Translations under genes and position numbers: made by a program
Assembly: GCA_944323615.1 (NCBI GenBank)
Contig: CALUTG010000003.1
Span: 19,862-83,861, forward strand
DNA length: 64,000 nucleotides
Origin: Candidatus Gastranaerophilales bacterium
GTDB lineage: Bacteria > Cyanobacteriota > Vampirovibrionia > Gastranaerophilales > Gastranaerophilaceae
Direction: 5' to 3'
Shown here: piece by piece, positions 1 to 64,000 of the stretch
Layout of the letters: the number at the start of each line of letters is the position of its first letter
Numbering within the stretch: position 1 is the stretch's first letter
Notes under the pieces: model-generated
What the model saw: only the letters and a program-made list of their open reading frames with translations
Told to the model about the DNA's origin: nothing
Database searches by the model: none

Positions 1-371
1 GGTTCAAAGCCGAAAAACTCCTCCGTTATTTCAGACCATTTCCACTTTTCTAAATAACGTAGAATCAGAACTTTTCTATAATTCCATTTCTTGACACGTG
101 CGATTTGAGTCTTAATTATTTCGTGTTCAGGGATAACCAAGGCTCTTATTTCATCAATGCTGGTATTAATTTTCTGTAAAGCCATAACATAGCGCTCCTG
201 TTCGCTAACTTTATTTCCGTTTCCGGAACTGACTTTAATTTTTGAATAATCTATGCCGCTTAAACTGCCTATTCTTTCTTTTATTGCTTCTTTTTGTCTG
301 AGGAGATAATCAAGCTCCCTGACTTTATCAATGTAATTATCCAGCCTCTCTTGTGTAATTGGTTCATACAT
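1..371 (-). CDS. Phage sigma-4-like transcription regulator (3' end cut off by window edge)
   Basis: An open frame of 123 codons runs leftward off the window. It starts MYEPITQERL at 371 behind a good AAGGAGC ribosome site. The N-terminal half is charged and probably coiled-coil. The last visible part contains YRKVLILRYLEKWKWSEI, which looks like the start of a region-4 sigma helix-turn-helix, as in phage DUF1492/ArpU-type late regulators. It is the last visible gene of the leftward early operon, 15 bases after the LuxR-like gene, and could be the activator of the late genes. The family assignment is inference from this short motif. Confidence 0.7.
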   Translation of the reverse strand, partial: MYEPITQERLDNYIDKVRELDYLLRQKEAIKERIGSLSGIDYSKIKVSSGNGNKVSEQERYVMALQKINTSIDEIRALVIPEHEIIKTQIARVKKWNYRKVLILRYLEKWKWSEITEEFFGFE

Positions 372-386
372 TTAATAAGCTCCTTT

Positions 387-602
387 TTACTGAATTATTC
401 CTCTTCTCAAAGCCCAACAGGCTAAATGTTGTCTATTGACAGTTCCCGTTTTGTTATAAAGGTAAGTTATTGCCCCTCTCAGGGTTGATATATTCATATT
501 TAGGGCTTGTGTAATTTCTGAGTCGGTATATCCTATAGAAACAAGTTCAATAATCCGTTTTTCCCTGTCTGTAATCTTTATTTCTCTTGTTTTTTCTTTC
601 AT
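387..602 (-). CDS. Small LuxR/GerE-type helix-turn-helix protein
   Basis: This 71-residue protein is essentially only a DNA-binding domain. Residues about 10-65 match the GerE/sigma-4 HTH pattern (DREKRIIELVSIGYTDSEI, then NMNISTLRGAI). It has no sensor domain, as is usual for phage-borne versions. A plausible AAGGATAAATAAA ribosome site precedes the ATG. It lies between the RusA gene and the sigma-like gene in the leftward early operon, so a role in phage transcription control is likely. Its target is unknown. Confidence 0.75.
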   Translation of the reverse strand: MKEKTREIKITDREKRIIELVSIGYTDSEITQALNMNISTLRGAITYLYNKTGTVNRQHLACWALRRGIIQ

Positions 603-613
603 TTTATTTATCC

Positions 614-1048
614 TTAATCTTCTTTAAATAAATTTCTCTGTATATTCTTTGAATCTTTCCACTGTTCGTAATTTTTAAGTTCTGTTATCCTAACCTCAAT
701 TCTGGGGTTGTACTTATCGTGATAAACTCTGGATCCGTCATGTGCCGCTATAATATCCTTGTTATCATCAAGAACAAGTCCTGACTTGACCATAGCATCA
801 TCTATGGCATTGAGGAGGTTTGCCAAATCAACCCGCCTCCTCGCATCCATAAAAAAGAGACATTCAATATTAACCGGATAGGTTATAATTCCGGCGTGCA
901 GCTTAACCATATTCAGGTAAGGCAGACAATCCTTTTCAAAGAATCTGTACTGCTTTGAAGGGAGAAGTCTCGGATACCCTCCCATCATAATAATTTGTCC
1001 ATGATTTTTCTTTGATACCGGCTTTACCGGAATTACAAACTCTATCAT
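614..1048 (-). CDS. rusA: RusA-like Holliday junction resolvase
   Basis: 144 residues, close to the usual RusA length of about 120-140. The protein opens with the typical IEFVIPVKPVSKKN strand. The central signature has D74, N77, N80, D83/D84 and then LVLDDNKDI with D94/D95, matching the acidic metal-binding residues of RusA. The family cuts four-way DNA junctions, and phages use it to resolve recombination intermediates before packaging. The gene sits with the exonuclease/annealase pair in the early operon. Confidence 0.88.
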   Translation of the reverse strand: MIEFVIPVKPVSKKNHGQIIMMGGYPRLLPSKQYRFFEKDCLPYLNMVKLHAGIITYPVNIECLFFMDARRRVDLANLLNAIDDAMVKSGLVLDDNKDIIAAHDGSRVYHDKYNPRIEVRITELKNYEQWKDSKNIQRNLFKED

Positions 1049-1078
1049 CTTATTAGCTCCATTCTGTAATTATTTTCC

Positions 1079-1128
1079 CTCCCCTACCCCTCCCCATTGG
1101 GGGGGGATAAAAGAGTGATTAAGTCACT
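1079..1128. repeat. REP-like C-rich/G-rich palindrome, copy 1
   Basis: A C-run/G-run palindrome (about 1079-1108: CCCTCCCC..., then ATTGGGGGGGG) is followed by AGTGATTAAGTCACT at 1113-1127. The same mixture of C-rich stem, G-rich stem and GTGA/TCAC arms occurs at 16138-16215, and the C/G-rich stem recurs at 46473-46500. Family membership is by eye only. Confidence 0.4.
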
Positions 1129-1595
1129 GTTAACTTCATATGTTTAGTTCTGGTATCTCCGTTCAAATACTTTTGAGCAAGCTCTAAAATCTCATACAAA
1201 AGCTTTTCATCCTTCCCGGAAACAGAGAAGGTCTTTTCTGAAAATTCTTCTTTGTAGATAGGTATTGAATTTACCGGAATATTGGTTAAAACATTCTTCT
1301 GCGGCTCATATTTAACTGCATAAGATACTTTCTCAAGCTTATCGCCTGAACCGTAAACAAACCTTAAAGCGTTCATTTTGATTTTACTCACATCATTTTT
1401 GAGCGCCGGAATAATTTCCACAAAGCTATTTACTGTTTCTTGAAACTTTTTTGAAAACTCTTCTGTAACCTTTTCTTTTCCTGTGAATGTTACGCTTGAA
1501 GCGTTCATATCAGTATTTTCTGAATACTCAATAATTGCAGTCTGGTCATTCTCAATTTTGATTTTTGAAATTAAAGCTTTTCTTTCTTCTGTCAT
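1119..1595 (-). CDS. Phage protein of unknown function in replication module
   Basis: 158 residues, mixed alpha/beta and rich in Lys and Glu, with no signal peptide, membrane span or nuclease motif I can recognise. Its start overlaps the 3' end of the replication gene by 44 bases, which indicates co-expression and possibly coupled translation. Position between the replication initiator and RusA suggests a DNA-metabolism helper. No family is claimed. Confidence 0.7.
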   Translation of the reverse strand: MTEERKALISKIKIENDQTAIIEYSENTDMNASSVTFTGKEKVTEEFSKKFQETVNSFVEIIPALKNDVSKIKMNALRFVYGSGDKLEKVSYAVKYEPQKNVLTNIPVNSIPIYKEEFSEKTFSVSGKDEKLLYEILELAQKYLNGDTRTKHMKLTVT

Positions 1596-2295
1596 TTTTA
1601 ATCCTTTCCTGAATCTGTTTTATTTTCTCTTTTTCTTCCGGAGTTTCTACGCACTCCTCTTCTTTCTGTTTAGCTTTATTCTTGCTTTCCTCCTCCTTTT
1701 TCTTTTGTCTTTCCTGCCATTGTTTAGCTTTGTTCAGCTTGTTCTCTAAATCCCCGTTTTTAGATAGCGTGCTTATATAAGCATCAATATCCTCAATTGG
1801 GGTTTTTCGTTTTTGCTTTAAAAGATATTTTTCTAAAATTTCTCTCTCGCTTATAGAGAGAGATAATTTATTATCTCTCTCTTTCTTTATATTCTTTATA
1901 GTGTTGTTGTTTGACCCCCCTATTTGTTTGTTGCAACCCCCTGGGGTTGGTTTGTTGTTTGGGGGAGTTTTTTGCTTGTTGTTTGTTTGGTATAAATCGT
2001 AGTTTTTTACTGTTATTATTGAATATCGGTTTGTTGTTTGTATGTTGATTTCGTTTGTTGTTTGTAATTTCTTTAGTGCGTTTCTCGTTTGTTGCAAGGT
2101 CAATCCGTTAAGCATAGCAAGCTTTTCAATGCTAGTCGGAAATTGTCCGCGCTTTAGTAATTGCCCTTGCCAGTTTTCATCTTTAAAATTCGCTTCCAGC
2201 AGACAATGTAAAAAAATAATTTTTACAGTAGGATAGTCGTACCATTCCCATTCTTGAAACTTCTTGTAAAGTAAAATCCAGCCGTCTTTACGCAT
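1552..2295 (-). CDS. Phage replication protein, O/DnaD-like winged helix
   Basis: 247 residues. The first ~100 (MRKDGWILLYKKFQEWEWY ... FPTSIEKLAMLNGLTLQQTRNALKKL) look like the winged-helix N-terminus of phage replisome organisers related to lambda O/DnaD. A low-complexity Gln/Thr/Asn/Pro linker (about 100-150) follows, then a very basic, coiled-coil tail rich in Lys and Glu. Such proteins bind the phage origin and recruit host helicase. The linker is encoded by repeated TTTGTTGTTTG units that could be the origin itself, as lambda ori lies inside gene O. The helicase-loading partner is not obvious nearby. Confidence 0.75.
   Translation of the reverse strand: MRKDGWILLYKKFQEWEWYDYPTVKIIFLHCLLEANFKDENWQGQLLKRGQFPTSIEKLAMLNGLTLQQTRNALKKLQTTNEINIQTTNRYSIITVKNYDLYQTNNKQKTPPNNKPTPGGCNKQIGGSNNNTIKNIKKERDNKLSLSISEREILEKYLLKQKRKTPIEDIDAYISTLSKNGDLENKLNKAKQWQERQKKKEEESKNKAKQKEEECVETPEEKEKIKQIQERIKNDRRKKSFNFKNQN
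1921..2100. other. Candidate phage replication origin: iteron-like repeats plus hairpin
   Basis: Inside the replication gene the 11-mer TTTGTTGTTTG occurs at 1951-1961, 2030-2040 and 2054-2064, with a one-base variant at 1975-1985. TTTGTTGCAA occurs at 1927-1936 and 2088-2097. A perfect 7-bp-arm palindrome (CAACCCC-CT-GGGGTTG) lies at 1934-1949. Repeats plus a palindrome within an initiator gene is the lambda-type origin layout. The alternative is simple low-complexity coding for a Q/T/N linker. Confidence 0.4.
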
Positions 2296-2336
2296 TATTC
2301 CTCCACTAAAAGCAACTCTGTTAAGGGTGGCTTTTA

Positions 2337-3146
2337 TTAATTAAAAACAATCAAATCATCAGGCAAAATCAATTTCTCAAGCTTCTTAGTTGCCCTGCAG
2401 TAATCACATACTCCGCAGCGGCGGGGTTCTTCGTTGTAATTCTTGACATCAATTATTCTTTGCATTTTGAATAATAGCTGATTTCTTTGGAATTCAAGCT
2501 GTTCATTCGGAATCAAAATACAATCAATGTCCGGATAATCCTGTTTATCTACAGCAGCTATTATACAGTCCAGAACCTCACCTGTATTTTGTCTTACAAT
2601 TTCCTGATATATTCCAAGCTGCAGATCATAGCCCCATTTTTCTATAAAACTCTGCCTGAATCCGTTTTTATAAGATATATCCCGAAGTTTTTGCACTACT
2701 TTCAAATCTACAATGGCTTGGTGCGGTATGTAGCTGTCCATTTTTATTTTCCACTGGACTCCCAGAAATTCACCTGTCATAATGACTTGCTTTTCTCCGG
2801 ACATGCAGTTCATAAACAGCTCTTCATTTTCTACTCTCCGGATTATGCTTTCAGCTTTTACATAATCAGATTTTAAACTGCCGTCTTTTTTAAAGAGTTC
2901 AGGAGTTTTTGATTTGAACTCCTCAAGAGTTCCTTCAAAATAGCTGTCAACGTATGAACCGATTAACATCGGGGTAGTAGGTTCTTCAACCCACTCCCCG
3001 TTAATCTTTGCCATTGCGTAAGCTTCGCATTTAAGGAAGTCTTTAACCTGACTTACGCTAAAATAACGCTGATTGGCTTCTTTTGAGTAGTAATTCTCAT
3101 TTGTTAACTTAAACCGTTTCTTCTTCGATGTTTTCGTAGTACTCAT
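2337..3146 (-). CDS. PD-(D/E)XK exonuclease, RecE/Cas4-like with probable Fe-S cluster
   Basis: 269 residues. Visible nuclease residues are D137 (KMDSY), then D147-x-K149 (IVDLKVV) and the helix YDLQLGIYQE with Q176 and Y180, the QxxxY motif of lambda-exonuclease/RecB-type nucleases. One cysteine at C40 plus C244-x2-C247-x2-C250 repeats the split four-cysteine arrangement of Cas4 and AddB, so a 4Fe-4S cluster is likely. Such enzymes resect DNA ends for phage recombination. The gene overlaps the putative annealing protein upstream by 38 bases, as expected for an exonuclease/annealase pair. Confidence 0.82.
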   Translation of the reverse strand: MSTTKTSKKKRFKLTNENYYSKEANQRYFSVSQVKDFLKCEAYAMAKINGEWVEEPTTPMLIGSYVDSYFEGTLEEFKSKTPELFKKDGSLKSDYVKAESIIRRVENEELFMNCMSGEKQVIMTGEFLGVQWKIKMDSYIPHQAIVDLKVVQKLRDISYKNGFRQSFIEKWGYDLQLGIYQEIVRQNTGEVLDCIIAAVDKQDYPDIDCILIPNEQLEFQRNQLLFKMQRIIDVKNYNEEPRRCGVCDYCRATKKLEKLILPDDLIVFN

Positions 3147-4023
3147 TTGCCATTGCCTCTAATTCCGGAGATACTTCCATCTCATCATCTTTTTTAATAT
3201 TCTTTTTGGTTGTAAGCTTTTTCTCTGCGTTGTCTTTTTGCTGTTCAGCTGCGGAAGGTATATCAAAGTATTGTTCTATCGGTGCAAAATTATTCTTGAT
3301 AGAGTTGTAAATACTGCCCAAATCAACAATATTTTTAGGTATGAAATTGTCACATTTAGTACCTACACGCTTTTCAATCATTTCTTTGGTTACCCCTAAG
3401 GATTCAAACTTATCCAGCATGTCTGCTACTCGTTCTTTAAGCGGTTTATCATTTGAACCTATTAATGTTTTTTCACAGGCATTAAGGAAATCTTCCACAA
3501 CATCACCCGGAAGGATTTCAAGAAGTACGGCTCTTTTTCTTCTTGCCCCGTCGTTAGCGATTCTTTCGTATATATCCCTCGGGTCAGTTAAAAGAGTGTT
3601 TCCGCCGTTCTTTGTATACCTTGTATGCGGAACTTTGAAAATTCTTTCCGCTCTTACGTTGCTTTCTAAATCCCAGGCATAAGCCATAACTTCGGAAGTG
3701 TGTTCAATAGGGTTTGAGCTTAGTTCTTTTACACCATAAGAAATATTTCCCCAATATTTAGCTATGGTTTCGGCAGCTCTTACGGAAGGCCCTTTGATTT
3801 GCTGTCCGCCTCTCGGGTAACAATATGTAGCCTTTTCGGCCAAGGTCATTCTTTTGGCTGCTTCCATAATCTTTTTAAAACTTTGCTGTTCATCTCTCGG
3901 AAACTGTCGAGCCATAAAGATAGCTCCCTGAACCTCTTGAACAGCTCTTGTTTTTTCAATCTCCTGTCCGACATTAGGGAAGCTTGTAACATTTGCTCTG
4001 TCCTGTTCTGCTAAATAGTTCAT
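3109..4023 (-). CDS. Putative single-strand annealing protein (RecT/Red-beta role)
   Basis: 304 residues. The core motif YPRGGQQIKGPSVRAAETIA with KYWGNISYG is familiar from a widespread phage protein often found beside RecE-like nucleases. It is followed by RIANDGARRKRAVLLEILP. The C-terminus (about 265-304) is acidic and flexible. The role as recombinase/annealase is inferred from the overlapping exonuclease gene and motif recall, not from a diagnostic active site. The start at 4023 is the only sensible one and follows the upstream stop by three bases. Confidence 0.6.
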   Translation of the reverse strand: MNYLAEQDRANVTSFPNVGQEIEKTRAVQEVQGAIFMARQFPRDEQQSFKKIMEAAKRMTLAEKATYCYPRGGQQIKGPSVRAAETIAKYWGNISYGVKELSSNPIEHTSEVMAYAWDLESNVRAERIFKVPHTRYTKNGGNTLLTDPRDIYERIANDGARRKRAVLLEILPGDVVEDFLNACEKTLIGSNDKPLKERVADMLDKFESLGVTKEMIEKRVGTKCDNFIPKNIVDLGSIYNSIKNNFAPIEQYFDIPSAAEQQKDNAEKKLTTKKNIKKDDEMEVSPELEAMANEYYENIEEETV

Positions 4024-4026
4024 TTT

Positions 4027-4209
4027 CTAAACCTCACTTTCTAAATAGTTAAGGGCATAATCTAGCTCTTGTTTATTGATTCGCCCCTCGCTAAACAACT
4101 CTTTTACTTCTTCTATGCTGAAAAATCCGCACTCTACTGCATACTCCCACTCGCTTGAGAATGAGTCAGAACCCTGCATCGGGTCATGGTTGATTAGTGC
4201 TGATTTCAT
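4027..4209 (-). CDS. Small phage protein, unknown function
   Basis: 60 residues, acidic, ending FSEGRINKQELDYALNYLE, a small helical hairpin-like sequence. Its ATG overlaps the TGA of the upstream 41-residue membrane protein gene (ATGA), and the annealase gene starts three bases after its stop, so it is clearly part of the operon. No family recognised. Confidence 0.65.
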   Translation of the reverse strand: MKSALINHDPMQGSDSFSSEWEYAVECGFFSIEEVKELFSEGRINKQELDYALNYLESEV

Positions 4210-4331
4210 ATATTTTCTTCTCCATACATTAATTTCTTTAACCTGCGCATTGCTTTCGGATGATGTTCACCCCAAATAATAAGGGCGCACCAAAAGCCTA
4301 CGATTATATAAAACAAAATTGCTTCTACCAT
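4206..4331 (-). CDS. 41-residue single-span membrane protein
   Basis: A short frame begins MVEAILFYIIVGFWCALII, giving one transmembrane helix at about residues 3-20. A basic tail (HHPKAMRRLKKLMYGEENI) follows. A GAGG ribosome site sits upstream, and the stop overlaps the next start as ATGA, the strongest sign that it is translated. Function unknown; phage early membrane peptides often act in exclusion or host takeover. Confidence 0.6.
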   Translation of the reverse strand: MVEAILFYIIVGFWCALIIWGEHHPKAMRRLKKLMYGEENI

Positions 4332-4348
4332 TTTGTAACCTCGCTTTC

Positions 4349-4390
4349 AAAAAAAAGAGGGCTTTTCACTTCCTTCACCTCAAGCCCTCT
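4349..4390 (-). terminator. Hairpin terminator on leftward strand
   Basis: Perfect 9-bp stem (AGAGGGCTT at 4356-4364 with AAGCCCTCT at 4382-4390). On the minus strand it is followed by a T-run (bases 4349-4356). It lies between the 89-residue zinc-ribbon gene and the early operon, so it would stop or attenuate leftward transcription into the recombination genes. Confidence 0.65.
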
Positions 4391-4427
4391 GCAACTATCA
4401 CAAATCAATAAGATTGAATTAAAAAAA

Positions 4428-4540
4428 GGGCGGAATAGTTGAAAATTATTAGTGTTCGTAATCAATTCAGTTTATACTAGGAGCTCCGCCCAAATATGGA
4501 AAAACTTTTCTGGAATAAAACCCGTTTTAAGGCGGGTTAA
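4428..4540 (-). terminator. Two further hairpins in series after the zinc-ribbon gene
   Basis: On the minus strand, AACCCG/CGGGTT (4534-4539 with 4520-4525) is followed by TTTTATT. Then GGGCGGA/TCCGCCC (4485-4491 with 4428-4434) encloses about 50 nt and is followed by seven T. With 4349-4390 this makes three terminator-like structures in 200 bases, an unusual density that fits an antitermination-controlled boundary or a short RNA from the 50-nt loop. Confidence 0.5.
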
Positions 4541-4587
4541 TTTCTTCGGATGATAAATTACATTACCCCGAGGGTAAACTCTTGAAA

Positions 4588-4857
4588 TCACCCCCTTACT
4601 GTGGACGCAGATTTAATTTTCTGTTGTCTCGTCTTGGATGCCAATAAGGCACGTTCTACAATTTTATTTCTATGTTCCAATTCTGCAGGGGTTAAATTGC
4701 TTGTGGGTGTTTGTTTATCATAATCAATACCAAGTTTTTCTGCGCACTCACGACAGTATTTCCAATCCGGCGGATTAACTTTTGCATTGGTTAAGTCTTT
4801 ATCAATCCATCCATTGTTACATTTCTTGTTTCTGCAAAAGTGCATTACATAGTTCAT
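4588..4857 (-). CDS. Small zinc-ribbon-like phage protein
   Basis: 89 residues. Cysteine pairs C8-x4-C13 and C35-x2-C38 (FCRNKKCNNGW ... YCRECAEKLG) suggest a zinc-binding knuckle. The rest is helical and basic. A GGAG ribosome site precedes the start. It stands alone between hairpin structures on both sides. Possibly a regulator of early expression; function not established. Confidence 0.65.
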   Translation of the reverse strand: MNYVMHFCRNKKCNNGWIDKDLTNAKVNPPDWKYCRECAEKLGIDYDKQTPTSNLTPAELEHRNKIVERALLASKTRQQKIKSASTVRG

Positions 4858-4873
4858 AATAAAGTCTCCTTTC

Positions 4874-4906
4874 GGGTGCTAAAAAAGCACCCTTAGGAGG
4901 TGCTTT
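4874..4906 (-). terminator. Overlapping alternative hairpins (terminator / alternative stem)
   Basis: Read leftward, AAAGCACC pairs with GGTGCTTT and is followed by T residues (a terminator). The same GGGTGCT segment can instead pair with AGCACCC just before the ribosome site of the zinc-ribbon gene. The two folds exclude each other, the layout of an attenuator. No regulator is known. Confidence 0.45.
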
Positions 4907-4908
4907 AA

Positions 4909-5241
4909 TTAGTTTCTATATTTTTTATTATTCTTTATCTTTTTTCTTTCTTTAAGACTGTCGTCTATGTATTTTTTGATATAGAACTTTATAAGTTCGA
5001 TATCACTTTCTTCTTTTGATTCCTTTAAAATACGATATAATTTTAAAGCTTGTATAAAAGCAGTATTTAATGTCTCTTGCAACAAATTACAACGATTTTT
5101 ATATTTATTTAATGGAATTAACATTATTACATAAGTTATTAAAATAGCCATGATAATTAGCATTGTTTCCATTCTCCAATGTTCTAAAAAATATTTAAAA
5201 GTTTCAGTCATTAATAATTGTGATAAAATATCCATATTCAT
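4909..5241 (-). CDS. Phage membrane protein, one span plus coiled-coil
   Basis: 110 residues. A hydrophobic helix (METMLIIMAILITYVIMLIP, about residues 24-43) is followed by a basic, helical cytoplasmic-type tail ending in a Lys/Arg/Asn-rich stretch. An AAGGGG ribosome site precedes the ATG. It is the first gene leftward from the control region, so it is probably expressed earliest. No family recognised. Confidence 0.65.
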   Translation of the reverse strand: MNMDILSQLLMTETFKYFLEHWRMETMLIIMAILITYVIMLIPLNKYKNRCNLLQETLNTAFIQALKLYRILKESKEESDIELIKFYIKKYIDDSLKERKKIKNNKKYRN

Positions 5242-5716
5242 CCCCTTGTAGTTAATTCATAATTCGCAAAATCATGATACCACAAGGGGTTTGCTTTCTT
5301 TAAGTCCTTAAGGCAACTATCCGGAAATTCCGGATAGCTGATATTAAAAACTTGTTTAAGTTCTTTTCTTCTGCGCCGATATGTCATCTGTAGCGACTTA
5401 CATTATTAACCTGTCAATGTTCAATTTTTCCACAGCCAAGCCAGGGGTAAGAAGTAAATAATTTTACTCTCCCGCCTGAATAAATTTCCCGGACTGCTGA
5501 TGTATTTGAAAACCTAATGTAATTATGTGTTTAGCTTCTTTTTTCTTCCCTTTGGTCAGCGGGTTGTTCCGCTCCGCTTCACACAACTTTACAAAGATTG
5601 TATTTTTTGCCAGGTTTAATTTATAGTATATTTACCAAGTGAAATTTAACCTAACAAAATTATTGTAATAGATTTTTAATCAAAAGTCAAGTATTTATAT
5701 TTTAAGAATAAAAATT
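5242..5716. promoter_or_regulatory. Phage control region between early operon and repressor
   Basis: 475 bases without a convincing gene. It holds an 8-bp inverted repeat (CCCCTTGT 5242-5249 / ACAAGGGG 5282-5289), a 21-bp palindrome with perfect 10-bp arms (5317-5337, CTATCCGGAA/TTCCGGATAG), an AGCGG/CCGCT hairpin near 5558-5573, and an imperfect 11-bp inverted repeat (5612-5622 with 5642-5652). A weak leftward promoter (TTGTGG, 17 bases, TTATGA) can be read just before the 110-residue gene. The divergent layout fits a lysis/lysogeny switch; no operator is proven. Confidence 0.5.
5612..5652. promoter_or_regulatory. Candidate repressor operator
   Basis: AGGTTTAATTT (5612-5622) and AAATTTAACCT (5642-5652) are inverted copies with one mismatch. 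They flank TATAGTATATT, an AT-rich core that could hold a -10 box. They lie about 65 bases before the repressor gene. Inferred to be the repressor's own site. Confidence 0.35.
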
Positions 5717-6010
5717 ATGGACACAGTTGGAGAAAAAATTAAATATATAAGAAACGAAAAAAGGCTTACCCAAGAGGCTTTAGGGGCTCTTCTTGGCTTT
5801 TCAAAACAGATTGTCTCAAGTTATGAAAACAATATCTCAAAACCTAACTATGACTTCTTAGTAAAATTACACAACTTATGCGGTGTAAACTTAAACTGGT
5901 TTATTGCAAACGCAGGTCAACCTTTTAACCCTCCACAATTTGAGGAAGTTCAGGACGAACTAACTCAAAAAGTAGAAGGATTATTGAGAAAACATAAGCT
6001 TATACCTTAA
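5717..6010 (+). CDS. Phage repressor, XRE/Cro-CI helix-turn-helix
   Basis: 97 residues. The N-terminal HTH (KIKYIRNEKRLTQEALGALL, then GFSKQIVSSYENNISKPN) is a textbook XRE domain at about residues 6-60. The short remainder has no LexA-like peptidase, so induction by self-cleavage is unlikely. It is transcribed away from the leftward early genes, with the palindrome-rich region between them, which is the position of a lysogeny repressor. Its start is a clear ATG in an AT-rich leader. Confidence 0.85.
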   Translation: MDTVGEKIKYIRNEKRLTQEALGALLGFSKQIVSSYENNISKPNYDFLVKLHNLCGVNLNWFIANAGQPFNPPQFEEVQDELTQKVEGLLRKHKLIP

Positions 6011-6107
6011 TATTTTTTAATATTTTCTCAAAAAGATTAAGACCATAAGTAAAGCCATAGGTGATAATCAATGCATAAAAAATTTTTACAAAATCTAATA
6101 TTGTCAT
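6000..6107 (-). CDS. 35-residue membrane peptide
   Basis: A short leftward frame (MTILDFVKIFYALIITYGF..., 35 residues) has a strong AAAGGAGG ribosome site 8 bases before ATG and one hydrophobic helix (about 5-24). Its end overlaps the repressor's 3' end convergently by 11 bases. The strong ribosome site is the main support. Possibly a phage-encoded membrane toxin or holin-like peptide; unproven. Confidence 0.5.
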   Translation of the reverse strand: MTILDFVKIFYALIITYGFTYGLNLFEKILKNIKV

Positions 6108-6241
6108 TCTTGCCTCCTTTCTTAAAATATAAAGATTTTTAAGAAACAAGAATTTATATATAATAAGAAATTATATTAAATTTGTATAAAAAATTTACAA
6201 ACAATATGTTTTATAAATTTATAATATCAAGGGTGAGAATT

Positions 6242-6448
6242 ATGGAAGAATTTTTTAAAAAATATAATATTAAAGAAGGTGTTCGTAGATTGTTTGTATG
6301 TTTAAGCATATTCTATTTGGTTGTTGCCATAATATGCTTTTTCCCGGCTCCAGGTTTTGCTTTTATGTTTATTTTTCTTTCAATTGTTAATTATGGATTT
6401 TTCTACCTTTTAGTTTGGATGGTCAAAGGTTTTAAAAAGGATGTGTAA
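6242..6448 (+). CDS. Small two-span membrane protein
   Basis: 68 residues from the ATG at 6242 (MEEFFKKYNIKEG), chosen because AGGGTGAG lies just upstream. A longer TTG-started frame from 6182 lacks a ribosome site. Two hydrophobic stretches (about 17-35 and 38-60) suggest a hairpin membrane protein. The next gene overlaps it. Probable lysogeny-expressed accessory gene; function unknown. Confidence 0.6.
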   Translation: MEEFFKKYNIKEGVRRLFVCLSIFYLVVAIICFFPAPGFAFMFIFLSIVNYGFFYLLVWMVKGFKKDV

Positions 6449-6449
6449 T

Positions 6450-7139
6450 ATGAAAAGAACTTTAACTTTGTTGTTTATTTTTGTACTGTGCACAAGCTGT
6501 GTAATCGCAAAAGAAAAATTAACTCCAGAAGAAAAAATTCAGCAAAAATGTGGAGCTCTTATTAATACAGCATTACAGAATAACGATACAGATTCAACGA
6601 TAAGCGCCTATGAATGTTTGTATAAACAATATCGTAAATATCATTATGATAATATGAAAAATGCTAAAAATCTTCACACTCTTTATGCTGAAAAATATGC
6701 TAATAGTCTTGAGTCCCCATACTATTTTGGAAAAATGAAAAAATATGCTTTTGATGCCTTGAGAAAGGGAAGTAAAGATCCATATATAGCTGATTGTGCT
6801 TTATTATATGCCATAAAATCTAGTAATACTTATGAAATTGATGAAGCATTTCAATATTTAGTAAATATCTCACCCCAAAAAGCTGCTGATATTAAAAATG
6901 ATGTTTTAAAGGTTAAACAAATTATAAAACAGCAAGAGACCGCTGAGGCAGCTCGGCAAGCAGAAATTCGCAGGCAGCAAGAAGAGCAAAAAGCCATAAG
7001 AGAACAAGCTCAAAGAGATGAAGAATATAGACAAGACTATCTTAATGAAATAAGGAATTTGAATTGGAATATGCAGCAAATTGATTCTAATTTGAATAGT
7101 ATTGACTCCAATCTTGATGGATTACGTTGGGGATATTAA
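6450..7139 (+). CDS. Secreted protein with signal peptide and coiled-coil tail
   Basis: 229 residues from the ATG at 6450, which has AAGGA nine bases upstream; an ATG nine bases earlier is less well placed. A signal peptide (MKRTLTLLFIFVLCTSC, cleavage probably after VIA before KEK) directs export. A helical middle looks TPR-like (YECLYKQYRKYHYDN...; DALRKGSKDPYIADCALLYA), and a Gln/Glu/Arg-rich coiled coil occupies about 155-195. As an exported protein within a prophage it may change the lysogen's envelope. No family claimed. Confidence 0.7.
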   Translation: MKRTLTLLFIFVLCTSCVIAKEKLTPEEKIQQKCGALINTALQNNDTDSTISAYECLYKQYRKYHYDNMKNAKNLHTLYAEKYANSLESPYYFGKMKKYAFDALRKGSKDPYIADCALLYAIKSSNTYEIDEAFQYLVNISPQKAADIKNDVLKVKQIIKQQETAEAARQAEIRRQQEEQKAIREQAQRDEEYRQDYLNEIRNLNWNMQQIDSNLNSIDSNLDGLRWGY

Positions 7140-7152
7140 CTATAGCTGAGGA

Positions 7153-7180
7153 TTGAAAATTAACTGAAATAGATTATAAT
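7153..7180 (+). promoter_or_regulatory. Strong sigma-70-type promoter for small RNA
   Basis: TTGAAA (7153-7158), a 16-base spacer, then a perfect TATAAT (7175-7180). It is one of the best promoter matches in the window, and no gene starts soon after it. A hairpin terminator ends at about 7301, so the predicted product is a short RNA. Confidence 0.6.
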
Positions 7181-7186
7181 AAAGAT

Positions 7187-7301
7187 GTAACTATGTAGCT
7201 TGACTACGGGGTAACCGGATGTATGTCCTAAGTGTTATCTGTTACCAAATCGATAGCGAGAAGACCGGGTTTATCCCAAAAAAGGTTTTTCTCGCTTTTT
7301 T
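7187..7301 (+). ncRNA. Candidate prophage small RNA (~115 nt)
   Basis: Between the strong promoter at 7153-7180 and a terminator (AGCGAGAAGACC 7255-7266 pairing with GGTTTTTCTCGCT 7284-7296, then T-run) lies about 115 nt with no credible reading frame. It can form a GGTAAC/GTTACC stem (7210-7215 with 7241-7246) enclosing 25 nt. It sits just before the toxin-antitoxin pair. No known RNA family is recognised; it could regulate host or phage mRNAs, or be a 5' leader with a terminator. Confidence 0.5.
7255..7301 (+). terminator. Rho-independent terminator
   Basis: A long stem AGCGAGAA-ACC/GGTTTTTCTCGCT with an inner GGG/CCC pair is followed by TTTTTT. It closes the small-RNA unit. Confidence 0.7.
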
Positions 7302-7406
7302 AAATTTGTGTTAAAATAATTTTATGAGAGATATGTGAGGGTAGAAAAAGACATGAAAAGATGTTATAATGATTCATGCAATGTAAATAATATGAGGTGT
7401 AATATT

Positions 7407-7862
7407 ATGTACAAAGCAACTGAAATCGCTGATTATATTTTATGCATTGCCCAAGAAAACGGCGACTTAATCACAAATCTTAAATTACAAAAGCTTCTTT
7501 ATTATGCACAAGCCTGGTTTTTGGTAAATAACAATAACGAACGGCTTTTTAGCGATGAAATAGAAGCTTGGCAATATGGTCCGGTTATACCTGCAGTTTA
7601 TAATAAATATCAAAAATTCGGACGTAGCCCCATTGTTATTGACTGTGATATAGAGAATGATTTTAATAATATAAATGATTGTACAAAAGAATATCTAAGA
7701 GAATTTTGTCAATACTTTTTCAGATTTTCTGCAACAGATTTAGTAAGTATGACACACCAAGAAAAACCTTGGCTGGAGGCTGTAGAACAAGGACTAAATA
7801 CTCCTATTAATACAGATACAATGTACAATTTTTATTCAGAAATGTTAGAAGATGAAAAATAA
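7407..7862 (+). CDS. Panacea-domain antitoxin (GepA/SocA-like, DUF4065)
   Basis: 151 residues from ATG 7407, preferred because GAGGTG lies upstream and a TATAAT box at 7365-7370 would start RNA after the more distal ATG. The protein shows the Panacea pattern: ATEIADYILCIAQ, ITNLKLQKLLYYAQAWFL, and EIEAWQYGPVIPAVYNKY. Panacea domains neutralise unrelated toxins encoded next to them (PanAT systems), often in prophages. Here the partner starts inside the last codons of this gene. In a prophage it may stabilise the element or exclude other phages. Confidence 0.85.
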   Translation: MYKATEIADYILCIAQENGDLITNLKLQKLLYYAQAWFLVNNNNERLFSDEIEAWQYGPVIPAVYNKYQKFGRSPIVIDCDIENDFNNINDCTKEYLREFCQYFFRFSATDLVSMTHQEKPWLEAVEQGLNTPINTDTMYNFYSEMLEDEK

Positions 7863-8271
7863 ATTTTCTTTTAGTACTAATTCTGCGCCAATGCAAGTTA
7901 GTATTAAAGCTGGTAAACCTCAATATTATAAATTGAAACCTATATTTTCTTTTGAATACTATATCTGTTCAGATAGGTATTTTTCAAGAGAGCATTCAAA
8001 TGAAAGGAGAAATTCTCTCTATAATTTCTTGCAAAATATAAAGAATTTTTCTGCTATAACGTGGGGAGAAATGAAGGAAAACCCCAAAGTATATCATTTC
8101 CATGAATTTATAGAAAATGTATCTGTATTAAATTCATATACAGATAGGGATATGGTACAATTTAAAATTCCTGGGCAAAAGCAAGGTCGTTTTATTGGCT
8201 TTTTTGATAATAATAACGTGTTTAATGTCTTGCTATATGATTCACAACATCAAGCAGACCCAAGAAAATGA
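7852..8271 (+). CDS. Putative toxin partner of the Panacea antitoxin
   Basis: 139 residues, overlapping the antitoxin by 11 bases, the usual order for PanA-PanT pairs. The C-terminus GRFIGFFDNNNVFNVLLYDS resembles the GRivGf-x-nvFyilwlDp strand pattern of small RNA-cleaving or RelE-like toxins, but I see no certain catalytic residues. The N-terminal third (FSTNSAPMQVSIKAGKPQYY) is unassigned. The toxin role rests mainly on its position. Confidence 0.6.
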   Translation: MKNKFSFSTNSAPMQVSIKAGKPQYYKLKPIFSFEYYICSDRYFSREHSNERRNSLYNFLQNIKNFSAITWGEMKENPKVYHFHEFIENVSVLNSYTDRDMVQFKIPGQKQGRFIGFFDNNNVFNVLLYDSQHQADPRK

Positions 8272-8371
8272 TAATCATAAAGATTTCAAATTATTTGTCC
8301 TATTTATTAGTTTGTGTAAAAAAATATCCCACTTTCTCACACTTGTTTACACTGGCTAAATGCTGTAAGGT

Positions 8372-8414
8372 TATAATGTAATAGTTTCGTAAGTCCGGAT
8401 TTACCGGGCTTTTT
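8372..8414 (+). promoter_or_regulatory. Candidate late promoter followed at once by a terminator
   Basis: A perfect TATAAT at 8372-8377 (poor -35) is followed within 15-40 bases by a hairpin AGTCCGG (8392-8398) / CCGGGCT (8404-8410) and a T-run. A promoter with an immediate terminator is the classic layout of antitermination-controlled phage late genes (lambda Q/pR'). Confidence 0.4.
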
Positions 8415-8464
8415 GATTAGAAAACACACATTATCTCATAATCTCTATTTATTTAAACGGACAA

Positions 8465-8519
8465 AAGCCCGCTCGTCCTTCACTTACGATCTTGGCTTAC
8501 ACGCGGGCTTGTTTTTTTT
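8465..8519 (+). terminator. Strong terminator directly before the late operon
   Basis: An 8-bp GC-rich stem (AAGCCCGC 8465-8472 / GCGGGCTT 8503-8510) is followed by G and eight T (8512-8519). The small terminase ATG is only 14 bases further, and its GAGG ribosome site abuts the T-run, so there is no room for another promoter. Late transcription must read through this structure. Confidence 0.7.
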
Positions 8520-8533
8520 GAGGTTAAATTTGT

Positions 8534-8842
8534 ATGCCTAATGAAAAGAATCTAAAAAAAGACTTTACTCCAAAAGAGCGACAGGAAAACGGCAGGAAAG
8601 GTGCCGCAATAACTAATAAAAAAATTGCCGCAAGAAAATCCCTAAGAGAAGAGCTCCTTGCGCTTTTAAAAACAGGCGACACTCAAAATAGAATGAGTCT
8701 TGCACTAATAGAAAAAGCTATCTCGGGTGACACAAAAGCATTTGAAATTATACGGGATACCATTGGAGAAAAGCCAAAAGACACTTGTCTTCTGGATACA
8801 GGAAGCGCTCTTACGATTAATGTTATAACCGGAGGTAAATAA
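8534..8842 (+). CDS. Terminase small subunit
   Basis: 102 residues, basic N-terminus (MPNEKNLKKDFTPKERQENG, then RKGAAITNKKIAARKSL) and helical core (MSLALIEKAISGDTKAFEIIRDTIGEKPKD), matching small DNA-recognition terminase subunits. It lies first in the late operon, immediately before the large subunit cluster. The start follows GAGGTTAAATTTGT. It would bind phage DNA to start packaging. Confidence 0.78.
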   Translation: MPNEKNLKKDFTPKERQENGRKGAAITNKKIAARKSLREELLALLKTGDTQNRMSLALIEKAISGDTKAFEIIRDTIGEKPKDTCLLDTGSALTINVITGGK

Positions 8843-9048
8843 TGCCATCTTGTCTAAGTATTTGTATTTGTATATTTTGTGCAACCCTCTGTTTCTGTGC
8901 CGGGTTTTTATTCTGCCACAGAGTTATTTACCTCCACAGGGTTGAAAAAATAGATCCGATTAATACCTTTAAATCATCAAAAAATGTTACGGCGCTCTCT
9001 ACAGCCATTAGAGAAGAAAGGATTAACAGGCTGCTTGATATGGGGTAG
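8842..9048 (+). CDS. Small Cys-rich membrane protein
   Basis: 68 residues. Its first 30 are a hydrophobic helix unusually rich in cysteine (CLSICICIFCATLCFCAGFL). The start overlaps the small terminase stop by one base (TAATG) and its end is two bases before the large terminase. Tight packing argues that it is translated. Function unknown. Confidence 0.6.
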   Translation: MPSCLSICICIFCATLCFCAGFLFCHRVIYLHRVEKIDPINTFKSSKNVTALSTAIREERINRLLDMG

Positions 9049-9050
9049 GT

Positions 9051-10415
9051 ATGCTTAAAGAAATTACACTCAACGGTAACAGAATTATCTTTAACCCTGC
9101 TCAAAAAGAAATGATTAATGAAATTCTTAATCCGGACCTTACAGTCAAAGACAATGATATAAAAGTTTTTGCTTTTTTTGGAGGGTTCAGGAGTGGAAAA
9201 TCTTTCTTGTTTCAACTGGTTACATTCCTATTATGCTGCGCTTACCCTGGTTTGAGAGTCGTTTATGTCAGAAGGACTTATGACCAGCTCAAAGACTCCG
9301 TTATAAAACAATTCAGAAAAGATTTTGAAAAATACGGACAGTTTGTTTACGTTGAAACTTCCAAAGAAGGTTCAAGAATAGCACGTTTTAACAATGGTTC
9401 TACAATAGTTTTCAGAGCTTTTGACAAAGACACCAACATACTATCTGCAGAGTACGATCTCGCTTGTGCCTGCCAGGTGGAAGAAATTCAAGAAGCCCTA
9501 TACAAGCAGCTTTTTGGAAGACTTTCCGGAAACATAATGCCAAAAACATTTATGTTAGTTGAAGGAAACCCTAAGGGAAACTGGGTCAAAAAAGCTTTCT
9601 ATGACCCGACAGAGGAAGAACGCAAAGAGAAAAAATTGTTTTTCCTGAACTCGCCTACAACTGCAAATATAGAAAATCTTCCGAAAGATTATATTGAAAC
9701 ACTGAAAGGACAGTATTCAGAGCGGGATTTCAAAAGGTGGGCTCTCGGAGATTGGCAAAATTTATACGGGCTTGTGTTTAGTGAGTTTGACGAAAAAGAA
9801 CACGTTATTCCGCCGATTAATTTTAAAGATATCGGAAAAGGAGAAAAAATCCTCATAGGAGGTGACTACGGCTGGAGAAACCCTTCCTCCTTCCTCTGGG
9901 GGGTGAAAACTTATGATGAGGACATAATAATTTTTGATGAGTTCTATGAATCAGAAAAGCTCCCGGAAGAACTTGCAAAAGAGAATCTTAGATATGGCCA
10001 GTTCGGAACAGTTATGGACTATGCTATAAAACGTCCGGACAGAGATGGTAAATGTCTCTGGGATACTCTAGTCAAGCTTGGAATGAGGCTTATTGAATCA
10101 AACAAAGATGAGTTTAACAACATAATAACAGTGAATTCATTGTTTAAGCAAAAAAGGCTTCATATCTGCTCAAACTGTGTGAATCTTATCTGGGAAATTA
10201 AAAACTATAAATTCAAAGAACCTAAGCTCGGGGCTGAAAAGAATCTTGATGAAACCCCTGTAGATAAAGATAACCACGCCATTGATGCACTTTTATATCT
10301 GATTGAAAAACTTATCGGACGGGCCGTTGTCACAGAATTTGAAAAAGCTGAAAGACACAGTCTGCGAGCTGCAACCGTAAAACATAACAGAGGAGCATTA
10401 TACAACTATGGATAA
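9051..10415 (+). CDS. Terminase large subunit
   Basis: 454 residues, normal length. The ATPase domain carries Walker A GGFRSGKS at about residues 44-51 and an acidic Walker B near CACQVEEIQE (about 135-148). The C-terminal RNase-H-like nuclease has GGDYGWRNPSS and the terminal DNHAIDALLYLIE acidic motif. The enzyme cuts and pumps phage DNA into the prohead at the portal. It overlaps the next gene by 8 bases. Confidence 0.95.
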   Translation: MLKEITLNGNRIIFNPAQKEMINEILNPDLTVKDNDIKVFAFFGGFRSGKSFLFQLVTFLLCCAYPGLRVVYVRRTYDQLKDSVIKQFRKDFEKYGQFVYVETSKEGSRIARFNNGSTIVFRAFDKDTNILSAEYDLACACQVEEIQEALYKQLFGRLSGNIMPKTFMLVEGNPKGNWVKKAFYDPTEEERKEKKLFFLNSPTTANIENLPKDYIETLKGQYSERDFKRWALGDWQNLYGLVFSEFDEKEHVIPPINFKDIGKGEKILIGGDYGWRNPSSFLWGVKTYDEDIIIFDEFYESEKLPEELAKENLRYGQFGTVMDYAIKRPDRDGKCLWDTLVKLGMRLIESNKDEFNNIITVNSLFKQKRLHICSNCVNLIWEIKNYKFKEPKLGAEKNLDETPVDKDNHAIDALLYLIEKLIGRAVVTEFEKAERHSLRAATVKHNRGALYNYG

Positions 10416-10722
10416 TGAATGCGGAGAGGACTGCAGAATTTGCGCGCAGTCCTGTTTGAATTGCGACGGACATTTTAAGCTCTGGGAAAAACAGGCAAAA
10501 AGTATTTATATCAGCACGTTTAAGCCGTATTTTGATGTAACTATGGGTAAAGAAGTTTCTTCAAAAAAAGAAATTAAAGAATACTGCAAGCGCAATAATA
10601 TGGTCTATGCGGGAGACAAAGAGCTTACGCAGCAATGCGCACAAAATAAAGCCGAAAATGAAAGACGGTTTTATGACAGATTTGAAAACGGTTTAAAAGA
10701 AAAATTGTTAAAAAGGTTGTAA
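10408..10722 (+). CDS. Small Cys-rich protein between terminase and portal
   Basis: 104 residues. The N-terminus has six cysteines in about 20 positions (MDNECGEDCRICAQSCLNCD), probably a metal-binding knuckle, followed by a helical basic region (SSKKEIKEYCKRNNMVYAG). It overlaps the terminase gene and ends four bases before the portal gene. Possibly a packaging accessory; not assigned. Confidence 0.65.
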   Translation: MDNECGEDCRICAQSCLNCDGHFKLWEKQAKSIYISTFKPYFDVTMGKEVSSKKEIKEYCKRNNMVYAGDKELTQQCAQNKAENERRFYDRFENGLKEKLLKRL

Positions 10723-10726
10723 GAAA

Positions 10727-12592
10727 ATGATTTTACCAATTTTAAAACATCTGGAAGAATTAAAAAATCAAGCTGTTAACGAAAACAAAAAGAGACACGA
10801 TGATTTTAAAAAATACCAAAAATACTATGATGGCGATTATAACTCAGCACAGGACAGCAACCAGCTGAATATTATTAAAGGAATTATTGACACAAAAACT
10901 ACACTTGTACTTGATTTTGAAGCCGTTTCAAGTGTTACTCCAAAAACTAAAGCCTTTGCACATTTGGACCAAATAGGGTTAATGAACTCAATCGCTGATA
11001 TATTAAATGATTGCAACAAGCACGTACTAAAAATAAATGATTTCGATACTGTTAAGCGCGAAGTCGTAGATAATTTTAACAAATTTGGGTTAGGAATTAT
11101 TCAAACAAGCTGGCGGCAAACAGATGAAGAAGAGCTCGGCGATGTAGAAATAATATCTGTCGATCCTCTAAATTATTTTCCGGATACTACTGCTAAAAAG
11201 GTGAACGATTGTAACTATATATTCAAAAAAGAGATAATTTCATCTATTACCCTTAAAAAGGATTACCCGCAGTATGCGGATAAAATAGAAGCTGCCAAAG
11301 GTGCGGAAGAAAAAAAAGAAAATAAGACTCCTTCTACAGGAGCCGTTAATACCGTAGGAAATGAGATTAATACTACGCAGATTTATGCCGATGGAAAGAG
11401 TCCTTCTACGAGTTCTATTGCACAGAGTAAAAATATCGTTGTCTGGAATGCTTACCTAAAAGATGACAGTACTTTTATTGATACAAAAGATACCGAAAAA
11501 CAGGCTCTTATGTTCAATTACCCTAACGGCAGATACTTAAGGTGGGTAGATGGTGCGACCGATTATCTGCTTGAGGATAAACCGATAGATGTGCCGTCAG
11601 GTTATCCTTTTGATGTCATTCAGGGATCCAGTCTTGTTAAATACCTTATGGAAACACAAAACCGTATTGACAAGGCTTATCGTAAAATAAGGGTTCTTAT
11701 AGGCGGTTATGTGTCGTTTCTTGCACATACTCCGGATTGTGATCTGTCCGATCAGGAAATTATCGACCAACTAACCGTAGAAGTTGACCAGCTCGGGCAA
11801 ATGGAAGTTATAACAAACAACACTCTGGACAGGCTTAAAACTCTTATTGAGTATATTCAAACTCTTAAAGATCAAGCTTATGAAATAGCAAGGGTTAATC
11901 CTTCCCTTATTTCAGGTAAAAAAGAAGACGGGGTAGATAGCGGCAGAATGGTAGCTATGCTGAATGAAAGCCCGATGACCGCCATTAACGAGACCCAAAA
12001 ACTTGTTAAAAATCTGATTGTTCAACAGGGCGAAAAAAACATTATACTTATTCAGATGTTTTATAACGTACCAAGAATAATTAGATTAACAGGAGGTGAC
12101 CTTGCAAGAATCCAACCTCAAATTAACCAAACGGGGCCGGACGGACTGCCCGTCCAAATTCCGCCAATGATTGAAATCTACAGAGAAAATGCGGAAAAAG
12201 AGCTGCAAGCTATTCAAACTATTAAAGCCGATTTGAGTCTTGGTGAGTATGAAATAGATGTTATTGCCGGTGCTCAAATGCCGAGAAGCAGAGCCGAAAA
12301 AGCTCAAATCTACATGCAGCTTTCTCAGATGGGTAAAATTCCGGACACTCCAGCAGGTACGGAATTATTACTAAACGCGCTCGATATTCCGGATAAAACC
12401 GGAATTATGGAGGCAATCAAAGAAGCACAGAGCAATCAGCCAAAGATAAATATGGATCCTGAAACTATTCAAAAAATATTTAAAGATATGCCGCTTGATT
12501 GTCAGTTACAAATGCTTGCTCAATATGGTTTTCAGGTACCGGAAGTCGGACAAGCTATTGAGACTGAACAATTGCAGAATGCAAAAATTTAA
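10727..12592 (+). CDS. Portal protein (P22-like)
   Basis: 621 residues. N-terminal helices (LKHLEELKNQAVNENKKRHDD, YYDGDYN), a central region with the crown/stem (VKREVVDNFNKFGLGII ... VEIISVDPLNYFPD) and an extended helical barrel-like C-terminus rich in Gln fit the larger portal class found in short-tailed phages. It forms the ring at one head vertex through which DNA passes. It follows the terminase genes in the normal order. Confidence 0.85.
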   Translation: MILPILKHLEELKNQAVNENKKRHDDFKKYQKYYDGDYNSAQDSNQLNIIKGIIDTKTTLVLDFEAVSSVTPKTKAFAHLDQIGLMNSIADILNDCNKHVLKINDFDTVKREVVDNFNKFGLGIIQTSWRQTDEEELGDVEIISVDPLNYFPDTTAKKVNDCNYIFKKEIISSITLKKDYPQYADKIEAAKGAEEKKENKTPSTGAVNTVGNEINTTQIYADGKSPSTSSIAQSKNIVVWNAYLKDDSTFIDTKDTEKQALMFNYPNGRYLRWVDGATDYLLEDKPIDVPSGYPFDVIQGSSLVKYLMETQNRIDKAYRKIRVLIGGYVSFLAHTPDCDLSDQEIIDQLTVEVDQLGQMEVITNNTLDRLKTLIEYIQTLKDQAYEIARVNPSLISGKKEDGVDSGRMVAMLNESPMTAINETQKLVKNLIVQQGEKNIILIQMFYNVPRIIRLTGGDLARIQPQINQTGPDGLPVQIPPMIEIYRENAEKELQAIQTIKADLSLGEYEIDVIAGAQMPRSRAEKAQIYMQLSQMGKIPDTPAGTELLLNALDIPDKTGIMEAIKEAQSNQPKINMDPETIQKIFKDMPLDCQLQMLAQYGFQVPEVGQAIETEQLQNAKI

Positions 12593-12861
12593 AACAACAA
12601 AACAGCAGCCAAAATATATCCGATAACTTGAATTATAACAAAAAATGTAATTAATAGTAGGAATCCTTTTAAAAACGTTTTGGGGTTAAGTTTTATAACA
12701 ATGAATTCATAAAGTAAAAAAATAGCACAATTTATCGCTATCATTGGGACATTCAGCTCAAAAACTCTATAGAATAATTGCCAAACTTTAAGAGTCAAAG
12801 CATAGCTTATTAGTATTCCGAAAAATGACAATATTGCGAGTATTAAAATATGTTTAACCAT
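12589..12861 (-). CDS. Antisense small membrane protein inside the late operon
   Basis: 90 residues with three or four hydrophobic segments (KHILILAILSFFGILISYAL; IAINCAIFLLYEFIVI; GFLLLITFFVIIQVIGYIL). It is the only leftward gene in the late operon, overlapping the portal end by 4 bases and the next start by 12. It fills exactly the gap between two rightward genes, which argues for a real inserted moron. An AAGG site precedes it. Function could be exclusion or immunity; unproven. Confidence 0.55.
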   Translation of the reverse strand: MVKHILILAILSFFGILISYALTLKVWQLFYRVFELNVPMIAINCAIFLLYEFIVIKLNPKTFLKGFLLLITFFVIIQVIGYILAAVLLF

Positions 12862-13227
12862 TTAAAAAACCTTATTGGTAATATTAAGTACTACTATAAT
12901 ATACCAAAAATTGGAGAAAATGAAGTCGGGGCTTTTTTAACACCTAAAAGAGCACACTTCCCCAAAAAATTTTATAACGATATGTCAAACGACCTGAGAC
13001 ATGCATACACCAGCGCCATTTTAACAAGGGACAAGGGAGCCGGAATGGCAAATACTCTCGGAGTATTAAATGAAATTGTTGATTACGGTGCAAGCGGGCG
13101 AGAAGATACTAAACGTGATCTCAATGCAAATCAATGGGGGCGAGATTATGGAATAAAATACCCGAATGAAACGAATCAAGAACTTTTAAATAGAATCTAT
13201 CAGGATTATTTAAAGAAATATTATTAA
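12850..13227 (+). CDS. Phage protein with DUF6973-like motif
   Basis: 125 residues. The segment DLRHAYTSAILTRDKG and the later DTKRDLNANQWGRDYGIKYP resemble small domains with conserved D-x2-N-x-x-G residues described as DUF6973-like, found in phage and secreted proteins. The similarity is by memory of motif layout only. It is encoded between portal and capsid genes, so it may be packaged in the head. Confidence 0.55.
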   Translation: MFNHLKNLIGNIKYYYNIPKIGENEVGAFLTPKRAHFPKKFYNDMSNDLRHAYTSAILTRDKGAGMANTLGVLNEIVDYGASGREDTKRDLNANQWGRDYGIKYPNETNQELLNRIYQDYLKKYY

Positions 13228-13247
13228 ACCGGAAAGGAAAAAGTTTT

Positions 13248-13685
13248 ATGAAACAACTAATCGTAAAAGCCGATGGCACACCTATGAAATCAAAGGTGCA
13301 CGCCATTAATTTTTTGAAAGAAAAAGGTCTGCCTCAAGATTGTCTGATTGAAGAAAACGGACAATTTTTTTATGAGGGGGTAAATGAAGAGGGGGTAAAT
13401 GGGGATAGTAGGCCTGACGAACAAGCTACTCCGCCCGATGTAAAAGGAGAGAATGAAAGGGAAGAAGTAAAAAGCCTTGATTGGTCAACCCCTGTTTATC
13501 TCGCCGACGGAAAAACTAATACTCCGCTTAAAATTAAAGAGGCCGATGTAACCGTTTTATTAAAAGCCAAACATCCGGCAGGGCAAACTCTCAAAAGGCC
13601 TTTTAATGCTATGGAAATAAAAATAGATAGTGAAACCTTTATTATCTCTCTTGAACTATGTAAAAAACTTTTTGAACTCGCATAA
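13248..13685 (+). CDS. Phage structural-region protein, unknown
   Basis: 145 residues. The N-terminus looks like a small sequence-reading domain (KADGTPMKSKVHAINFLKEK). An acidic, repetitive linker (YEGVNEEGVNGD, about 45-60) separates it from a beta-rich C-terminus. It has a good AAGGAAAA ribosome site. Located just before the scaffold gene. No function assigned. Confidence 0.6.
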   Translation: MKQLIVKADGTPMKSKVHAINFLKEKGLPQDCLIEENGQFFYEGVNEEGVNGDSRPDEQATPPDVKGENEREEVKSLDWSTPVYLADGKTNTPLKIKEADVTVLLKAKHPAGQTLKRPFNAMEIKIDSETFIISLELCKKLFELA

Positions 13686-13723
13686 AACACTACAAGACTA
13701 CATGAACCGAAAGGAATGTAAAA

Positions 13724-14587
13724 ATGGATGAATTAGAAACACAATTAAACAATATTGGAGAGGCGGCTGTTGAAGGTGAAAACCAGACAGAACCAACTAC
13801 TCAAGATATAGAGCCTCAGGCTGATACACAGCCTGAAATTGAAGCTCAGGAACAGTGGAAGCTTTCTAAGCAGTTTGAGCAAGGCTTATGGAAAACTCCG
13901 GATGATGTTTACAATTCTGTAAAATATTATGAACAGAAATTCCAGCCACTCGAGCAATCCATACAAAAAATGGGCTTCAAAGATCCGGCTGAGCTGGAGC
14001 AAGCATTCAAAGAATACCAGAAGAAGCTGCCTATTTATCAAGAGAATGAGCAGGCAGTCAATCTCATTAATGCACTCTTGCAGGATGAAACGTTCGGACC
14101 AAAACTTAAAAGCACGTTTGACGAAATCAGAAGAGCTCAAGAAATGGCAAAATGGGGAATGTCTTTTGACCAACTTCCCGCAGCCATCAGAGACCGAGTT
14201 GAAAAAGGCGAACGCGCTTTCAAAGAACTGGAAGAAATGAAACAACAGCAAGCTTATGAATCAAGTTTAAACACAATTAATGAACAGGTTAAACAGATTG
14301 AAGAAATAGCCCAAGAATACGGGTATGACGTAAACATTCAAGAGATTCTTGAATATTGCAGGGATAACAATATCAATCCTTCTAATATTTACGGAGAGTT
14401 TCTCAAAAACTCGTTTACTCAGCTTGTAGAAAAAGCTAAACAAAATGCAAGTTTTGCCACTGTTAACCAAAACAAGCAAAACAAAGCAAGCGCTGTAAAT
14501 TCTTCCACCAAAAAAGGCGGGGATATTCCGCCAAAAACTCTAAACTCAATCAAAGATTTAGAGGACGAAATATTATCTAAATTGTAA
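13724..14587 (+). CDS. Capsid scaffolding protein
   Basis: 287 residues, acidic, almost entirely helical/coiled-coil and rich in Glu and Gln, with a basic C-terminal tail ending SIKDLEDEILSKL. These properties and its place immediately before the major capsid gene (14 bases) match phage scaffold proteins, which guide shell assembly and then leave. No protease domain is visible. Confidence 0.8.
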   Translation: MDELETQLNNIGEAAVEGENQTEPTTQDIEPQADTQPEIEAQEQWKLSKQFEQGLWKTPDDVYNSVKYYEQKFQPLEQSIQKMGFKDPAELEQAFKEYQKKLPIYQENEQAVNLINALLQDETFGPKLKSTFDEIRRAQEMAKWGMSFDQLPAAIRDRVEKGERAFKELEEMKQQQAYESSLNTINEQVKQIEEIAQEYGYDVNIQEILEYCRDNNINPSNIYGEFLKNSFTQLVEKAKQNASFATVNQNKQNKASAVNSSTKKGGDIPPKTLNSIKDLEDEILSKL

Positions 14588-14601
14588 AGGAGAATTGACA
14601 A

Positions 14602-15615
14602 ATGGCAACTTATAATTGGGATGAAATTTTTGCTGTCACAACTAAATACCTTGACGATAAAATCCCTGAAATTTTCACTCAAACTACACCACTCATGAAT
14701 GAAATCATGAAGAATAAGCAATATGTAGATGGCGGTAACAGACTCGCTGTAGCACTTGATTTTAAACCTATGGGCAACATAGGATATATTACGGGCACAT
14801 CAGCTGACCTTATCGATATTTCTACTCAACAAAACTTGACACCTGCAGAATTAGACTGGAAGTATATTCAGACAGGTTTTTCTGTAACATTACAAGATTT
14901 GAACACGACTGCCGACTCTAAGCACGCTATTGCAAGTTTAGTATCTCAAAAAGCTAAAAACTCCCTGGCTTCTACTAAACAATTTATTGCAGCAGCTCTT
15001 TACGGTTCTGCCGTAGATAATCCAAAAGCCTTAAACGGTTTTGGAGATATCTTTGCTGCTTCCGGAGTGTCTTATGCCGGTCTTTTGGATACTGATCTGG
15101 GAGAAGATGCTTCAGGGGATAGTGTTTGGTTACCGCAATACAACACAACTGATACAGTTGTTGATTACAAAACAATTGAACCTATGATAACCAAACTTAA
15201 GACTAAAGCTAACTTTTCGGGAGTAGGTAACAAACTCGACTTTATGGTCTCTAAAGCTGCTGTACTTTCAGCATTTAAGCAAGCACAACAGACTCAGCAA
15301 AGATTCCTTGCCGCTAAAAACTTACAAGCCGGGTTTGATGGTTTAGAAGTTGATGGTATAACCTGGTATGCTGATGAATTTTGCGGCGGGGCCGGTTCTA
15401 CCTACGATTTGTACTTAATTTCTTCTAATTCAATCAAATTTATGTACAAATACGGTTTTGACGGTAAAAACTCTCCGCAGGATGTTTCAGGGCTCAGAAT
15501 CCCTAATCAGCCGATTATGACCCATCAGAGATTTATTACAGGCAACCTCTTCTGTGTTGACAGACGTGTAAACGGTAAATTCTCTGCTTTAAATCCGACA
15601 GCGGTTAGATCTTAG
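14602..15615 (+). CDS. Major capsid protein
   Basis: 337 residues. The N-terminal arm (YNWDEIFAVTTKYLDDKIPE), a central region DFKPMGNIGYITGTSAD, and the late segment GLRIPNQPIMTHQRFITGNL look like HK97-fold capsid proteins of short-tailed phages. It has a strong AAAGGAG site and sits between the scaffold and decoration-type genes. Assembles the icosahedral head. Confidence 0.85.
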   Translation: MATYNWDEIFAVTTKYLDDKIPEIFTQTTPLMNEIMKNKQYVDGGNRLAVALDFKPMGNIGYITGTSADLIDISTQQNLTPAELDWKYIQTGFSVTLQDLNTTADSKHAIASLVSQKAKNSLASTKQFIAAALYGSAVDNPKALNGFGDIFAASGVSYAGLLDTDLGEDASGDSVWLPQYNTTDTVVDYKTIEPMITKLKTKANFSGVGNKLDFMVSKAAVLSAFKQAQQTQQRFLAAKNLQAGFDGLEVDGITWYADEFCGGAGSTYDLYLISSNSIKFMYKYGFDGKNSPQDVSGLRIPNQPIMTHQRFITGNLFCVDRRVNGKFSALNPTAVRS

Positions 15616-15631
15616 GAAAGGAGTAATCAAA

Positions 15632-16132
15632 ATGAATTTAGTGCAAAATAGACTTACTATTGATGCGGAAGCAATTAAGACAGTGGATCCGGCACCGAAA
15701 TATAATATCGGGGCAGAAATCGCGGTCGCTGTTGACGGGGTATCTCAAGCAACTGTTTACAAATATGTGAAAGCAGCGGCAAAGCTTACTCAGTATGCAC
15801 CTTGTGTATTAGAACAAAAAGCCGCAGGTATTGAAACCGCTGCTCCTGCAACTTCAACCGTTGCAAAGCTCGTTGGCATACCTCAGGTTGAAATCCCTGC
15901 AGGTTATTATGGGTTTGTAGCTGTTGAAGGGCCTTGTACGGCAGCTGCAGGAACTGTTGCCGCAGGAGATACGCTTGAAGTTCTTAACAGAGGAACGACT
16001 CTTACTGTAGACGGTTCAACAGGTTCTCCTGCTGAAACCGCTGCCACTGTTGCTGTAGCCGTAGAAGCTCCGCAGGGCGGAAATGCTCCTGTTGTTCTTT
16101 TAGGGAAAAGAGTTACAATAGCGGCATCGTAG
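15632..16132 (+). CDS. Probable head decoration/stabilisation protein
   Basis: 166 residues, rich in Ala, Val, Thr and Gly, mostly beta-strand (AEIAVAVDGVSQATVYKYVK; AAAGTVAAGDTLEVLNRGTT). Size, composition and position directly after the capsid gene match capsid-binding decoration proteins. Clear GGAAAGGAG ribosome site. No catalytic motifs. Confidence 0.65.
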   Translation: MNLVQNRLTIDAEAIKTVDPAPKYNIGAEIAVAVDGVSQATVYKYVKAAAKLTQYAPCVLEQKAAGIETAAPATSTVAKLVGIPQVEIPAGYYGFVAVEGPCTAAAGTVAAGDTLEVLNRGTTLTVDGSTGSPAETAATVAVAVEAPQGGNAPVVLLGKRVTIAAS

Positions 16133-16137
16133 GTTAG

Positions 16138-16215
16138 GTGATTGAGTGACTTTTTGGGGATGGTTAACGCCTCACCCCGCCCCTCTCCTTTTAGGAGAGG
16201 GAGAAGTCACTGCCA
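16138..16215. repeat. REP-like palindromic element, copy 2
   Basis: An 8-bp hairpin CCCTCTCC-TTTTA-GGAGAGGG (16181-16201) lies inside an outer GTGACTT/AAGTCAC pair (16146-16152 with 16204-16210). It is preceded by CTCACCCCGCCC. The arrangement recurs at about 1079-1128 and, inverted, at 46473-46500. Confidence 0.5.
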
Positions 16216-16233
16216 CAAAAAAGGAATATAAGA

Positions 16234-16581
16234 ATGAATACTTTAAAACTCGATATATCAGAGCTTGAAATAGGTGAAAACCAGGTCGAAATTTCTCAAA
16301 GGAACTACGACAGATACTTTGACTATAACGAAACCTGCAAAACCTCTGTTATACTACAGCCTAATTCAAATTATAAAAATATTGCTTTCTCTGAGGTTAC
16401 AAGCCCGTTTGCGCTCATTGTTACATCTGACAAGCTTATCAATACAAGAATTAACGGTTTTGAGATTACTAATACCCAAATCGTAGTTTTAAATACCGCA
16501 ATTCAAACGGTTGAAGTTGCAAATGTTGACCTCGAAGAGGCAAATGTTAATATCTTTATTTGGGGAAATGAGAGGGGGTAA
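16234..16581 (+). CDS. Small beta-rich phage structural protein
   Basis: 115 residues, beta-rich (LKLDISELEIGENQVEISQR; FALIVTSDKLINTRINGFEI). It lies between the decoration and connector genes and its stop touches the next ATG. It may be a head fibre or head-completion protein. Not assigned to a family. Confidence 0.55.
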   Translation: MNTLKLDISELEIGENQVEISQRNYDRYFDYNETCKTSVILQPNSNYKNIAFSEVTSPFALIVTSDKLINTRINGFEITNTQIVVLNTAIQTVEVANVDLEEANVNIFIWGNERG

Positions 16582-17514
16582 ATGTCATATACTGTAAGAG
16601 ACGTTATAGAGCGTATTAGGTTTAATACAGCTACTGAAAATCAGCTTATTGGCAAAAGTTCTAATGAGCTTTTTTCTAATAAAAATATTGTTGCTCAACT
16701 TAAATTTGCACTCGATGATTACGCTAAATATACCAAGGCTCTACAGGCCATTTACTCACTTCCTGTAGATTCAGAGGTGTCCGCTATTGATGAGCCGCCG
16801 GGAATCCTCAGAAGCGAGGGGATAAGATTTCTGGTTTGGTTTATCAACGGGTACGCTTATCCTTTAAATGAACAAAACTTAAATAATACTTACGGTAACT
16901 TTCCGACTCCGATTCAAGGGCTGCCTAAATGGTACAATTACTGGAACGATACAATTACTTTTTATCCCCAAAACGGAAACGGGTTTAATACTACCTGTCT
17001 AAAAAACGACCTAAACCTTGATGACACTGTGGTTTGTGTTCAAAATACAAACGGTTTTCCGCCAAAAAACGGCAGGATAACGGTAGGAAAAGAAAAGATT
17101 AAGTACGAGTATAAAGATGGTAATCATTTTTACAATTGTACAAGAGGTATTGAGAATACAATTGTGGATGTGCACAATTACGGAGAATGTGTTTTAGAAA
17201 ACAATGTGTGGATATATTATCACACTCTGCATTTTGATATTCCGGTTAATCCTGACGACACGATAAAAGATTCTGATCTTAATAAAAAATTACTTGTGGT
17301 GGATGAACACATTGAAATTATTTGCGATTACGCAAGCTACAAGCTTTTATCTAAAGTTGATGCGGAAAGAGCCGCTCATTACAAGGTTAATTTCTCTGAC
17401 TGGTTGAAAGAAGCTAAGCGCGACATCATTAAGGGAAGAAGCAGAGTCACTAAAACAAGCTTTATAAGACAAGCCTTTGAATTTGAAAAGGAGAGTGCAT
17501 ATTGGGGAATGTAG
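16582..17514 (+). CDS. Head-tail connector/adaptor protein
   Basis: 310 residues. The helical N-terminal half (TVRDVIERIRFNTATENQLI, then VAQLKFALDDYAKYT) and helical C-terminal half (DYASYKLLSKVDAERAAHYK) flank a beta insertion (NGFPPKNGRITVGKEKIKYE). In P22-like order the gene after the capsid set encodes the gp4-like adaptor that seals the portal. Assignment follows order and architecture, not a signature. Confidence 0.6.
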   Translation: MSYTVRDVIERIRFNTATENQLIGKSSNELFSNKNIVAQLKFALDDYAKYTKALQAIYSLPVDSEVSAIDEPPGILRSEGIRFLVWFINGYAYPLNEQNLNNTYGNFPTPIQGLPKWYNYWNDTITFYPQNGNGFNTTCLKNDLNLDDTVVCVQNTNGFPPKNGRITVGKEKIKYEYKDGNHFYNCTRGIENTIVDVHNYGECVLENNVWIYYHTLHFDIPVNPDDTIKDSDLNKKLLVVDEHIEIICDYASYKLLSKVDAERAAHYKVNFSDWLKEAKRDIIKGRSRVTKTSFIRQAFEFEKESAYWGM

Positions 17515-19367
17515 ATTCTATACAGTCATTTGAATTTAAAGGAATGAGAACCGACCTCGGCGATAAACTCCTCCCTGTGCAGTATTTTAGGGATGTAGTT
17601 AATTTTAACGAGGATGATATTATCGGAGCAAACAAGGTTCTTGCGCCTATTGCTATCAACAGCGCTCAGTATGTCGAAGGAAAATCCATTGACGGAATAT
17701 ACGGGTTTTCTTATCTTAACTCTGAAAATAAGCTCCAAAATGAGCGTGTTATAGTAACCGGCGGCTGCATATTTTCTCAAGTCGGCTCTAAAACCAGGCA
17801 GATTTATGAGGGATTTGAAGAGGGAATCTGCGACTTTGCTTTCCTTAATGACAAGCTGTTTATTACTAACGGAAAGCATTATCCGCTTGTTTACAATGGA
17901 GTTAATGTCTGGGAAATGGGTGCGCCTGAGGCAACTATCACAGACCAGAACGGAGGTCTAAACGGTACTTATCACTGGGAAGTTACCTATGTTACAGCAG
18001 GTGGAGAAGAAAGGATCGGGACCAGTTCAAATATACTTCAGGTTCAAGGGAAAAGTGTTCTCCTCTCACTGCCTATTGGATACGAAGGAGTAACTGCCCG
18101 TAAAATCTACAGAACAAACGGCGAAAATGAAGAATTAAGGCTTGTCGCGGAAATAGACGATAACGAAACCTTAACTTATACTGACAATTTAGATGATGAG
18201 TCAAGAACTAACGCTATAATCGATATTAACAACGAGTGCCCTAAGCCGTATTTTCTTGAAACTACAAACTTCCGCCTTGTCGGATGTGTGGCCGACAAAT
18301 ATCCAACTCAAGCATGGGTAGGAGACCCAAATGTAGAAATGTTTGACGGAGCTAATTTTACTGACGTGTCAAACAGAACAAAAGACAATTCCAGGCTCAC
18401 AGGCATGAAAAGGGATTACGATAAAATAATTATCGCTTCTCAAAAACAAGTCTATATTCTTGATGTTTCTAACGCTGATATGACCACTGTAACAGAAACA
18501 AGAGCCAATGTCGGATGTCTGAACGGACATTCAATGGTTAGAATTCCTTCTGATGTCGGCTTCGATGGAGGAATTATGTTTCTTGCTTCCGACAAAACAA
18601 TAAGGCTTTTTAACGGTAATTTCGCTCAGCCTGTCGCTACATCTCTGGACAACCTCAGGACAGACAACTTTGGACAGCCTATCAAAACTTTGCTTGAAAA
18701 ATCAACAACCGATCAAACCGTTATGTTCGGTGAATACTATAATTTCAAGTACCATTTGATTTTTGGCTCTATTATCCTTGTATATGATATTAGAACGGGC
18801 TCCTGGTTTACTTATGATTTTCTTGAATCAACTCTGAGCGGTGATTTTTCTCCGGAATCTTATAATCCGGATTATTTCCTTGCAGGTTATGACACAAACG
18901 CTTTCTTTAACGTATTTTCTGTTATCGATAACCTGTTTTACGTTGGAAGAAGAGACTGCAGTTTTATTGAAAAGATGTACTCTTCCAATGAATATCGCGG
19001 GAAAAAGGTTAAATCTAAGTTGGAATTCCCTTTTTGGGGAACAAGCGAAGAGCTCAAATATTTTAAAGAAATTCACATCTACTATCAAAGAAATTCAGAT
19101 GTAGATTTTACTGTTTCTATTAACCTTGATAACGGCACAACATTAAAAGATGTTTGGGTACAGGATGATTCCGGAGGAGATTACGACAGTAGATATTTTG
19201 GTAAATATTACTACGAATCTCAAAACGATAGCGAAGATTATAGGGTTATTTACGTTAACAAGTACGCAAACTGGCTCAAGGTTACTATTGAGTCAAACGA
19301 CAAGCCCCTGAATTTTAGGGGAATGAGAATTTTGTACCAAAAAGTATCTAATAAGGAGGTAGCATAA
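17502..19367 (+). CDS. Tail nozzle-like protein (P22 gp10 / T7 gp12 type)
   Basis: 621 residues starting with TTG at 17502, chosen because AAAGGAGAG lies 8 bases upstream and the previous gene's end overlaps by 13 bases. The N-terminal FEFKGMRTDLGDKLLP is followed by repeated beta blades (ICDFAFLNDKLFITNGKHYP; LTGMKRDYDKIIIASQKQVY; IMFLASDKTIRLFNGNFAQP), a propeller-like pattern seen in short-tail nozzle proteins. It would extend the tail below the connector. This supports podovirus morphology. Confidence 0.75.
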   Translation: MGNVDSIQSFEFKGMRTDLGDKLLPVQYFRDVVNFNEDDIIGANKVLAPIAINSAQYVEGKSIDGIYGFSYLNSENKLQNERVIVTGGCIFSQVGSKTRQIYEGFEEGICDFAFLNDKLFITNGKHYPLVYNGVNVWEMGAPEATITDQNGGLNGTYHWEVTYVTAGGEERIGTSSNILQVQGKSVLLSLPIGYEGVTARKIYRTNGENEELRLVAEIDDNETLTYTDNLDDESRTNAIIDINNECPKPYFLETTNFRLVGCVADKYPTQAWVGDPNVEMFDGANFTDVSNRTKDNSRLTGMKRDYDKIIIASQKQVYILDVSNADMTTVTETRANVGCLNGHSMVRIPSDVGFDGGIMFLASDKTIRLFNGNFAQPVATSLDNLRTDNFGQPIKTLLEKSTTDQTVMFGEYYNFKYHLIFGSIILVYDIRTGSWFTYDFLESTLSGDFSPESYNPDYFLAGYDTNAFFNVFSVIDNLFYVGRRDCSFIEKMYSSNEYRGKKVKSKLEFPFWGTSEELKYFKEIHIYYQRNSDVDFTVSINLDNGTTLKDVWVQDDSGGDYDSRYFGKYYYESQNDSEDYRVIYVNKYANWLKVTIESNDKPLNFRGMRILYQKVSNKEVA

Positions 19368-19997
19368 ATGGTAGCGCCAGCATTAGTAGGAGCAATTGCT
19401 GACAAAGGAGTCCAAGCAATAAAAACTGGTTTAAAAAACTGGCAAGACTCCCAAATAGCAAAAGCGTATCAGCAATATTTAAATGGAATCATAAACAATA
19501 TGGGGTCTGCTCTTGAAGGTAGAGCTGAGAAGTATGATACTAAGCTGCAGAATATGTTCAATGAGGCTGAACCGCAATTCTTAACAGAAGCCAATACTCA
19601 GCTTCCTGAACTTGGGCAACTTGTTCAAGACATTTCAGACGAAGCGGCAGAATCTCAAAGACAGAACCGTAAACAGGTTCAAGCAGAACTAGCTCAACAA
19701 GGGGTAAGAGGCGGTCAGGCTGCCATTCTTGCCAATAGAGCTACAGGAGAACTTAACAGAGACTTACAGAGAGATATTAATAAAAGCGTTTATGATGAAG
19801 CTCTCAATAGACAAAATTCAAGGCTTAATTATTATAATCAAAAATCCTTAACTCCTTGGACAAGTATGTCAGGTGCCTATTCCAGCTCTTTAACAGGGGC
19901 TAATAATGCTCTCTCTTATGCTCAGGGAAATGTTTATCAAAATGCGTATAATAATGCAATGAACAATTATGGAAGAACGAAATTTAAAATATTTTAA
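19368..19997 (+). CDS. Helical virion protein, probable DNA-ejection protein
   Basis: 209 residues. A small Ala/Gly-rich start (VAPALVGAIADKGVQAI) is followed by long helices with many Gln, Glu and Arg (QRQNRKQVQAELAQQGVRGG). This resembles the first of the three internal head proteins (gp7/gp20/gp16-like) of P22-type phages or T7 internal proteins. Strong AAGGAGG site. Role inferred from order and composition. Confidence 0.6.
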   Translation: MVAPALVGAIADKGVQAIKTGLKNWQDSQIAKAYQQYLNGIINNMGSALEGRAEKYDTKLQNMFNEAEPQFLTEANTQLPELGQLVQDISDEAAESQRQNRKQVQAELAQQGVRGGQAAILANRATGELNRDLQRDINKSVYDEALNRQNSRLNYYNQKSLTPWTSMSGAYSSSLTGANNALSYAQGNVYQNAYNNAMNNYGRTKFKIF

Positions 19998-20013
19998 TTA
20001 GAGGATAGCAGCA

Positions 20014-21087
20014 ATGAATTTTTTACAACCGAAAGGATCAGTACAAAAAAATGACAACAAGGCTTTGATTGATGCTCTTGCAAAGCAAAATACTATAGCC
20101 GCACTAGACGCAGATACGCAAAAAAATGATATAAAAGAGGCTTTAAAAAATGCAACAACACAAGCTTTGCTAGAAAATATAGAGTCTCCTGTTGCAGTGC
20201 CAAAGATAACAACTCTAAAAGATGTTTTAACTTCGGATAACAGGATGGGATCTCTGGCCGATTACATTTCTACCAACCCTGATTTTGCAGGGCTTGTTGG
20301 CGGTTTAATTGGCGGTTCAACCTGGGATAATAAAGGGGATCAGGTATATGGCGGGGATATAATGTCACGTGAAACGGAATCCAGATTTAATAGAGACAGA
20401 GATGTTGCTCTTGCTCAACAAAAACAGCAAAACGACCTTGCCGACGGAATTTATAAAGAGTTTAATGATATGGATGTCGCACAACTGCAAAATGACTTAG
20501 CAAGAGAGAAGATGGCTCAAGATGCCGAACAGTTTAATCAGAGACTAGCCTTGGATAGGGAAAGCATGAGAATGGGGAATGCTCTTGCACAGCAGAGATT
20601 AAATGAAGCAATAAGACATAACAGAGCTATGGAGTCAGGCAACACCACTAACGGAACAAACTCTACACGAGATTTGCAAGAACTCAAAAATCAATTAGAT
20701 AGTTTTTCTTCAAGTTTCGATAAAGTCGACAATCCTTATAGATATCGTATAGCAGGAGGAGTAAGCAATAAATTAAATACTCTTAGCAATGAAGAAGCAA
20801 ATTTTAATGCACAACGGACACTATTATTTAATCAAGTTGCAAGAAAATTAGGCGGTGAAAAGGGTGTTTTATCAGATCAGGATATTAAAAGAATAGATGA
20901 CTCTTTGCCTAAGTTATCAGACACAAAAGCTCAAAAAATGGCAAAAATGGAATCCATTTATAATCTTCTTGACATAAGGGCCGGTAATTCTATCGGCACA
21001 TCATATAATTCAGCCAAACAAAATTCAGGCCTAAAAGTTGACAAATCAGCAATACAAGCAGAAATGAAGCGTAGAGGTTTAAAATAA
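20014..21087 (+). CDS. Helical internal virion protein
   Basis: 357 residues, charged and helical in the middle (LQNDLAREKMAQDAEQFNQR), with a Gly-rich hydrophobic patch near residue 90 (FAGLVGGLIGGSTW). Second of three consecutive likely ejection proteins. The next gene starts one base after its stop. No catalytic motif found. Confidence 0.6.
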   Translation: MNFLQPKGSVQKNDNKALIDALAKQNTIAALDADTQKNDIKEALKNATTQALLENIESPVAVPKITTLKDVLTSDNRMGSLADYISTNPDFAGLVGGLIGGSTWDNKGDQVYGGDIMSRETESRFNRDRDVALAQQKQQNDLADGIYKEFNDMDVAQLQNDLAREKMAQDAEQFNQRLALDRESMRMGNALAQQRLNEAIRHNRAMESGNTTNGTNSTRDLQELKNQLDSFSSSFDKVDNPYRYRIAGGVSNKLNTLSNEEANFNAQRTLLFNQVARKLGGEKGVLSDQDIKRIDDSLPKLSDTKAQKMAKMESIYNLLDIRAGNSIGTSYNSAKQNSGLKVDKSAIQAEMKRRGLK

Positions 21088-21088
21088 T

Positions 21089-22630
21089 ATGGTAGATTAT
21101 TCTAAATTATCCAACAATGATTTGATAGCGTTAAGCAATGGCGATTATAAAGCTCTTTCTGATGAGGGGTTGAAATTACTGGCTGGGAATACAGTTTTGA
21201 ATAAAAAAGGCATAAATTTAACACCAAGCGGAATTGCTAATAATATTGGAGCTACTATTGGTGCTGGATTAGCAGCCCCCATAGTCGCAGCCAAAGAAGG
21301 TAAAACTCTGAAAGAAAGTTACGATACCGCAAATAAAAGAGCTTCTCAAGCAAGGGAAAATGACAAAATCGGAAAAGTCCAAGATTTTCTAACCGATTTA
21401 GCCGTCTATGGAACTATCCCACAAATAAGAGGAACGAGTACTCTCGGAAAAGCCGGAGCCTTTGCTGGTAATGCTGCAATTCAGGGAGGCTTGCCCGGTC
21501 TACTTGAGGGAATTAAAGCCGGAGAAAATCCACTTGCGGGTGCTGGCATGGGTACTAGTGTTGCAGCAGGTTTACAGGCAATCCCAATTATAGGAAAAGG
21601 TTTGGGAAAGGCTGCGCAGCTGGCTCCAATTGCTACAAAAACTATTGGAAGAATTAAACCGGAAACACTTAAACAGGTCGTAAAACCTAACAGTAAAGCT
21701 CTGGACTTAACGGAAGACGAAGCCCAAAGATTACTAATGAATACCACCGAGCGGGTTCAACATGATTATCAAAACTTATTAGATAAAGCCGGTGAAAAGG
21801 TTCAAGAAGCTACGTTAAGATTACCGGAAAATAGAGGAGTGCCCGCATCTACTCTTAAAAATATATTAAATGATATTTATGAGGGTTACTCCACAAGCGG
21901 AGACAAAGCTCTTAATGTTGCTTATAACAAAGCCGGTAAAATATATAATCAGATAACAGATCTTATCGATAAAGCCTCTGACCTCCAAGAGGTGGGAAAC
22001 GTTAGCGCTCCAAAGCTCAATGATCTTATTAAAAATGTTAAATCTTTCAATATTAAATGGGATGACCCTAACGCCCAAACAGTAAACACAATTCTTAAAC
22101 AGATTTACGGAAATTATACAAGAAGATTAAGTAATCTCTCACCGGAACTTAAAGCTGCTAATAAAGAGTTTTCAAAATTAGCAAACTTTGAAGACAACGA
22201 AGGAGTAAGAAGAATTCTACAGCCAGCCAAAGAAGGAGATTTGGATATACCTTCCAGTGCGCTTAGAAATTACAATTCAACCATCACCAAAGGTAATTCA
22301 AACAGAAACATACAAGACCTTGAAAATATACTTGTGGAAAATGGAAGTCAGCCTTTTCTTAATGATATAGATGATGTTAACGCAGCAATGGATTTATTGA
22401 ATATTAAATCAACAGGGGATTCCGCTAAAGCTAATATATTAACAGAACTTACAAAACCTGTTTTAAAAGCAGCAAGATGGGTAAATCAAAAAGGAATTCC
22501 AGAAAAAGTTAAACAACTTAATAACAATGCTGCAGGTTTAAGAGAATTACTTTCAAGAATTACAATCCCGACTGCTTCTATGGGGGCTGCAAAAACTCTT
22601 TATGGCGGGATTAGTTATGATGAATACTAA
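21089..22630 (+). CDS. Large internal virion protein with membrane-active-like segment
   Basis: 513 residues. The N-terminal third has glycine-rich amphipathic/hydrophobic stretches (IANNIGATIGAGLAAPIVAA; AGAFAGNAAIQGGLPGLLEG). The rest is helical. Proteins of this sort (P22 gp16-like) enter the host envelope during DNA delivery. It is the last of the three internal protein genes, just before the tail fibres. No lytic enzyme domain recognised. Confidence 0.6.
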   Translation: MVDYSKLSNNDLIALSNGDYKALSDEGLKLLAGNTVLNKKGINLTPSGIANNIGATIGAGLAAPIVAAKEGKTLKESYDTANKRASQARENDKIGKVQDFLTDLAVYGTIPQIRGTSTLGKAGAFAGNAAIQGGLPGLLEGIKAGENPLAGAGMGTSVAAGLQAIPIIGKGLGKAAQLAPIATKTIGRIKPETLKQVVKPNSKALDLTEDEAQRLLMNTTERVQHDYQNLLDKAGEKVQEATLRLPENRGVPASTLKNILNDIYEGYSTSGDKALNVAYNKAGKIYNQITDLIDKASDLQEVGNVSAPKLNDLIKNVKSFNIKWDDPNAQTVNTILKQIYGNYTRRLSNLSPELKAANKEFSKLANFEDNEGVRRILQPAKEGDLDIPSSALRNYNSTITKGNSNRNIQDLENILVENGSQPFLNDIDDVNAAMDLLNIKSTGDSAKANILTELTKPVLKAARWVNQKGIPEKVKQLNNNAAGLRELLSRITIPTASMGAAKTLYGGISYDEY

Positions 22631-22648
22631 TAAATAGGAGGATATAAT

Positions 22649-23638
22649 ATGGCATTGCCTAGTATTTCTGACCTTAAATTATGGGTCGGGACTTTGTTTA
22701 CCAAAGATGATTGGGATTTTAATTTTACGAAAATAGTATCTTGGTTTTCGGATGGAAGCGCCGATTTGGTCGTAAATTCAATAAGGGCAACAAACGGTAT
22801 TGATCTTGACGGCTCTCAATTAACCAATATTGGAACGGCAACCAGCGGTTCTTCCGCGATTAATCTTGACCAAGCTCAAACCCTTTTGAATAGAACAAGT
22901 TACTATTATCCGTTTTCTGTTGCATCAGGAAGGGTTAACAGCAGCGGTAACAGTGCTTTCTTACAGAAAGATTCCGATACACAAGTTACGGTGCTTGCAG
23001 GGAATACTAATCCTGACTTAGTAGTGATTCAGTCTGATGGAACCGTAGAAAGTATTACATCTAATTATATTCTCACTGTTGAAACTGCAGATGGAACATA
23101 TAATATTGTTAAGGAAAAAGAAGGCAGCCCGATTATTACATCTGGGGAGGTTACAATAGGAAAAACGTTTCCTGATTCGCCTAATGCGGGTGATTATTTC
23201 CTTGATAATTCAATTGTTCCATTTGTCGGGTATAAATACAATGCCGAAGGCGGTTGGGTAAATACTCCTTTTTGTCACCTTGGCTATGTTACTAAAACTT
23301 CTGGCAATGCTACAGTATATCCATTTGATTATAATAATAACCGCTTTGATTTAAATGTTTATAATTCAGGAATCATGCTTCCTGATTGGAATAGTTGTAT
23401 AGCAATAGCAAGACCCTCAGATTACACAGTTCCAAGTGAGGGGTATATTTTAATGTGTCCACAAGCTCAAGGTTCAGGTAATTTGATAGTTAATGGAATA
23501 ACACTTACTTTCAAATACAGAGGTCATGAAAATGACAATGCTTCTCAATTAGTACCATTCCCTATGAAAAAAGGAGACATTGTAACTTGTACATGCAATA
23601 TAAATCAAACTTATTTTTTACCTGCAGTAAGAATATAG
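22649..23638 (+). CDS. Tail fibre/appendage protein 1
   Basis: 329 residues. The N-terminus (LPSISDLKLWVGTLFTKDDW) is a likely virion-attachment helix. A coiled/beta stalk follows (SIRATNGIDLDGSQLTNIGT). The final ~85 residues (from YTVPSEGYILMC to FPMKKGDIVTCTC) match the repeated tip domain at the end of the large fibre at 24498. Strong AGGAGG site. Presumed receptor-binding protein. Confidence 0.7.
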   Translation: MALPSISDLKLWVGTLFTKDDWDFNFTKIVSWFSDGSADLVVNSIRATNGIDLDGSQLTNIGTATSGSSAINLDQAQTLLNRTSYYYPFSVASGRVNSSGNSAFLQKDSDTQVTVLAGNTNPDLVVIQSDGTVESITSNYILTVETADGTYNIVKEKEGSPIITSGEVTIGKTFPDSPNAGDYFLDNSIVPFVGYKYNAEGGWVNTPFCHLGYVTKTSGNATVYPFDYNNNRFDLNVYNSGIMLPDWNSCIAIARPSDYTVPSEGYILMCPQAQGSGNLIVNGITLTFKYRGHENDNASQLVPFPMKKGDIVTCTCNINQTYFLPAVRI

Positions 23639-23660
23639 ATTTTTTAGAATAGGAGTTTTT

Positions 23661-24134
23661 ATGATTAAATACGCAAAAATTGTTGATGAAATAACTGGGC
23701 TATGTGAAGTTGGGCTAGGAACTAATAACAAGTTTTACCAGTCAGTAGGGATGACCCAAATGGATGTACAACAATCAGATATAGATGAGAATTGGTACTT
23801 AACCGTTAAATGCCCTATGAAAACAGATGAACAGAAGGCACAAGAAGAAGCTCAAAGGATAGCTATGCTTTCTCTAACCAGAGGTGATGTGTTTAGAGCT
23901 GTTGTAAAATCCAAAGGTGTTACTAAGGCTGAAATTAAAACTTTAATTGAAGCTATGCCGACTACTACTGATGAAGAAAAACTCGCTAAGGAGCTTGCAT
24001 TAATTGATTTTGAAGATTCTTTAAACTTCTATAGAGGGAATCCTCTTATTGACACTATCGGCGCTGCTCTTGGATACACAAAAGAAGAGTTAGATTATTT
24101 ATTTGAACATGGAGAATTTGCAAATGACCTGTAA
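23661..24134 (+). CDS. Fibre partner protein 1 (possible assembly chaperone)
   Basis: 157 residues. Residues about 60-155 (QEEAQRIAMLSLTRGDVFRA ... SLNFYRGNPLIDTIGAALG) are clearly related to the product of 26999-27715 (AERIAMLNLTAADVERAIYK ... NNFYRGNPYIDAVGTILG). Each paralogue follows a fibre gene, the usual position for tail fibre assembly proteins. Function inferred from that pairing. Confidence 0.6.
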   Translation: MIKYAKIVDEITGLCEVGLGTNNKFYQSVGMTQMDVQQSDIDENWYLTVKCPMKTDEQKAQEEAQRIAMLSLTRGDVFRAVVKSKGVTKAEIKTLIEAMPTTTDEEKLAKELALIDFEDSLNFYRGNPLIDTIGAALGYTKEELDYLFEHGEFANDL

Positions 24135-24498
24135 CTGTCTTTGCCCTGAATCTACAATCCTTTGTACGCAGGGTACATCACTGAGTATAACATTTAATTT
24201 CGATACAGATATCAGCACTTTTAAAAGTGCTGATTTTGTTATACGCAAAAATTTTACACAAGAGCCGGTAATTATAAAAACGGTTGAAAATGTAGGAACC
24301 TCTTCAATTACAATAAATTTAACCCCTGAAGATACACGCCTTTTGAACGACTTTAAAAATGGAGAAAATCAAGCTTCCTATATTTGGGGATTTGATTTGG
24401 TTGATGAGGGGGCTAATGTGCGAATTAATGTCTTTCCACAAACAGGTGCTCCTGCACCTCTTTTTATTGTCTACAGACACGTTGCGGAGGTTCAATAA
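24124..24498 (+). CDS. Small Ig-like/BppU-like tail protein
   Basis: 124 residues from ATG 24124, chosen for the GGAG eleven bases upstream; it overlaps the previous gene by 11 bases. The pattern [18 protein letters not shown] ... [16 protein letters not shown] ... [13 protein letters not shown] looks like the N-terminal beta domain of BppU-type baseplate/fibre adaptor proteins. It overlaps the large fibre start by one base (TAATG), suggesting it links that fibre to the tail. Confidence 0.6.
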
Positions 24499-26999
24499 TG
24501 AGCGAAAATAGAGTTATCAATTGCAGACTTAATGAAAATAAGAATCTTTCCGCCAGCATCAGTTATTCAAATAGTATAACAGGTTCTTTGGCTGAGCGGG
24601 GACCTCAAGGTCCTAAAGGAGACCCCGGAAAAGATGCCGATATCATTTCTGTTACAGCTACGGTTGATAATACGGTCGGAACCCCTTCTGTTATCGCGAC
24701 ATTAGGTGGGATACCAACAGAGCGCACGATAGATTTTGCTTTTTCTAATCTTAAGGGCGAAAAGGGAGATAAAGGGGATACGGGAAATAATGAATGGGGA
24801 AGTATAACTGGCAACATTGAAAATCAAACAGATTTAATAAACTTGTTAGATAACATTGAAGGTTCTCTTAGTGCGATGATAGGGGGTAAACTTGATACTG
24901 ACCTCTCCAACATTACCGAAGCAGGGAAAGAGGTTATTAAGGAAAATTCCGGCGGCTCCGGTCTTGAAGTAGGCGACGTTGCTTTCACGCAGGGAACAAT
25001 AGATGAATCTAAAGGGTTACGCAGGGTATTAAATGGTTCTGTAGTTACCCAAAATTCAAATACTCAAGGATTTTTTAATTGGTTCACAACTTCTGTTGCC
25101 CAGAACCCTGATATGGCAACCACAGAATCTGGATGGCAGTCAGAAAATACTGCAAACGGAATGTGCGGTAAGTTTGTTTACACAGCCGGTACGGATTCAG
25201 AGGCAGCAACTTTAAGGATTCCGAATTATCCTAAGTATTTTATAGGGAATATAGCTGCTACTGCTCCGGTTGTGGGTAATGGAATTGCTATAGGGTTGAC
25301 TGATGGAACAAGCAACGCATCTTTGGTTGAATATAATGAAACAATTTGTACTAGAAATGCTTATGGTTCAAATGTTGGTACTGTTACCTCACAAACTACT
25401 TTATTAGTTAATAATGCTACGGTAGGTTTAACAACCGACCCTGAAAAATCAGGACTTGAAGCAAACATCCCGGCTCCTTATAAAATTGCAGGAACATACT
25501 TTATCCAGATAGCAACAGGTCAGGAGACAGAGGTAAATATTACAAATGAAATTGAATTGAATAATCCATATACTTTATTTGATTCTAAGTACACAGAAGC
25601 ACCTTTGTATAATATTAGTTGGGCAAGAGGAGGAAGGATATATCCTAAGAGTGTATATACTTCAGCTTATGAGGCTTTAGTAATTGAGAATAATCCAGAG
25701 ATTGAAGCAGGTATGAGTATTACCTTACCGTCCGGCGGAAGTTATGTAAAAAGAGGTTTGTCTGTCAAATCTATCGGAGAATCTATTACCCCTGCTATAA
25801 CCGCTACATCCGGTTGGAGTAATGTTAATAATGCATTTGATAATAATATGGAAACATATGCTTCATGTGGTACTGCTACAGATTATATTGAAGTAACTTA
25901 TTCTCAACCTGTAATAGTTAATGGATTCACTGCTTATGGACAGTGGATTTCAAATATTGCAAGAAGCTGTAACCTTGCTGTATTTTCAGTGGACGAAGAA
26001 GGAACAGAAACACTACTGGGTAACGGTACGGGGGCAGATGGTTCTTCAAAATATATTACAGGTGCGACATTTACCCCTGTGCAGGTGAACAGGCTGCGAT
26101 TCAAGCTTATAGATGGAGATGTAGAAAATCGCCCGCCAACAACTGAGTACCCAACAAGAATTCTGGAACTTTATATCCAGCTGACTGATGAGGATATAAC
26201 TGACTACGACTTTGTAATCAATACTACAGAAGAAACATTCAGGCTGCCGTTGCTGGACGGGAGTGAAAATCTACCTGGTGACAAATATGACAATATATCA
26301 TTCCCAGCAAATGAGTCTATTTACACTGCACCGGCAAATGGATGGTTAAATTTAGGAAGATATTCCACAGCAAATAACCAATATATACAACTAAATGCTA
26401 CAGGAGTAGATTTAACTGAGAAAAATATGCTTTTTGTAGATAATAATGCTCCAAATACAATGGTTGCTGCAAGTGATCTTTTTTTGTTAAGAGGGCAACA
26501 AGTTATTGTTTATTACAATGCTGCTGGGGATATAGTAGCCTCCCGTTTTGTATACGCAAAAGGTAACGGCTCACTCTATTTTTACGTAGGCGAAACGGTT
26601 CAGAACGCAAACCTTATTAATGCAGGAAGGATTGCGGAACAGATAAGTAATTGTTATCAAAGAACAGATTCAGATAATTCTTTATTAGCCGGTTTGGGTA
26701 TGCCGTCAAATAACTGTATAAACCTAAGTTTAGGAGAAAGTCAAACAGAATATACTGCTCCTGGTGCTGGATGGGTTAATGTTCTTATGTCTGCCACAAG
26801 TACAAGAGCTTTTCTTTCAGGTGGTTCATATGTTGCAGATGATAAATACGTAAGTTGGCACAGTAATACAAATGGAGGCAGACCTAATATGGCAATAAGT
26901 TTTCCTGTTAGAAAGGGGCAAAAATTTACCCTAACCTATAGTGCCGCAACTTTAATACGGTTTATTTTCGTCTATGCACAGGGAGAGGAGGTAATATAA
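24498..26999 (+). CDS. Large tail fibre with collagen-like and discoidin-like domains
   Basis: 833 residues. Two Gly-X-Y stretches ([13 protein letters not shown] near 35-47; [10 protein letters not shown] near 89-98) form a collagen-like stalk. Residues about 430-570 ([37 protein letters not shown]) resemble an F5/8 type C (discoidin) carbohydrate-binding domain. The C-terminus holds two copies of a tip repeat ([12 protein letters not shown] ... FVYAKGN and [12 protein letters not shown] ... FVYAQGE), also found once in the fibre at 22649. It probably binds host surface glycans. Confidence 0.8.
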
Positions 27000-27715
27000 T
27001 GTTTTATATAGAAAAAGAAAATCAAATAGTTTTGTTTGACGAGGATAAACAGAAGTTACAAGACACGTTACTTTTTATGCCTCAATATCAGGGTTTGGAA
27101 ATAAAAGAGACTGAAAGACCTATCATTGATTTTCAGTTTGCGGATACGGAAGAATACCAACAGGAGCAAGCACAGAAGGAAGCGGAGCGGATTGCAATGC
27201 TTAATCTGACAGCAGCAGACGTTGAGCGAGCTATCTACAAGGCTAAAGGAATAGACTTTGAAGACATTGTAGCGACTCTTGAATCAACACAGCCTGCGGG
27301 ATTGGATATCAAAGCTTTAAAGATTGAACTCAAAGCAAATAACTTCTACAGAGGAAATCCATACATAGATGCAGTGGGAACAATCTTGGGGTTAACCACG
27401 GAACAGCTAAACAGATTCTTTGATACCAACGATTACAGGTACTTGACCACAGTAACCTTAACGATTAACCCGACCCCTGCGGATGCCGTTGTTTTAATCA
27501 ACGGAAAGGCGCAGGAAAGCGTTACAGTGCCTTACGGAGATACGGTGAATTACTCGGTAGCTAAAAAAGGCTATTTAACTCACTTAGGTGGCGGCATACT
27601 CACAGAGGATAAAACGATTGATGTTGAGCTGGTGGAGGAGGTTGTTGAACCGGAGCCGCCGATTGAGGAAACAGACGAGGTAGAAAATGCGGATACAACC
27701 GACACTGAATCTTAA
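26999..27715 (+). CDS. Fibre partner protein 2 with PEGA-like domain
   Basis: 238 residues. The middle (about 60-145) is paralogous to the product of 23661-24134. Residues about 150-200 (LTINPTPADAVVLINGKAQE, TVPYGDTVNYSVAKKGYL) fit a PEGA-type surface beta domain. An acidic Glu/Pro/Thr tail ends the protein. It overlaps the large fibre gene by one base and the HNH gene by 29. Likely a fibre assembly or fibre-attached protein. Confidence 0.6.
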   Translation: MFYIEKENQIVLFDEDKQKLQDTLLFMPQYQGLEIKETERPIIDFQFADTEEYQQEQAQKEAERIAMLNLTAADVERAIYKAKGIDFEDIVATLESTQPAGLDIKALKIELKANNFYRGNPYIDAVGTILGLTTEQLNRFFDTNDYRYLTTVTLTINPTPADAVVLINGKAQESVTVPYGDTVNYSVAKKGYLTHLGGGILTEDKTIDVELVEEVVEPEPPIEETDEVENADTTDTES

Positions 27716-28052
27716 CTTTGGCTACAAATGGAATGTTAAAAGCGCATTCAAAAAAGGGAAGCTTCCCTCTGTAAAAGTAGACGCTTCGGAGAGGAAACTC
27801 ACCGCAGATAATGCAACGGTAGACCACATAATCCCGCACAGCAAGGGAGGAAGAACCCGCGCAGAAAACCTTATGATTGCCACAAAAGAGTTCAATAACC
27901 TTCGGGGGGATAAACCGCTTACGGACTTTGTGACGGCAAAGGGGCTTGCAAGATACTTAAAACAGTTTGCAGACGTGATTCTGCCAGATTTTAACGGGAA
28001 TGAGTATATAAAAGCAGTACTAAAAACAATAGGAGGATTACAGAATGGATGA
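27687..28052 (+). CDS. HNH endonuclease
   Basis: 121 residues. The HNH core reads ATVDHIIPHSKGG followed by TRAENLMIATKEFNNLRGD, giving the His-Asn-His-type metal site. The zinc cysteine pairs of larger HNH proteins are absent. GAGG lies upstream of the ATG. Phage HNH proteins usually assist DNA packaging next to terminase; this one lies far downstream in the tail/lysis region, so homing or defence roles are equally possible. Confidence 0.85.
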   Translation: MRIQPTLNLNFGYKWNVKSAFKKGKLPSVKVDASERKLTADNATVDHIIPHSKGGRTRAENLMIATKEFNNLRGDKPLTDFVTAKGLARYLKQFADVILPDFNGNEYIKAVLKTIGGLQNG

Positions 28053-28269
28053 AACAAAAAAAGATGAAATCTTAGAAGATTTGAAAACAGAAGGCTTAGA
28101 GCTTGCAGAGGATGTGACCATAGAAGCAATTGAACATGTTTTCAGCTTTGCTAACAAGGCAATTAACAAATGCGGTAATGCCTGGTTAATAATGACATTG
28201 CCTATCTTAGACAAAGTAAAAGAATTCTTGTTAGAATCAGCAGACAAAATCGACGGGGTAACTGAATAA
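28045..28269 (+). CDS. Small phage protein, unknown
   Basis: 74 residues, acidic N-terminus (DETKKDEILEDLKTEGLELA) and a moderately hydrophobic helix (SFANKAINKCGNAWLIMTLP). An AGGAGG site precedes it. It overlaps the HNH gene by 8 bases and the next by one. Could be a weak membrane-associated lysis accessory; unassigned. Confidence 0.6.
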   Translation: MDETKKDEILEDLKTEGLELAEDVTIEAIEHVFSFANKAINKCGNAWLIMTLPILDKVKEFLLESADKIDGVTE

Positions 28270-28517
28270 TGCCGTTTGATGTTGCAGCGGCAATTGAAAA
28301 GCTTGCGGAAGCTGTTAATAGCGGCTTCCGCTATGCCGAAGAATCAAGAGAAAGACAGTCGGAGTCGGAAGTAATCAAAACAAACAAGCGCTACCGTAAA
28401 GCAATTGACGCGGCGGAAAGATTAATAATTATGATGTATCCGACCTTTAAACCTGATGATGAAAAGCTTGAAAAACGTTTTGCTAAAGCTCTTAAAGAAT
28501 TTCTGGAGAATAATTAA
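28269..28517 (+). CDS. Small helical phage protein, unknown
   Basis: 82 residues, fully helical and charged (FDVAAAIEKLAEAVNSGFRY, then KALKEFLENN). It overlaps the previous gene by one base and its stop touches the following ATG, so it is part of the lysis-region transcript. No family recognised. Confidence 0.55.
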   Translation: MPFDVAAAIEKLAEAVNSGFRYAEESRERQSESEVIKTNKRYRKAIDAAERLIIMMYPTFKPDDEKLEKRFAKALKEFLENN

Positions 28518-28922
28518 ATGGAACTCGGATACAACTTTGACCACGAAATAGAATACAACTACAAGGACAGGAAAAAGCCTTTCAGAATCAGACAGGGTGT
28601 TGTTGTGTCGTTTAAGCAAGGGGTGAAATCCCGCCCGTTTATGATTCCTAAGGGGTTTACGTCTGACGGGTGCTCGATTCCTAAAGGGCTCCGTTTCTTG
28701 CTGGGATGTCCGCATACACCTGAATACGTACCGGCTTCCATTATTCACGATTATTTACTTGAGAATCCAGACATCGTACGCTATGACAGAAAAACAGCGA
28801 GTACAATATTTTTCCACGCTCTGTTAAAAGAGGGTGTATGTCCGGTTACTGCGGTAATAATGTTTCTTGCGGTGGATATCTGGCAGTGGGTTAAGAATCT
28901 CTGGACGAGGGTTTGGGTATGA
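28518..28922 (+). CDS. DUF1353 phage protein
   Basis: 134 residues. FTSDGCSIPKGLRFLLG and SIIHDYLLENPD are the hallmark motifs of DUF1353, a small phage protein common in lysis/tail modules, with a conserved Asp-Gly/Ser pocket and His-Asp. The biochemical role is not established. It ends WVKNLWTRVWV, a hydrophobic tail. The stop overlaps the next ATG as ATGA. Confidence 0.8.
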   Translation: MELGYNFDHEIEYNYKDRKKPFRIRQGVVVSFKQGVKSRPFMIPKGFTSDGCSIPKGLRFLLGCPHTPEYVPASIIHDYLLENPDIVRYDRKTASTIFFHALLKEGVCPVTAVIMFLAVDIWQWVKNLWTRVWV

Positions 28923-29275
28923 CAGAAGAAAGACCGGTACAAGCAAAAGAATGCTTTGAACATCATATGCTGCTTAAAGGACAGCTTGACAGGATTAATA
29001 AGTTTCTTTTCGGCGACCCTGACCATCCGGATGATTTATCGGTGACGGCTAAGGTTAACTTGATGTTCAACGTCCTGCTGGAGATTAAACGCTGGGCTAT
29101 TGGTGCGGTATTCACCTTTGCCGGATGTCTTATTTTCTTAGGTTCGCATTTCGCCAAAATGGATAACATCGCTGAAAAACTTGATACTCACATAAGGCAG
29201 ACAGATGCAGCAATCCAGAATCTTGAACAACGACTTTTGAACGTGGAAGAAATTGTATACAAAAGGGGTAAATGA
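28919..29275 (+). CDS. Holin-like membrane protein
   Basis: 118 residues from the ATG at 28919 (ATGA overlap with the previous stop), rather than the TTG six bases earlier. One transmembrane helix (AIGAVFTFAGCLIFLGSHFA, about 60-80) is followed by a coiled coil (DNIAEKLDTHIRQTDAAIQN). The single span and place just before the peptidase suggest a holin or spanin-type accessory. Confidence 0.6.
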   Translation: MTEERPVQAKECFEHHMLLKGQLDRINKFLFGDPDHPDDLSVTAKVNLMFNVLLEIKRWAIGAVFTFAGCLIFLGSHFAKMDNIAEKLDTHIRQTDAAIQNLEQRLLNVEEIVYKRGK

Positions 29276-29328
29276 AAACTTGAAAGCTTACGTACCACTA
29301 GTCCGCATGTTGAAAAAGGGGGTAAACT

Positions 29329-29721
29329 ATGCTTAATTTCACAATATCAGAACTTGTTAAATCAGACACGGCAGAAAAACAGGGAATAAACAACACCCCG
29401 GATATTAACTCACTGGATAACCTCCTTGAGCTTATATTCTACGTTTTGCAGCCTTTAAGAGATAAACTCGGTAAACCGATGATTATAACCTCCGGATTCC
29501 GATCAAAGAAAGTCAATGAACTTGTGGGAGGGGTGGATCCCTCCCAGCACCTTTACGGTCAAGCTTGTGACTTTGTAGTCAATGGAATGACTCCGGCGCA
29601 GGTCGTTGAGTTTGTGAAGAATTCCGGTATAGAATTTGATCAGCTAATCAATGAATACAACCAATGGACTCACATCTCTTTCAACAAAGGACATAACAGA
29701 AAGCAAGTATTAAAGTATTAA
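29329..29721 (+). CDS. Endolysin, peptidase M15-like (D-Ala-D-Ala carboxypeptidase type)
   Basis: 130 residues. The M15A zinc site is visible: SQHLYGQACDF gives H74 and D81, and WTHISF gives H115; the earlier ITSGFRSKKVN loop is also typical. The enzyme cleaves peptidoglycan peptide cross-bridges and would end the lytic cycle. A GGGGG ribosome site precedes the ATG. A perfect terminator follows, so this is the last late gene. Confidence 0.9.
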   Translation: MLNFTISELVKSDTAEKQGINNTPDINSLDNLLELIFYVLQPLRDKLGKPMIITSGFRSKKVNELVGGVDPSQHLYGQACDFVVNGMTPAQVVEFVKNSGIEFDQLINEYNQWTHISFNKGHNRKQVLKY

Positions 29722-29759
29722 ATCTCTTTTCATACTCTCTCTTAATAACACACTATCAG

Positions 29760-29806
29760 CCCTCGCTTCGTAGTAGACCTTACACTGCTACGGGGCGGGG
29801 GTTTTG
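29760..29806 (+). terminator. Terminator of the phage late operon
   Basis: A 14-pair stem including G-U pairs (29760-29773 with 29788-29801) is followed by TTTTGTTTT. It lies 38 bases after the endolysin stop. Confidence 0.8.
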
Positions 29807-29876
29807 TTTTGTTAAAAAAATTACACAAAAAAATCCCCCTCCGGCTTGGAGGAGATAGTATTAGGAAAGTATGAAA

Positions 29877-29898
29877 AATCTGTGTGTAATCTGTGTGT
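29877..29898. repeat. Tandem 11-bp repeat near attachment site
   Basis: AATCTGTGTGT occurs twice in tandem (29877-29887, 29888-29898), about 100 bases from the attachment core. Tandem short repeats beside attP/attR are typical arm-type binding sites for tyrosine integrases or excisionase. The integrase itself is outside the window. Confidence 0.4.
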
Positions 29899-30000
29899 AA
29901 TTTTTATACTTTTTCACACAATTAGTATTTTATTCAAGATGTCAAAAATCCCAATAAATCAAGGTTTTTTAGTTATATAAAATGCATTAATTAAGACTTA

Positions 30001-30052
30001 AAATCCAATCGGGGTTCACCCTCGGTGCCAGTTCAAGTCTGGCCAAGGGCAA
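30001..30052 (+). other. attR: 3' fragment of a tRNA-Leu gene
   Basis: The sequence gives the 3' half of a class II tRNA: anticodon-loop end AAAA and stem TCCAA, long variable arm CGGGG-TTCAC-CCTCG (30011-30025), T arm GCCAG-TTCAAGT-CTGGC (30028-30044), acceptor strand CAAGGGC and discriminator A (30045-30052). The matching 5' half is absent; bases before 30001 do not pair. The -AA anticodon ending and long arm indicate Leu. This is what remains when a phage integrates in the anticodon loop; the intact tRNA should lie left of the window. Confidence 0.8.
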
Positions 30053-30345
30053 ATTTAAGAAAAGACTTACAGAGATGTAGGTCTTTTTTTGTGCCCTTGT
30101 TTGTTCGGGCAAAGCCCTCACAAAGCCAGACAGCGGCTGGAAAATCAAAGATTTTAAACGCCGCTGACGTAGTGTTTCGGACTCAGTTTGGCGGCGGTCT
30201 ATTTACCCCCGCTGCCAAATTCGTCCTTCACACCGAGCTTGTACTGTCTTAAGTCTGGCCAAGGGCAAATTTAAGAAAAGACTTACAGAGATGTAGGTCT
30301 TTTTTTGTGCCCTTGTTTGTTCGGGCAAAGCCCTCACAAAGCCAG
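30036..30345. repeat. 95-bp direct repeat of tRNA 3' end plus terminator
   Basis: Bases 30036-30130 and 30251-30345 are the same over about 95 bases, offset by 215. Each copy contains the last ~17 bases of the tRNA and the terminator behind it. The 120 bases between copies hold two hairpin-forming pairs (CAGCGGC/GCCGCTG; TTTGGCGGCGG/CCGCTGCCAAA). The second copy may record an earlier integration or excision event at the same tRNA. Confidence 0.8.
30064..30091 (+). terminator. tRNA terminator (second copy at 30279-30306)
   Basis: AGACTTAC-AGAGAT-GTAGGTCT forms an 8-bp stem followed by seven T. It lies 12 bases after the tRNA discriminator and would normally end the tRNA transcript. Confidence 0.75.
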
Positions 30346-30449
30346 GCAGTGCAAAGGAAATAACATTGTCTCTTAATTTTTATTAACAACCTCTTGTCAC
30401 AAATACATTTTGCTGTCAAAATTATATAACATGGAAAAGGGGTGATTTT

Positions 30450-31850
30450 ATGCCGGCAGCTTACGCAAGCAGACAGAGAAAATCTAATAAACAAGAAGAG
30501 CTATCACAGCTTATGCCGCAGAATATTGATGCGGAAGAAGCAATTCTCGGTGCAATTCTCGTCAGCCCCGCTTGCATGAACAGAGTTGTAGAACACTTAA
30601 AGCCGGAGTCTTTTTACAAACCGGCTCACAGGTATGTCTACGAAGCTATGCTTCAGCTCTACAACGGTGAAGACAAGATTGATATTGTCTCTGTATCTGA
30701 TGTCTTAAACGTTAATCAAAAACTTGAACTTATTGGCGGCCGTGCGTTTATTAACGATTTGAGCTATAAAACAATTACCACAACCAATGTTGAGTATTAT
30801 GCAAAAATTGTTCAGGAAAAAGCCATAAAACGAGCTTTAATAGATGCCGGTTCAGAAATCGTAAATACAGGCTATGACCTTAATCCAATTGAAGAATCGC
30901 TTGAAGTTGCAGAAAAACTTATATTTGATATAGCTTCCCAAAAAGCATCTAAAGCTCTGAGCCCGATTAAGGATCTTGTTTATGATACTTACGCTAAGAT
31001 TGAAGAACGATATAATAATAAAGATACATTAACAGGTGTTCCGACTGCGTTTTATGATTTGGATACCATAACAAACGGGCTTCAAAAATCAGACTTAATC
31101 ATCCTTGCGGCACGTCCTGCCATGGGAAAAACCTCCTTTGCGCTGAATATTGCGCAAAATGTGGCCTTAAAAGCAAATGTTCCTGTTGCTATATTTTCTC
31201 TTGAAATGTCAAAAGAACAGCTTGTTCAAAGGTTGTTATGTTCTGAAGCCGAAGTTGATACCCAGAGATTAAAAACAGGCAATATGCAGTCAAAAGACTG
31301 GGAAAAGCTAGCAGTTGCGATGGATAAATTTTCGCAGGCGCCTATCTATATTGATGATACAGCAGGTGTAACAATAACAGATCTCAGAGCAAAATGCAGA
31401 CGGCTTGCTATGGCGGAAAAGAAGCTCGGCTTAATCGTAATCGATTATCTTCAGCTGATTGAAGGGACTGGAAGAGAAGATCGTATGCAGCAAATTTCAA
31501 GTATCTCAAGAGGTTTGAAAATACTTGCTAAAGAGTTAAATGTGCCGATTATAGCTCTTTCTCAGCTTTCACGCGCCGTAGAAGGCAGAACAGACAAGCG
31601 TCCTATGCTTTCAGATTTGAGAGAATCGGGTTCTATCGAACAAGATGCCGATATTGTAGTATTTATTTACCGTGATGAGTATTACAAAAATAACAATGAT
31701 GATGAAGAAATGTCCGAAAAAGCAGCTAACAAGGGAGAGGCAGAAATTATTATTGCAAAACACAGAAACGGCCCTGTCGGTACGGTTAAACTTCTGTTCC
31801 AGAGCAATATTACCAAGTTTAAAAACCCTATTAAAACTGATGTATTCTAG
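30450..31850 (+). CDS. dnaB: Replicative DNA helicase DnaB
   Basis: 466 residues, standard length. The N-terminal domain (NIDAEEAILGAILVSPACMN) is followed by a RecA-like motor with Walker A AARPAMGKTSFALN at about residue 220, VIDYLQLI (Walker B), and SQLSRAVEGRTDKRPMLSDL. It unwinds DNA ahead of the replisome. A strong AAGGGGTGA site precedes the ATG. It is the first host gene after the prophage and probably heads an operon with the next two genes. No intein is present. Confidence 0.96.
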   Translation: MPAAYASRQRKSNKQEELSQLMPQNIDAEEAILGAILVSPACMNRVVEHLKPESFYKPAHRYVYEAMLQLYNGEDKIDIVSVSDVLNVNQKLELIGGRAFINDLSYKTITTTNVEYYAKIVQEKAIKRALIDAGSEIVNTGYDLNPIEESLEVAEKLIFDIASQKASKALSPIKDLVYDTYAKIEERYNNKDTLTGVPTAFYDLDTITNGLQKSDLIILAARPAMGKTSFALNIAQNVALKANVPVAIFSLEMSKEQLVQRLLCSEAEVDTQRLKTGNMQSKDWEKLAVAMDKFSQAPIYIDDTAGVTITDLRAKCRRLAMAEKKLGLIVIDYLQLIEGTGREDRMQQISSISRGLKILAKELNVPIIALSQLSRAVEGRTDKRPMLSDLRESGSIEQDADIVVFIYRDEYYKNNNDDEEMSEKAANKGEAEIIIAKHRNGPVGTVKLLFQSNITKFKNPIKTDVF

Positions 31851-31858
31851 AGGATAAA

Positions 31859-32401
31859 ATGTCGTATTTAGAGATATTTCTTTTAGCTTTAGCCTTATCG
31901 GTAGATGCCTGTGTTTTGTCATTCTCATACGGGCTGGTTTTTCGTCATATGAGAAAGAAAAATTCAATGCTGCTGGCGTCATTTACCGGAATTTTTCAAG
32001 GTATTATGCCAGTTATAGGATATTTTTTGACCTCTCTGGTTAAAAATTATATTATGCCGTATGCGGAAGTATTGATTCTGGTTATATTTTGTTTTCTGGG
32101 ACTTAAGTTTATTAAGGAAGCTTTTGACAAAAAGCAGGAGCCTTCGCAAATGTGTCTCGGGGTCGGGTGTTTGTTTTTAGCTGGTGTTGCAACAAGTATT
32201 GACGCTTTTTCTGCAGGAATTTCTCTTTCTCTGTTTGGAAACAAAATACTAAAACCGGCTGTTTTAATAGCTTTTATTACTTTTATAAACTCTCATCTGG
32301 GTTTCTGGCTCGGGGGTAAATTAAAGAACTTGCCGACAAAGCGGCTTGAAATAATGGCCGGATTGATTCTTATCTTTTTGGGGATTAAAGCTGTATTATG
32401 A
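31859..32401 (+). CDS. mntP: Manganese efflux pump MntP
   Basis: 180 residues, six hydrophobic segments. The two repeated acidic motifs LALSVDACVLSFSYG (start) and GVATSIDAFSAGISL (centre) are diagnostic of MntP (DUF204). It exports Mn2+ across the inner membrane. It begins eight bases after dnaB and overlaps the next gene by four bases. No yybP-ykoY riboswitch leader is possible here because of the spacing. Confidence 0.92.
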   Translation: MSYLEIFLLALALSVDACVLSFSYGLVFRHMRKKNSMLLASFTGIFQGIMPVIGYFLTSLVKNYIMPYAEVLILVIFCFLGLKFIKEAFDKKQEPSQMCLGVGCLFLAGVATSIDAFSAGISLSLFGNKILKPAVLIAFITFINSHLGFWLGGKLKNLPTKRLEIMAGLILIFLGIKAVL

Positions 32402-33906
32402 TAGATTATGTAGAAAAATCTTTAAACAGAAAGCTTAATGAGTTTGAAAAATCTCTTTTTAGCGCTACATACTCGGAACACTGCGGATACCTTCATTCAA
32501 AAAAGCTTCTTTCAAAACTTTATAGAAAAGGGGCAATTTATTATAAAGAAAATGCCGGAGGGTTCAGAATAGGAAAGCATGCCATACTGTTTAAGATGGA
32601 ATCCCATAACCATCCTTGTGCAGTTGAACCCTTTAACGGTGCTGCAACAGGAATCGGAGGAATTATAAGGGATGTTCTTGCGATGAATGCCGAGCCGATT
32701 GCTTTATGCAATTCTTTAAAATTCGGAGATAATGAAAGGGTTAAAAATGGAGTAGTCGAAGGGATTTCTTTTTACGGAAACTGTATTGGAGTGCCTACAG
32801 TTTCTACGGAAGTTCTTTATGATAAATCCTATACATTTAACCCTTTGGTTAATGTTACGGCAATAGGATTAGCAAAGTACGACGATATAGTAACATCTTC
32901 ATGCGCAAAACCAGGTCAGAAACTTCTTCTTGCGGGTTCTGCGACAATGAAAGACGGACTCGGCGGAGCGGCTTTTGCTTCTAAGACATTGAAAAACCGG
33001 AAAGAAGATAAACTATCTATCCAGATTGCGAATCCTTTTATGAAAAAGAAGCTTATTGAAGCCACGCTTGAGATTTTTAGAAGGAAACTTGTGTTATGTG
33101 CTCAGGATTGCGGGGCAGCGGGAATTCTTTCATCCACAAGCGAAGCCGCGTTTAAAAGCGGACTCGGTGTGAAGCTGGAGCTTGAAAGAGTGCATACTGC
33201 GGATTCTTCAATAACTCCTGAAGAGATTATGCTCTCGGAAACTCAGGAAAGAATGCTTTTTGTAATTGATGAAGATAATATTACGGAGGCGGCAAAAATC
33301 CTTGATAAATACAGAATAGAGTATTCTCTGATCGGGGAGGTAATTCCGCAAAAAGTTTATGAAGTCTTTTATCAGGGAAAACTTATCGGGTCAATCCCGA
33401 CAGAAATTCTTGTGACTCCTCCGGAAGTAAAACTGGATTTTTCAGGTGATTTGAGTGATTTTACGGGAGAAAAAATTAAAGATATAAATTCCAAAGATAT
33501 CTTTGAGCAGTACGATTCAACAGTCGGCGCAAGAACAATGCTTGAACCGTATGAAAATCCAGCTTACAACGAGTTATTGATAAGAGAGGAAAATACTTCG
33601 ATTTGTATTTATACATTATCTGCCATAAATGGAGGTACGTATGAAACTTTACGTGATGGAGTAAACTATATAAGCCAAAGGGGTTATATTCCGATGGGGA
33701 TTACAAATTGCCTTAATTTCCCTAATCCTGAACATGCACCCGTGATGCTTCAGTTTAAAAAAACAATTGACGATATGAATAAGGCATGTGAAGAATTTAA
33801 ATTTCCTGTCTGTTCGGGAAATGTATCTTTTTATAACGAAGCGGAGAATTACAAAATTAAACCGTCAGCCTCTTTTACCCTTATTGGAATAAAAAATAAA
33901 ATCTAA
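32398..33906 (+). CDS. purL: PurL-like protein, shorter than normal
   Basis: 502 residues compared with about 720-760 for small-type PurL (phosphoribosylformylglycinamidine synthase II, purine synthesis). Visible are the catalytic SEHCGY, the ATP-site ESHNHP with PFNGAATGIGGIIRD, the first synthase fold and the inhibitory half of the second (FPVCSGNVSFYNE, PSASFTLIGI). The protein ends there, so the last ~200 residues (second AIRS C-terminal domain) are absent. The stop is clean and a promoter for the next gene follows, so recent frame damage is not evident. The missing part may be encoded elsewhere or lost. Confidence 0.75.
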   Translation: MIDYVEKSLNRKLNEFEKSLFSATYSEHCGYLHSKKLLSKLYRKGAIYYKENAGGFRIGKHAILFKMESHNHPCAVEPFNGAATGIGGIIRDVLAMNAEPIALCNSLKFGDNERVKNGVVEGISFYGNCIGVPTVSTEVLYDKSYTFNPLVNVTAIGLAKYDDIVTSSCAKPGQKLLLAGSATMKDGLGGAAFASKTLKNRKEDKLSIQIANPFMKKKLIEATLEIFRRKLVLCAQDCGAAGILSSTSEAAFKSGLGVKLELERVHTADSSITPEEIMLSETQERMLFVIDEDNITEAAKILDKYRIEYSLIGEVIPQKVYEVFYQGKLIGSIPTEILVTPPEVKLDFSGDLSDFTGEKIKDINSKDIFEQYDSTVGARTMLEPYENPAYNELLIREENTSICIYTLSAINGGTYETLRDGVNYISQRGYIPMGITNCLNFPNPEHAPVMLQFKKTIDDMNKACEEFKFPVCSGNVSFYNEAENYKIKPSASFTLIGIKNKI

Positions 33907-33934
33907 AAAAATTCAAAATTCCCCAACAAACTTA

Positions 33935-33963
33935 TTGCAAAAAAAATTTGAATGTGATAAAAT
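33935..33963 (+). promoter_or_regulatory. Promoter for the 72-residue protein gene
   Basis: TTGCAA (33935-33940), 17-base spacer ending TGTGA, then TAAAAT (33958-33963). It is followed by an AAAGGGGTGA ribosome site and the ATG at 33985. Confidence 0.55.
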
Positions 33964-33984
33964 TTTCACAAGAAAGGGGTGACT

Positions 33985-34203
33985 ATGCTAGTTTCTGCAA
34001 TATCTGCTAACAGAGTTCAAGCAGTTAATTTAAACACTAAAGGTTCGGATAACGTTAGCGATACTGCATTTAATTTTTCAAATGCCTCTTTCAAGAAAGC
34101 ATCTTTAAAAGATAACACTCAGGTGGTGTTTGATTCTATTAACCAGTGGAAACACTTCTGCGAGCAGAAAGTTGTCGGTGAAAAGCTTAACGTTTTAGCA
34201 TAG
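33985..34203 (+). CDS. Small soluble protein with N-terminal Ser-Phe-Lys motif, unknown
   Basis: 72 residues from ATG 33985, which has AAAGGGGTGA upstream; a GTG six bases earlier lies inside that site. The sequence (SDTAFNFSNASFKKASLKD) contains a short Ser-Phe-Lys patch like the one at the N-terminus of the 5'-nucleotidase-like protein at 47307. No signal peptide or membrane span. Own promoter and strong ribosome site suggest good expression. Function unknown. Confidence 0.65.
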   Translation: MLVSAISANRVQAVNLNTKGSDNVSDTAFNFSNASFKKASLKDNTQVVFDSINQWKHFCEQKVVGEKLNVLA

Positions 34204-34211
34204 TTTTTATT

Positions 34212-35066
34212 ATGGAGAGAGTTTGTTTAATACTTGGCTTTTTTGACGGTGTTCATAAAGGGCATAAAGCTGTTATTGATTCTGCCGTTAATTATGCAAA
34301 AGAAAACAATTCTCAAGCGGTTTTGATAACTTTTAAAAACTCTCCGGCTGAGTATTTTAAAGGCTGCGGTGAATATATTTATCCCAGAGAACTTTCGTAT
34401 GAGATTATACGCGGGCTAGGGGTAAATTCTATTGTAGAAAAGGATTTTTCTGCTCTTGTAAATATATCAGCAGAAAATTACCTTGAAAAACTGCTGGAAG
34501 ATTATAGACCGCTCTCAATTTCTACAGGATTTAATCATACTTTCGGTCACAACAGAGCCGGAAACGCGGAATTTTTGGAGAAAAAACAGGATGAATACGG
34601 ATATAAGTATTTTTGCGCTCCGGCATGTTCTATAGATGACGAAATTGTTTCATCTACTTTGATAAAAAAATATATTAAAGCGGGGTTCCTTGATAAAGTT
34701 AATAATATGCTGACAGAGCCTTATACTATTAAATCGGAAGTCGTACACGGAAAAGAGCTTGGCAGAAAGCTGGGATTCCCTACGGCTAATATGGTTTATC
34801 CGTCAAATTGTGTTAGATTCCCTTACGGGGTGTATGTTGCAGAGACTCCATACGGAAGAGGCGTTCTGAACTGGGGTGTAAAACCGACCGTGGACGGAAA
34901 ATCGGAGTTGCTGGAAGTCCATATTCCGGGATTTAACCGTGATATTTACGGCGAGAGATTAAAAATACAAGTTTTAAGAAAAATACGTGATGAAATGAAG
35001 TTCGATTCTCTTGAAGAGTTAAAATCACAAATAGCAAAGGATACGGAAGAATGCTTAAAGTCGTAA
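34212..35066 (+). CDS. ribF: Bifunctional riboflavin kinase / FAD synthetase
   Basis: 284 residues, slightly shorter than the usual ~310. The N-terminal nucleotidyltransferase shows LGFFDGVHKGHKAVI and later STGFNHTFGHNRAGN. The C-terminal kinase shows VVHGKELGRKLGFPTANM and YGVYVAETPYGRGVLNWGVK. It makes FMN and FAD from riboflavin in the cytoplasm. It overlaps the next gene by 16 bases. Confidence 0.93.
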   Translation: MERVCLILGFFDGVHKGHKAVIDSAVNYAKENNSQAVLITFKNSPAEYFKGCGEYIYPRELSYEIIRGLGVNSIVEKDFSALVNISAENYLEKLLEDYRPLSISTGFNHTFGHNRAGNAEFLEKKQDEYGYKYFCAPACSIDDEIVSSTLIKKYIKAGFLDKVNNMLTEPYTIKSEVVHGKELGRKLGFPTANMVYPSNCVRFPYGVYVAETPYGRGVLNWGVKPTVDGKSELLEVHIPGFNRDIYGERLKIQVLRKIRDEMKFDSLEELKSQIAKDTEECLKS

Positions 35067-36010
35067 TTATAGGCTACGGGGAAATGTTCACAAACCTGAT
35101 TGCGGCGGCATTGGATGCCGAGTGTAAAATTGCCGGTGTATTAAGGGGCGAAACTGTCAAGTATAAACCTTTTGTCAGAAAGGTAAAAGACGTAATATGT
35201 CCTTCTCTGGAATACAGCTATATTAAGAGTTATAACCTTCCGGAGCTGTATACGTATAAAGGTGTAAACAGCGAAGAGTTTAAAAAAGAGATGCTCCGGC
35301 TTAATCCGGATATAATTCTTGTAGGTTCCTGGGGCGAGAAGATAAAAAAAGAGATTTATGATATGCCGAAAATTGCGGCAATAAATGCGCATCCATCTCT
35401 GCTTCCAAAATACAGAGGTCCGAATCCTTATTTCTGGGTCATAAAGAATCAGGAACAAGTTACGGGAGTTACATTCCACCTTATTGACAGCGGATATGAT
35501 ACGGGGGCAATCTTAGCTCAGGAAGAAGTGAAAATTTATTCGTCCGATACAGGAGAAAGCTTGAAAAAGAGAATAGTTCTGACAGCAAGGGGGGTATGCT
35601 GCGAGCTTCTGAAAGCCTTGAGTGAGGATATTATTATACCGCTTCAGCAGAGAGAGGACAGGGCAAGTTATTATTCCCAGCCGGAGGGGCTTGAACTGGA
35701 TTTCAGCAAATCTGCCGAGGAAAATGATGCCATAATAAGAGCGATTCATCCGTGGGACAGAGCTTATTTCTTTCATAAAACGATCCCTCTTGCCCCAAAG
35801 GCGGGTAGCACATTTATTGAAGAAAACACTACCTCTTATACAGAGGGCGGAACTGTTACGGAAGTTGATTCCAAAACCAGAACAATTTCGGTACTTTGCG
35901 GTAACAATAAGGTTCTAAAGATGACCAATATTGATTTATACAATACTCCCGACCGCCCGTTTACAAAAAATTATATAGAACTTGAGATTAAGCAGGGAGA
36001 GAAGATTTAA
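35051..36010 (+). CDS. Formyltransferase family protein (Fmt-like)
   Basis: 319 residues. The formyl-folate domain has INAHPSLLPKYRGPNPYFW (Asn and His of the N-x-H catalytic pair) and LIDSGYDTGAIL (catalytic Asp). A C-terminal OB-like domain (GGTVTEVDSKTRTISVLCGN) follows. This fits methionyl-tRNA formyltransferase or a sugar N-formyltransferase of the ArnA type; the N-terminal GYGEMFTNLIAAAL lacks the usual Fmt start. It converges on aroB with a 4-base overlap of ends. Confidence 0.82.
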   Translation: MLKVVIIGYGEMFTNLIAAALDAECKIAGVLRGETVKYKPFVRKVKDVICPSLEYSYIKSYNLPELYTYKGVNSEEFKKEMLRLNPDIILVGSWGEKIKKEIYDMPKIAAINAHPSLLPKYRGPNPYFWVIKNQEQVTGVTFHLIDSGYDTGAILAQEEVKIYSSDTGESLKKRIVLTARGVCCELLKALSEDIIIPLQQREDRASYYSQPEGLELDFSKSAEENDAIIRAIHPWDRAYFFHKTIPLAPKAGSTFIEENTTSYTEGGTVTEVDSKTRTISVLCGNNKVLKMTNIDLYNTPDRPFTKNYIELEIKQGEKI

Positions 36011-37077
36011 AACATCTTAAATACGTCATCTTCTGTCAGTTTAACTTCTTTTACCCGCTTTTTATCGCAAGGAACAATAAACGTAATTTTTCCGTCAGCA
36101 GCTTTTTTATCCCGTCTCATAATAGAGATTAAATCTTCAGGCGTGTATTTAAAACTTTCTTCTTTAAATCCGTATTTGGTTAAGAGTTCGTGCGAGAGCC
36201 GGAAATATGAGTATGATATCATTTCCTGATTATATGCCCATTTGAGCACAAAGAAAATTCCCTGAACAACGGCTTCTCCGTGGGTATATTTTTTGTATTT
36301 TGAAATGGTTTCAAGTGCGTGTGCCAAAGTATGCCCGAGATTCAGAATCTTTCTTAACCCGGCTTCTTTTTCATCTTGAGTTACTACAGAAATTTTCAAA
36401 TTCAGACAGTATTCAATAACCCTCATAATCGTTAAAGGTTCTTTATCAAAAACTTTTTCACAGCCGAGTGTAAGGTATTCAAATAAAAATAAAGAATGCT
36501 TATACTGACAGTTGTCTTCAATAAAGGCATATTTTAAAATTTCACCCAACCCTGACTGGAATTGGTTTTTATCCAGAGTATTGAGGAAATTTATATTAAT
36601 AAAAACGGCTTTTGGCTGGTAAAAAGTTCCTATTAGATTTTTTGCATTTCTTAAATCAATGGCGGTTTTTCCTCCCACGGAAGAGTCTACCATTGAAAGC
36701 AAAGTTGTAGGAATCTGGATGTAATCAATTCCTCTCATATACGTTGATGCAGCAAAGCCGGTAATATCACCTACTACACCTCCGCCGAGAGCAATAAGAG
36801 CATCTTTTCTTGTAAGACCTATATTTTCCGCTTTTTCAATAATTTTAATATAATTTTTAAAGTTTTTTTCTTTTTCACCGTCATTTAGAATTAGAACATT
36901 TTCATTTTCAAGTTCTAATTCTTCGGCATAAAGTTTATAAACCTTTTTTGATACAACAAAAAGTCTTTTCTGACCTTTTGTTTCGGAATCTATTAATTCT
37001 TTCAGGACGGAAAATTTTTCGTCTGAAATAGTAATATTGTATTCTTTATTTAGTTGGACTTTGAGTATTTGTCTCAT
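36007..37077 (-). CDS. aroB: 3-dehydroquinate synthase
   Basis: 356 residues. NAD-site and active-site motifs ALGGGVVGDITGFAASTYMRG, QIPTTLLSMVDSSVGGKTAI and the metal site in LNLGHTLAHALE are clear. It makes 3-dehydroquinate, step two of the shikimate pathway. It overlaps aroK by 32 bases and follows aroC-aroK leftward, forming an aromatic amino acid operon. Confidence 0.96.
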   Translation of the reverse strand: MRQILKVQLNKEYNITISDEKFSVLKELIDSETKGQKRLFVVSKKVYKLYAEELELENENVLILNDGEKEKNFKNYIKIIEKAENIGLTRKDALIALGGGVVGDITGFAASTYMRGIDYIQIPTTLLSMVDSSVGGKTAIDLRNAKNLIGTFYQPKAVFININFLNTLDKNQFQSGLGEILKYAFIEDNCQYKHSLFLFEYLTLGCEKVFDKEPLTIMRVIEYCLNLKISVVTQDEKEAGLRKILNLGHTLAHALETISKYKKYTHGEAVVQGIFFVLKWAYNQEMISYSYFRLSHELLTKYGFKEESFKYTPEDLISIMRRDKKAADGKITFIVPCDKKRVKEVKLTEDDVFKMF

Positions 37078-37579
37078 TAATACTTCCTAAAATAAATTTT
37101 ACCGTATCTTCTTCGCTCAAACAACTTGTATCTACAATAAAATGAGCCTTTTGATAGTTTTCTTCACGTTTTTTAAGAAGATTATCCAGTACCTTCCGCG
37201 GATTATCCGTCTGCAGGAGCGGGCGTGTGGAATCTTGTGATATTCTATAATATAATACATCAAGGTCAGATTTCAAATAAAAAACACATCCAAAATTCAG
37301 AAGTGTACTTCTGTTGTCAGGATTCTCAAATGCTCCGCCGCCGATAGATATAATCTTATTTTTTCCGTTGCAAACAAGTTTTATTGTATCGTATTCAAGT
37401 TTTCTGAAATAATCTTCCGAATATTTTGCAAAAATTTCATAAATTTTTAAGCCGGAAGTTTTTTCAATAACAGCATCCGTATCGATTAAGGTATACTCGG
37501 GCAGTTTTTGTGAAAGCAATTCGCCTATGGTTGTTTTTCCACTGGCAGGCATTCCTACAAGAACGATATTAGGATTCAT
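37046..37579 (-). CDS. aroK: Shikimate kinase
   Basis: 177 residues. Walker A GMPASGKTTIGELL (about 8-21), the DTDAVIEK shikimate-binding motif, SIGGGAFENPDNR and the RPLLQTDNPRKVL lid segment identify it. It phosphorylates shikimate using ATP. It overlaps aroC by 11 bases and aroB by 32, so the three genes are co-translated. Confidence 0.95.
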   Translation of the reverse strand: MNPNIVLVGMPASGKTTIGELLSQKLPEYTLIDTDAVIEKTSGLKIYEIFAKYSEDYFRKLEYDTIKLVCNGKNKIISIGGGAFENPDNRSTLLNFGCVFYLKSDLDVLYYRISQDSTRPLLQTDNPRKVLDNLLKKREENYQKAHFIVDTSCLSEEDTVKFILGSINETNTQSPTK

Positions 37580-38738
37580 AATGTGCTTTCATCTCCACAT
37601 AATTATCTCCGCCAAGTTTAGCGAGGAGTTCATCAACAAGAATTATTGCCACTCTTGCTTCCGCAACAACGGAACACGCAGGAACCGCACAAACATCCGA
37701 GCGTTCAAAATGAGCACTTGCAGGCTGCATGTCTTTTAAATCAACAGTTGCAAGAGATTTTCTCATTGTAGGGATCGGCTTCATAGTTCCTTTAACTATA
37801 AGGGTTTCTCCGTTTGTCATACCGCCTTCAATGCCGCCTGCGTTATTGGTTTTGCGGTAAATTTCTTTATTTTTTACAAAGATTTCATCATGCATTCTTG
37901 AGCCGGGTAAAGATGCAGCCTCAACTCCTGCACCGATTTCAACGGCCTTAACTCCGGGAATACTCATTACAGCCTGCGCCAGCCTGCCGTCAAGGGTCAT
38001 ATCCCAGTGCACGTAAGAACCAAGTCCTACAGGTAAGTTGCCAAATATTACTTCAAACTTTCCGCCCAAAGTATCTCCAGCCTGAGCTGCTTCATCAATA
38101 GCGTTTCGCATTCTGTCTGCTGTTAAGTCATCAGCGCATCTGACATCGGATTTTTCTGCTTTTTCCTTAATGAGGGTATAAGTTTTAGGATAAAAATCCA
38201 GTTTTACTCTTCCTATTTGAACAACATGGGAAAATCCCATAATGCCGAAAGCTTTTAATATCTGTTTTGCAATTGAGCCGACGGCAACTTCTATAGCGGT
38301 TTTTCTTGCGCTGGAGCGCTCCAGAACATCTCTTAAATCTGAAAGATTATACTTAACTGAGCCGGCATAATCTGCGTGTCCAGGACGGACTTTAGTAAAA
38401 GATTTTTCTTCAATTTTTCTGAGCATATCTTCCGTTGGGTATTCATAACCTTCAACAGACATGACATCCTGCCAGTTTATATAGTCATTGTTTTTTATTT
38501 CCAGACAAATAGGTGCTCCGGTCGTTTTCCCGAAGCGGATTCCTGATTTAATTTCAACGGTATCTTTTTCAATCTGCATTCTGCCGCCTCTTCCGTAACC
38601 GACCTGACGGCGCGCAAGATCTTCATTTATAATATCAGCTTTAATTCTTATTCCGGCAGGAACTCCTTCTATAATGGCATTTAAACATTTGCCATGACTC
38701 TCCCCGGAAGTTAAAAATCTAAATCTTTTCATTGCCAT
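37569..38738 (-). CDS. aroC: Chorismate synthase
   Basis: 389 residues. Signatures FLTSGESHGKCLNAIIEGVP, the RRQVGYGRGGRM loop, RPGHADYAGSVKY, and NNAGGIEGGMTNGE are all present. It forms chorismate using reduced FMN, which RibF nearby supplies. Translation starts at 38738 or at a second ATG two codons on; no ribosome site is visible, and the promoter's -10 box ends six bases before the first ATG, so the mRNA may be leaderless. Confidence 0.96.
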   Translation of the reverse strand: MAMKRFRFLTSGESHGKCLNAIIEGVPAGIRIKADIINEDLARRQVGYGRGGRMQIEKDTVEIKSGIRFGKTTGAPICLEIKNNDYINWQDVMSVEGYEYPTEDMLRKIEEKSFTKVRPGHADYAGSVKYNLSDLRDVLERSSARKTAIEVAVGSIAKQILKAFGIMGFSHVVQIGRVKLDFYPKTYTLIKEKAEKSDVRCADDLTADRMRNAIDEAAQAGDTLGGKFEVIFGNLPVGLGSYVHWDMTLDGRLAQAVMSIPGVKAVEIGAGVEAASLPGSRMHDEIFVKNKEIYRKTNNAGGIEGGMTNGETLIVKGTMKPIPTMRKSLATVDLKDMQPASAHFERSDVCAVPACSVVAEARVAIILVDELLAKLGGDNYVEMKAHYES

Positions 38739-38744
38739 AACAGT

Positions 38745-38773
38745 ATTATATAAAATAAAAAGTTTTTATACAA
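38745..38773 (-). promoter_or_regulatory. Promoter of aroC-aroK-aroB
   Basis: On the minus strand TTGTAT (38773-38768), 17-base spacer, TATAAT (38750-38745). The predicted RNA start falls at or next to the ATG at 38738. The -35 box touches the end of the strong hairpin at 38772-38806. Confidence 0.6.
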
Positions 38774-38806
38774 CAAGGGCGCCGGCTATCAGCCGGCGCC
38801 CTTGTT
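38772..38806. terminator. Perfect 16-bp hairpin terminator
   Basis: AACAAGGGCGCCGGCT (38772-38787) pairs with its exact complement at 38791-38806 around a 3-base loop. It separates the ispG/small secreted gene unit from aroCKB. Confidence 0.8.
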
Positions 38807-38814
38807 TAAATTTA

Positions 38815-39138
38815 TTAAAGATCTGTTATTGATGGATTTGGATCTACATCATGGTGGATTCTGTCATACTCATCAACAGCAGGATCAATGTACGCATAAA
38901 ACTTTCTGCAAAGTTTTACAAACTTGTTTTGATTTTTTTCATACAAAGGTTCTATAGGCTTACCATTCATCCTGTTTTTCAAAATAAAAACGTCTTCAGC
39001 TGTTAGTTGTGAATAACCGCTGTTTATTAAGAGTTCCGGATCAGTTGTTTGTTCAGGAGTAACTGCAGCTATAGCTGAACCAGATAAAAAGGCAACGATT
39101 GCCAAACTAAATAATAAATTTCTTCTCATAGCACCCAT
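38815..39138 (-). CDS. Small secreted protein, unknown
   Basis: 107 residues (104 if the ATG at the fourth codon is used). Signal peptide MRRNLLFSLAIVAFLSGSAIA is followed by AVTPEQTTDPE, predicting cleavage after AIA. The mature part is about 80 residues, acidic at the end (DEYDRIHHDVDPNPS), with one cysteine. It starts 11 bases after ispG. No family recognised; periplasmic or envelope location is likely. Confidence 0.7.
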   Translation of the reverse strand: MGAMRRNLLFSLAIVAFLSGSAIAAVTPEQTTDPELLINSGYSQLTAEDVFILKNRMNGKPIEPLYEKNQNKFVKLCRKFYAYIDPAVDEYDRIHHDVDPNPSITDL

Positions 39139-39149
39139 TCTTATTTAAC

Positions 39150-40214
39150 TTAATTAACTTTACTATATGATTCCATTATAATCTTTTCTAAATAATTAAT
39201 CAAGTCCGTCTCTGGAACTCTTGCAATGATTTCACCTTTTTTAAAAATATAACCTTCTCCAATAGCTCCTGCAATTCCGAAATCAGCATGCTTAGCTTCT
39301 CCCGGACCGTTAACAGGGCAGCCCATGACGGCTATGGTTATAGGTAAATTCAGGTTCTTGAATTTTGCTTCCACCTTTTTAGCAAGTCCTATTAAATCAA
39401 TTTGGGTTCTTCCGCAGGTTGGACAAGAGATAAAGTTGATTCCTTTTTTTCTGAGGTTTAGTGCTTTTAATATACCAAACCCAGCTTCTACTTCTTCAAC
39501 CGGATTCTCCGTAAGAGAAACTCTTATTGTATCTCCTATTCCTTCGCTTAAAAGAGTTCCTAAACCAACAGATGATTTAATCAAGCCGGATTTTAGGGTT
39601 CCGGCTTCGGTTACGCCTAAATGGAGCGGATAATCTATCATTGTTGAAATTTTTCTGTATGCTTCAATCGTAGTCGGTACATCAGAAGACTTTAAAGACA
39701 GTTTAATATCATAGAAGTTTAAATCTTCAAGAATCTCAATATGCCGCATTGCACTTTTAATCATTTTATCTTCAAGCGGAATATCAAGGGATGCAAATTC
39801 TTTTTCAAGAGAGCCGGCATTAATACCTATCCTTATCGGAATATTATGAGCTTTAGCCTCTTCGACTACTTTTTGAGTATGCTCTTTTTTGCCGATATTA
39901 CCCGGATTAATTCTCAGCGCATGTATACCGTTTTCTATACACTGTATTGCAAGTCTGTAGTCAAAATGAATATCTGCAACTAACGGAACTTGAGATTTTT
40001 TTACAATATCTTTTATTGCAGAAGCCGCATCCTTATTAAGGACTGCCAGTCTTACTATTTCACATCCGGCTGAAGCCAGTTCATTAATTTGGTTTAGAGT
40101 AGCTTCAACATCTCTTGTGTCTGTGTTACACATGGATTGAACGCTGATTGGAGCATCTCCGCCAATTTTTACATTACCTATAGAAATTTGTTTAGATTTT
40201 CTTCTGTTTATCAT
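39150..40214 (-). CDS. ispG: 4-hydroxy-3-methylbut-2-enyl diphosphate synthase
   Basis: 354 residues. The TIM barrel part has QSMCNTDTRDVEATLNQINE and LRINPGNIG. The 4Fe-4S domain shows ISCPTCGRTQ and MGCPVNGPGEA, giving the three cluster cysteines and the conserved Glu. It acts in the MEP isoprenoid pathway, the step before IspH, also in this window. A TACAAT box lies six bases before the ATG, as with aroC. Confidence 0.96.
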   Translation of the reverse strand: MINRRKSKQISIGNVKIGGDAPISVQSMCNTDTRDVEATLNQINELASAGCEIVRLAVLNKDAASAIKDIVKKSQVPLVADIHFDYRLAIQCIENGIHALRINPGNIGKKEHTQKVVEEAKAHNIPIRIGINAGSLEKEFASLDIPLEDKMIKSAMRHIEILEDLNFYDIKLSLKSSDVPTTIEAYRKISTMIDYPLHLGVTEAGTLKSGLIKSSVGLGTLLSEGIGDTIRVSLTENPVEEVEAGFGILKALNLRKKGINFISCPTCGRTQIDLIGLAKKVEAKFKNLNLPITIAVMGCPVNGPGEAKHADFGIAGAIGEGYIFKKGEIIARVPETDLINYLEKIIMESYSKVN

Positions 40215-40255
40215 AAAATTATTGTACTACTAAAAAGTTTATTAAGGAGAAAAAT

Positions 40256-40999
40256 ATGAAAATTGCGGTAATTTCTGATATTCACGGTAATATGGATGCT
40301 CTTGAAGCTGTAATGAAGGATATTCAATCCAAAAACTGCGAGAAAATTTTTGTGCTCGGAGATTACGCAATGGCAGGACCTGAGCCGTATGCGGTTATAG
40401 ATTATTTTGCAAAGCATCAGTTTGATTCGGAATATAAGATGATTCAAGGGAACACTGATGCCATGTTGGCAAATTACACTGATGATGAATACGAATATTT
40501 AAAGAAAAAATCTCCGGTCATGGCTGAAGCATTGAAACATGATTTTTTTGGTATAAACTACATTCAAAGAAGCTTTTTACAGAGTTTACCTATTCAGCTT
40601 GAAGTAGATGAAGAAGGCGTGAAAATTCTTCTTGTACATGGATCTCCAAGAAAAAATAATGAAGATATCCTTCCGGATACTCCGATAGAAGAAGTAGAAA
40701 AGATGCTTGCGAACGTGGATGCAGATGTCGTTCTTTGCGGTCATACTCATATTCCTTGCGGTTTTCAGACAAGGAACAAAAAAACTGTCGTAAATGCCGG
40801 CAGTGTAGGCAGACCGTTTACCCCTGATCCAAAATCCTGTTATCTTATTATGGATATTGAACACGGCAGATATGCATTTGAACACCGTTTTGTAGCTTAT
40901 AATAAAGAACGTGCCGCACAAAAACTTAGAGACAGAGGATTTGAGGGCGCGGATAAAATCGCAGCTATGCTTTTAAATCCTGAAGTAAGGCATTTTTGA
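40256..40999 (+). CDS. Metallophosphoesterase (YfcE/MJ0936-like)
   Basis: 247 residues. Motifs of the calcineurin-like fold are visible: ISDIHGNMDALEAV, LGDYAMAGPEP, IQGNTDAML (GNxD), LLVHGSPR and VLCGHTHIPC. These bind two metals for cleavage of phosphodiesters. NAGSVGRPFT is typical of the small YfcE-type cytosolic enzymes. An AAGGAG site precedes the ATG. Substrate unknown. A terminator follows at 41027-41083. Confidence 0.9.
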   Translation: MKIAVISDIHGNMDALEAVMKDIQSKNCEKIFVLGDYAMAGPEPYAVIDYFAKHQFDSEYKMIQGNTDAMLANYTDDEYEYLKKKSPVMAEALKHDFFGINYIQRSFLQSLPIQLEVDEEGVKILLVHGSPRKNNEDILPDTPIEEVEKMLANVDADVVLCGHTHIPCGFQTRNKKTVVNAGSVGRPFTPDPKSCYLIMDIEHGRYAFEHRFVAYNKERAAQKLRDRGFEGADKIAAMLLNPEVRHF

Positions 41000-41026
41000 G
41001 AAATACGGAATTTTGATTAAGCTTAT

Positions 41027-41083
41027 AAAGCAAAAAAAAGGGTAAGAAATATAGGAAAACTTACCCTTACAATTTGCTTTTTT
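41027..41083 (+). terminator. Hairpin terminator
   Basis: AAGGGTAAG (41038-41046) pairs with CTTACCCTT (41060-41068). An outer AAGCAAA/TTTGCTT pair extends the stem and TTTTTT follows. Ends the phosphoesterase transcript. Confidence 0.75.
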
Positions 41084-41128
41084 AATGCGCTATTATAAAT
41101 TTTGAGAGCTTTTATATTAGTAAATTGT

Positions 41129-41193
41129 CGTGCTATTTGCCTGTTACATAACAGGAATTATACCATTAAAATCTAACTATGGCAAATAGCACG
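41129..41193 (+). promoter_or_regulatory. Promoter and nested operators of the XRE regulator gene
   Basis: TTGCCT (41137-41142), 16 bases, TATACC (41159-41164) gives a promoter. A perfect palindrome CCTGTTA-CA-TAACAGG (41140-41155) fills the spacer. A second, 13-bp perfect inverted repeat has one arm at 41129-41141 and the other at 41181-41193, inside the first codons of the gene. Both are good candidate sites for autorepression. Confidence 0.6.
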
Positions 41194-41391
41194 ATTGAAC
41201 TGGTGAAATTTAATATTAAAAAGTATCGTACGGCAAAGAATCTTACTCAGGATAAATTGAGTGAGCTCACAGGTATATCGTCCGATTATTTGTCGGAAAT
41301 TGAACGCGGCAAGCGGGTGCCAAGTCTTAAAAGATTAATTATGATTGCTGATGCATTGCAGATTCCGGCTTATAAATTTTTAATGAAATAG
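41179..41391 (+). CDS. XRE-family helix-turn-helix regulator
   Basis: 70 residues, a single HTH domain (KYRTAKNLTQDKLSELTGIS, then DYLSEIERGKRVPSLKRLIM). No further domain. The gene's own start region is half of a perfect 13-bp inverted repeat, and a palindrome lies between its -35 and -10 boxes, so it probably represses itself. It stands alone before ispH. Other targets unknown. Confidence 0.85.
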   Translation: MANSTIELVKFNIKKYRTAKNLTQDKLSELTGISSDYLSEIERGKRVPSLKRLIMIADALQIPAYKFLMK

Positions 41392-41479
41392 ATTTTTCTT
41401 TACTTTTTTTCGTGTTTCCTATTTAATATTCTTACGGAGGGAAATCCTCTAGTCCACTTAAGAAAGTGATTTAGAATTT

Positions 41480-42352
41480 TTGAATAATCCAAATATTAAA
41501 CTAGCCAAATTTGCAGGGTTTTGTTACGGAGTTAAAAGAGCCGTAGAAACTGCTAAAAAATTAAAAGATGAAAATCCGGATAAGAATATCTATATTTTGG
41601 GTGAGCTTATTCATAATACTGATGTTATTCATGAGCTTGAAAATCTTGGCATTAAAACAATTTATGAAATTCCGGAAAAAGGAAACGGAATTTGTATAGT
41701 AAGAAGCCACGGAGAATCACCGGAGGTTTTTGAAAGAATTAAAAATGCCGGATTTGAAGTGGTGGATTTAACCTGTCCTGACGTTAAAAAGGTTCAGCAA
41801 AGAGCAATTGAGCTTGCTCAAAATGATTATTTTGTAGTTATTGTAGGCAAACCTAATCACCCGGAAGTTATGGCAATTAAAGCAAATGCGGATTTATATT
41901 CAAAAAATGTTGTTGTTGCAACCACAATAGAGGAACTAAACGAATATGAAACTGCAATAAAGTCACACCGAAAGGTCGGTGTAGTGGTTCAGACAACTCA
42001 GATGGTATCTTCGCTTAATCTTATTGTAAATTATCTCAATACCATAGCTAAAGAAGTCTTGATTTATAATACAATCTGCCAGTCTACTTCAATGAGACAA
42101 AAAGAGGCTAAAGAACTAGCTAAAGAAAGTGATTTGATGGTGGTTGTCGGCTCTAAAAAGAGTGCAAATACAACTCATCTTGCTGAAATTTTAAAAGATT
42201 GCACCAAAACAATTCATATAGAAAATGATACCGAACTTGAAGAATACAAAGATTTATTTAAAAACGTAAACAATATAGGAATTACCGCAGGGGCTTCGAC
42301 TCCGCAGGTAATTATTGATAAAGTCATAGAAAAAATAAAAGGAGGAATATAA
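41480..42352 (+). CDS. ispH: 4-hydroxy-3-methylbut-2-enyl diphosphate reductase
   Basis: 290 residues. The three cluster cysteines lie in AGFCYGVKRAV, DLTCPDVKKVQ and NTICQSTSMRQ. The conserved EIGE-like LGELIHN and RSHGESPEV motifs are present. It makes IPP/DMAPP, the last MEP-pathway step. Translation appears to start at TTG (41480); no ATG fits upstream and the ribosome site is weak, which may limit expression. The S1 gene follows after one base. Confidence 0.95.
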   Translation: MNNPNIKLAKFAGFCYGVKRAVETAKKLKDENPDKNIYILGELIHNTDVIHELENLGIKTIYEIPEKGNGICIVRSHGESPEVFERIKNAGFEVVDLTCPDVKKVQQRAIELAQNDYFVVIVGKPNHPEVMAIKANADLYSKNVVVATTIEELNEYETAIKSHRKVGVVVQTTQMVSSLNLIVNYLNTIAKEVLIYNTICQSTSMRQKEAKELAKESDLMVVVGSKKSANTTHLAEILKDCTKTIHIENDTELEEYKDLFKNVNNIGITAGASTPQVIIDKVIEKIKGGI

Positions 42353-42353
42353 T

Positions 42354-43409
42354 ATGACAACAGCAGAAAAAACTCGTGATGAGTTTGAATTATTACTTGA
42401 AGAAAGTTTTGCTAAATCAAACAGCGTTGCTGATATCGTAGAAGGTACTGTTATTAAAAAAGAATCTGACGGATATCTCGTAAGCGTTAAAGGCGCTAAA
42501 ATGGAAGCATACTTATCTAATAAAGAGCTCGCAAGCGATGTAACAGAACTTGAAATTGGTGATACAAGAGAATTCTATGTATTAAAAGAAGAAAACAATG
42601 AAGATCCTATGCAGTTATCCCTTAAGAGAATTGCATTTGCTCAGGCATGGGCTCAATTAAATGATGCTAAAATTCAAGGCGATACAATCCTTGCAAAAGT
42701 CGTTTCAACTGTTAAAGGCGGTGTTTTAGTTGATGTTGCTGATCTTAAAGGTTTCATCCCGTCTTCTCAATTAAGAACAGGTACTCCGTTTGACGGTCTT
42801 ATTGATCAGAAAATTGAAGTTAAAGTTCTTGAAGCGGATCCTAAGAAAAACAAACTTATTCTTTCACAGCGCCAAGCAGTTGCTGAACAAAGAGATCAGG
42901 TTGTTGATAATGTTCTTTCTTCTCTTGAAGAAGATCAGGTTGTGTCAGGTAATGTCGTAAGAATTACGGATTTCGGTGCATTTGTTGATATCAATGGTAT
43001 TGACGGTCTGCTTCCGATTTCTGAAATTTCTTGGCAGAGAATTAAACACCCTTCCGATGTTTTAACTCTAGGTGATACAATTGAAGTTAAAATTATCAAA
43101 ATAGACAACGAACTTAAGAGAATCTCTTTATCACTTAAGAGAATGGGTGAAAACCCTTGGCAGCAGATTGAAGGACAGTTTGAAGAAGGTCAGGTTGTAA
43201 AAGGGACTGTAAATAAAGTTACTACTTTTGGTGCGTTTATTAACATTTTCCCTGGCGTTGAAGCTCTTCTTCCTGTTTCAGAAATGTCTGATGAGAATGT
43301 TAATCCGTTCAATATGTTCAAAGTAGGTTCTGAAGTTGATGTATTAATCAAAAAATTCACACCGAAAGAACACAGAATCGCATTATCTGTAAAAGATATT
43401 CAAAAATAG
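42354..43409 (+). CDS. rpsA: Ribosomal protein S1-like, four S1 domains
   Basis: 351 residues, shorter than the six-domain enterobacterial S1 and like cyanobacterial/other short forms. Four repeats are visible: VEGTVIKKESDGYLVSVKGA, ILAKVVSTVKGGVLVDVADL, VSGNVVRITDFGAFVDINGI and VKGTVNKVTTFGAFINIFPG. The last two are the best RNA-binding copies. It helps mRNA bind the 30S subunit. The ispH-rpsA pair is a conserved neighbourhood in many bacteria. AGGAGG precedes the ATG. Confidence 0.93.
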   Translation: MTTAEKTRDEFELLLEESFAKSNSVADIVEGTVIKKESDGYLVSVKGAKMEAYLSNKELASDVTELEIGDTREFYVLKEENNEDPMQLSLKRIAFAQAWAQLNDAKIQGDTILAKVVSTVKGGVLVDVADLKGFIPSSQLRTGTPFDGLIDQKIEVKVLEADPKKNKLILSQRQAVAEQRDQVVDNVLSSLEEDQVVSGNVVRITDFGAFVDINGIDGLLPISEISWQRIKHPSDVLTLGDTIEVKIIKIDNELKRISLSLKRMGENPWQQIEGQFEEGQVVKGTVNKVTTFGAFINIFPGVEALLPVSEMSDENVNPFNMFKVGSEVDVLIKKFTPKEHRIALSVKDIQK

Positions 43410-43435
43410 GTTACCTATTAGGGGAGGTAAAACAA

Positions 43436-43473
43436 CTTGAGGGCGGGTTTTGATTTCAAAACCCGCCCTCAAG
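43436..43473. terminator. Bidirectional hairpin terminator
   Basis: An 18-bp perfect stem (43436-43453 with 43456-43473) around two bases. It lies between the convergent S1 and P-loop genes and can stop both. Confidence 0.85.
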
Positions 43474-43482
43474 ATTTAAAAC

Positions 43483-44163
43483 TTACCATAGAGCTTTTGG
43501 CATCATTCTGTCATAAACCCAGATATCAACTCCGTCATATTGTTTTGAAAATTCTGATTCCAGTTTTTTGTCTATTCCGATTGCGATTATCGGAAGCTTT
43601 GCCTCTGCTGCGGCTTTCTTAAGTTTATTATACCCGTTTATAACATCTTCTGCCGTTGTTTCATCTCCTAAATGCGTGTTGGAGATTATTCCGGAAAAAT
43701 GTTTCCACTCTTTTTGAACACTGCCTTTAGAGAAATTCAGATATTCAAGAATACTTTCCTTATCAGAGGTTTCAAATTTTGCAGTGTTAATTACAATATA
43801 GATTTTTAAATTATTTTCTTTTTCAATTCCTGTTATAATATCAAGAATATCAAGCCCGCCGGCACCGTATCCGACATCAATAATAATATTTCCCTCAGAG
43901 GACAGACAGTTCATCTGCATAGGTGTAATGTAGCTTGCGGCTTCGCCTAATCCGAAACTGTCAGGCTGGGTTATAACATTCACGCTCTGTTTTTGAAGTT
44001 CAGCTGCAATTGGTCTTAATGTATAAGCCGGCTCTACTGTATCCAGATCAACAAGGGTAATTTTTTCTCCTTTTTTTGAAAACTGTAAAGCTCTGTTTAA
44101 GGCTGTTTCCGATTTTCCGCTGGCATAAGCACCTGCATAAACTTCTACAAATCTGTTATTCAT
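43483..44163 (-). CDS. P-loop ATPase of MinD/CobQ-like fold, unknown role
   Basis: 226 residues. Walker A-like VYAGAYASGKSETALNRAL (about 8-26), then KITLVDLDTVEPAYTLR (switch Asp) and IIIDVGYGAGGLDIL (Walker B-like DxG). This matches the SIMIBI class (MinD/ParA/CobQ relatives). No partner gene shows the target. A TATAAT box ends six bases before the ATG and there is no ribosome site, as at aroC. Confidence 0.7.
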   Translation of the reverse strand: MNNRFVEVYAGAYASGKSETALNRALQFSKKGEKITLVDLDTVEPAYTLRPIAAELQKQSVNVITQPDSFGLGEAASYITPMQMNCLSSEGNIIIDVGYGAGGLDILDIITGIEKENNLKIYIVINTAKFETSDKESILEYLNFSKGSVQKEWKHFSGIISNTHLGDETTAEDVINGYNKLKKAAAEAKLPIIAIGIDKKLESEFSKQYDGVDIWVYDRMMPKALW

Positions 44164-44256
44164 AAAAAAATTATATCAGGAAAATTTTTTTTAACTATTC
44201 CTCCGCAATACATAAGTTTTAAATTTAAAATTTATTTAATCTTAATATAACTCTAC

Positions 44257-44285
44257 TTTACTGAAAGCCTTCATTGTAATATAAT
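44257..44285 (+). promoter_or_regulatory. Promoter of the oxidoreductase gene
   Basis: TTTACT (44257-44262), 17-base spacer, perfect TATAAT (44280-44285), then AAGAAGGAAAAGAGAAGGT before the ATG at 44314. Confidence 0.65.
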
Positions 44286-44313
44286 ATCCTTATTAAGAAG
44301 GAAAAGAGAAGGT

Positions 44314-45312
44314 ATGAAAGAACAAAAAATTGCAGTAATCGGTTTTGGAATGTGGGGACGAAACATTGTCCGTAATTTTTATAACCTGAATGTTCTTGAT
44401 ATTGTTTGCGATTTGGATGATGAATCTCTGAAAACAGTTAAAGAACAGTATCCGGGTGTAAAAGTAACAAAAGATTTTAATGATATTATTAAAGATGATT
44501 CAATTACCGGTGTTGCCGTTGTAACTCCGAGCCATACCCACTTCAAGATGGTTAAAGCTATGCTTGAAGCAGGTAAAAATGTTTATGTTGAAAAACCTAT
44601 ATCAACAGTTGCCGAGGAAGCAAAAGTCTTAACCGAACTTGCTGAAGAAAAAGGTTTAATCTTAATGGTAGGGCATCTTCTTTTATACCATCCTGCTGTT
44701 AACAGGCTAAAAATGCTTATTGAAGAAGGAGCTTTGGGCGAACTCGTTTACGCACAAAGTGACAGATTAAACGTAAATTATCATAAGAATGACAGAAGTG
44801 TTATGTGGGATTTAGCACCGCATGATGTTTCAATGATTGCGTACGTTACGGGGAAAAATCCTGTGAAAGTTATTTCCGCTATAGGCTGCTCTTCCGAAAA
44901 GAATGCTATTATGGATATAACTCATATCGGAGTTGAGTTTGAAGACGGACTTATCGCTCATATCTCCGACAGCTGGATAACTCCGCAAAAACGCGTAACT
45001 CTTCTTGTCAGAGGAACGAAAGCAACTGCTGTATTTGATGATACTGCTCCGACAGATAAACTTAAAGTCTATGATAATTTTATTCCGGCAAATACCCAGA
45101 ATTATCCGCTTGATTATCTTGAAATTGAACCGCTTAAATTAGAGTGCCAGCACTTCTTAAATTGCTGTGCATCCGGTCATAAAGCTCGTTCAGACGGAGA
45201 AAACGGCTATACAGTTGTAAGTATTCTGGAAGAAGCCGAAAAAATTATGCTCGGTTCAAAAGTTGAAGATTTAAACAAGAAAGATTTCGCACTTTCCAGA
45301 ATGAAAGTGTAA
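44314..45312 (+). CDS. Gfo/Idh/MocA family oxidoreductase
   Basis: 332 residues. The NAD-binding start (IAVIGFGMWGRNIVRNFY), VVTPSHTHFKMV and the catalytic EKPIST motif (Lys at about residue 94) define the family. The C-terminal domain has LLLYHPAVNRLKML and WDLAPHDVSMIAYV. WlbA-type members oxidise UDP-sugars for surface polysaccharides, which would fit the sugar locus 6 kb downstream, but the substrate cannot be read here. Confidence 0.88.
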   Translation: MKEQKIAVIGFGMWGRNIVRNFYNLNVLDIVCDLDDESLKTVKEQYPGVKVTKDFNDIIKDDSITGVAVVTPSHTHFKMVKAMLEAGKNVYVEKPISTVAEEAKVLTELAEEKGLILMVGHLLLYHPAVNRLKMLIEEGALGELVYAQSDRLNVNYHKNDRSVMWDLAPHDVSMIAYVTGKNPVKVISAIGCSSEKNAIMDITHIGVEFEDGLIAHISDSWITPQKRVTLLVRGTKATAVFDDTAPTDKLKVYDNFIPANTQNYPLDYLEIEPLKLECQHFLNCCASGHKARSDGENGYTVVSILEEAEKIMLGSKVEDLNKKDFALSRMKV

Positions 45313-45342
45313 TTCCCGTGAGCTGTGCGAGGTAAATGTAAA

Positions 45343-45382
45343 GGGGTAAAGGGGTAAAGGGGTAAAGGGATAAAGGGGTAAA
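45343..45382 (+). repeat. 8-bp tandem repeat before pgsA-like gene
   Basis: GGGGTAAA occurs at 45343-45350, 45351-45358, 45359-45366 and 45375-45382, with GGGATAAA at 45367-45374. More decayed units follow (GTAAA, GGGTTAAA). The last G-rich unit AAGGATAAAGT is the ribosome site of the gene at 45407. Because 8 is not a multiple of 3 and the array is not coding, copy-number change would alter leader length. Confidence 0.85.
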
Positions 45383-45406
45383 GTAAAGGGTTAAAAAGGA
45401 TAAAGT

Positions 45407-46027
45407 ATGGCTAATTTTATTTCAATATTCAGAGTGATAGTAATGTTTTTTGCGGTGTATCTGATATACACCTGCCAGGGTAACGCGATTGCTTATACCT
45501 GGGCTTTGATTCTTACTATTATTGCTTTTGCCCTTGACGGTGTGGACGGCTATGTTGCAAGAAAATTTAACGAAGAGTCAAAATTCGGGGCACTCCTTGA
45601 TATTATGGGTGATAGAATCGTAGAAAATACATACTGGATTTTATTTGCCGTTATGGGATGGTTAAGTATTCTGTTCCCGCTTATTGCAATTACAAGAGGG
45701 TTTATTACCGATACAATAAGAAGTGCTGCTATGGAGCAGGGAATGACTGCATTTGGTAAAACAAGTATGCAGAAAAATCCTGTTTGCGTGTTTATTACAA
45801 GTTCTAAATTTATGAGAATCAGCTATGCTGTTGCTAAAGTACTTGCTTTTGTGTTAATTATTACGGCGCAGGTTCCTGTATGTCCTCATAGAGAAATCGT
45901 TGGTACCGTCGGTTTCTGGGCTGCGGTATTTGCTATTGTATTCTGTGTGGTCAGAGGTTTACCTGTAGTTATTGAATCAAAATATTTATTTGAACCGAAA
46001 AACGGAGATAATAAAGAAAATGCCTAA
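45407..46027 (+). CDS. pgsA: CDP-alcohol phosphatidyltransferase (PgsA-like)
   Basis: 206 residues, about five hydrophobic helices. The family motif is complete: DGVDGYVARKFNEESKFGAL followed by LDIMGDR (D-G-x2-D-G-x-x-A-R-x8-G-x3-D-x3-D type). It joins CDP-diacylglycerol to glycerol-3-phosphate or a similar alcohol at the inner membrane. The long leader holds the GGGGTAAA array. It overlaps trmL by 8 bases. Confidence 0.82.
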   Translation: MANFISIFRVIVMFFAVYLIYTCQGNAIAYTWALILTIIAFALDGVDGYVARKFNEESKFGALLDIMGDRIVENTYWILFAVMGWLSILFPLIAITRGFITDTIRSAAMEQGMTAFGKTSMQKNPVCVFITSSKFMRISYAVAKVLAFVLIITAQVPVCPHREIVGTVGFWAAVFAIVFCVVRGLPVVIESKYLFEPKNGDNKENA

Positions 46028-46469
46028 GCTCAATATAGTTTTGTATGAGCCTGAAATTCCCCAAAATACCGGGAATATTGCAAGACTTTGCGCTTGTACA
46101 GGAGCTTCTTTATATCTTGTCGGAAAACTCGGGTTTTCACTATCAAGTAAATATACAAAGCGTGCAGGGCTAGACTACTGGGATAGTGTTGATTTGCATA
46201 AAGTTAACTCCATGGAAGAGTTGTTCAACGAATTTCCTAATGGTAAATTTTATTATCTGACTACTAAAACTAAGAAAAAATACACGGATATAGAGTTTAA
46301 AGAAGGGGATTTTATTGTCTTTGGACCTGAAACAAGGGGGCTTCCGGAAGAGTATGTAAAAAAAGATACTGCGCTTACAATTCCGATGAAGGAAGGGCAG
46401 AGAAGTCTTAATCTTTCTAACTCAGTTGCAATTGTTTCTTACGAAGTCATAAGACAAATAGGATTATAG
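46020..46469 (+). CDS. trmL: tRNA (cytidine/uridine-34-2'-O)-methyltransferase TrmL
   Basis: 149 residues from ATG 46020, chosen because LNIVLYEPEIPQNTGNIARL is the normal TrmL beginning and a GGAGATAA site lies upstream; a longer frame inside pgsA is not needed. SPOUT knot motifs VFGPETRGLPEEYV and RSLNLSNSVAIVSYEVIRQ are present. It methylates the wobble base of tRNA-Leu species. Confidence 0.92.
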   Translation: MPKLNIVLYEPEIPQNTGNIARLCACTGASLYLVGKLGFSLSSKYTKRAGLDYWDSVDLHKVNSMEELFNEFPNGKFYYLTTKTKKKYTDIEFKEGDFIVFGPETRGLPEEYVKKDTALTIPMKEGQRSLNLSNSVAIVSYEVIRQIGL

Positions 46470-46472
46470 TTT

Positions 46473-46500
46473 ATTCCCTCTCCGGTGGGGAGGGCGGGGG
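46473..46500. repeat. REP-like element, copy 3 (inverted)
   Basis: CCCTCTCCGGTGGGGAGGGCGGGGG lies between trmL and the next gene. Read on the other strand it matches the CCCCGCCC...GGAGAGGGA order of the copy at 16138-16215. Confidence 0.4.
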
Positions 46501-46507
46501 TAAATTT

Positions 46508-47320
46508 ATGACAGAATACAAAATGCCTGATAGAGAACAAAATTCTAATAAAGGAACTTTCGGGAAAGTTCTGAATTTTTCAGGCTCTAAAAATTATATT
46601 GGAGCTGCGTATTTATCGACTGTGAGTATTCTAAAAACCGGAGGCGGGTTTGCGGCGCTTGCAACGGAGGAAAATATAATCCGCTCGGTTTCCGCAATGC
46701 TTCCGGAAGCTGTTTATCTTGAAAGAAAAGAAGGGTTAAAACAAATTAATGACTTTTCGGTAGTGCTTATTGGCTGCGGCTTAGGGTTAGAGAAAAAATC
46801 CCGTGATTTATTCAAAAAAGTTATTAATAAATTAAGCAGCACTCAAGTCCCGACGGTAATTGATGCTGACGGGCTGAATATTTTAAGCGGAATGAACCTT
46901 AAACTCCCTAAGTATACTGTAATTACTCCGCATCCTCTTGAAGCTGCAAGGCTTTTGGGGGTAAATTTGCAAGACGTTTTGGCAAATTTGGAAGAAAGTG
47001 CAAAAAAACTTTCGCAAAAATATGGGTGCGTTGCAGTCTTAAAAACTCACAGAACAATAATTTGCGAAGGCGAAAATATTTTTATAAACCAACATGGTAA
47101 TTCGGCTCTCGCTAAAGCCGGCTCAGGAGATGTCCTTGCTGGTGTTATTGCAGGGCTTCTCGCACAGAAAATGCAGCCTTTTGAAGCTGCAAAACTCGGG
47201 GTGTATTTACATTCAAGAGCAGGAGAAATTGCATCCGAAGAATTAACGGAATACTCTGTTCTGGCTTCCGACCTGCCTAATTATTTACCTAAGGCTATTA
47301 TGGAGATTATTCAAAAATAA
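46508..47320 (+). CDS. nnrD: ADP-dependent NAD(P)H-hydrate dehydratase
   Basis: 270 residues, only the ribokinase-like dehydratase domain; the epimerase (NnrE) half found fused in many bacteria is absent. Motifs: GTFGKVLNFSGSKNYIGAAY, VIDADGLNI, TPHPLEAARLLG and the catalytic AKAGSGDVLAGVIAGLLAQ. It repairs damaged NAD(P)H hydrates. It converges on the nucleotidase gene with a 14-base overlap of ends. Confidence 0.92.
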   Translation: MTEYKMPDREQNSNKGTFGKVLNFSGSKNYIGAAYLSTVSILKTGGGFAALATEENIIRSVSAMLPEAVYLERKEGLKQINDFSVVLIGCGLGLEKKSRDLFKKVINKLSSTQVPTVIDADGLNILSGMNLKLPKYTVITPHPLEAARLLGVNLQDVLANLEESAKKLSQKYGCVAVLKTHRTIICEGENIFINQHGNSALAKAGSGDVLAGVIAGLLAQKMQPFEAAKLGVYLHSRAGEIASEELTEYSVLASDLPNYLPKAIMEIIQK

Positions 47321-48896
47321 TTCTGCCTGTTTGGTTGATTACAACCGGCTTGTCCAGATATTTGATGTAATCACAGGTCATAACATCTTTATCGTAAGGA
47401 TAAATTTTAAGACAATCCTGCGGTTCTGCTAAAACCGGAAAATCTGCGCCTGCAGACATAACAAATTCGTCTGTAGCAAGTTTGTACATTTTATCTTCAC
47501 GAGGATTTTCAATATCTATCGGAAATTCTTTTCCATCGTTATCTATATATGTTAGGAATGTTAATTCCCCTTCTTTAGTGTCTACTCCGTATTTAAGTCC
47601 TGACACGGCAAGTAATCCCGGTTTATAACCTTTCTTTTCGTTTTCGTATGTCTCTTCTACGGCATCCTCAAAAAGGTCTACCAGAGCTTTTTCTGATACA
47701 TACGCAACACTTATTCTATCAAGGAACGGAGCAATATCTTTAATATCTCTGGAGTCAATTAAGCCTTCGTGGAAAAAGTTTCTGATACCGGCATTATTCC
47801 ATATCGCGATTTCAGAATTAGTAATATGTTTCATCGCATCACAAACAAAGTTGGCATGCGGATTTTCTTCAATAAGAGAGGTTGGAGGAGGCGGTGCTTG
47901 CGTGATATATCCTACTTTTTCAGGTTTCCCTAAAATTTCATCAAAAATGTATTGGTGAATCATGTTTTTGTAGAATTTTCGTGTTTCTCCGAGGTTATTT
48001 TGAGCTTTTTTAATTACCCCGTCTTTATCAAAAGTAAGATTTAGCTGTCCGAAATATGCGCCGTCACGTCCGGCTTCGGTCATTATTACAGGATCTCCGT
48101 TTTTCGAGTAGAAGAGGTTTTGTCCTTCTTTTATGTCTTTTAAAAGCTCATGTGTATGTCCGCTTACGATAACATCAATACCTTCAGTTTCCTGTGCAAC
48201 AGCTATGTCATTGGCATGCCCGAGATGAGATAAAAGAATAATTTTGTTTATGCCTTGTTCTCTGAGCTTTTCAATTTCTTCTTGAATTAATTCTATGGTG
48301 TCCTCTAATTCATCAATATAACAATCTTTATGGTAGTTAGGGTGGGTTGTTCTGCCAAACATATCAAAAGGACAGGTTCCTATCAGTCCGATTTTTTCGC
48401 CTTTTACTTCAACTACCATAGAACCTTTGATGGCTTCATCAAGAGCTGCACGTCCGTATTCCGGCAAGTTGTCCTCAAAGTCTTCCCAATCTTCCAGTTT
48501 ATTGAAATTAACTGCCAGAATTTTGGTTTTAAGATATTTTAATGTGTCTAAAAGGTCTGCTTGTGTAGTATCAAGTTCATGGTTTCCAAAGGCTGATGCT
48601 TTAATATCCGCAAGGTTTAAAAATTTGGCTGTGGCACGGTGGATAGCCTTATTTTTTTCATCACCAATGTCATTGTCTCCGCCTGAAAGTTTTATATCGC
48701 CTTTAAGTCCGGACAGAATCCTCATCATATTGTTAACTTGTCCGTGGGTGTCATTTACGTAGCCTATTGAAAGCTCAAAGGTATCTCCTTTTGAATCTTC
48801 CGCTTTAAATGACGGTGTTTGTGTATAATTAGAACGGACTGTTTTAAAGGCTGGATTTTGGATATTAAAATTAATTTTCGGAATATTTAAATTCAT
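47307..48896 (-). CDS. 5'-nucleotidase/UshA-like metallophosphatase without signal peptide
   Basis: 529 residues. The metallophosphatase half has YVNDTHGQVNNMMR, LSGGDNDIGDE, SAFGNHELDTT, LLSHLGHANDI and VSGHTHELL. The C-terminal nucleotidase half has WNNAGIRNFFHEG and GADFPVLAEPQ. Most relatives are periplasmic, but this one lacks a signal peptide. It begins instead with an Asn/Phe-rich leader (about 1-32) ending TQTPSFKAED, a style I associate with many Gastranaerophilales proteins. Location and substrate are uncertain. Confidence 0.85.
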   Translation of the reverse strand: MNLNIPKINFNIQNPAFKTVRSNYTQTPSFKAEDSKGDTFELSIGYVNDTHGQVNNMMRILSGLKGDIKLSGGDNDIGDEKNKAIHRATAKFLNLADIKASAFGNHELDTTQADLLDTLKYLKTKILAVNFNKLEDWEDFEDNLPEYGRAALDEAIKGSMVVEVKGEKIGLIGTCPFDMFGRTTHPNYHKDCYIDELEDTIELIQEEIEKLREQGINKIILLSHLGHANDIAVAQETEGIDVIVSGHTHELLKDIKEGQNLFYSKNGDPVIMTEAGRDGAYFGQLNLTFDKDGVIKKAQNNLGETRKFYKNMIHQYIFDEILGKPEKVGYITQAPPPPTSLIEENPHANFVCDAMKHITNSEIAIWNNAGIRNFFHEGLIDSRDIKDIAPFLDRISVAYVSEKALVDLFEDAVEETYENEKKGYKPGLLAVSGLKYGVDTKEGELTFLTYIDNDGKEFPIDIENPREDKMYKLATDEFVMSAGADFPVLAEPQDCLKIYPYDKDVMTCDYIKYLDKPVVINQTGRIIFE

Positions 48897-48963
48897 ATAT
48901 TAAACCTTTTTCAATAATATTAAAATTCCTGAAAATAAAATTTGCCATAATATTTACAATATT

Positions 48964-49575
48964 TTACATAGAAAGACATGTGAGCGCTTTTCTTAGAATT
49001 TCTTCCGGATTTGAACTGTCATTAATTGTTTTTATAACCTTGCTTAAAGCATCTTCGATTTCTTTATCCTCATATCCGAGAGAAAGGAGAATGGACTGGG
49101 TATCACTTAGAGCAGGTGTTTGCGGAAGAGTCGAAGAGGCTGTTCTCGGCAGTTCCGTTTTCATCAGTTTATCTTTGAGTTCAAGAATGATTTTTTGTGC
49201 AAGTTTAGGACCGACTCCTTTTGCACGGGTGAGCTCTTTATAGTTGCCGTCAATAACAAATGAGATTAAATCACAGGTGTCAAATTCATTAAGCAGCGCA
49301 AGAGCCATTTTTGCCCCGACACCGGAAACAGAAAGAAGAATCTGAAAAATGTCTCTGGTTTCTTTTGTGGAAAATCCGTAAAGAGCCATAATATCTTCCC
49401 TGTGAATAAGTGTCAGGTAAAACTTTTGTTTTTCTTCTTCAGAGGGAGCTGCGCTAGAGAAATCTTTTTCAGTGACTTCAAACATATAACCAACGCCAGA
49501 AGCCTCCAGTGTTATAAAAGTTCCCTTAGAAGTTTTCCTTTTATCAGTTAAAAAACCTTTTATATAATCAAACAT
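48964..49575 (-). CDS. ruvA: Holliday junction DNA helicase subunit RuvA
   Basis: 203 residues, standard length. The OB domain (MFDYIKGFLTDKRKTSKGTF), double HhH motifs (LLSVSGVGAKMALALLNEF; LTRAKGVGPKLAQKIILELK) and the C-terminal RuvB-binding helices (ILLSLGYEDKEIEDAL) are all present. RuvA binds four-way junctions and loads RuvB. GAGGGGATTT precedes the ATG. ruvB is not adjacent. Confidence 0.96.
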   Translation of the reverse strand: MFDYIKGFLTDKRKTSKGTFITLEASGVGYMFEVTEKDFSSAAPSEEEKQKFYLTLIHREDIMALYGFSTKETRDIFQILLSVSGVGAKMALALLNEFDTCDLISFVIDGNYKELTRAKGVGPKLAQKIILELKDKLMKTELPRTASSTLPQTPALSDTQSILLSLGYEDKEIEDALSKVIKTINDSSNPEEILRKALTCLSM

Positions 49576-49624
49576 AAATCCCCTCTATAATAATTATATA
49601 ATAAAAACAGGGAATAAAAAACTC

Positions 49625-49653
49625 TTTACAATCAGTTATGTTTTAGTTATTAT
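49625..49653 (+). promoter_or_regulatory. Promoter of tRNA-Ser
   Basis: TTTACA (49625-49630), 17-base spacer, TATTAT (49648-49653), 28 bases before the tRNA. Confidence 0.55.
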
Positions 49654-49680
49654 AAATAAGCAAACCGAAGAATGCACTTC

Positions 49681-49770
49681 GGAGGAGTGCCAGAGCGGTT
49701 GATTGGAGCGGTCTTGAAAACCGTCGTACGTGCGAGCGTACCGTGGGTTCGAATCCCACCTCCTCCTCCA
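49681..49770 (+). tRNA. tRNA-Ser (anticodon UGA)
   Basis: Acceptor GGAGGAG (49681-49687) pairs with CTCCTCC (49760-49766). The anticodon loop CTTGAAA carries TGA at 49715-49717. A long variable arm (GTACG...CGTAC) and T arm GTGGG-TTCGAAT-CCCAC follow. CCA is encoded at 49768-49770. The discriminator reads T rather than the usual G, which is unusual for tRNA-Ser. Next comes a terminator. Confidence 0.95.
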
Positions 49771-49773
49771 TTT

Positions 49774-49808
49774 AAAAAGCCCGAACCATAAAGGTTTTGG
49801 GCTTTTAA
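49774..49808 (+). terminator. tRNA-Ser terminator
   Basis: AAAAAGCCCGAACC (49774-49787) pairs with GGTTTTGGGCTTTT (49793-49806). Confidence 0.75.
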
Positions 49809-50067
49809 TATTATATGTATATGTGTATTGAAGTGAGTGTTTTGCGTAGGGCAGATGGTGCGATTATTTCGGGCAATCGGCTTGTGTGGCGGATTTAGTG
49901 GGTTGGAAATAATCAAACCATGTGAACCATAATTACTCTTTTTACTCTCTGCCGGTCTGTTAAATTTTTTAATTGATACGAAACCGACACAATGCTCGGA
50001 AGTGGTGTTCCAATTCTTCATCTTCAGAGTTAATGTGTGTGTACCATGAATGAATATATAAATATAA
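49809..50067. other. Gene-free stretch after tRNA-Ser
   Basis: No convincing frame, hairpin or repeat was seen. It lies between the tRNA terminator and the Mu-type remnant. A leftward open frame covers this stretch and the tRNA but is spurious. Confidence 0.55.
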
Positions 50068-50325
50068 GCAGCTTCTAGCTTCTCACTCGTTGAAAAAGCC
50101 GGTGCAAGCACCGCTTTTAACTCGTTCGCCCCTATTAAAGAAATCGCACAGGCTAAGGGTTTGAAAAGTACTCGTTCAATCCGAATGGAAATCAACAAAT
50201 CTGAAAGCAAATATATTTCAAGGGAAGTCAAAGTTAACGGCGGTATCTCATACGAAATATTGTTTTCGTTTATAGTGAGTTTTGAAGAAATCATTAGTCT
50301 GACTGAAAATTTTTTAGGGGGTTAA
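50068..50325 (+). pseudogene. Remnant of a Mu-type transposase DNA-binding domain
   Basis: 85 codons read open from just after a TAA (50065-50067) to a stop at 50323-50325, without a start codon. The product contains FAPIKEIAQAKGLKSTRSIR, then KYISREVKVNGGISYEILFS, which resembles the HTH_Tnp_Mu-type N-terminal domain of MuA-like transposases (keIA-x-x-kg...sR-x-x-x-GrgGk-x-YeilfssL). Everything after that domain is missing. It looks like a decayed mobile element next to the tRNA. The identification is by motif recall. Confidence 0.5.
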
Positions 50326-50366
50326 CCACCCGGAATAGTTTGTAAGTCAAGGAAAGGAGCGAGAGA

Positions 50367-50909
50367 ATGACTACAGTAGAACCTATCAGAAATATTGAAA
50401 GCATCAAAAAATTAGAAAAGTATTTTGCAAAACATAGTCCGAGAGATTTGTTATTATTCACCATCGGTACAAATTGCGGATTAAGGATTTCAGACATAGT
50501 AGCCCTGAATGTCGGAGATGTCAGAAACAAAAGCCATATTCAGATTATTGAAAAGAAAACCAGAAAATTTAAAAAGTTTCCGATTAATTCTAAGCTAAAG
50601 CCTATGATAGAAGAATTTACAAAGGGAAAACACTCCGATGAGGCTTTGTTTGTTTCCATCTTTAAAAACCGGCTTGATAGATTTGGGGCATATTATATTA
50701 TTAAAACAGCCTGCCAAACTGTTGGCATACAAGAAATAATAGGAACACACACGATGAGAAAAACATTCGGGTATCATCACTACAAAAAATTTAAAGATAT
50801 AGCCATGCTGCAAAAGATTTTTAATCATTCAAACCCGAATATAACGCTGAGGTACATCGGTATTGAACAGGAGCAAATCGACGAAAGCTATAATAACTTT
50901 ATTTTATAA
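50367..50909 (+). CDS. Tyrosine recombinase, catalytic domain only (FimB/FimE size)
   Basis: 180 residues. All catalytic positions are visible: R40 (CGLRISDI), a Lys in IIEKKTRKFKK, H128-x2-R131 (HTMRKTF), H154 (NHSN) and Y163 (LRYIGI). There is no N-terminal core-binding domain, so the size equals FimB/FimE-type inversion recombinases rather than phage integrases. A GGAAAGGAG site precedes the ATG. Perfect 20-bp inverted repeats lie 55 bases after its stop, and a surface-sugar operon follows. It is therefore a likely DNA invertase for that promoter segment. Confidence 0.88.
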   Translation: MTTVEPIRNIESIKKLEKYFAKHSPRDLLLFTIGTNCGLRISDIVALNVGDVRNKSHIQIIEKKTRKFKKFPINSKLKPMIEEFTKGKHSDEALFVSIFKNRLDRFGAYYIIKTACQTVGIQEIIGTHTMRKTFGYHHYKKFKDIAMLQKIFNHSNPNITLRYIGIEQEQIDESYNNFIL

Positions 50910-51308
50910 TTCTTGAATTCTCTATTTAGAATGGGAAACTTAACATTTTATTATCTTAACAGAATAGCCATTATGTGAAGAGCATATTTTCACACTTGCT
51001 AAAACCTATGTTATCATAAATAGAAATAGAATTTTGTATTTATTAAAAAATGTTATAGATTCCCATTTTTTTTAAACAACCACCCTTAAAACCCTTTTAA
51101 ATTTGTTTTTTTTGCTCTTCACATAATGGCTAAAAAGTTAAGAGGTTATTTCTAGAAGTGATGTTAAAGAGAATCTTTCTCGGAAAGTAATTAAGTAGTA
51201 GTAGGAATTAGTTTACCAATAAAAAATAAAAAAGTGAGTGGTGTGAAATATAAAATTGTGTGACAGTATTAGGAACCACTTTTGAAATTAAACACAAAGA
51301 GGCGAACC
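50910..51308. other. Intergenic control region of the sugar locus
   Basis: 399 bases between recombinase and glycosyltransferase. It holds the invertible element and, after it, about 175 bases of leader with a small GAGA/TTCTC hairpin near 51167-51181. No strong fixed promoter was found between the right repeat and the first gene, so expression may depend on the element. Confidence 0.6.
50965..51132. promoter_or_regulatory. Probable invertible promoter element (20-bp inverted repeats, 128-bp core)
   Basis: TAGCCATTATGTGAAGAGCA (50965-50984) is repeated exactly in inverse orientation at 51113-51132. The 128 bases between are AT-rich. On the minus strand they hold TTGTTT (51079-51074), 16 bases, TATAAC (51057-51052); weaker rightward boxes also exist (TATAGA at 51054-51059). 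A tyrosine recombinase gene on one side and an operon on the other is the classic fimS-like layout. In the orientation given, the better promoter points away from the operon, suggesting OFF; this is inference. Confidence 0.75.
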
Positions 51309-52349
51309 ATGTACAACAATAGTTTAAATAACAAATTAGAAATATTTTTAATAACATTCAATAGGGCTTCAAAGTTGGAGAATACACTGAAACAACTATT
51401 AGATATAAGTTCTCCGATTAAAGACTTTTCTATAACTATTATTGACAATAATTCTAATGATAATACATCTCTTGTTGTTCAGAAATATCAATCACAGCAT
51501 AATAATATTCAATATATAAAAAATAAATATAATATTGGTGGTAATGCAAACATCGTTAAAGCTTTTTATAAAGCAACAAAAGAATATGTTTGGATACTTG
51601 CAGATAATGATGATTATTCTTGGGAGAATTGGAATCAAGTAGAGAAAGAAATAAACAATCAGGCTGATGCAATCGTTGTAGCAACTTACGAGTGTCCAAA
51701 ATTTGACATTGCACAATTGTTTTTACAAACAACATTTTTACCGGGGGTAATTTATAAAACTTCCAATATTGACGATACTGTGATGGGAAATATGGAATTC
51801 AATATTTCAAATCTGTTCCCGCACTTAGCTTTGTCTGCAAAACTTATTAATGAACATAAAAATATTGTAGTTTTAGATGCTCCCATTGTTTTAATAGGTA
51901 AAAATGGAGATGAAAGAGGCAATTATACTTATACAAGAGGATATAAAGGTTTTGTGCACCCGCTGCAAAAAGGCATGAGTTGGATTAGCGGATATGCAAA
52001 TTCATTATATTTAATAAAAGATTTAAAACTAAGAAATTATATAATTTCACATAACAGATATTGTACCGAATTAAATTCTGCAAAACTATTTTTCTATAGA
52101 GACAGAGCTTCTGAACAAAATTTGTATAACTATCTATGCGTATTTGCAGTACTTTCGGTGTGGGATAAAATAAAATTTTTAATTAATTTTATTTTATATT
52201 TAACAATTTATAAAATTATTTTTGTCTATCGTAGGGATTCTTTTAAATTTGATGAGAACAAACATATTGTTAGGATTGATTTAAGACTGTTTACTTTTAT
52301 AAAAACAAAACTTTTTCAGATAACAAAGAAAATAAAAGGAGTTTATTAA
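51309..52349 (+). CDS. Family 2 glycosyltransferase
   Basis: 346 residues from ATG 51309, chosen for the AGAGG six bases upstream; a TTG 27 bases earlier is weaker. The GT-A fold is seen in LEIFLITFNRASKLENTLKQ, ITIIDNNSNDN, and the metal-site region WILADNDDYSW. The C-terminal third is hydrophobic/basic (FLINFILYLTIYKIIFVYRR), suggesting membrane association. It probably adds a sugar to a surface glycan. First gene of the operon; its stop overlaps rfbF. Confidence 0.82.
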   Translation: MYNNSLNNKLEIFLITFNRASKLENTLKQLLDISSPIKDFSITIIDNNSNDNTSLVVQKYQSQHNNIQYIKNKYNIGGNANIVKAFYKATKEYVWILADNDDYSWENWNQVEKEINNQADAIVVATYECPKFDIAQLFLQTTFLPGVIYKTSNIDDTVMGNMEFNISNLFPHLALSAKLINEHKNIVVLDAPIVLIGKNGDERGNYTYTRGYKGFVHPLQKGMSWISGYANSLYLIKDLKLRNYIISHNRYCTELNSAKLFFYRDRASEQNLYNYLCVFAVLSVWDKIKFLINFILYLTIYKIIFVYRRDSFKFDENKHIVRIDLRLFTFIKTKLFQITKKIKGVY

Positions 52350-53149
52350 TGAAAGTAGTTATACTTGCAGGTGGTCTCGGAACAAGATTATCTGAAGAAA
52401 CAAAGTTAATACCAAAACCAATGGTTGAAATTGGTGGAAAGCCAATTTTATGGCATATAATGAAGACCTATTCTTATTATGGTTTTAATGACTTTATTAT
52501 TTTGACGGGGTATAAGTCTCATATTATTAAAGATTATTTTGTTCACTATTATCAAAGATATTCTGATGTAACTGTCGACATGCTTAATAATACTGTAGAT
52601 ATTCATAGAATAGAGACTGAACCTTGGAAAGTCACAATGCTTTATACCGGTGAAAATACTATGACAGGCTCAAGGATAAAAAAGGCCCAGAACTATCTTG
52701 GTAATGAACCTTTTATGCTTACATACGGTGATGGTGTTAGCGATATTGATATTAATGCTTTATTAAAATGTCATAAATTTAGTGGGAAATATTTAACTTT
52801 AACTGCTGTAAAACCTAGCGGTAAGTTTGGAGCTTTAGACATTAATTCGGATGGTACAATTAGTAGTTTTACAGAAAAACCGCAAGGTGATGGCAGTTGG
52901 ATTAATGGCGGGTATATGGTTTGTGAACCGGAAATATTTAATTATATTGAAGCAAATCGTGATGATGTGATTTTTGAAAGAATACCTCTGGAAAATTTAG
53001 CGCAAGACGGACAGCTAAATGCATATAAACATTATGGTTTTTGGTATCCTATGGACACCCTAAAAGGCAAAAAGGATTTAACTGCAATGTGGCAAAGCAA
53101 AAAAGCACCTTGGGCAAAATGGTTAGATAAAGAACCTATAAAACTTTAA
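52349..53149 (+). CDS. rfbF: Glucose-1-phosphate cytidylyltransferase
   Basis: 266 residues, normal length. VILAGGLGTRLSEETKLIPK, PMVEIGGKPILWHIMKTYS and the later LTYGDGVSDIDINALL and GSWINGGYMVCEPEIFNYI are characteristic of RfbF/DdhA. It makes CDP-glucose from CTP and glucose-1-phosphate, the entry step to CDP-3,6-dideoxyhexoses. One-base overlap (TAATG) with the glycosyltransferase. Confidence 0.95.
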   Translation: MKVVILAGGLGTRLSEETKLIPKPMVEIGGKPILWHIMKTYSYYGFNDFIILTGYKSHIIKDYFVHYYQRYSDVTVDMLNNTVDIHRIETEPWKVTMLYTGENTMTGSRIKKAQNYLGNEPFMLTYGDGVSDIDINALLKCHKFSGKYLTLTAVKPSGKFGALDINSDGTISSFTEKPQGDGSWINGGYMVCEPEIFNYIEANRDDVIFERIPLENLAQDGQLNAYKHYGFWYPMDTLKGKKDLTAMWQSKKAPWAKWLDKEPIKL

Positions 53150-53162
53150 GGAGGTATGTATT

Positions 53163-53359
53163 ATGCAAGAAAAAGATAGAATTGAAAGATTAAAAAACTA
53201 TTTAAGGGAAAGACGGCAAATAAAACTGGGGGAAATGAACGATTCTAAATTGGATACAATACATTTTTTGATGTTGGGGACTTGACAAAAATTATATACA
53301 CCTTGGATTGGGTATTAGCTGACGCTGATGCAAATTTTTTGGGAGTAGATGATGTTTAA
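53163..53359 (+). pseudogene. Small gene interrupted at a six-T run (frameshift or phase-variable)
   Basis: A strong GGAGG site precedes ATG 53163. The frame encodes 40 residues (MQEKDRIERLKNYLRERRQI ...) and stops at 53285. Adding one T to the TTTTTT run at 53264-53269 would continue the frame to a 66-residue protein (…FFDVGDLTKIIYTLDWVLAD…) ending at 53359, overlapping the rfbG start. The second half reads as a plausible protein, so the gene is either broken, misread in sequencing, or switched by slippage. Function unknown. Confidence 0.6.
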
Positions 53360-54440
53360 TAATGTTTATAAAAATAGACGAATATTTTTAACAGGGCATA
53401 CTGGCTTTAAGGGCAGCTGGCTTACTCTATGGTTAACCAAACTCGGAGCAGAAGTTTGCGGTTATTCTCTAGTTCCAAACACGACTCCATCGATGTATGA
53501 AGAAATGGGTATAAATGCCAAAATTTCCAAATCAGTATTTGGAAATATTCTTGATACCGTTAATCTTGAAAAGACAATAAATAATTTTCAACCAGATGTT
53601 GTTTTTCATCTGGCTGCACAGCCTCTTGTAAGACTTTCATATTATGAGCCTGTACTTACTTATCAAACTAATGTTATTGGCACTTTAAATGTATTGGAGG
53701 CAGCAAGAAAATGCAAGTCGGTTAAGGCTTTTGTAAATGTTACTACAGATAAGTGTTATGAGAATATTGAAGCAAGATGTGGTTATAAAGAGGATGACGC
53801 CATGGGAGGTTACGATATGTATTCAAGCTCCAAAGGTTGCGTTGAGATTATGTCATCCTCTTTCAGACGATCATTTTTGCAAGAAGAAAATTCTATGGCT
53901 ATGGCAACAGCAAGAGCCGGGAATGTAATAGGCGGAGGAGATTGGGCGCTTGACAGACTTATACCGGATTGCATAAAGGCAATAAACAGCGGACAAAAAA
54001 TAGAGATAAGAAATCCAATAGCAGTTCGCCCGTGGCAGCATGTTTTAGAACCTTTATCAGGCTACCTGCTATTAGGTGAGAAACTTCTTCAGGAAGGGAA
54101 TAGATACGCGGAAGGCTTTAATTTTGGCCCGAACGAGGAAAGCGTGTTGAGTGTAGCAGAAGTTACGGATAAGGTTTGTAAATTCTACGGCAAAGGCGAA
54201 GTGGTTATACATAAAAAAGATAATTTGCATGAGGCAAATTTGTTAATGCTAAATATAGAAAAAGCCGAAGGGATATTAGGTTGGACACCAACGTACACAG
54301 CAGAAAAAGCAATCGAAGAAACAGTTAATTGGTATAAATATTTTTATGAAGGCAAAAAAGATTTATATGAATTTACAGTAAAACAGATTAAAGATTATGA
54401 GGAGAGTATTGCATGGAGCAAGAATTACGCAATAAAGTAA
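53349..54440 (+). CDS. rfbG: CDP-glucose 4,6-dehydratase
   Basis: 363 residues. Rossmann motif FLTGHTGFKGSWLTLWLTKL, then HLAAQPLVRLSY, VTTDKCYEN and the catalytic YDMYSSSKG (Tyr-x3-Lys) identify an SDR-type RfbG/DdhB. RPWQHVLEPLSGYL is typical of the CDP-glucose enzyme. It makes CDP-4-keto-6-deoxyglucose. It overlaps rfbH by 28 bases. Confidence 0.95.
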   Translation: MMFNNVYKNRRIFLTGHTGFKGSWLTLWLTKLGAEVCGYSLVPNTTPSMYEEMGINAKISKSVFGNILDTVNLEKTINNFQPDVVFHLAAQPLVRLSYYEPVLTYQTNVIGTLNVLEAARKCKSVKAFVNVTTDKCYENIEARCGYKEDDAMGGYDMYSSSKGCVEIMSSSFRRSFLQEENSMAMATARAGNVIGGGDWALDRLIPDCIKAINSGQKIEIRNPIAVRPWQHVLEPLSGYLLLGEKLLQEGNRYAEGFNFGPNEESVLSVAEVTDKVCKFYGKGEVVIHKKDNLHEANLLMLNIEKAEGILGWTPTYTAEKAIEETVNWYKYFYEGKKDLYEFTVKQIKDYEESIAWSKNYAIK

Positions 54441-55783
54441 AAGAGGCTGCAAAAGAATATTATAAAGAAATTTATGGCAAGAAAAGAGAGTTTGATTATA
54501 TTCCACCATCAGGAAAACTTTTGGGAGAAGAAGAACTGCTTAATATGATAGATGCTTCTCTGGATATGTGGTTGACCGCAGGACGGTTTAATAAAGAATT
54601 CGAGTCAAAATTTGCCAAATATATGGGCGTAAAATATGCGCTATCAACAAATTCGGGTTCAAGTGCGAATTTACTTGCCTTTTCTGCTTTAACTTCTCAT
54701 AAGTTGGGCGATAGAGCATTGAAAAAAGGTGATGAGGTGATTTCTGTAGCCGCAGGTTTTCCTACAACAATTAACCCGATTATTCAGAATGGAATGGTTC
54801 CTGTTTTTGTTGATTGTGAAATCGGAACATACAATATTGATGCAGAAAAGATTGAAGAAGCTATCACTCCAAAAACCAAAGCAATCTTTTTAGCTCATAC
54901 TCTTGGTAATAGTTATGATTTAGACAAGATTATGGAACTTGCCGGGAAATATAATTTATGGGTAATAGAAGATTCTTGTGATGCATTAGGCGGCGAATAC
55001 AAAGGTAAAAAAATCGGCACAATTGGTCATATTGGAACATTTAGTTTTTATCCGGCGCATCATCTTACAATGGGCGAAGGCGGTGCAGTAATAACAAATG
55101 ATCCGCAATTATATAAAATTATTATGTCATTTAGAGACTGGGGAAGAGATTGCTGTTGTCCTCCTGGAAAAGACGGGGTGTGCGGTAAAAGATTTTCACA
55201 ACAATTGGGAAATTTGCCGTACGGTTATGACCATAAATACACTTATTCACATATTGGTTTTAATCTCAAAATCACTGATTGGCAAGCGGCATTAGGGTGT
55301 TCTCAAATTGAAAAACTCGATGGATTTTTGAAAAGACGTAGCAGAAATGCGCAGTTGCTTACAGAGAGTCTCGCTGATTTGCATGATTTTCTGATTTTGC
55401 CTGTTGTAAAAGAAGGGGTTAAACCTTCGTGGTTCGGGTATTTAATTTCTGTAAAAGAAAACGCCCCTTTTACAAAACAAGAATTGGTTGAGTATTTGGA
55501 AAATCATAAAATTGGCACAAGACAGTTATTTGCAGGAAATATCTTAAGACAGCCAATGATAACGGAGGATGAACGGGTTTTGTTTAGGATTGGTAATTCT
55601 AAATTACTAAGTTCAAAAGACTTATCTGAAGAATGGTATGCAAAACTTCCAAATACAGAATTTATTATGAACAATACATTTTGGGTAGGAACTTTCCCTG
55701 CACTGGGTGAAAATGAAATTTTGAGAATTTCAAATACAATACACGAATTTGTAAATAACAAGAGGAGAGTTGAATGTTATTAG
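54413..55783 (+). CDS. rfbH: CDP-4-keto-6-deoxyglucose 3-dehydrase (E1)
   Basis: 456 residues of the DegT aminotransferase fold. At the cofactor position the sequence is FYPAHHLTMGEGGAV, with His where aminotransferases have Lys, the hallmark of E1 dehydrases that use PMP. The CCCPPGKDGVCGKRF segment supplies cysteines of the [2Fe-2S] cluster. It removes the 3-hydroxyl and needs electrons from a reductase. The usual E3 reductase (DdhD/RfbI) is not in the window; the next gene, overlapping by 10 bases, encodes a ferredoxin-like protein. Confidence 0.95.
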   Translation: MEQELRNKVKEAAKEYYKEIYGKKREFDYIPPSGKLLGEEELLNMIDASLDMWLTAGRFNKEFESKFAKYMGVKYALSTNSGSSANLLAFSALTSHKLGDRALKKGDEVISVAAGFPTTINPIIQNGMVPVFVDCEIGTYNIDAEKIEEAITPKTKAIFLAHTLGNSYDLDKIMELAGKYNLWVIEDSCDALGGEYKGKKIGTIGHIGTFSFYPAHHLTMGEGGAVITNDPQLYKIIMSFRDWGRDCCCPPGKDGVCGKRFSQQLGNLPYGYDHKYTYSHIGFNLKITDWQAALGCSQIEKLDGFLKRRSRNAQLLTESLADLHDFLILPVVKEGVKPSWFGYLISVKENAPFTKQELVEYLENHKIGTRQLFAGNILRQPMITEDERVLFRIGNSKLLSSKDLSEEWYAKLPNTEFIMNNTFWVGTFPALGENEILRISNTIHEFVNNKRRVECY

Positions 55784-56742
55784 ATTTATTTAAGGGAAAA
55801 AAATGTTTTAAATTAGTTTGTGGAGCAGGAAATGAAGATGCTATCGAAGTAGAAAAACTTGTTACATTATATTCTAAAGCAGGCTGCAATTTTTTTGACT
55901 TATGTGCAAAGCCTGAAATCGTTGAGGCTGCCAAGCGAGGCTTAAAAAGAGCAGGAATTAGTGAAAACAGATATCTTTGTGTAAGTGTTGGTATAAAAGG
56001 GGATCCACACGTTAGTAAAGCATTAATACATTCTGAAGAATGTATTAAATGTGGAAAATGTAATAGTGTATGTTTGCAAAAAGCACTTATAGAAAAAGCT
56101 GATTCATACGAAGTTAATACTACCAGATGTATTGGCTGCGGCAGATGTGTTCAAGACTGTCCTAAAAAATGTATAGAAATGACAAGTGCATTTAAAGATT
56201 TAAAAGAAGTTCTACCGCCTATTATTGAAAAAGGTATAGACTGTATTGAGTTTCATGCCCTCGGTGAAAATGAGGATGAAGTTGACGAAAAATGGAATGA
56301 TATTAACAGCTTGTTTAATGGACCATTAAGTATATGTATTGATCGTTCAAAATTAGGGAACGAACGAGTTTTAAAACGTATTAATAGAATGCTCGAAAAA
56401 CGTAGTCCGTATACAACAATAATTCAAGCCGACGGTGCTCCAATGTCAGGTGGTAAAGATGATTTTAAAACAACACTGCAAACAGTGGCAATGGCAGAAA
56501 TTTTTCAAAATGCAAAACTTCCTGTTTATTTGTTACTATCAGGCGGTACAAATTCAAAATCTACAGAACTTGCAAAATTATGTGATATAAATGCCGGAGG
56601 TGTAGCCATAGGCTCGTATGCAAGAAAAATAGTCCGTGAATATATTGATAGAGATGATTTCTTAGAAAATGAAGAGGCTTTTTCTAAGGCATTGGCTATT
56701 GCCAAAAATCTTGTAGATGTTTCAATGGAGTATTTAGGATAA
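55774..56742 (+). CDS. LdpA-like two-[4Fe-4S] ferredoxin protein
   Basis: 322 residues. The start CFKLVCGAGNEDAIEVEKLV ... YSKAGCNFFDLCAKPEIVEA resembles cyanobacterial LdpA. Two clusters follow: C90-x2-C93-x2-C96-x3-C100 and C119-x2-C122-x2-C125-x3-C129. The C-terminal ~190 residues look barrel-like (GGKDDFKTTLQTVAMAEIFQ, LPVYLLLSGGTNSKSTELAK). LdpA is known as a redox-linked clock-input protein in cyanobacteria. Here its place next to rfbH suggests it could pass electrons to the E1 dehydrase. That role is inference. Confidence 0.75.
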   Translation: MLLDLFKGKKCFKLVCGAGNEDAIEVEKLVTLYSKAGCNFFDLCAKPEIVEAAKRGLKRAGISENRYLCVSVGIKGDPHVSKALIHSEECIKCGKCNSVCLQKALIEKADSYEVNTTRCIGCGRCVQDCPKKCIEMTSAFKDLKEVLPPIIEKGIDCIEFHALGENEDEVDEKWNDINSLFNGPLSICIDRSKLGNERVLKRINRMLEKRSPYTTIIQADGAPMSGGKDDFKTTLQTVAMAEIFQNAKLPVYLLLSGGTNSKSTELAKLCDINAGGVAIGSYARKIVREYIDRDDFLENEEAFSKALAIAKNLVDVSMEYLG

Positions 56743-57497
56743 TGGTAAGTTTATATACAAAAGACTGGGAACTAAACGGTATCGAAACTGTTTTATTTGA
56801 TAAAGACGGCACTTTTATCGATTCTCACGTTTATTGGGGAAGAATAATTGCGCTCAGAGTTCGTGCAGTAATGGATTTTTACGATATTGAAGATGAATAT
56901 TTTGACGAATTATGTTTGTCTCTAGGATATGATACGACAAATAAAATTCTTGTGGAAAAGGGACCTATTGCATTGTTAGCACGAGAGGCGGTCATTAACT
57001 CTTTATTAGCTCAGCTAAAAAAATATAATATAAAAGCCGACTCTGACAAAATTGCAAATATATTTAAAGATGTGCATAGTGGATTTCTAAAAGAAATTTA
57101 TGATTACGTTAAACCGATAAAAGATGCAGAAGTTTTGTTTAAATCTCTTAAAGAACAAGGTGTAAAACTTGCTGTTGTAACTTCTGATATGAAAGCAAAT
57201 ACTGATGCAATTTTAGAAAGAACAAAACTTGCACAATATTTTGATTTGGTAATTGGTAAAGATGATTGTACCAAAGCTAAAAAAACGGGAGAACCAGCTC
57301 TCATTGCCTTAAAAATGTTAGGTGCAACATCGAATACGACTATTTCGGTTGGTGATGCACCTATGGACTATGAAATGGCAAAAAATGCAGGATTAAAAGG
57401 TTCAATACTGGTCGCAACCGGACAAATTCCTGTAAATAAATTGAAAGAACTTACTTATACAACTGTTCATACATTAAAAGAGGTAATGGTTAAATGA
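56742..57497 (+). CDS. HAD-family phosphatase
   Basis: 251 residues. HAD motifs are complete: VLFDKDGTFIDSH (motif I Asp-x-Asp), VVTSDMKANT (II), KAKKTGEPALIALKML (III Lys) and SVGDAPMDYEMAKNAG (IV). The helical cap between I and II points to the phosphoglycolate-phosphatase-like subclass. It shares its first base with the previous stop region and overlaps the next gene by 4. Probably dephosphorylates a sugar intermediate; substrate unknown. Confidence 0.87.
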   Translation: MVSLYTKDWELNGIETVLFDKDGTFIDSHVYWGRIIALRVRAVMDFYDIEDEYFDELCLSLGYDTTNKILVEKGPIALLAREAVINSLLAQLKKYNIKADSDKIANIFKDVHSGFLKEIYDYVKPIKDAEVLFKSLKEQGVKLAVVTSDMKANTDAILERTKLAQYFDLVIGKDDCTKAKKTGEPALIALKMLGATSNTTISVGDAPMDYEMAKNAGLKGSILVATGQIPVNKLKELTYTTVHTLKEVMVK

Positions 57498-59206
57498 CGA
57501 AAATATTAGACTGTACGATTAGAGATGGTGGGCACTTAAATGGATGGAATTTTTCCGAGGCTTGTGTAAGAGCTTCATATTTTGCCGCAGTCAAGGCAGG
57601 GGCTGATTATTTTGAAATTGGGTACCGTTTTGAAACGCCAAAACCCGACTGGGGAAAATTCGCCAAGTGCGATGATGATTATATCTTTACACTTTTTGAA
57701 CCGAACGAAAAATGTAAACTTTCAGTCATGATTGACGCAGGTAAATCAACATTAGATGATTTTAGAGAATGCAAACCGGATTTAACACCAATTAGTTTAG
57801 TTAGAGTTGCAACCTACCCGCAAAAACTTGACATTGCATTTGAACTTGCTGAAGGTCTTAAGGCGAAAGGCTATGAAGTATTTTTGAACTTGATGGCAAT
57901 TTCTGAATATAAAGAAGAACATTTTAACCAAATCAAAAATTGGAGAAATAAAAATCTAATTGATGCGGTATGTTTTGCTGATAGTTTTGGATCTTTTATT
58001 CCTGATGATATTTTGAAATATCAAAAAATATTAAAAGACATAGGATTTAAAAATATTTGTTTTCATTCACATAATAATTTACAGCTGGCATTCGCAAATT
58101 CCATTAAAGCATTAGATGCGGGATTTTATTGTATAGATGCCTCAATTTATGGAATGGGCAGAGGTTCGGGAAATCTTCCTATAGAAATAATGACAGGATA
58201 TTTGAATAAAACAGGGCATAAAGAATATAACCCGGTTGCATATATAGATGTCATTGAACGATTCTATTTGGAGCTTTCCAAAGAAACCCCCTGGGGATAT
58301 CGAATTCAGTCACTAATCGGAGGATTAAAAAATATTCATCCTTATTATGTTAATGAATTATATGAAAAAAAATCTTTTACAATAAATGAAATTTGGAATG
58401 CTGCTGGACTTGTAAAGAAGAATGCCCCTATATCGTTTAGTGCTGATAATTTGAATAATGTATTGTCTGATAAATTTGTTAACTATGATGATATTAAAGT
58501 TAGGAATAAACTTTATATTCTCCCTGAAGAAGATGCATTCACGCAAAATAAAGTTGAATTCAAAAATTGTCATAAAGGAAGAAACTTTTTAATAATTGCA
58601 AACGGTTCTTCTATACTTGAAAACAGAGAAAAAATACAACATTTTATAAAAGACAAAAATTGTATTGTCATAGGTACAAACTTTTTAAATCATCTTTTTA
58701 TCCCTGATTACCATTGTTTTATAAATAGAAAAAGATTTTTAAAATACATTGAAAGCGTAGATAAAGAATCAACACTTCTACTTCCCTCATACTTTGGAAG
58801 AAAACTTGTAAAGGAAAACACAAAAAACAATGTACTCTATTTCGATGCGGAACAAAATGAGGATATAAATAACGTTGTATTTAAGGGAGATAAACACGTA
58901 TACAAATACTTAAATGTTGCAATATCTGCAATTTATTGTGCGTATCAAATGGGTGCAAAAGAAATATTTACTGTAGGATTAGACGGTTTTGGAGAAAATG
59001 CTGAAAAATTAGAATTCTTTTATAAAGAGGATGATGTTTATGATAATAAATCTGAACTAATGAAGGCTTATGAAGAATTTACTGTTAACTTGGATATAGT
59101 AAATAAATTTTTAGAAAACGAATCAATTCCATTTTCTATTATAACCAAAACTTCTCATGACAAATATTACAGCGATATTTTGGAGGATAGAGCTTATGCC
59201 ATTTAA
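57494..59206 (+). CDS. HMGL-type aldolase fused to DUF115-like domain
   Basis: 570 residues. Residues 1-300 are a DRE-TIM barrel: ILDCTIRDGGHLNGWNF (Arg-Asp pair) and the metal site CFHSHNNLQLAF, as in 4-hydroxy-2-oxovalerate aldolases. Residues about 355-560 (FLIIANGSSILENREKI, CIVIGTNFLNHLFIPDYHCF, FTVGLDGFGENAE) resemble the DUF115/MptE-like nucleotide-sugar-associated domain. The fusion suggests a carbon-carbon-forming step linked to glycan assembly. It overlaps both neighbours. The exact substrate is unknown. Confidence 0.75.
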   Translation: MTKILDCTIRDGGHLNGWNFSEACVRASYFAAVKAGADYFEIGYRFETPKPDWGKFAKCDDDYIFTLFEPNEKCKLSVMIDAGKSTLDDFRECKPDLTPISLVRVATYPQKLDIAFELAEGLKAKGYEVFLNLMAISEYKEEHFNQIKNWRNKNLIDAVCFADSFGSFIPDDILKYQKILKDIGFKNICFHSHNNLQLAFANSIKALDAGFYCIDASIYGMGRGSGNLPIEIMTGYLNKTGHKEYNPVAYIDVIERFYLELSKETPWGYRIQSLIGGLKNIHPYYVNELYEKKSFTINEIWNAAGLVKKNAPISFSADNLNNVLSDKFVNYDDIKVRNKLYILPEEDAFTQNKVEFKNCHKGRNFLIIANGSSILENREKIQHFIKDKNCIVIGTNFLNHLFIPDYHCFINRKRFLKYIESVDKESTLLLPSYFGRKLVKENTKNNVLYFDAEQNEDINNVVFKGDKHVYKYLNVAISAIYCAYQMGAKEIFTVGLDGFGENAEKLEFFYKEDDVYDNKSELMKAYEEFTVNLDIVNKFLENESIPFSIITKTSHDKYYSDILEDRAYAI

Positions 59207-59939
59207 AGATGTCATTAAAAACAAAAAACAAATGATAGGAACTTGGTGTATAATACCTTCACCTGAAGTTGTTAATGTCCTTTGTAAATCAGGATTAGAC
59301 TTTGTCTTGGTTGATTTTGAGCATAGTCCTGTAAACTTTGAAACTGCTCAAAAGATGGTTATGGCAGCACATGCTGAACAGAAATACGCAATTTCTCGTG
59401 TTGGAAAACTTGAGGAAGTTGAAATTTTAAGGAGTCTGGACATTGGTTCTGATGGAATTATTGTTCCGCATATTGAAAGTCTAAATGATGTAAATCAATG
59501 TTTAGAATATATAAAATACTTTCCAGAAGGTAATAGAGGTTATTCACCGTATACGAGAGCGGGTGGATATTGTGTTAATGCAGATTATACAAAAAATGCA
59601 AATAAAAATATTCTTTTCGGAATAATTATTGAAAGCAAAAAGGGAATTGATAATCTTGATGAGATATTATCAAGTCCGGATTTGGATTTAGTTTATCTTG
59701 GAGCTTACGATATATCAATATCATTAGGTTTAGCAGGACAAATTAATCATCCTAAAGTTGTAAAAGTTTTAAATCAATGTATTGATAAAATCATAAAAGC
59801 AGAAAAAATTGCAGGTGCAATGTATCATGCCCAAAAAGATTATGAAAGATTAACTAAACAAGGAGTTAATTTTCTTGTATACAAAGTTGATTCCTTAATT
59901 ATTAATGAAGGTTTGGAAGAAGTAAGAAAGGTAAAGTAA
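59196..59939 (+). CDS. HpcH/HpaI-family aldolase
   Basis: 247 residues from ATG 59196, chosen for the GGAGG ten bases upstream; a longer frame from 59157 has no ribosome site. VNVLCKSGLDFVLVDFEHSP, ISRVGKLEEVEILRSLDIGS and IIESKKGIDNLDEIL, LVYLGAYDISISLGL match the metal-dependent pyruvate aldolase family (Glu/Asp metal ligands). These cleave or join pyruvate and an aldehyde. Next to a pyruvate-using ThDP enzyme this could supply or consume pyruvate. Role inferred. Confidence 0.85.
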   Translation: MPFKDVIKNKKQMIGTWCIIPSPEVVNVLCKSGLDFVLVDFEHSPVNFETAQKMVMAAHAEQKYAISRVGKLEEVEILRSLDIGSDGIIVPHIESLNDVNQCLEYIKYFPEGNRGYSPYTRAGGYCVNADYTKNANKNILFGIIIESKKGIDNLDEILSSPDLDLVYLGAYDISISLGLAGQINHPKVVKVLNQCIDKIIKAEKIAGAMYHAQKDYERLTKQGVNFLVYKVDSLIINEGLEEVRKVK

Positions 59940-61705
59940 TGAATGTTTCAGAATATATAATGGAAAGATTAGCTGATGCCGGAGTAGAAAAAATTTTTAT
60001 GGTATCGGGTGGCGGAGGGATGTTTCTTATCGAAGCATTAGGAAATAATCCGAGGATTCAGCATGTGAGTAATCATCATGAACAAGCTTCTGTTATGGCC
60101 GCTGAAGGCTATCAAAGAGCTACAAGAAACTTGGGTGTGGCTCTTGTAACAACCGGTCCCGCTGCAACAAATGCTTTAACCGGTGTTTGTTGCGCTTGGA
60201 ATGATTCAATCCCAATGATGATTCTTTCCGGACAAGCGAAAACTCCGACATTAATAGGTGATACAGGAATGCGTCAAAGAGGAACTCATGAAGTTAATAT
60301 CACACCTATTGTTGCACCTGTTACTAAATATGCCGTAACAATTAAAGATGTCAAAGAAGTACGATATCATTTTGAAAAAGCTTTATATCTTGCAAAAAAT
60401 GGTCGTCCCGGACCCGTTTGGCTTGATATACCGTTAGATATTCAATCGGCAGAAATTAATCCTGCTGAATTAAAAGGATATGAACCTGAAAAAGTAACAT
60501 ATGATTTAAAACTTGATAAATTATATGCATTATTAAAAGAAGCAAAAAGGCCTTTAATACTTGCAGGGCAAGGTTTGAAACTTTCAAAAACTGAAGAAAT
60601 ATTTTTAAATATTGCCGAAAAATATAATATTCCTGTTGTGACTCCGAAGAATGGGTTTGATATGATATGGGAAGAACACCCAATGCTTGCAGGCCGAATT
60701 GGAATAAATGGTCAGCGTGCAGGTAATCTTGCTGTCCAAAATGCGGATTTCTTGCTTATTTTAGGTGCCAGACTTCCCCTTGTTACTGTTGGGTATGAAA
60801 CTGAGTTATTTGCCCCTAATGCTAAAAAGGTAATTATAGATTGTGATAAAGCTCAATTAGAGCATTGTTGGATTCATACAGATTTACAAATTGAAGCAGA
60901 TTTAAAAGAATTTATGCCGGCATTGGAATTGAAATTAAAAAATGAAGATTACAATTACAATTCTGATTTTTGGGTTAAAAAAGTTCAAGGTTATAGAACA
61001 AAATATCCAACAGTAACAAAGGATGTTATCAAACAGAAAAAATATGTTGATTCATACTTCTTTTTTGAAAGATTGTCACATTATATGAATCCTGATGATG
61101 TTTTAGTGACTGACCAAGGCGCAACTTTTTACTCTATAACAACAGCGTTTAAAGTAAAAAAAGGACAATTGGCGTTTACTAACGGTGGTTTTTCGCCTAT
61201 GGGTTATGGTCTGCCGGCGTCTGTAGGTTGTGCGTTTGCAAAAGGCGTTAACAGAGTTGTTTCTGTCAATGGAGATGGCGGCTTGCAGATGAATTTGCAA
61301 GAATTGCAAACAATAATCCATCATAATTTGAATATGAAGGTATTTGTATTCAATAATGATGGATATTTAAGTATTAAACACACTCAAACAAATTTCTTCA
61401 ATGGTCATTTAGTTGGGTCAGATCCTAAAAGCGGGGTTTCTTGTCCTGATAGTATAAAATTAGGAAAAGCTTATGGATTTAAGACTTTTAGAATAAAAAA
61501 TCATAAAGAAACCGATAAAATAATTAAAAAAGCAATGGAAACAAAAGGTCCTGTTTTGGTTGAAGTTATGATAGATCCAATGCAGCCATATTATCCTAAA
61601 GTTTCATCAAAAAAACTTCCTGACGGAACATTTAAATCGCAGCCGTTAGATAATATGTGGCCGTTTTTATCAGAAGAGGAAATGAGAGAAAACAGAAGGG
61701 TTTAA
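59939..61705 (+). CDS. ThDP-dependent acetolactate-synthase-like enzyme (YerE-like role proposed)
   Basis: 588 residues with three ThDP-enzyme domains. N-terminal: VSGGGGMFLIEAL and NHHEQASVMAAEGYQR with catalytic Glu48. Middle: PLILAGQGLKLSKTEEIF. C-terminal: VNGDGGLQMNLQELQT to VFVFNNDGYLSIK, the GDG-x26-NN ThDP site. Housekeeping acetolactate synthases lie with ilv genes; this one is in an RfbFGH cluster, as is YerE of Yersinia, which adds a two-carbon unit from pyruvate to CDP-4-keto-3,6-dideoxyglucose. Generic 2-ketoacid decarboxylation is the alternative. Confidence 0.8.
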   Translation: MNVSEYIMERLADAGVEKIFMVSGGGGMFLIEALGNNPRIQHVSNHHEQASVMAAEGYQRATRNLGVALVTTGPAATNALTGVCCAWNDSIPMMILSGQAKTPTLIGDTGMRQRGTHEVNITPIVAPVTKYAVTIKDVKEVRYHFEKALYLAKNGRPGPVWLDIPLDIQSAEINPAELKGYEPEKVTYDLKLDKLYALLKEAKRPLILAGQGLKLSKTEEIFLNIAEKYNIPVVTPKNGFDMIWEEHPMLAGRIGINGQRAGNLAVQNADFLLILGARLPLVTVGYETELFAPNAKKVIIDCDKAQLEHCWIHTDLQIEADLKEFMPALELKLKNEDYNYNSDFWVKKVQGYRTKYPTVTKDVIKQKKYVDSYFFFERLSHYMNPDDVLVTDQGATFYSITTAFKVKKGQLAFTNGGFSPMGYGLPASVGCAFAKGVNRVVSVNGDGGLQMNLQELQTIIHHNLNMKVFVFNNDGYLSIKHTQTNFFNGHLVGSDPKSGVSCPDSIKLGKAYGFKTFRIKNHKETDKIIKKAMETKGPVLVEVMIDPMQPYYPKVSSKKLPDGTFKSQPLDNMWPFLSEEEMRENRRV

Positions 61706-61708
61706 TAA

Positions 61709-63829
61709 ATGAATAAATTTATATCTAAAATAAGAAATGAAATAAATATTAATTATTTGCTGGGTTTAGGCATATCAATAATTGTTCCTTTACTCATTAT
61801 GCTTTTATATTGGAATAAATCTATTGCTAATTATGATGGTTGGTACAATTTGTATGCACAAGATTTTTTAAATGGACGCCTTCCATATCGGGATTTTCAT
61901 TTTTTGATGCCTCCGGTATTTTTATACATTTGGACAATAATACAAAAAATTTTTGGAGACAGTTTAATAGTTTTCCATACAGCGTCCGTTGTTTGTAAAT
62001 GTTTATTCTCAGGGGCTTTGTATTATACTTTTACCCGTTTCTATAACTATAAAATAAGCACTGTTGCAACACTATTTTCTTCCGCTATAATGCTTATGCC
62101 GCCGTTTGATAATTGTACATTTTCTTATAATGAAGTTGTTCCATTAATATGTGTTATATTAATAAATGTCCTTATAAGTTTTACCAATATACTGTATTGT
62201 CAACGCAAAATAAATTATCAACTTATTATTTTGTTGGCTGTAATAAATACAATTTTATTTTTCACTAAACAAACTTATGGGATAATTGTGCCATTAGGCT
62301 TTTTAATTATATATTCTCTGATATTGCTTGTAAACAGCAATATAAAAACCTATCTTAAAACATTATTTGTATATTTCTTAACATCATTTGTAACCAGTAT
62401 CATTATATTTTTGCCGATTCTTAACAAAAATATCATAACACTTTATGTGTCTAATGTTTATTTGGGTGCATCTGCAAAGGGTTCGGTAACAGATATTTTA
62501 ACACTGCCATTGAAAATTATTTCCAGTTATACGTATATTTGGCCTTTGTTTATATTAGCTGTGGCTATTTTTGTCCTTTTAATTCTGAAAGAATATAATA
62601 TCCTACAAATGAAAACAATGTCCCAAAAGGCTAAGTCTGTTTATATTCCTAATTTTTATATTATTTTAGTTTTTAGTATTTTTACGATATGCGCGGTATT
62701 TTTTCTAAATAAAATTCTGGTCTCCAAAACCAATTTATTAGGCATAATGTATTCAACCCGTTTAATGATTGATCAAATAGGAGCAATAGCCCAGTATGTT
62801 ACTTTCTTTACCGCACTATTCTATTTTGTAAGATTTTTTATAACAAAAAGCAATCATGATGCAAAAAGATTAATTCTTTTTGGTATTTTTACATTGGCGT
62901 TTATATCAATAACTTTTTCTTACGCTTGGCCATATATGTCATACTTCATATATGGTCTCCCGTTATGTATGTTGTTGAATTATAAAAACAAATTTCAACC
63001 TCTAATTGAAATAGTTTCTTTTTTATTTCTTATGTTATTAATATTCTTGGTGAGTTGGTCGAAATGTATGGTACCATTTACTTTTCACGGATATTCCAGT
63101 GTGAATGTTGCAACAGAAAGAAAAGTTTCTAAATTAAAATTTTTAAAAGGATTTGAACTTTCGAAACAAGAGGTCGATATATATGAAAATATTTATGAAA
63201 TACTAAATAAATATTTGGAAAAAGATGATAAAATATTTTGTTTTATAAATAACACTTTATTTTATAAATTATTCGACAGAGAGCCGTTTTATGACGACAA
63301 TTATAATTTATATTGGGATATTTCTCCCGATCTTCAGACTAAAGAGATATACGACAAACTTTCCTTAAGCTCTGGACTAAAAAGACCTAAAGTTATAATT
63401 TATTTTGAAAATCCTGAGTATTGCATAAGTTTTCATGAAAAATATTTCAGAAACAGAAGTAAGGATAACTATCAGAGAAAAATTGATATATTATTAAAAA
63501 CCTTTATAAAAAATAAAGATTATGTTGTCGTAAAAAATTATAATTCCGATAATTTTTATAAAAACAATTTAAAATTTTCTAACCAATACAAACTTATATT
63601 AAGCAAAAATAATGAATTAGAAAAGTTGTATAAAAATTATAACTATGATAAAAACTTTGATTTTAATATATATCAGAATATAACAAGACTGCAAAAAGAA
63701 ATAAATGAAATTTCAAAAAGTATTAAAAAGAATTCAAGTGATGCCGATAGATTTTTTATAGATAACACCTTTAATATAAAAATTCTGGTTCGTAAAGATG
63801 TATATTACAATGAGGTTAACAATAAATGA
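61709..63829 (+). CDS. Multi-span GT-C glycosyltransferase-like membrane protein
   Basis: 706 residues. About ten to twelve hydrophobic helices span 20-460. Near the start, IANYDGWYNLYAQDFLNGRL and PYRDFHFLMPPVFLYIWTI match the first periplasmic loop of GT39/ArnT-like enzymes (acidic residue, then LPYRD-x-x-x-x-PP). The last ~230 residues are a soluble, Lys/Asn-rich domain. It probably transfers a sugar from a lipid carrier on the outer face of the membrane. Tighter AT bias than its neighbours suggests separate acquisition. Confidence 0.75.
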   Translation: MNKFISKIRNEININYLLGLGISIIVPLLIMLLYWNKSIANYDGWYNLYAQDFLNGRLPYRDFHFLMPPVFLYIWTIIQKIFGDSLIVFHTASVVCKCLFSGALYYTFTRFYNYKISTVATLFSSAIMLMPPFDNCTFSYNEVVPLICVILINVLISFTNILYCQRKINYQLIILLAVINTILFFTKQTYGIIVPLGFLIIYSLILLVNSNIKTYLKTLFVYFLTSFVTSIIIFLPILNKNIITLYVSNVYLGASAKGSVTDILTLPLKIISSYTYIWPLFILAVAIFVLLILKEYNILQMKTMSQKAKSVYIPNFYIILVFSIFTICAVFFLNKILVSKTNLLGIMYSTRLMIDQIGAIAQYVTFFTALFYFVRFFITKSNHDAKRLILFGIFTLAFISITFSYAWPYMSYFIYGLPLCMLLNYKNKFQPLIEIVSFLFLMLLIFLVSWSKCMVPFTFHGYSSVNVATERKVSKLKFLKGFELSKQEVDIYENIYEILNKYLEKDDKIFCFINNTLFYKLFDREPFYDDNYNLYWDISPDLQTKEIYDKLSLSSGLKRPKVIIYFENPEYCISFHEKYFRNRSKDNYQRKIDILLKTFIKNKDYVVVKNYNSDNFYKNNLKFSNQYKLILSKNNELEKLYKNYNYDKNFDFNIYQNITRLQKEINEISKSIKKNSSDADRFFIDNTFNIKILVRKDVYYNEVNNK

Positions 63830-64000
63830 GAATATTATTGACGGGCTCCGGAGGATTTGTCGGGAAAAATTTAAAAGAATATTTTTGTACTGAACATGAA
63901 CTTTTAACCCCCCGAAGCTTTGAGCTTAATCTTATTGAACAAAATCAAGTAGAGACCTTTTTTAATCATAATAAAATTTATTTTATAATACACTGCGGCT
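63826..64000 (+). CDS. NAD-dependent epimerase/reductase, cut by window edge
   Basis: The first 58 residues are visible: RILLTGSGGFVGKNLKEYF is the GxxGxxG dinucleotide-binding start of extended SDR enzymes, followed by NLIEQNQVETFFNHNKIYFI. ATGA overlap with the previous gene shows it belongs to the operon. In the yersiniose pathway a reductase of this kind (YerF) finishes the sugar, so it is a candidate; an epimerase is equally possible. Confidence 0.75.
   Translation, partial: MRILLTGSGGFVGKNLKEYFCTEHELLTPRSFELNLIEQNQVETFFNHNKIYFIIHCG

Follow-up and report, generated by a model that had tools for sequence, protein, structure and literature searches.

In all likelihood, the locus described here is a phase-variation switch, in which a short invertible DNA segment lies ahead of a glycan operon. 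It is located in the window, a 64,000-nucleotide (64-kb) stretch on contig 3 of a 1.93-Mb draft genome (90 contigs) of Candidatus Gastranaerophilales, an order in the Cyanobacteriota/Melainabacteria group, and the bacterium probably lives in a gut. A 180-aa recombinase would bind two 28-bp sites, each composed of half-sites around a TAGCCA core, and would exchange strands in the core, whereby the segment between the sites would invert. The inversion would turn a promoter within the segment toward or away from the glycan operon, and the operon would be switched on or off. We infer that the window's recombinase itself does the flipping. A phase-variable promoter had been proposed for this place in a first-pass annotation. 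The proposal is supported by the same layout in 55 of 128 loci, by segments that are reversed between collinear relatives including an ortholog, by a conserved extended -10 element in aligned segments, and by first genes that are of glycan type at 30 of the 41 loci tested.

The gene at 50367-50909 (plus strand) encodes a tyrosine recombinase of 180 aa, which comprises the catalytic domain only and is presumed to be the inverting enzyme. Residues 15-165 match Pfam PF00589 (Phage_integrase) with an E-value of 3.7e-24. R40, K64/K67, H128, R131, H154, and Y163 occupy the catalytic columns, and of the 120 best-listed homologs (7,419 in all) at least 119 keep these columns intact. The linked recombinase with intact catalytic residues that characterizes a tyrosine-recombinase switch is therefore present. 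On the Xer recombinase 4a8e (292 residues), the alignment of the family profile covers residues 111-272, and the N-terminal core-binding domain is therefore apparently absent. Both features agree with the earlier description of an enzyme with all catalytic residues and no core-binding domain. The best Foldseek match of the structure model (pLDDT 77) is XerA 5hxy.

The recombinase is not a serine invertase of the Hin or Mpi type, since PF00589 is its sole Pfam match and no serine resolvase domain is found. Membership in the Xer dimer-resolution family was also rejected: the XerA model gives 85.9 bits against 220, the scores are well under the XerA/XerC/XerD cut-offs, and the protein apparently lacks a core-binding domain. 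The earlier label "FimB/FimE-sized" fits the size and the presumed action but not the family. NF007371 and NF007370, tyrosine-type DNA invertase models that we take to represent FimE/FimB-type proteins, score 38.5 and 29 bits against cut-offs of 222 and 221 bits. A tree of 140 recombinases places the window's copy in a 66-member clade (support 0.91), which holds 34 switch loci and none labelled phage-type, the labels being the analyst's. No strong repeats were found near the two closer recombinase paralogs in the window's own genome. The third match in this genome (L004) is distant, with 25% identity.

The exact inverted 20-bp repeats reported earlier are present at 50965-50984 (left copy, plus strand) and 51113-51132 (right copy, minus strand), separated by a 128-bp spacer. 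They are embedded in imperfect 31-bp arms (50954-50984 and 51113-51143) that are 87% complementary. The four mismatches all lie in the outer halves, while the core and the inner half-sites agree over all 20 bp. The pair is unique: with up to three mismatches the 20-mer occurs at two places genome-wide, both being the window repeats, and no other exact inverted pair of at least 16 bp with a spacer of 60-500 bp exists in the 64-kb window. No such pair occurred in 40 dinucleotide shuffles of the window.

The left recombination site (50954-50981, plus strand) consists of the outer half-site TCTTAACAGAAT, the core AGCC, and the inner half-site ATTATGTGAAGA. The right site (51116-51143, minus strand) reads in plus-strand letters as the inner half-site TCTTCACATAAT, the core GGCT, and the outer half-site AAAAAGTTAAGA. 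The longer core TAGCCA of the left site (50965-50970, plus strand) is common to both arms and is the probable strand-exchange region. In the right site (51127-51132, minus strand) it reads TGGCTA on the plus strand. The core is also found in relatives whose half-sites diverge, and a core lies at +597/598 from the recombinase start in 9 of 12 loci of the site table. By eye, the arms of relatives are quasi-palindromes with half-sites such as TCTTAAC.... and ....GTTAAGA flanking a 6-bp core, which is TAGCCA in the window and TAACCA, TATCCA, TAGTCA, or others in relatives. Half-sites around a core are the layout expected of a tyrosine recombinase core site. The exact 20-mers begin at the core and extend inward, and thus comprise the core and the inner half-site. 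The repeats are exact as claimed, but they represent one half of a longer 28-bp site and not the whole site.

The segment between the exact repeats (50985-51112, no strand assigned) is predicted to be invertible, since the homologous segment is reversed in loci L178, L110, and L042. It has 128 bp and a GC content of 21% against 36% for the window, in line with the AT-rich segment described before. The distance from the recombinase stop codon to the repeat is 55 bp, as had been given, and the repeat and the ATG at 51309 are 176 bp apart, not 177. Inverted repeats around a short segment ahead of an operon, another mark of a tyrosine-recombinase switch, are thus in place.

Reversed segments are directly observed, in near-identical collinear loci as well as in an orthologous one. 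The 129-bp inner segment of L053 is 100% identical in reverse to those of L054 and L055, and the loci are otherwise collinear, with through-alignments of 97.1% and 97.9%. Between L122 and L123, 189 bp are reversed at 97.4% within a collinear alignment of 94.4%. Altogether, a reversed segment with a collinear recombinase occurs in 52 locus pairs covering 34 loci, against 162 pairs in the same orientation, the pairs not being independent. When the window is compared to L178, which has a 96% identical recombinase, the stretch from +588 to +736 matches in reverse (81% over 149 bp), and across the right site 28 bp agree completely in the same sense. The window's segment is also reversed in L110 and L042, over shorter stretches, and lies the same way round in L039, L041, and L099/L100. 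Both orientations expected of a tyrosine-recombinase switch therefore occur between relatives, including the ortholog L178. In principle, RecA-mediated exchange between the repeats could also give reversed segments.

The recombinase subfamily, defined by E ≤ 1e-40, is present in 34 of the 41 genera and 137 of the 191 genomes in a sample of the family. In a sample of the phylum it occurs in 128 of 386 genomes, comprising 127 from the same family and one from another family of the order. Loci were taken around the best recombinase matches, for the most part from draft metagenome assemblies, and identical recombinases were removed. Among 102 distinct loci with at least 400 bp downstream and 450 bp upstream, 40 have a repeat score of at least 16 within 400 bp downstream of the recombinase. 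None of the 102 has such a score upstream, and shuffled sequences give 0.2 of 102 on average. The enlarged set leaves out 18 of 146 distinct loci, those with less than 350 bp downstream. Here a repeat pair lies downstream in 55 of 128 recombinase loci, with spacers of 90-299 bp (median 137 bp), and is absent at this threshold in the other 73. Both counts (40/102 and 55/128) are lower bounds, because the simple search misses arms that share only the core, as in L039, L099, and L178. The arm sequences vary from locus to locus yet agree inside each locus. L040 and L102 carry the recombinase with no detected repeat, and these are apparently true absences. L040 is a close homolog (94% identity) with a prepilin-like gene downstream, by eye.

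Some members of the family stand apart. L159, from Helicobacter sp. 13S00401-1, has a 59% identical recombinase and a weaker repeat pair (score 15), which precedes cytidylyltransferase and nucleotidyltransferase genes. The combination suggests horizontal spread of the module. In L104, no repeat pair was detected, and the promoter element faces an epimerase-like gene, by eye. The locus looks like a locked-ON derivative. The contig of L181 ends exactly at the core, and on the downstream side 21 of 146 loci end within 420 bp of the recombinase. Contig ends near the recombinase fit assembly breaks at mixed orientations, but they also fit breaks at repeats, and little weight is given to them.

An extended -10 element with an upstream T-rich box is common to the 11 segments that were aligned, of which five were taken as read and six were first reversed. 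In the window, the conserved extended -10 element is TTTATGATAACAT at 51008-51020 on the minus strand, where it reads away from the operon. It is predicted to be the operon's promoter. A sigma-70 consensus scan also found a plus-strand match (TTCACA-17-TATCAT with TG, 50989-51017) that reads toward the operon and scores 10/12. By eye this match is not kept in L039, L041, L099, or L180, and its -10 overlaps the same nearly symmetric bases as the minus-strand element. The earlier statement that the better promoter faces away from the operon is therefore correct for the conserved element, but the 10/12 match on the plus strand faces the operon, and the present direction of the window's promoter is less certain than that statement implies. 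The minus-strand element faces the recombinase, which suggests the OFF state, and the window is probably now in the OFF orientation. Because of this near-symmetry of the window's -10 region, a call of ON or OFF by motif is weaker than the evidence for inversion.

The -10 pattern was scored as TTTNTGNTANNAT. Within the 400 bp downstream of the recombinase, 25 of 128 loci have it in forward orientation only, 30 in reverse only, and 3 in both, while 70 have no match. This tally is not a count of ON and OFF, because in some loci (L053, L054) the match is situated outside the invertible part. On the upstream side of the recombinase, 2 loci have a forward match and 13 a reverse one. In eight loci (L017, L045, L053, L054, L057, L099, L178, and L188), the extended -10 pattern lies at about +590 to +631, after the recombinase and before the invertible part, and reads toward the recombinase gene in each. 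It is possibly a fixed antisense promoter.

These promoter data bear on a different reading, in which the switch is real but acts through the transcript, by a leader structure, a terminator, or antisense transcription into the recombinase, and no promoter is turned. As seen in the window and in other loci presumed to be OFF, the conserved element points toward the recombinase gene. A scan of 50880-51320 revealed no terminator-like site, and a transcript of the recombinase could therefore read through, which counts for such a reading. PMC7241687 suggests orientation-dependent post-transcriptional control for cwpV and flagella of Clostridioides difficile. Against this, segments of both orientations conserve the extended -10 element, and L104, without a repeat pair, keeps the element facing the epimerase-like gene, as a locked-ON locus would. 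Control through the transcript is unlikely on balance, though it keeps some weight.

Three sites instead of two are present in L099, L182, and L178, at about +597, +745, and +910 from the recombinase start. Two are direct and one is inverted, so both excision and inversion would be possible in these loci. On the left side of the core, the window agrees with L099 at 50/61 positions for site 1 and at 36/69 for site 2. To the right, it matches site 2 at 65/82 and site 1 at 52/92. With a left flank from site 1 and a right flank from site 2, the left site of the window is the expected remnant of an excision, cut within the core. This suggests that the two-site form of the window may have arisen by core-precise excision between two direct sites. 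The opposite direction, a gain of about 146 bp, is also possible.

A second recombinase gene of about 175 aa lies directly behind the segment in 18 loci with distinct proteins, namely L041, L042, L045, L017, L051, L057, L062, L074, L093, L099, L100, L137, L142, L145, L155, L178, L180, and L217. It is found in 14 of the 55 repeat-bearing loci, and its product is about 27-40% identical to the window's recombinase. Arg I is lost in 16 of the 18 proteins, the HxxR histidine in all 18, and the third histidine in 15, and the tyrosine is replaced by Phe in 12, while Arg II is kept in all 18. Among the relatives listed (the best 120 of 132), the HxxR histidine is lost in 120, the third histidine is Gln in 119, the tyrosine is Phe in 95, and the hairpin is shortened in 117. 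The dN/dS is 0.08-0.37 in seven pairs with usable dS. The model of the L041 protein has a confident fold (pLDDT 89), with XerA and XerH among its best matches. The residue losses, the dN/dS, and the fold together indicate that the protein is conserved and very probably no longer catalytic. Its gene comes first behind the switch, so that it would be produced chiefly in the ON state, and we infer that it may serve as a latch on, or a bias of, flipping.

In the window, a likely stub of this gene, comprising the leader and the first codons, lies at 51155-51227 on the plus strand, as seen in the alignment with L180 and others and from the in-frame residues ISLPIKN. A search of the window's genome at E 1e-15 detected no second-recombinase-type gene, only paralogs of the active recombinase. 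The window thus appears to have lost the second recombinase, and its switch would run without feedback from that protein. This apparent loss also fits a fixed remnant, that is, a switch that worked in ancestors and is locked in the window's lineage. The outer half-sites that differ at four positions are in keeping with such a fate, as are L040 and L102, which carry the recombinase without a detected switch. The 20-bp identity of the core and inner half-sites and the intact recombinase speak against it, and so does the ortholog L178, which has a reversed segment and an identical right site. A locked switch is rather improbable.

The operon behind the switch begins with a family 2 glycosyltransferase (51309-52349, plus strand; PF00535, E 9.6e-17) and continues as a co-directional gene run (52349-63829, plus strand) that reaches near the contig end. 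The run includes glucose-1-phosphate cytidylyltransferase, CDP-glucose 4,6-dehydratase, and an RfbH-type enzyme, which point to a CDP-4,6-dideoxyhexose pathway. The product is presumably a surface glycan with a CDP-dideoxysugar. The run also comprises an LdpA_C/ferredoxin protein, a HAD-like protein (by eye), an HMGL-MptE fusion, an HpcH aldolase, a TPP enzyme, and a membrane protein. The ferredoxin-like protein at 55774-56742 has the LdpA C-terminal domain (Pfam: light dependent period A) and lies inside the sugar operon of a relative of cyanobacteria. The protein at 57494-59206 combines HMGL-like and MptE-like domains and is followed by the HpcH aldolase and the TPP enzyme, a set that is unusual for a glycan operon.

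A glycan operon does follow the repeats, as named in the first-pass annotation. The first downstream gene is of glycan type in 30 of 41 tested repeat-bearing loci, according to Pfam and the analyst's classification. The second recombinase was skipped in this test, and 14 of the 55 loci were outside the test or had no gene in the fetched DNA. The glycan-type set consists of glycosyltransferases, GLF, epimerase, sugar nucleotidyltransferase, bacterial sugar transferase, Stealth, capsular synthesis, LicD, and DegT. The remaining 11 first genes are DUF2229, TPP enzyme, radical SAM, Asn synthase, regulators, or without a match. L071, L085, and L152 have switch-type repeats ahead of DUF2229/HGD-D (CoA enzyme activase-like) genes and not glycan genes, as judged by Pfam for the first gene of L071 and a later gene of L085, and by sequence similarity only for L152.

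In another reading, the recombinase is an integrase by which the glycan cluster was transferred as a genomic island, with the repeats as halves of attachment sites. A tRNA-Ser (TGA anticodon; 49681-49770, plus strand) ends about 600 bp upstream of the recombinase, and a tRNA lies within 500 bp upstream in 2 of 12 loci scanned (L110 and L183; L099 and L179, both counted among the 12, are one and the same locus). The best PHROG of the recombinase is an integrase family, and the 12 best-listed Streptococcus phage records have 47-52% identical recombinases. In the two phages that were read (L218 and L219), the recombinase gene shortly precedes terminase genes. The GC content of the operon is 32%, against 37% for bases 1-50000 of the window. 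However, two sites in inverted order give inversion and not excision, and the segments are reversed between collinear loci. No second copy of the tRNA 3′ end was found in the window, where the gene run reaches the contig end, and the fetched DNA of 10 of the 12 loci scanned contains no tRNA. Inverted repeats were also not found after the phage recombinases of L218 and L219. The chance that the enzyme acts here as an island integrase is small. An Rfam scan of 49000-52400 yielded nothing besides the tRNA. The prophage-like branch of the recombinase family comprises L046, L047, L058, L078, L086, L128, L133, and L204 and the Streptococcus phages L218 and L219, and the phage-type Gastranaerophilales copies carry repeats of similar geometry. 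Five of their segments were compared (L046, L047, L058, L078, and L086) and have the same sense wherever they match, so inversion in this group is not claimed. Finally, a chance or structural palindrome (a long hairpin) without recombination has a negligible probability: AT-rich DNA favours short palindromes, but the 40 shuffles gave no exact pair of at least 16 bp, the repeats occur downstream in 40 of 102 loci and upstream in none, and the reversed segments in relatives contradict it.

Beyond the promoter switch itself, a broader scheme can be put forward tentatively, as a possibility short of an even chance. Gut melainabacteria may have family-wide private capsule switches, with one recombinase and one site sequence per locus. 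Many of them would carry a dead-copy latch, the first gene of the ON state, that acts on the same half-sites and blocks or biases flip-back until it is diluted. The window would be a stripped form, in which the latch was lost and three sites were trimmed to two by its own recombinase.

Phase-variable surface structures shape the encounters of gut bacteria with phages and with the immune system of the host, and Bacteroides, Enterobacteria, and Clostridioides are known to have invertible promoters. If the switch is confirmed, this strategy is shared by the non-photosynthetic relatives of cyanobacteria that live in animal guts, with their own set of enzymes. Since each locus has its own enzyme and site, the family provides a natural assortment of compact 180-aa recombinases with differing target sequences. 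The impaired partner raises the question of whether a catalytically inactive recombinase can be the memory element of a DNA switch. The statement that no such switch is described in the lineage agrees with the literature searched: among the papers listed, no description in Gastranaerophilales or Melainabacteria was found. The combination of Gastranaerophilales with phase variation gave no paper, Melainabacteria with inversion gave no paper on a DNA switch as far as titles and the beginnings of abstracts tell, and the names of the lineage are absent from the text of PMC10939037. The kind of switch is already known. The enzyme lineage, the layout of one recombinase per switch, and the impaired partner appear to be new.

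The Xer recombinases (XerA, XerH, and XerC/D) are the closest solved structures and sequence profiles, but the window's recombinase differs from them by its score (85.9 against 220 bits for the XerA model) and by the apparent lack of a core-binding domain. The fim switch of Escherichia coli (FimB/FimE) resembles the locus in that short recombinase genes adjoin a promoter segment between inverted repeats ahead of a surface-structure operon, and fimS has 314 bp with 9-bp repeats, according to PMC8777976. In contrast, the window has a 128-bp spacer and 28-bp quasi-palindromic sites, its recombinase reaches only 38.5 and 29 bits against 222 and 221 for the invertase models, and one active recombinase is followed by an impaired one in some relatives. 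Mpi is a serine recombinase, one invertase for many loci. Bacteroides fragilis is similar to the present case as a gut commensal with invertible, Mpi-controlled polysaccharide promoters, as given in PMC7241687 and PMC5386303, whereas the system of the window has a local tyrosine recombinase. In C. difficile, with its flg and cwpV switches, a 154-bp segment with 21-bp imperfect repeats was recognised through one strain that carries it reversed, which is the same logic as applied here (PMC5386303). RecV serves at least the flg and cwpV switches, whereas in the present family each switch has an adjoining recombinase. A precedent for the impaired second recombinase as a DNA-binding regulator is MrpR (YopR) of the Bacillus prophage SPbeta, which PMC10516654 describes as a repressor that has a tyrosine-recombinase fold, binds DNA, and has lost the recombinase function. 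MrpR, as described there, keeps the core-binding domain and controls a prophage, whereas the paralogs reported here are catalytic-domain proteins of about 175 aa encoded behind invertible segments.
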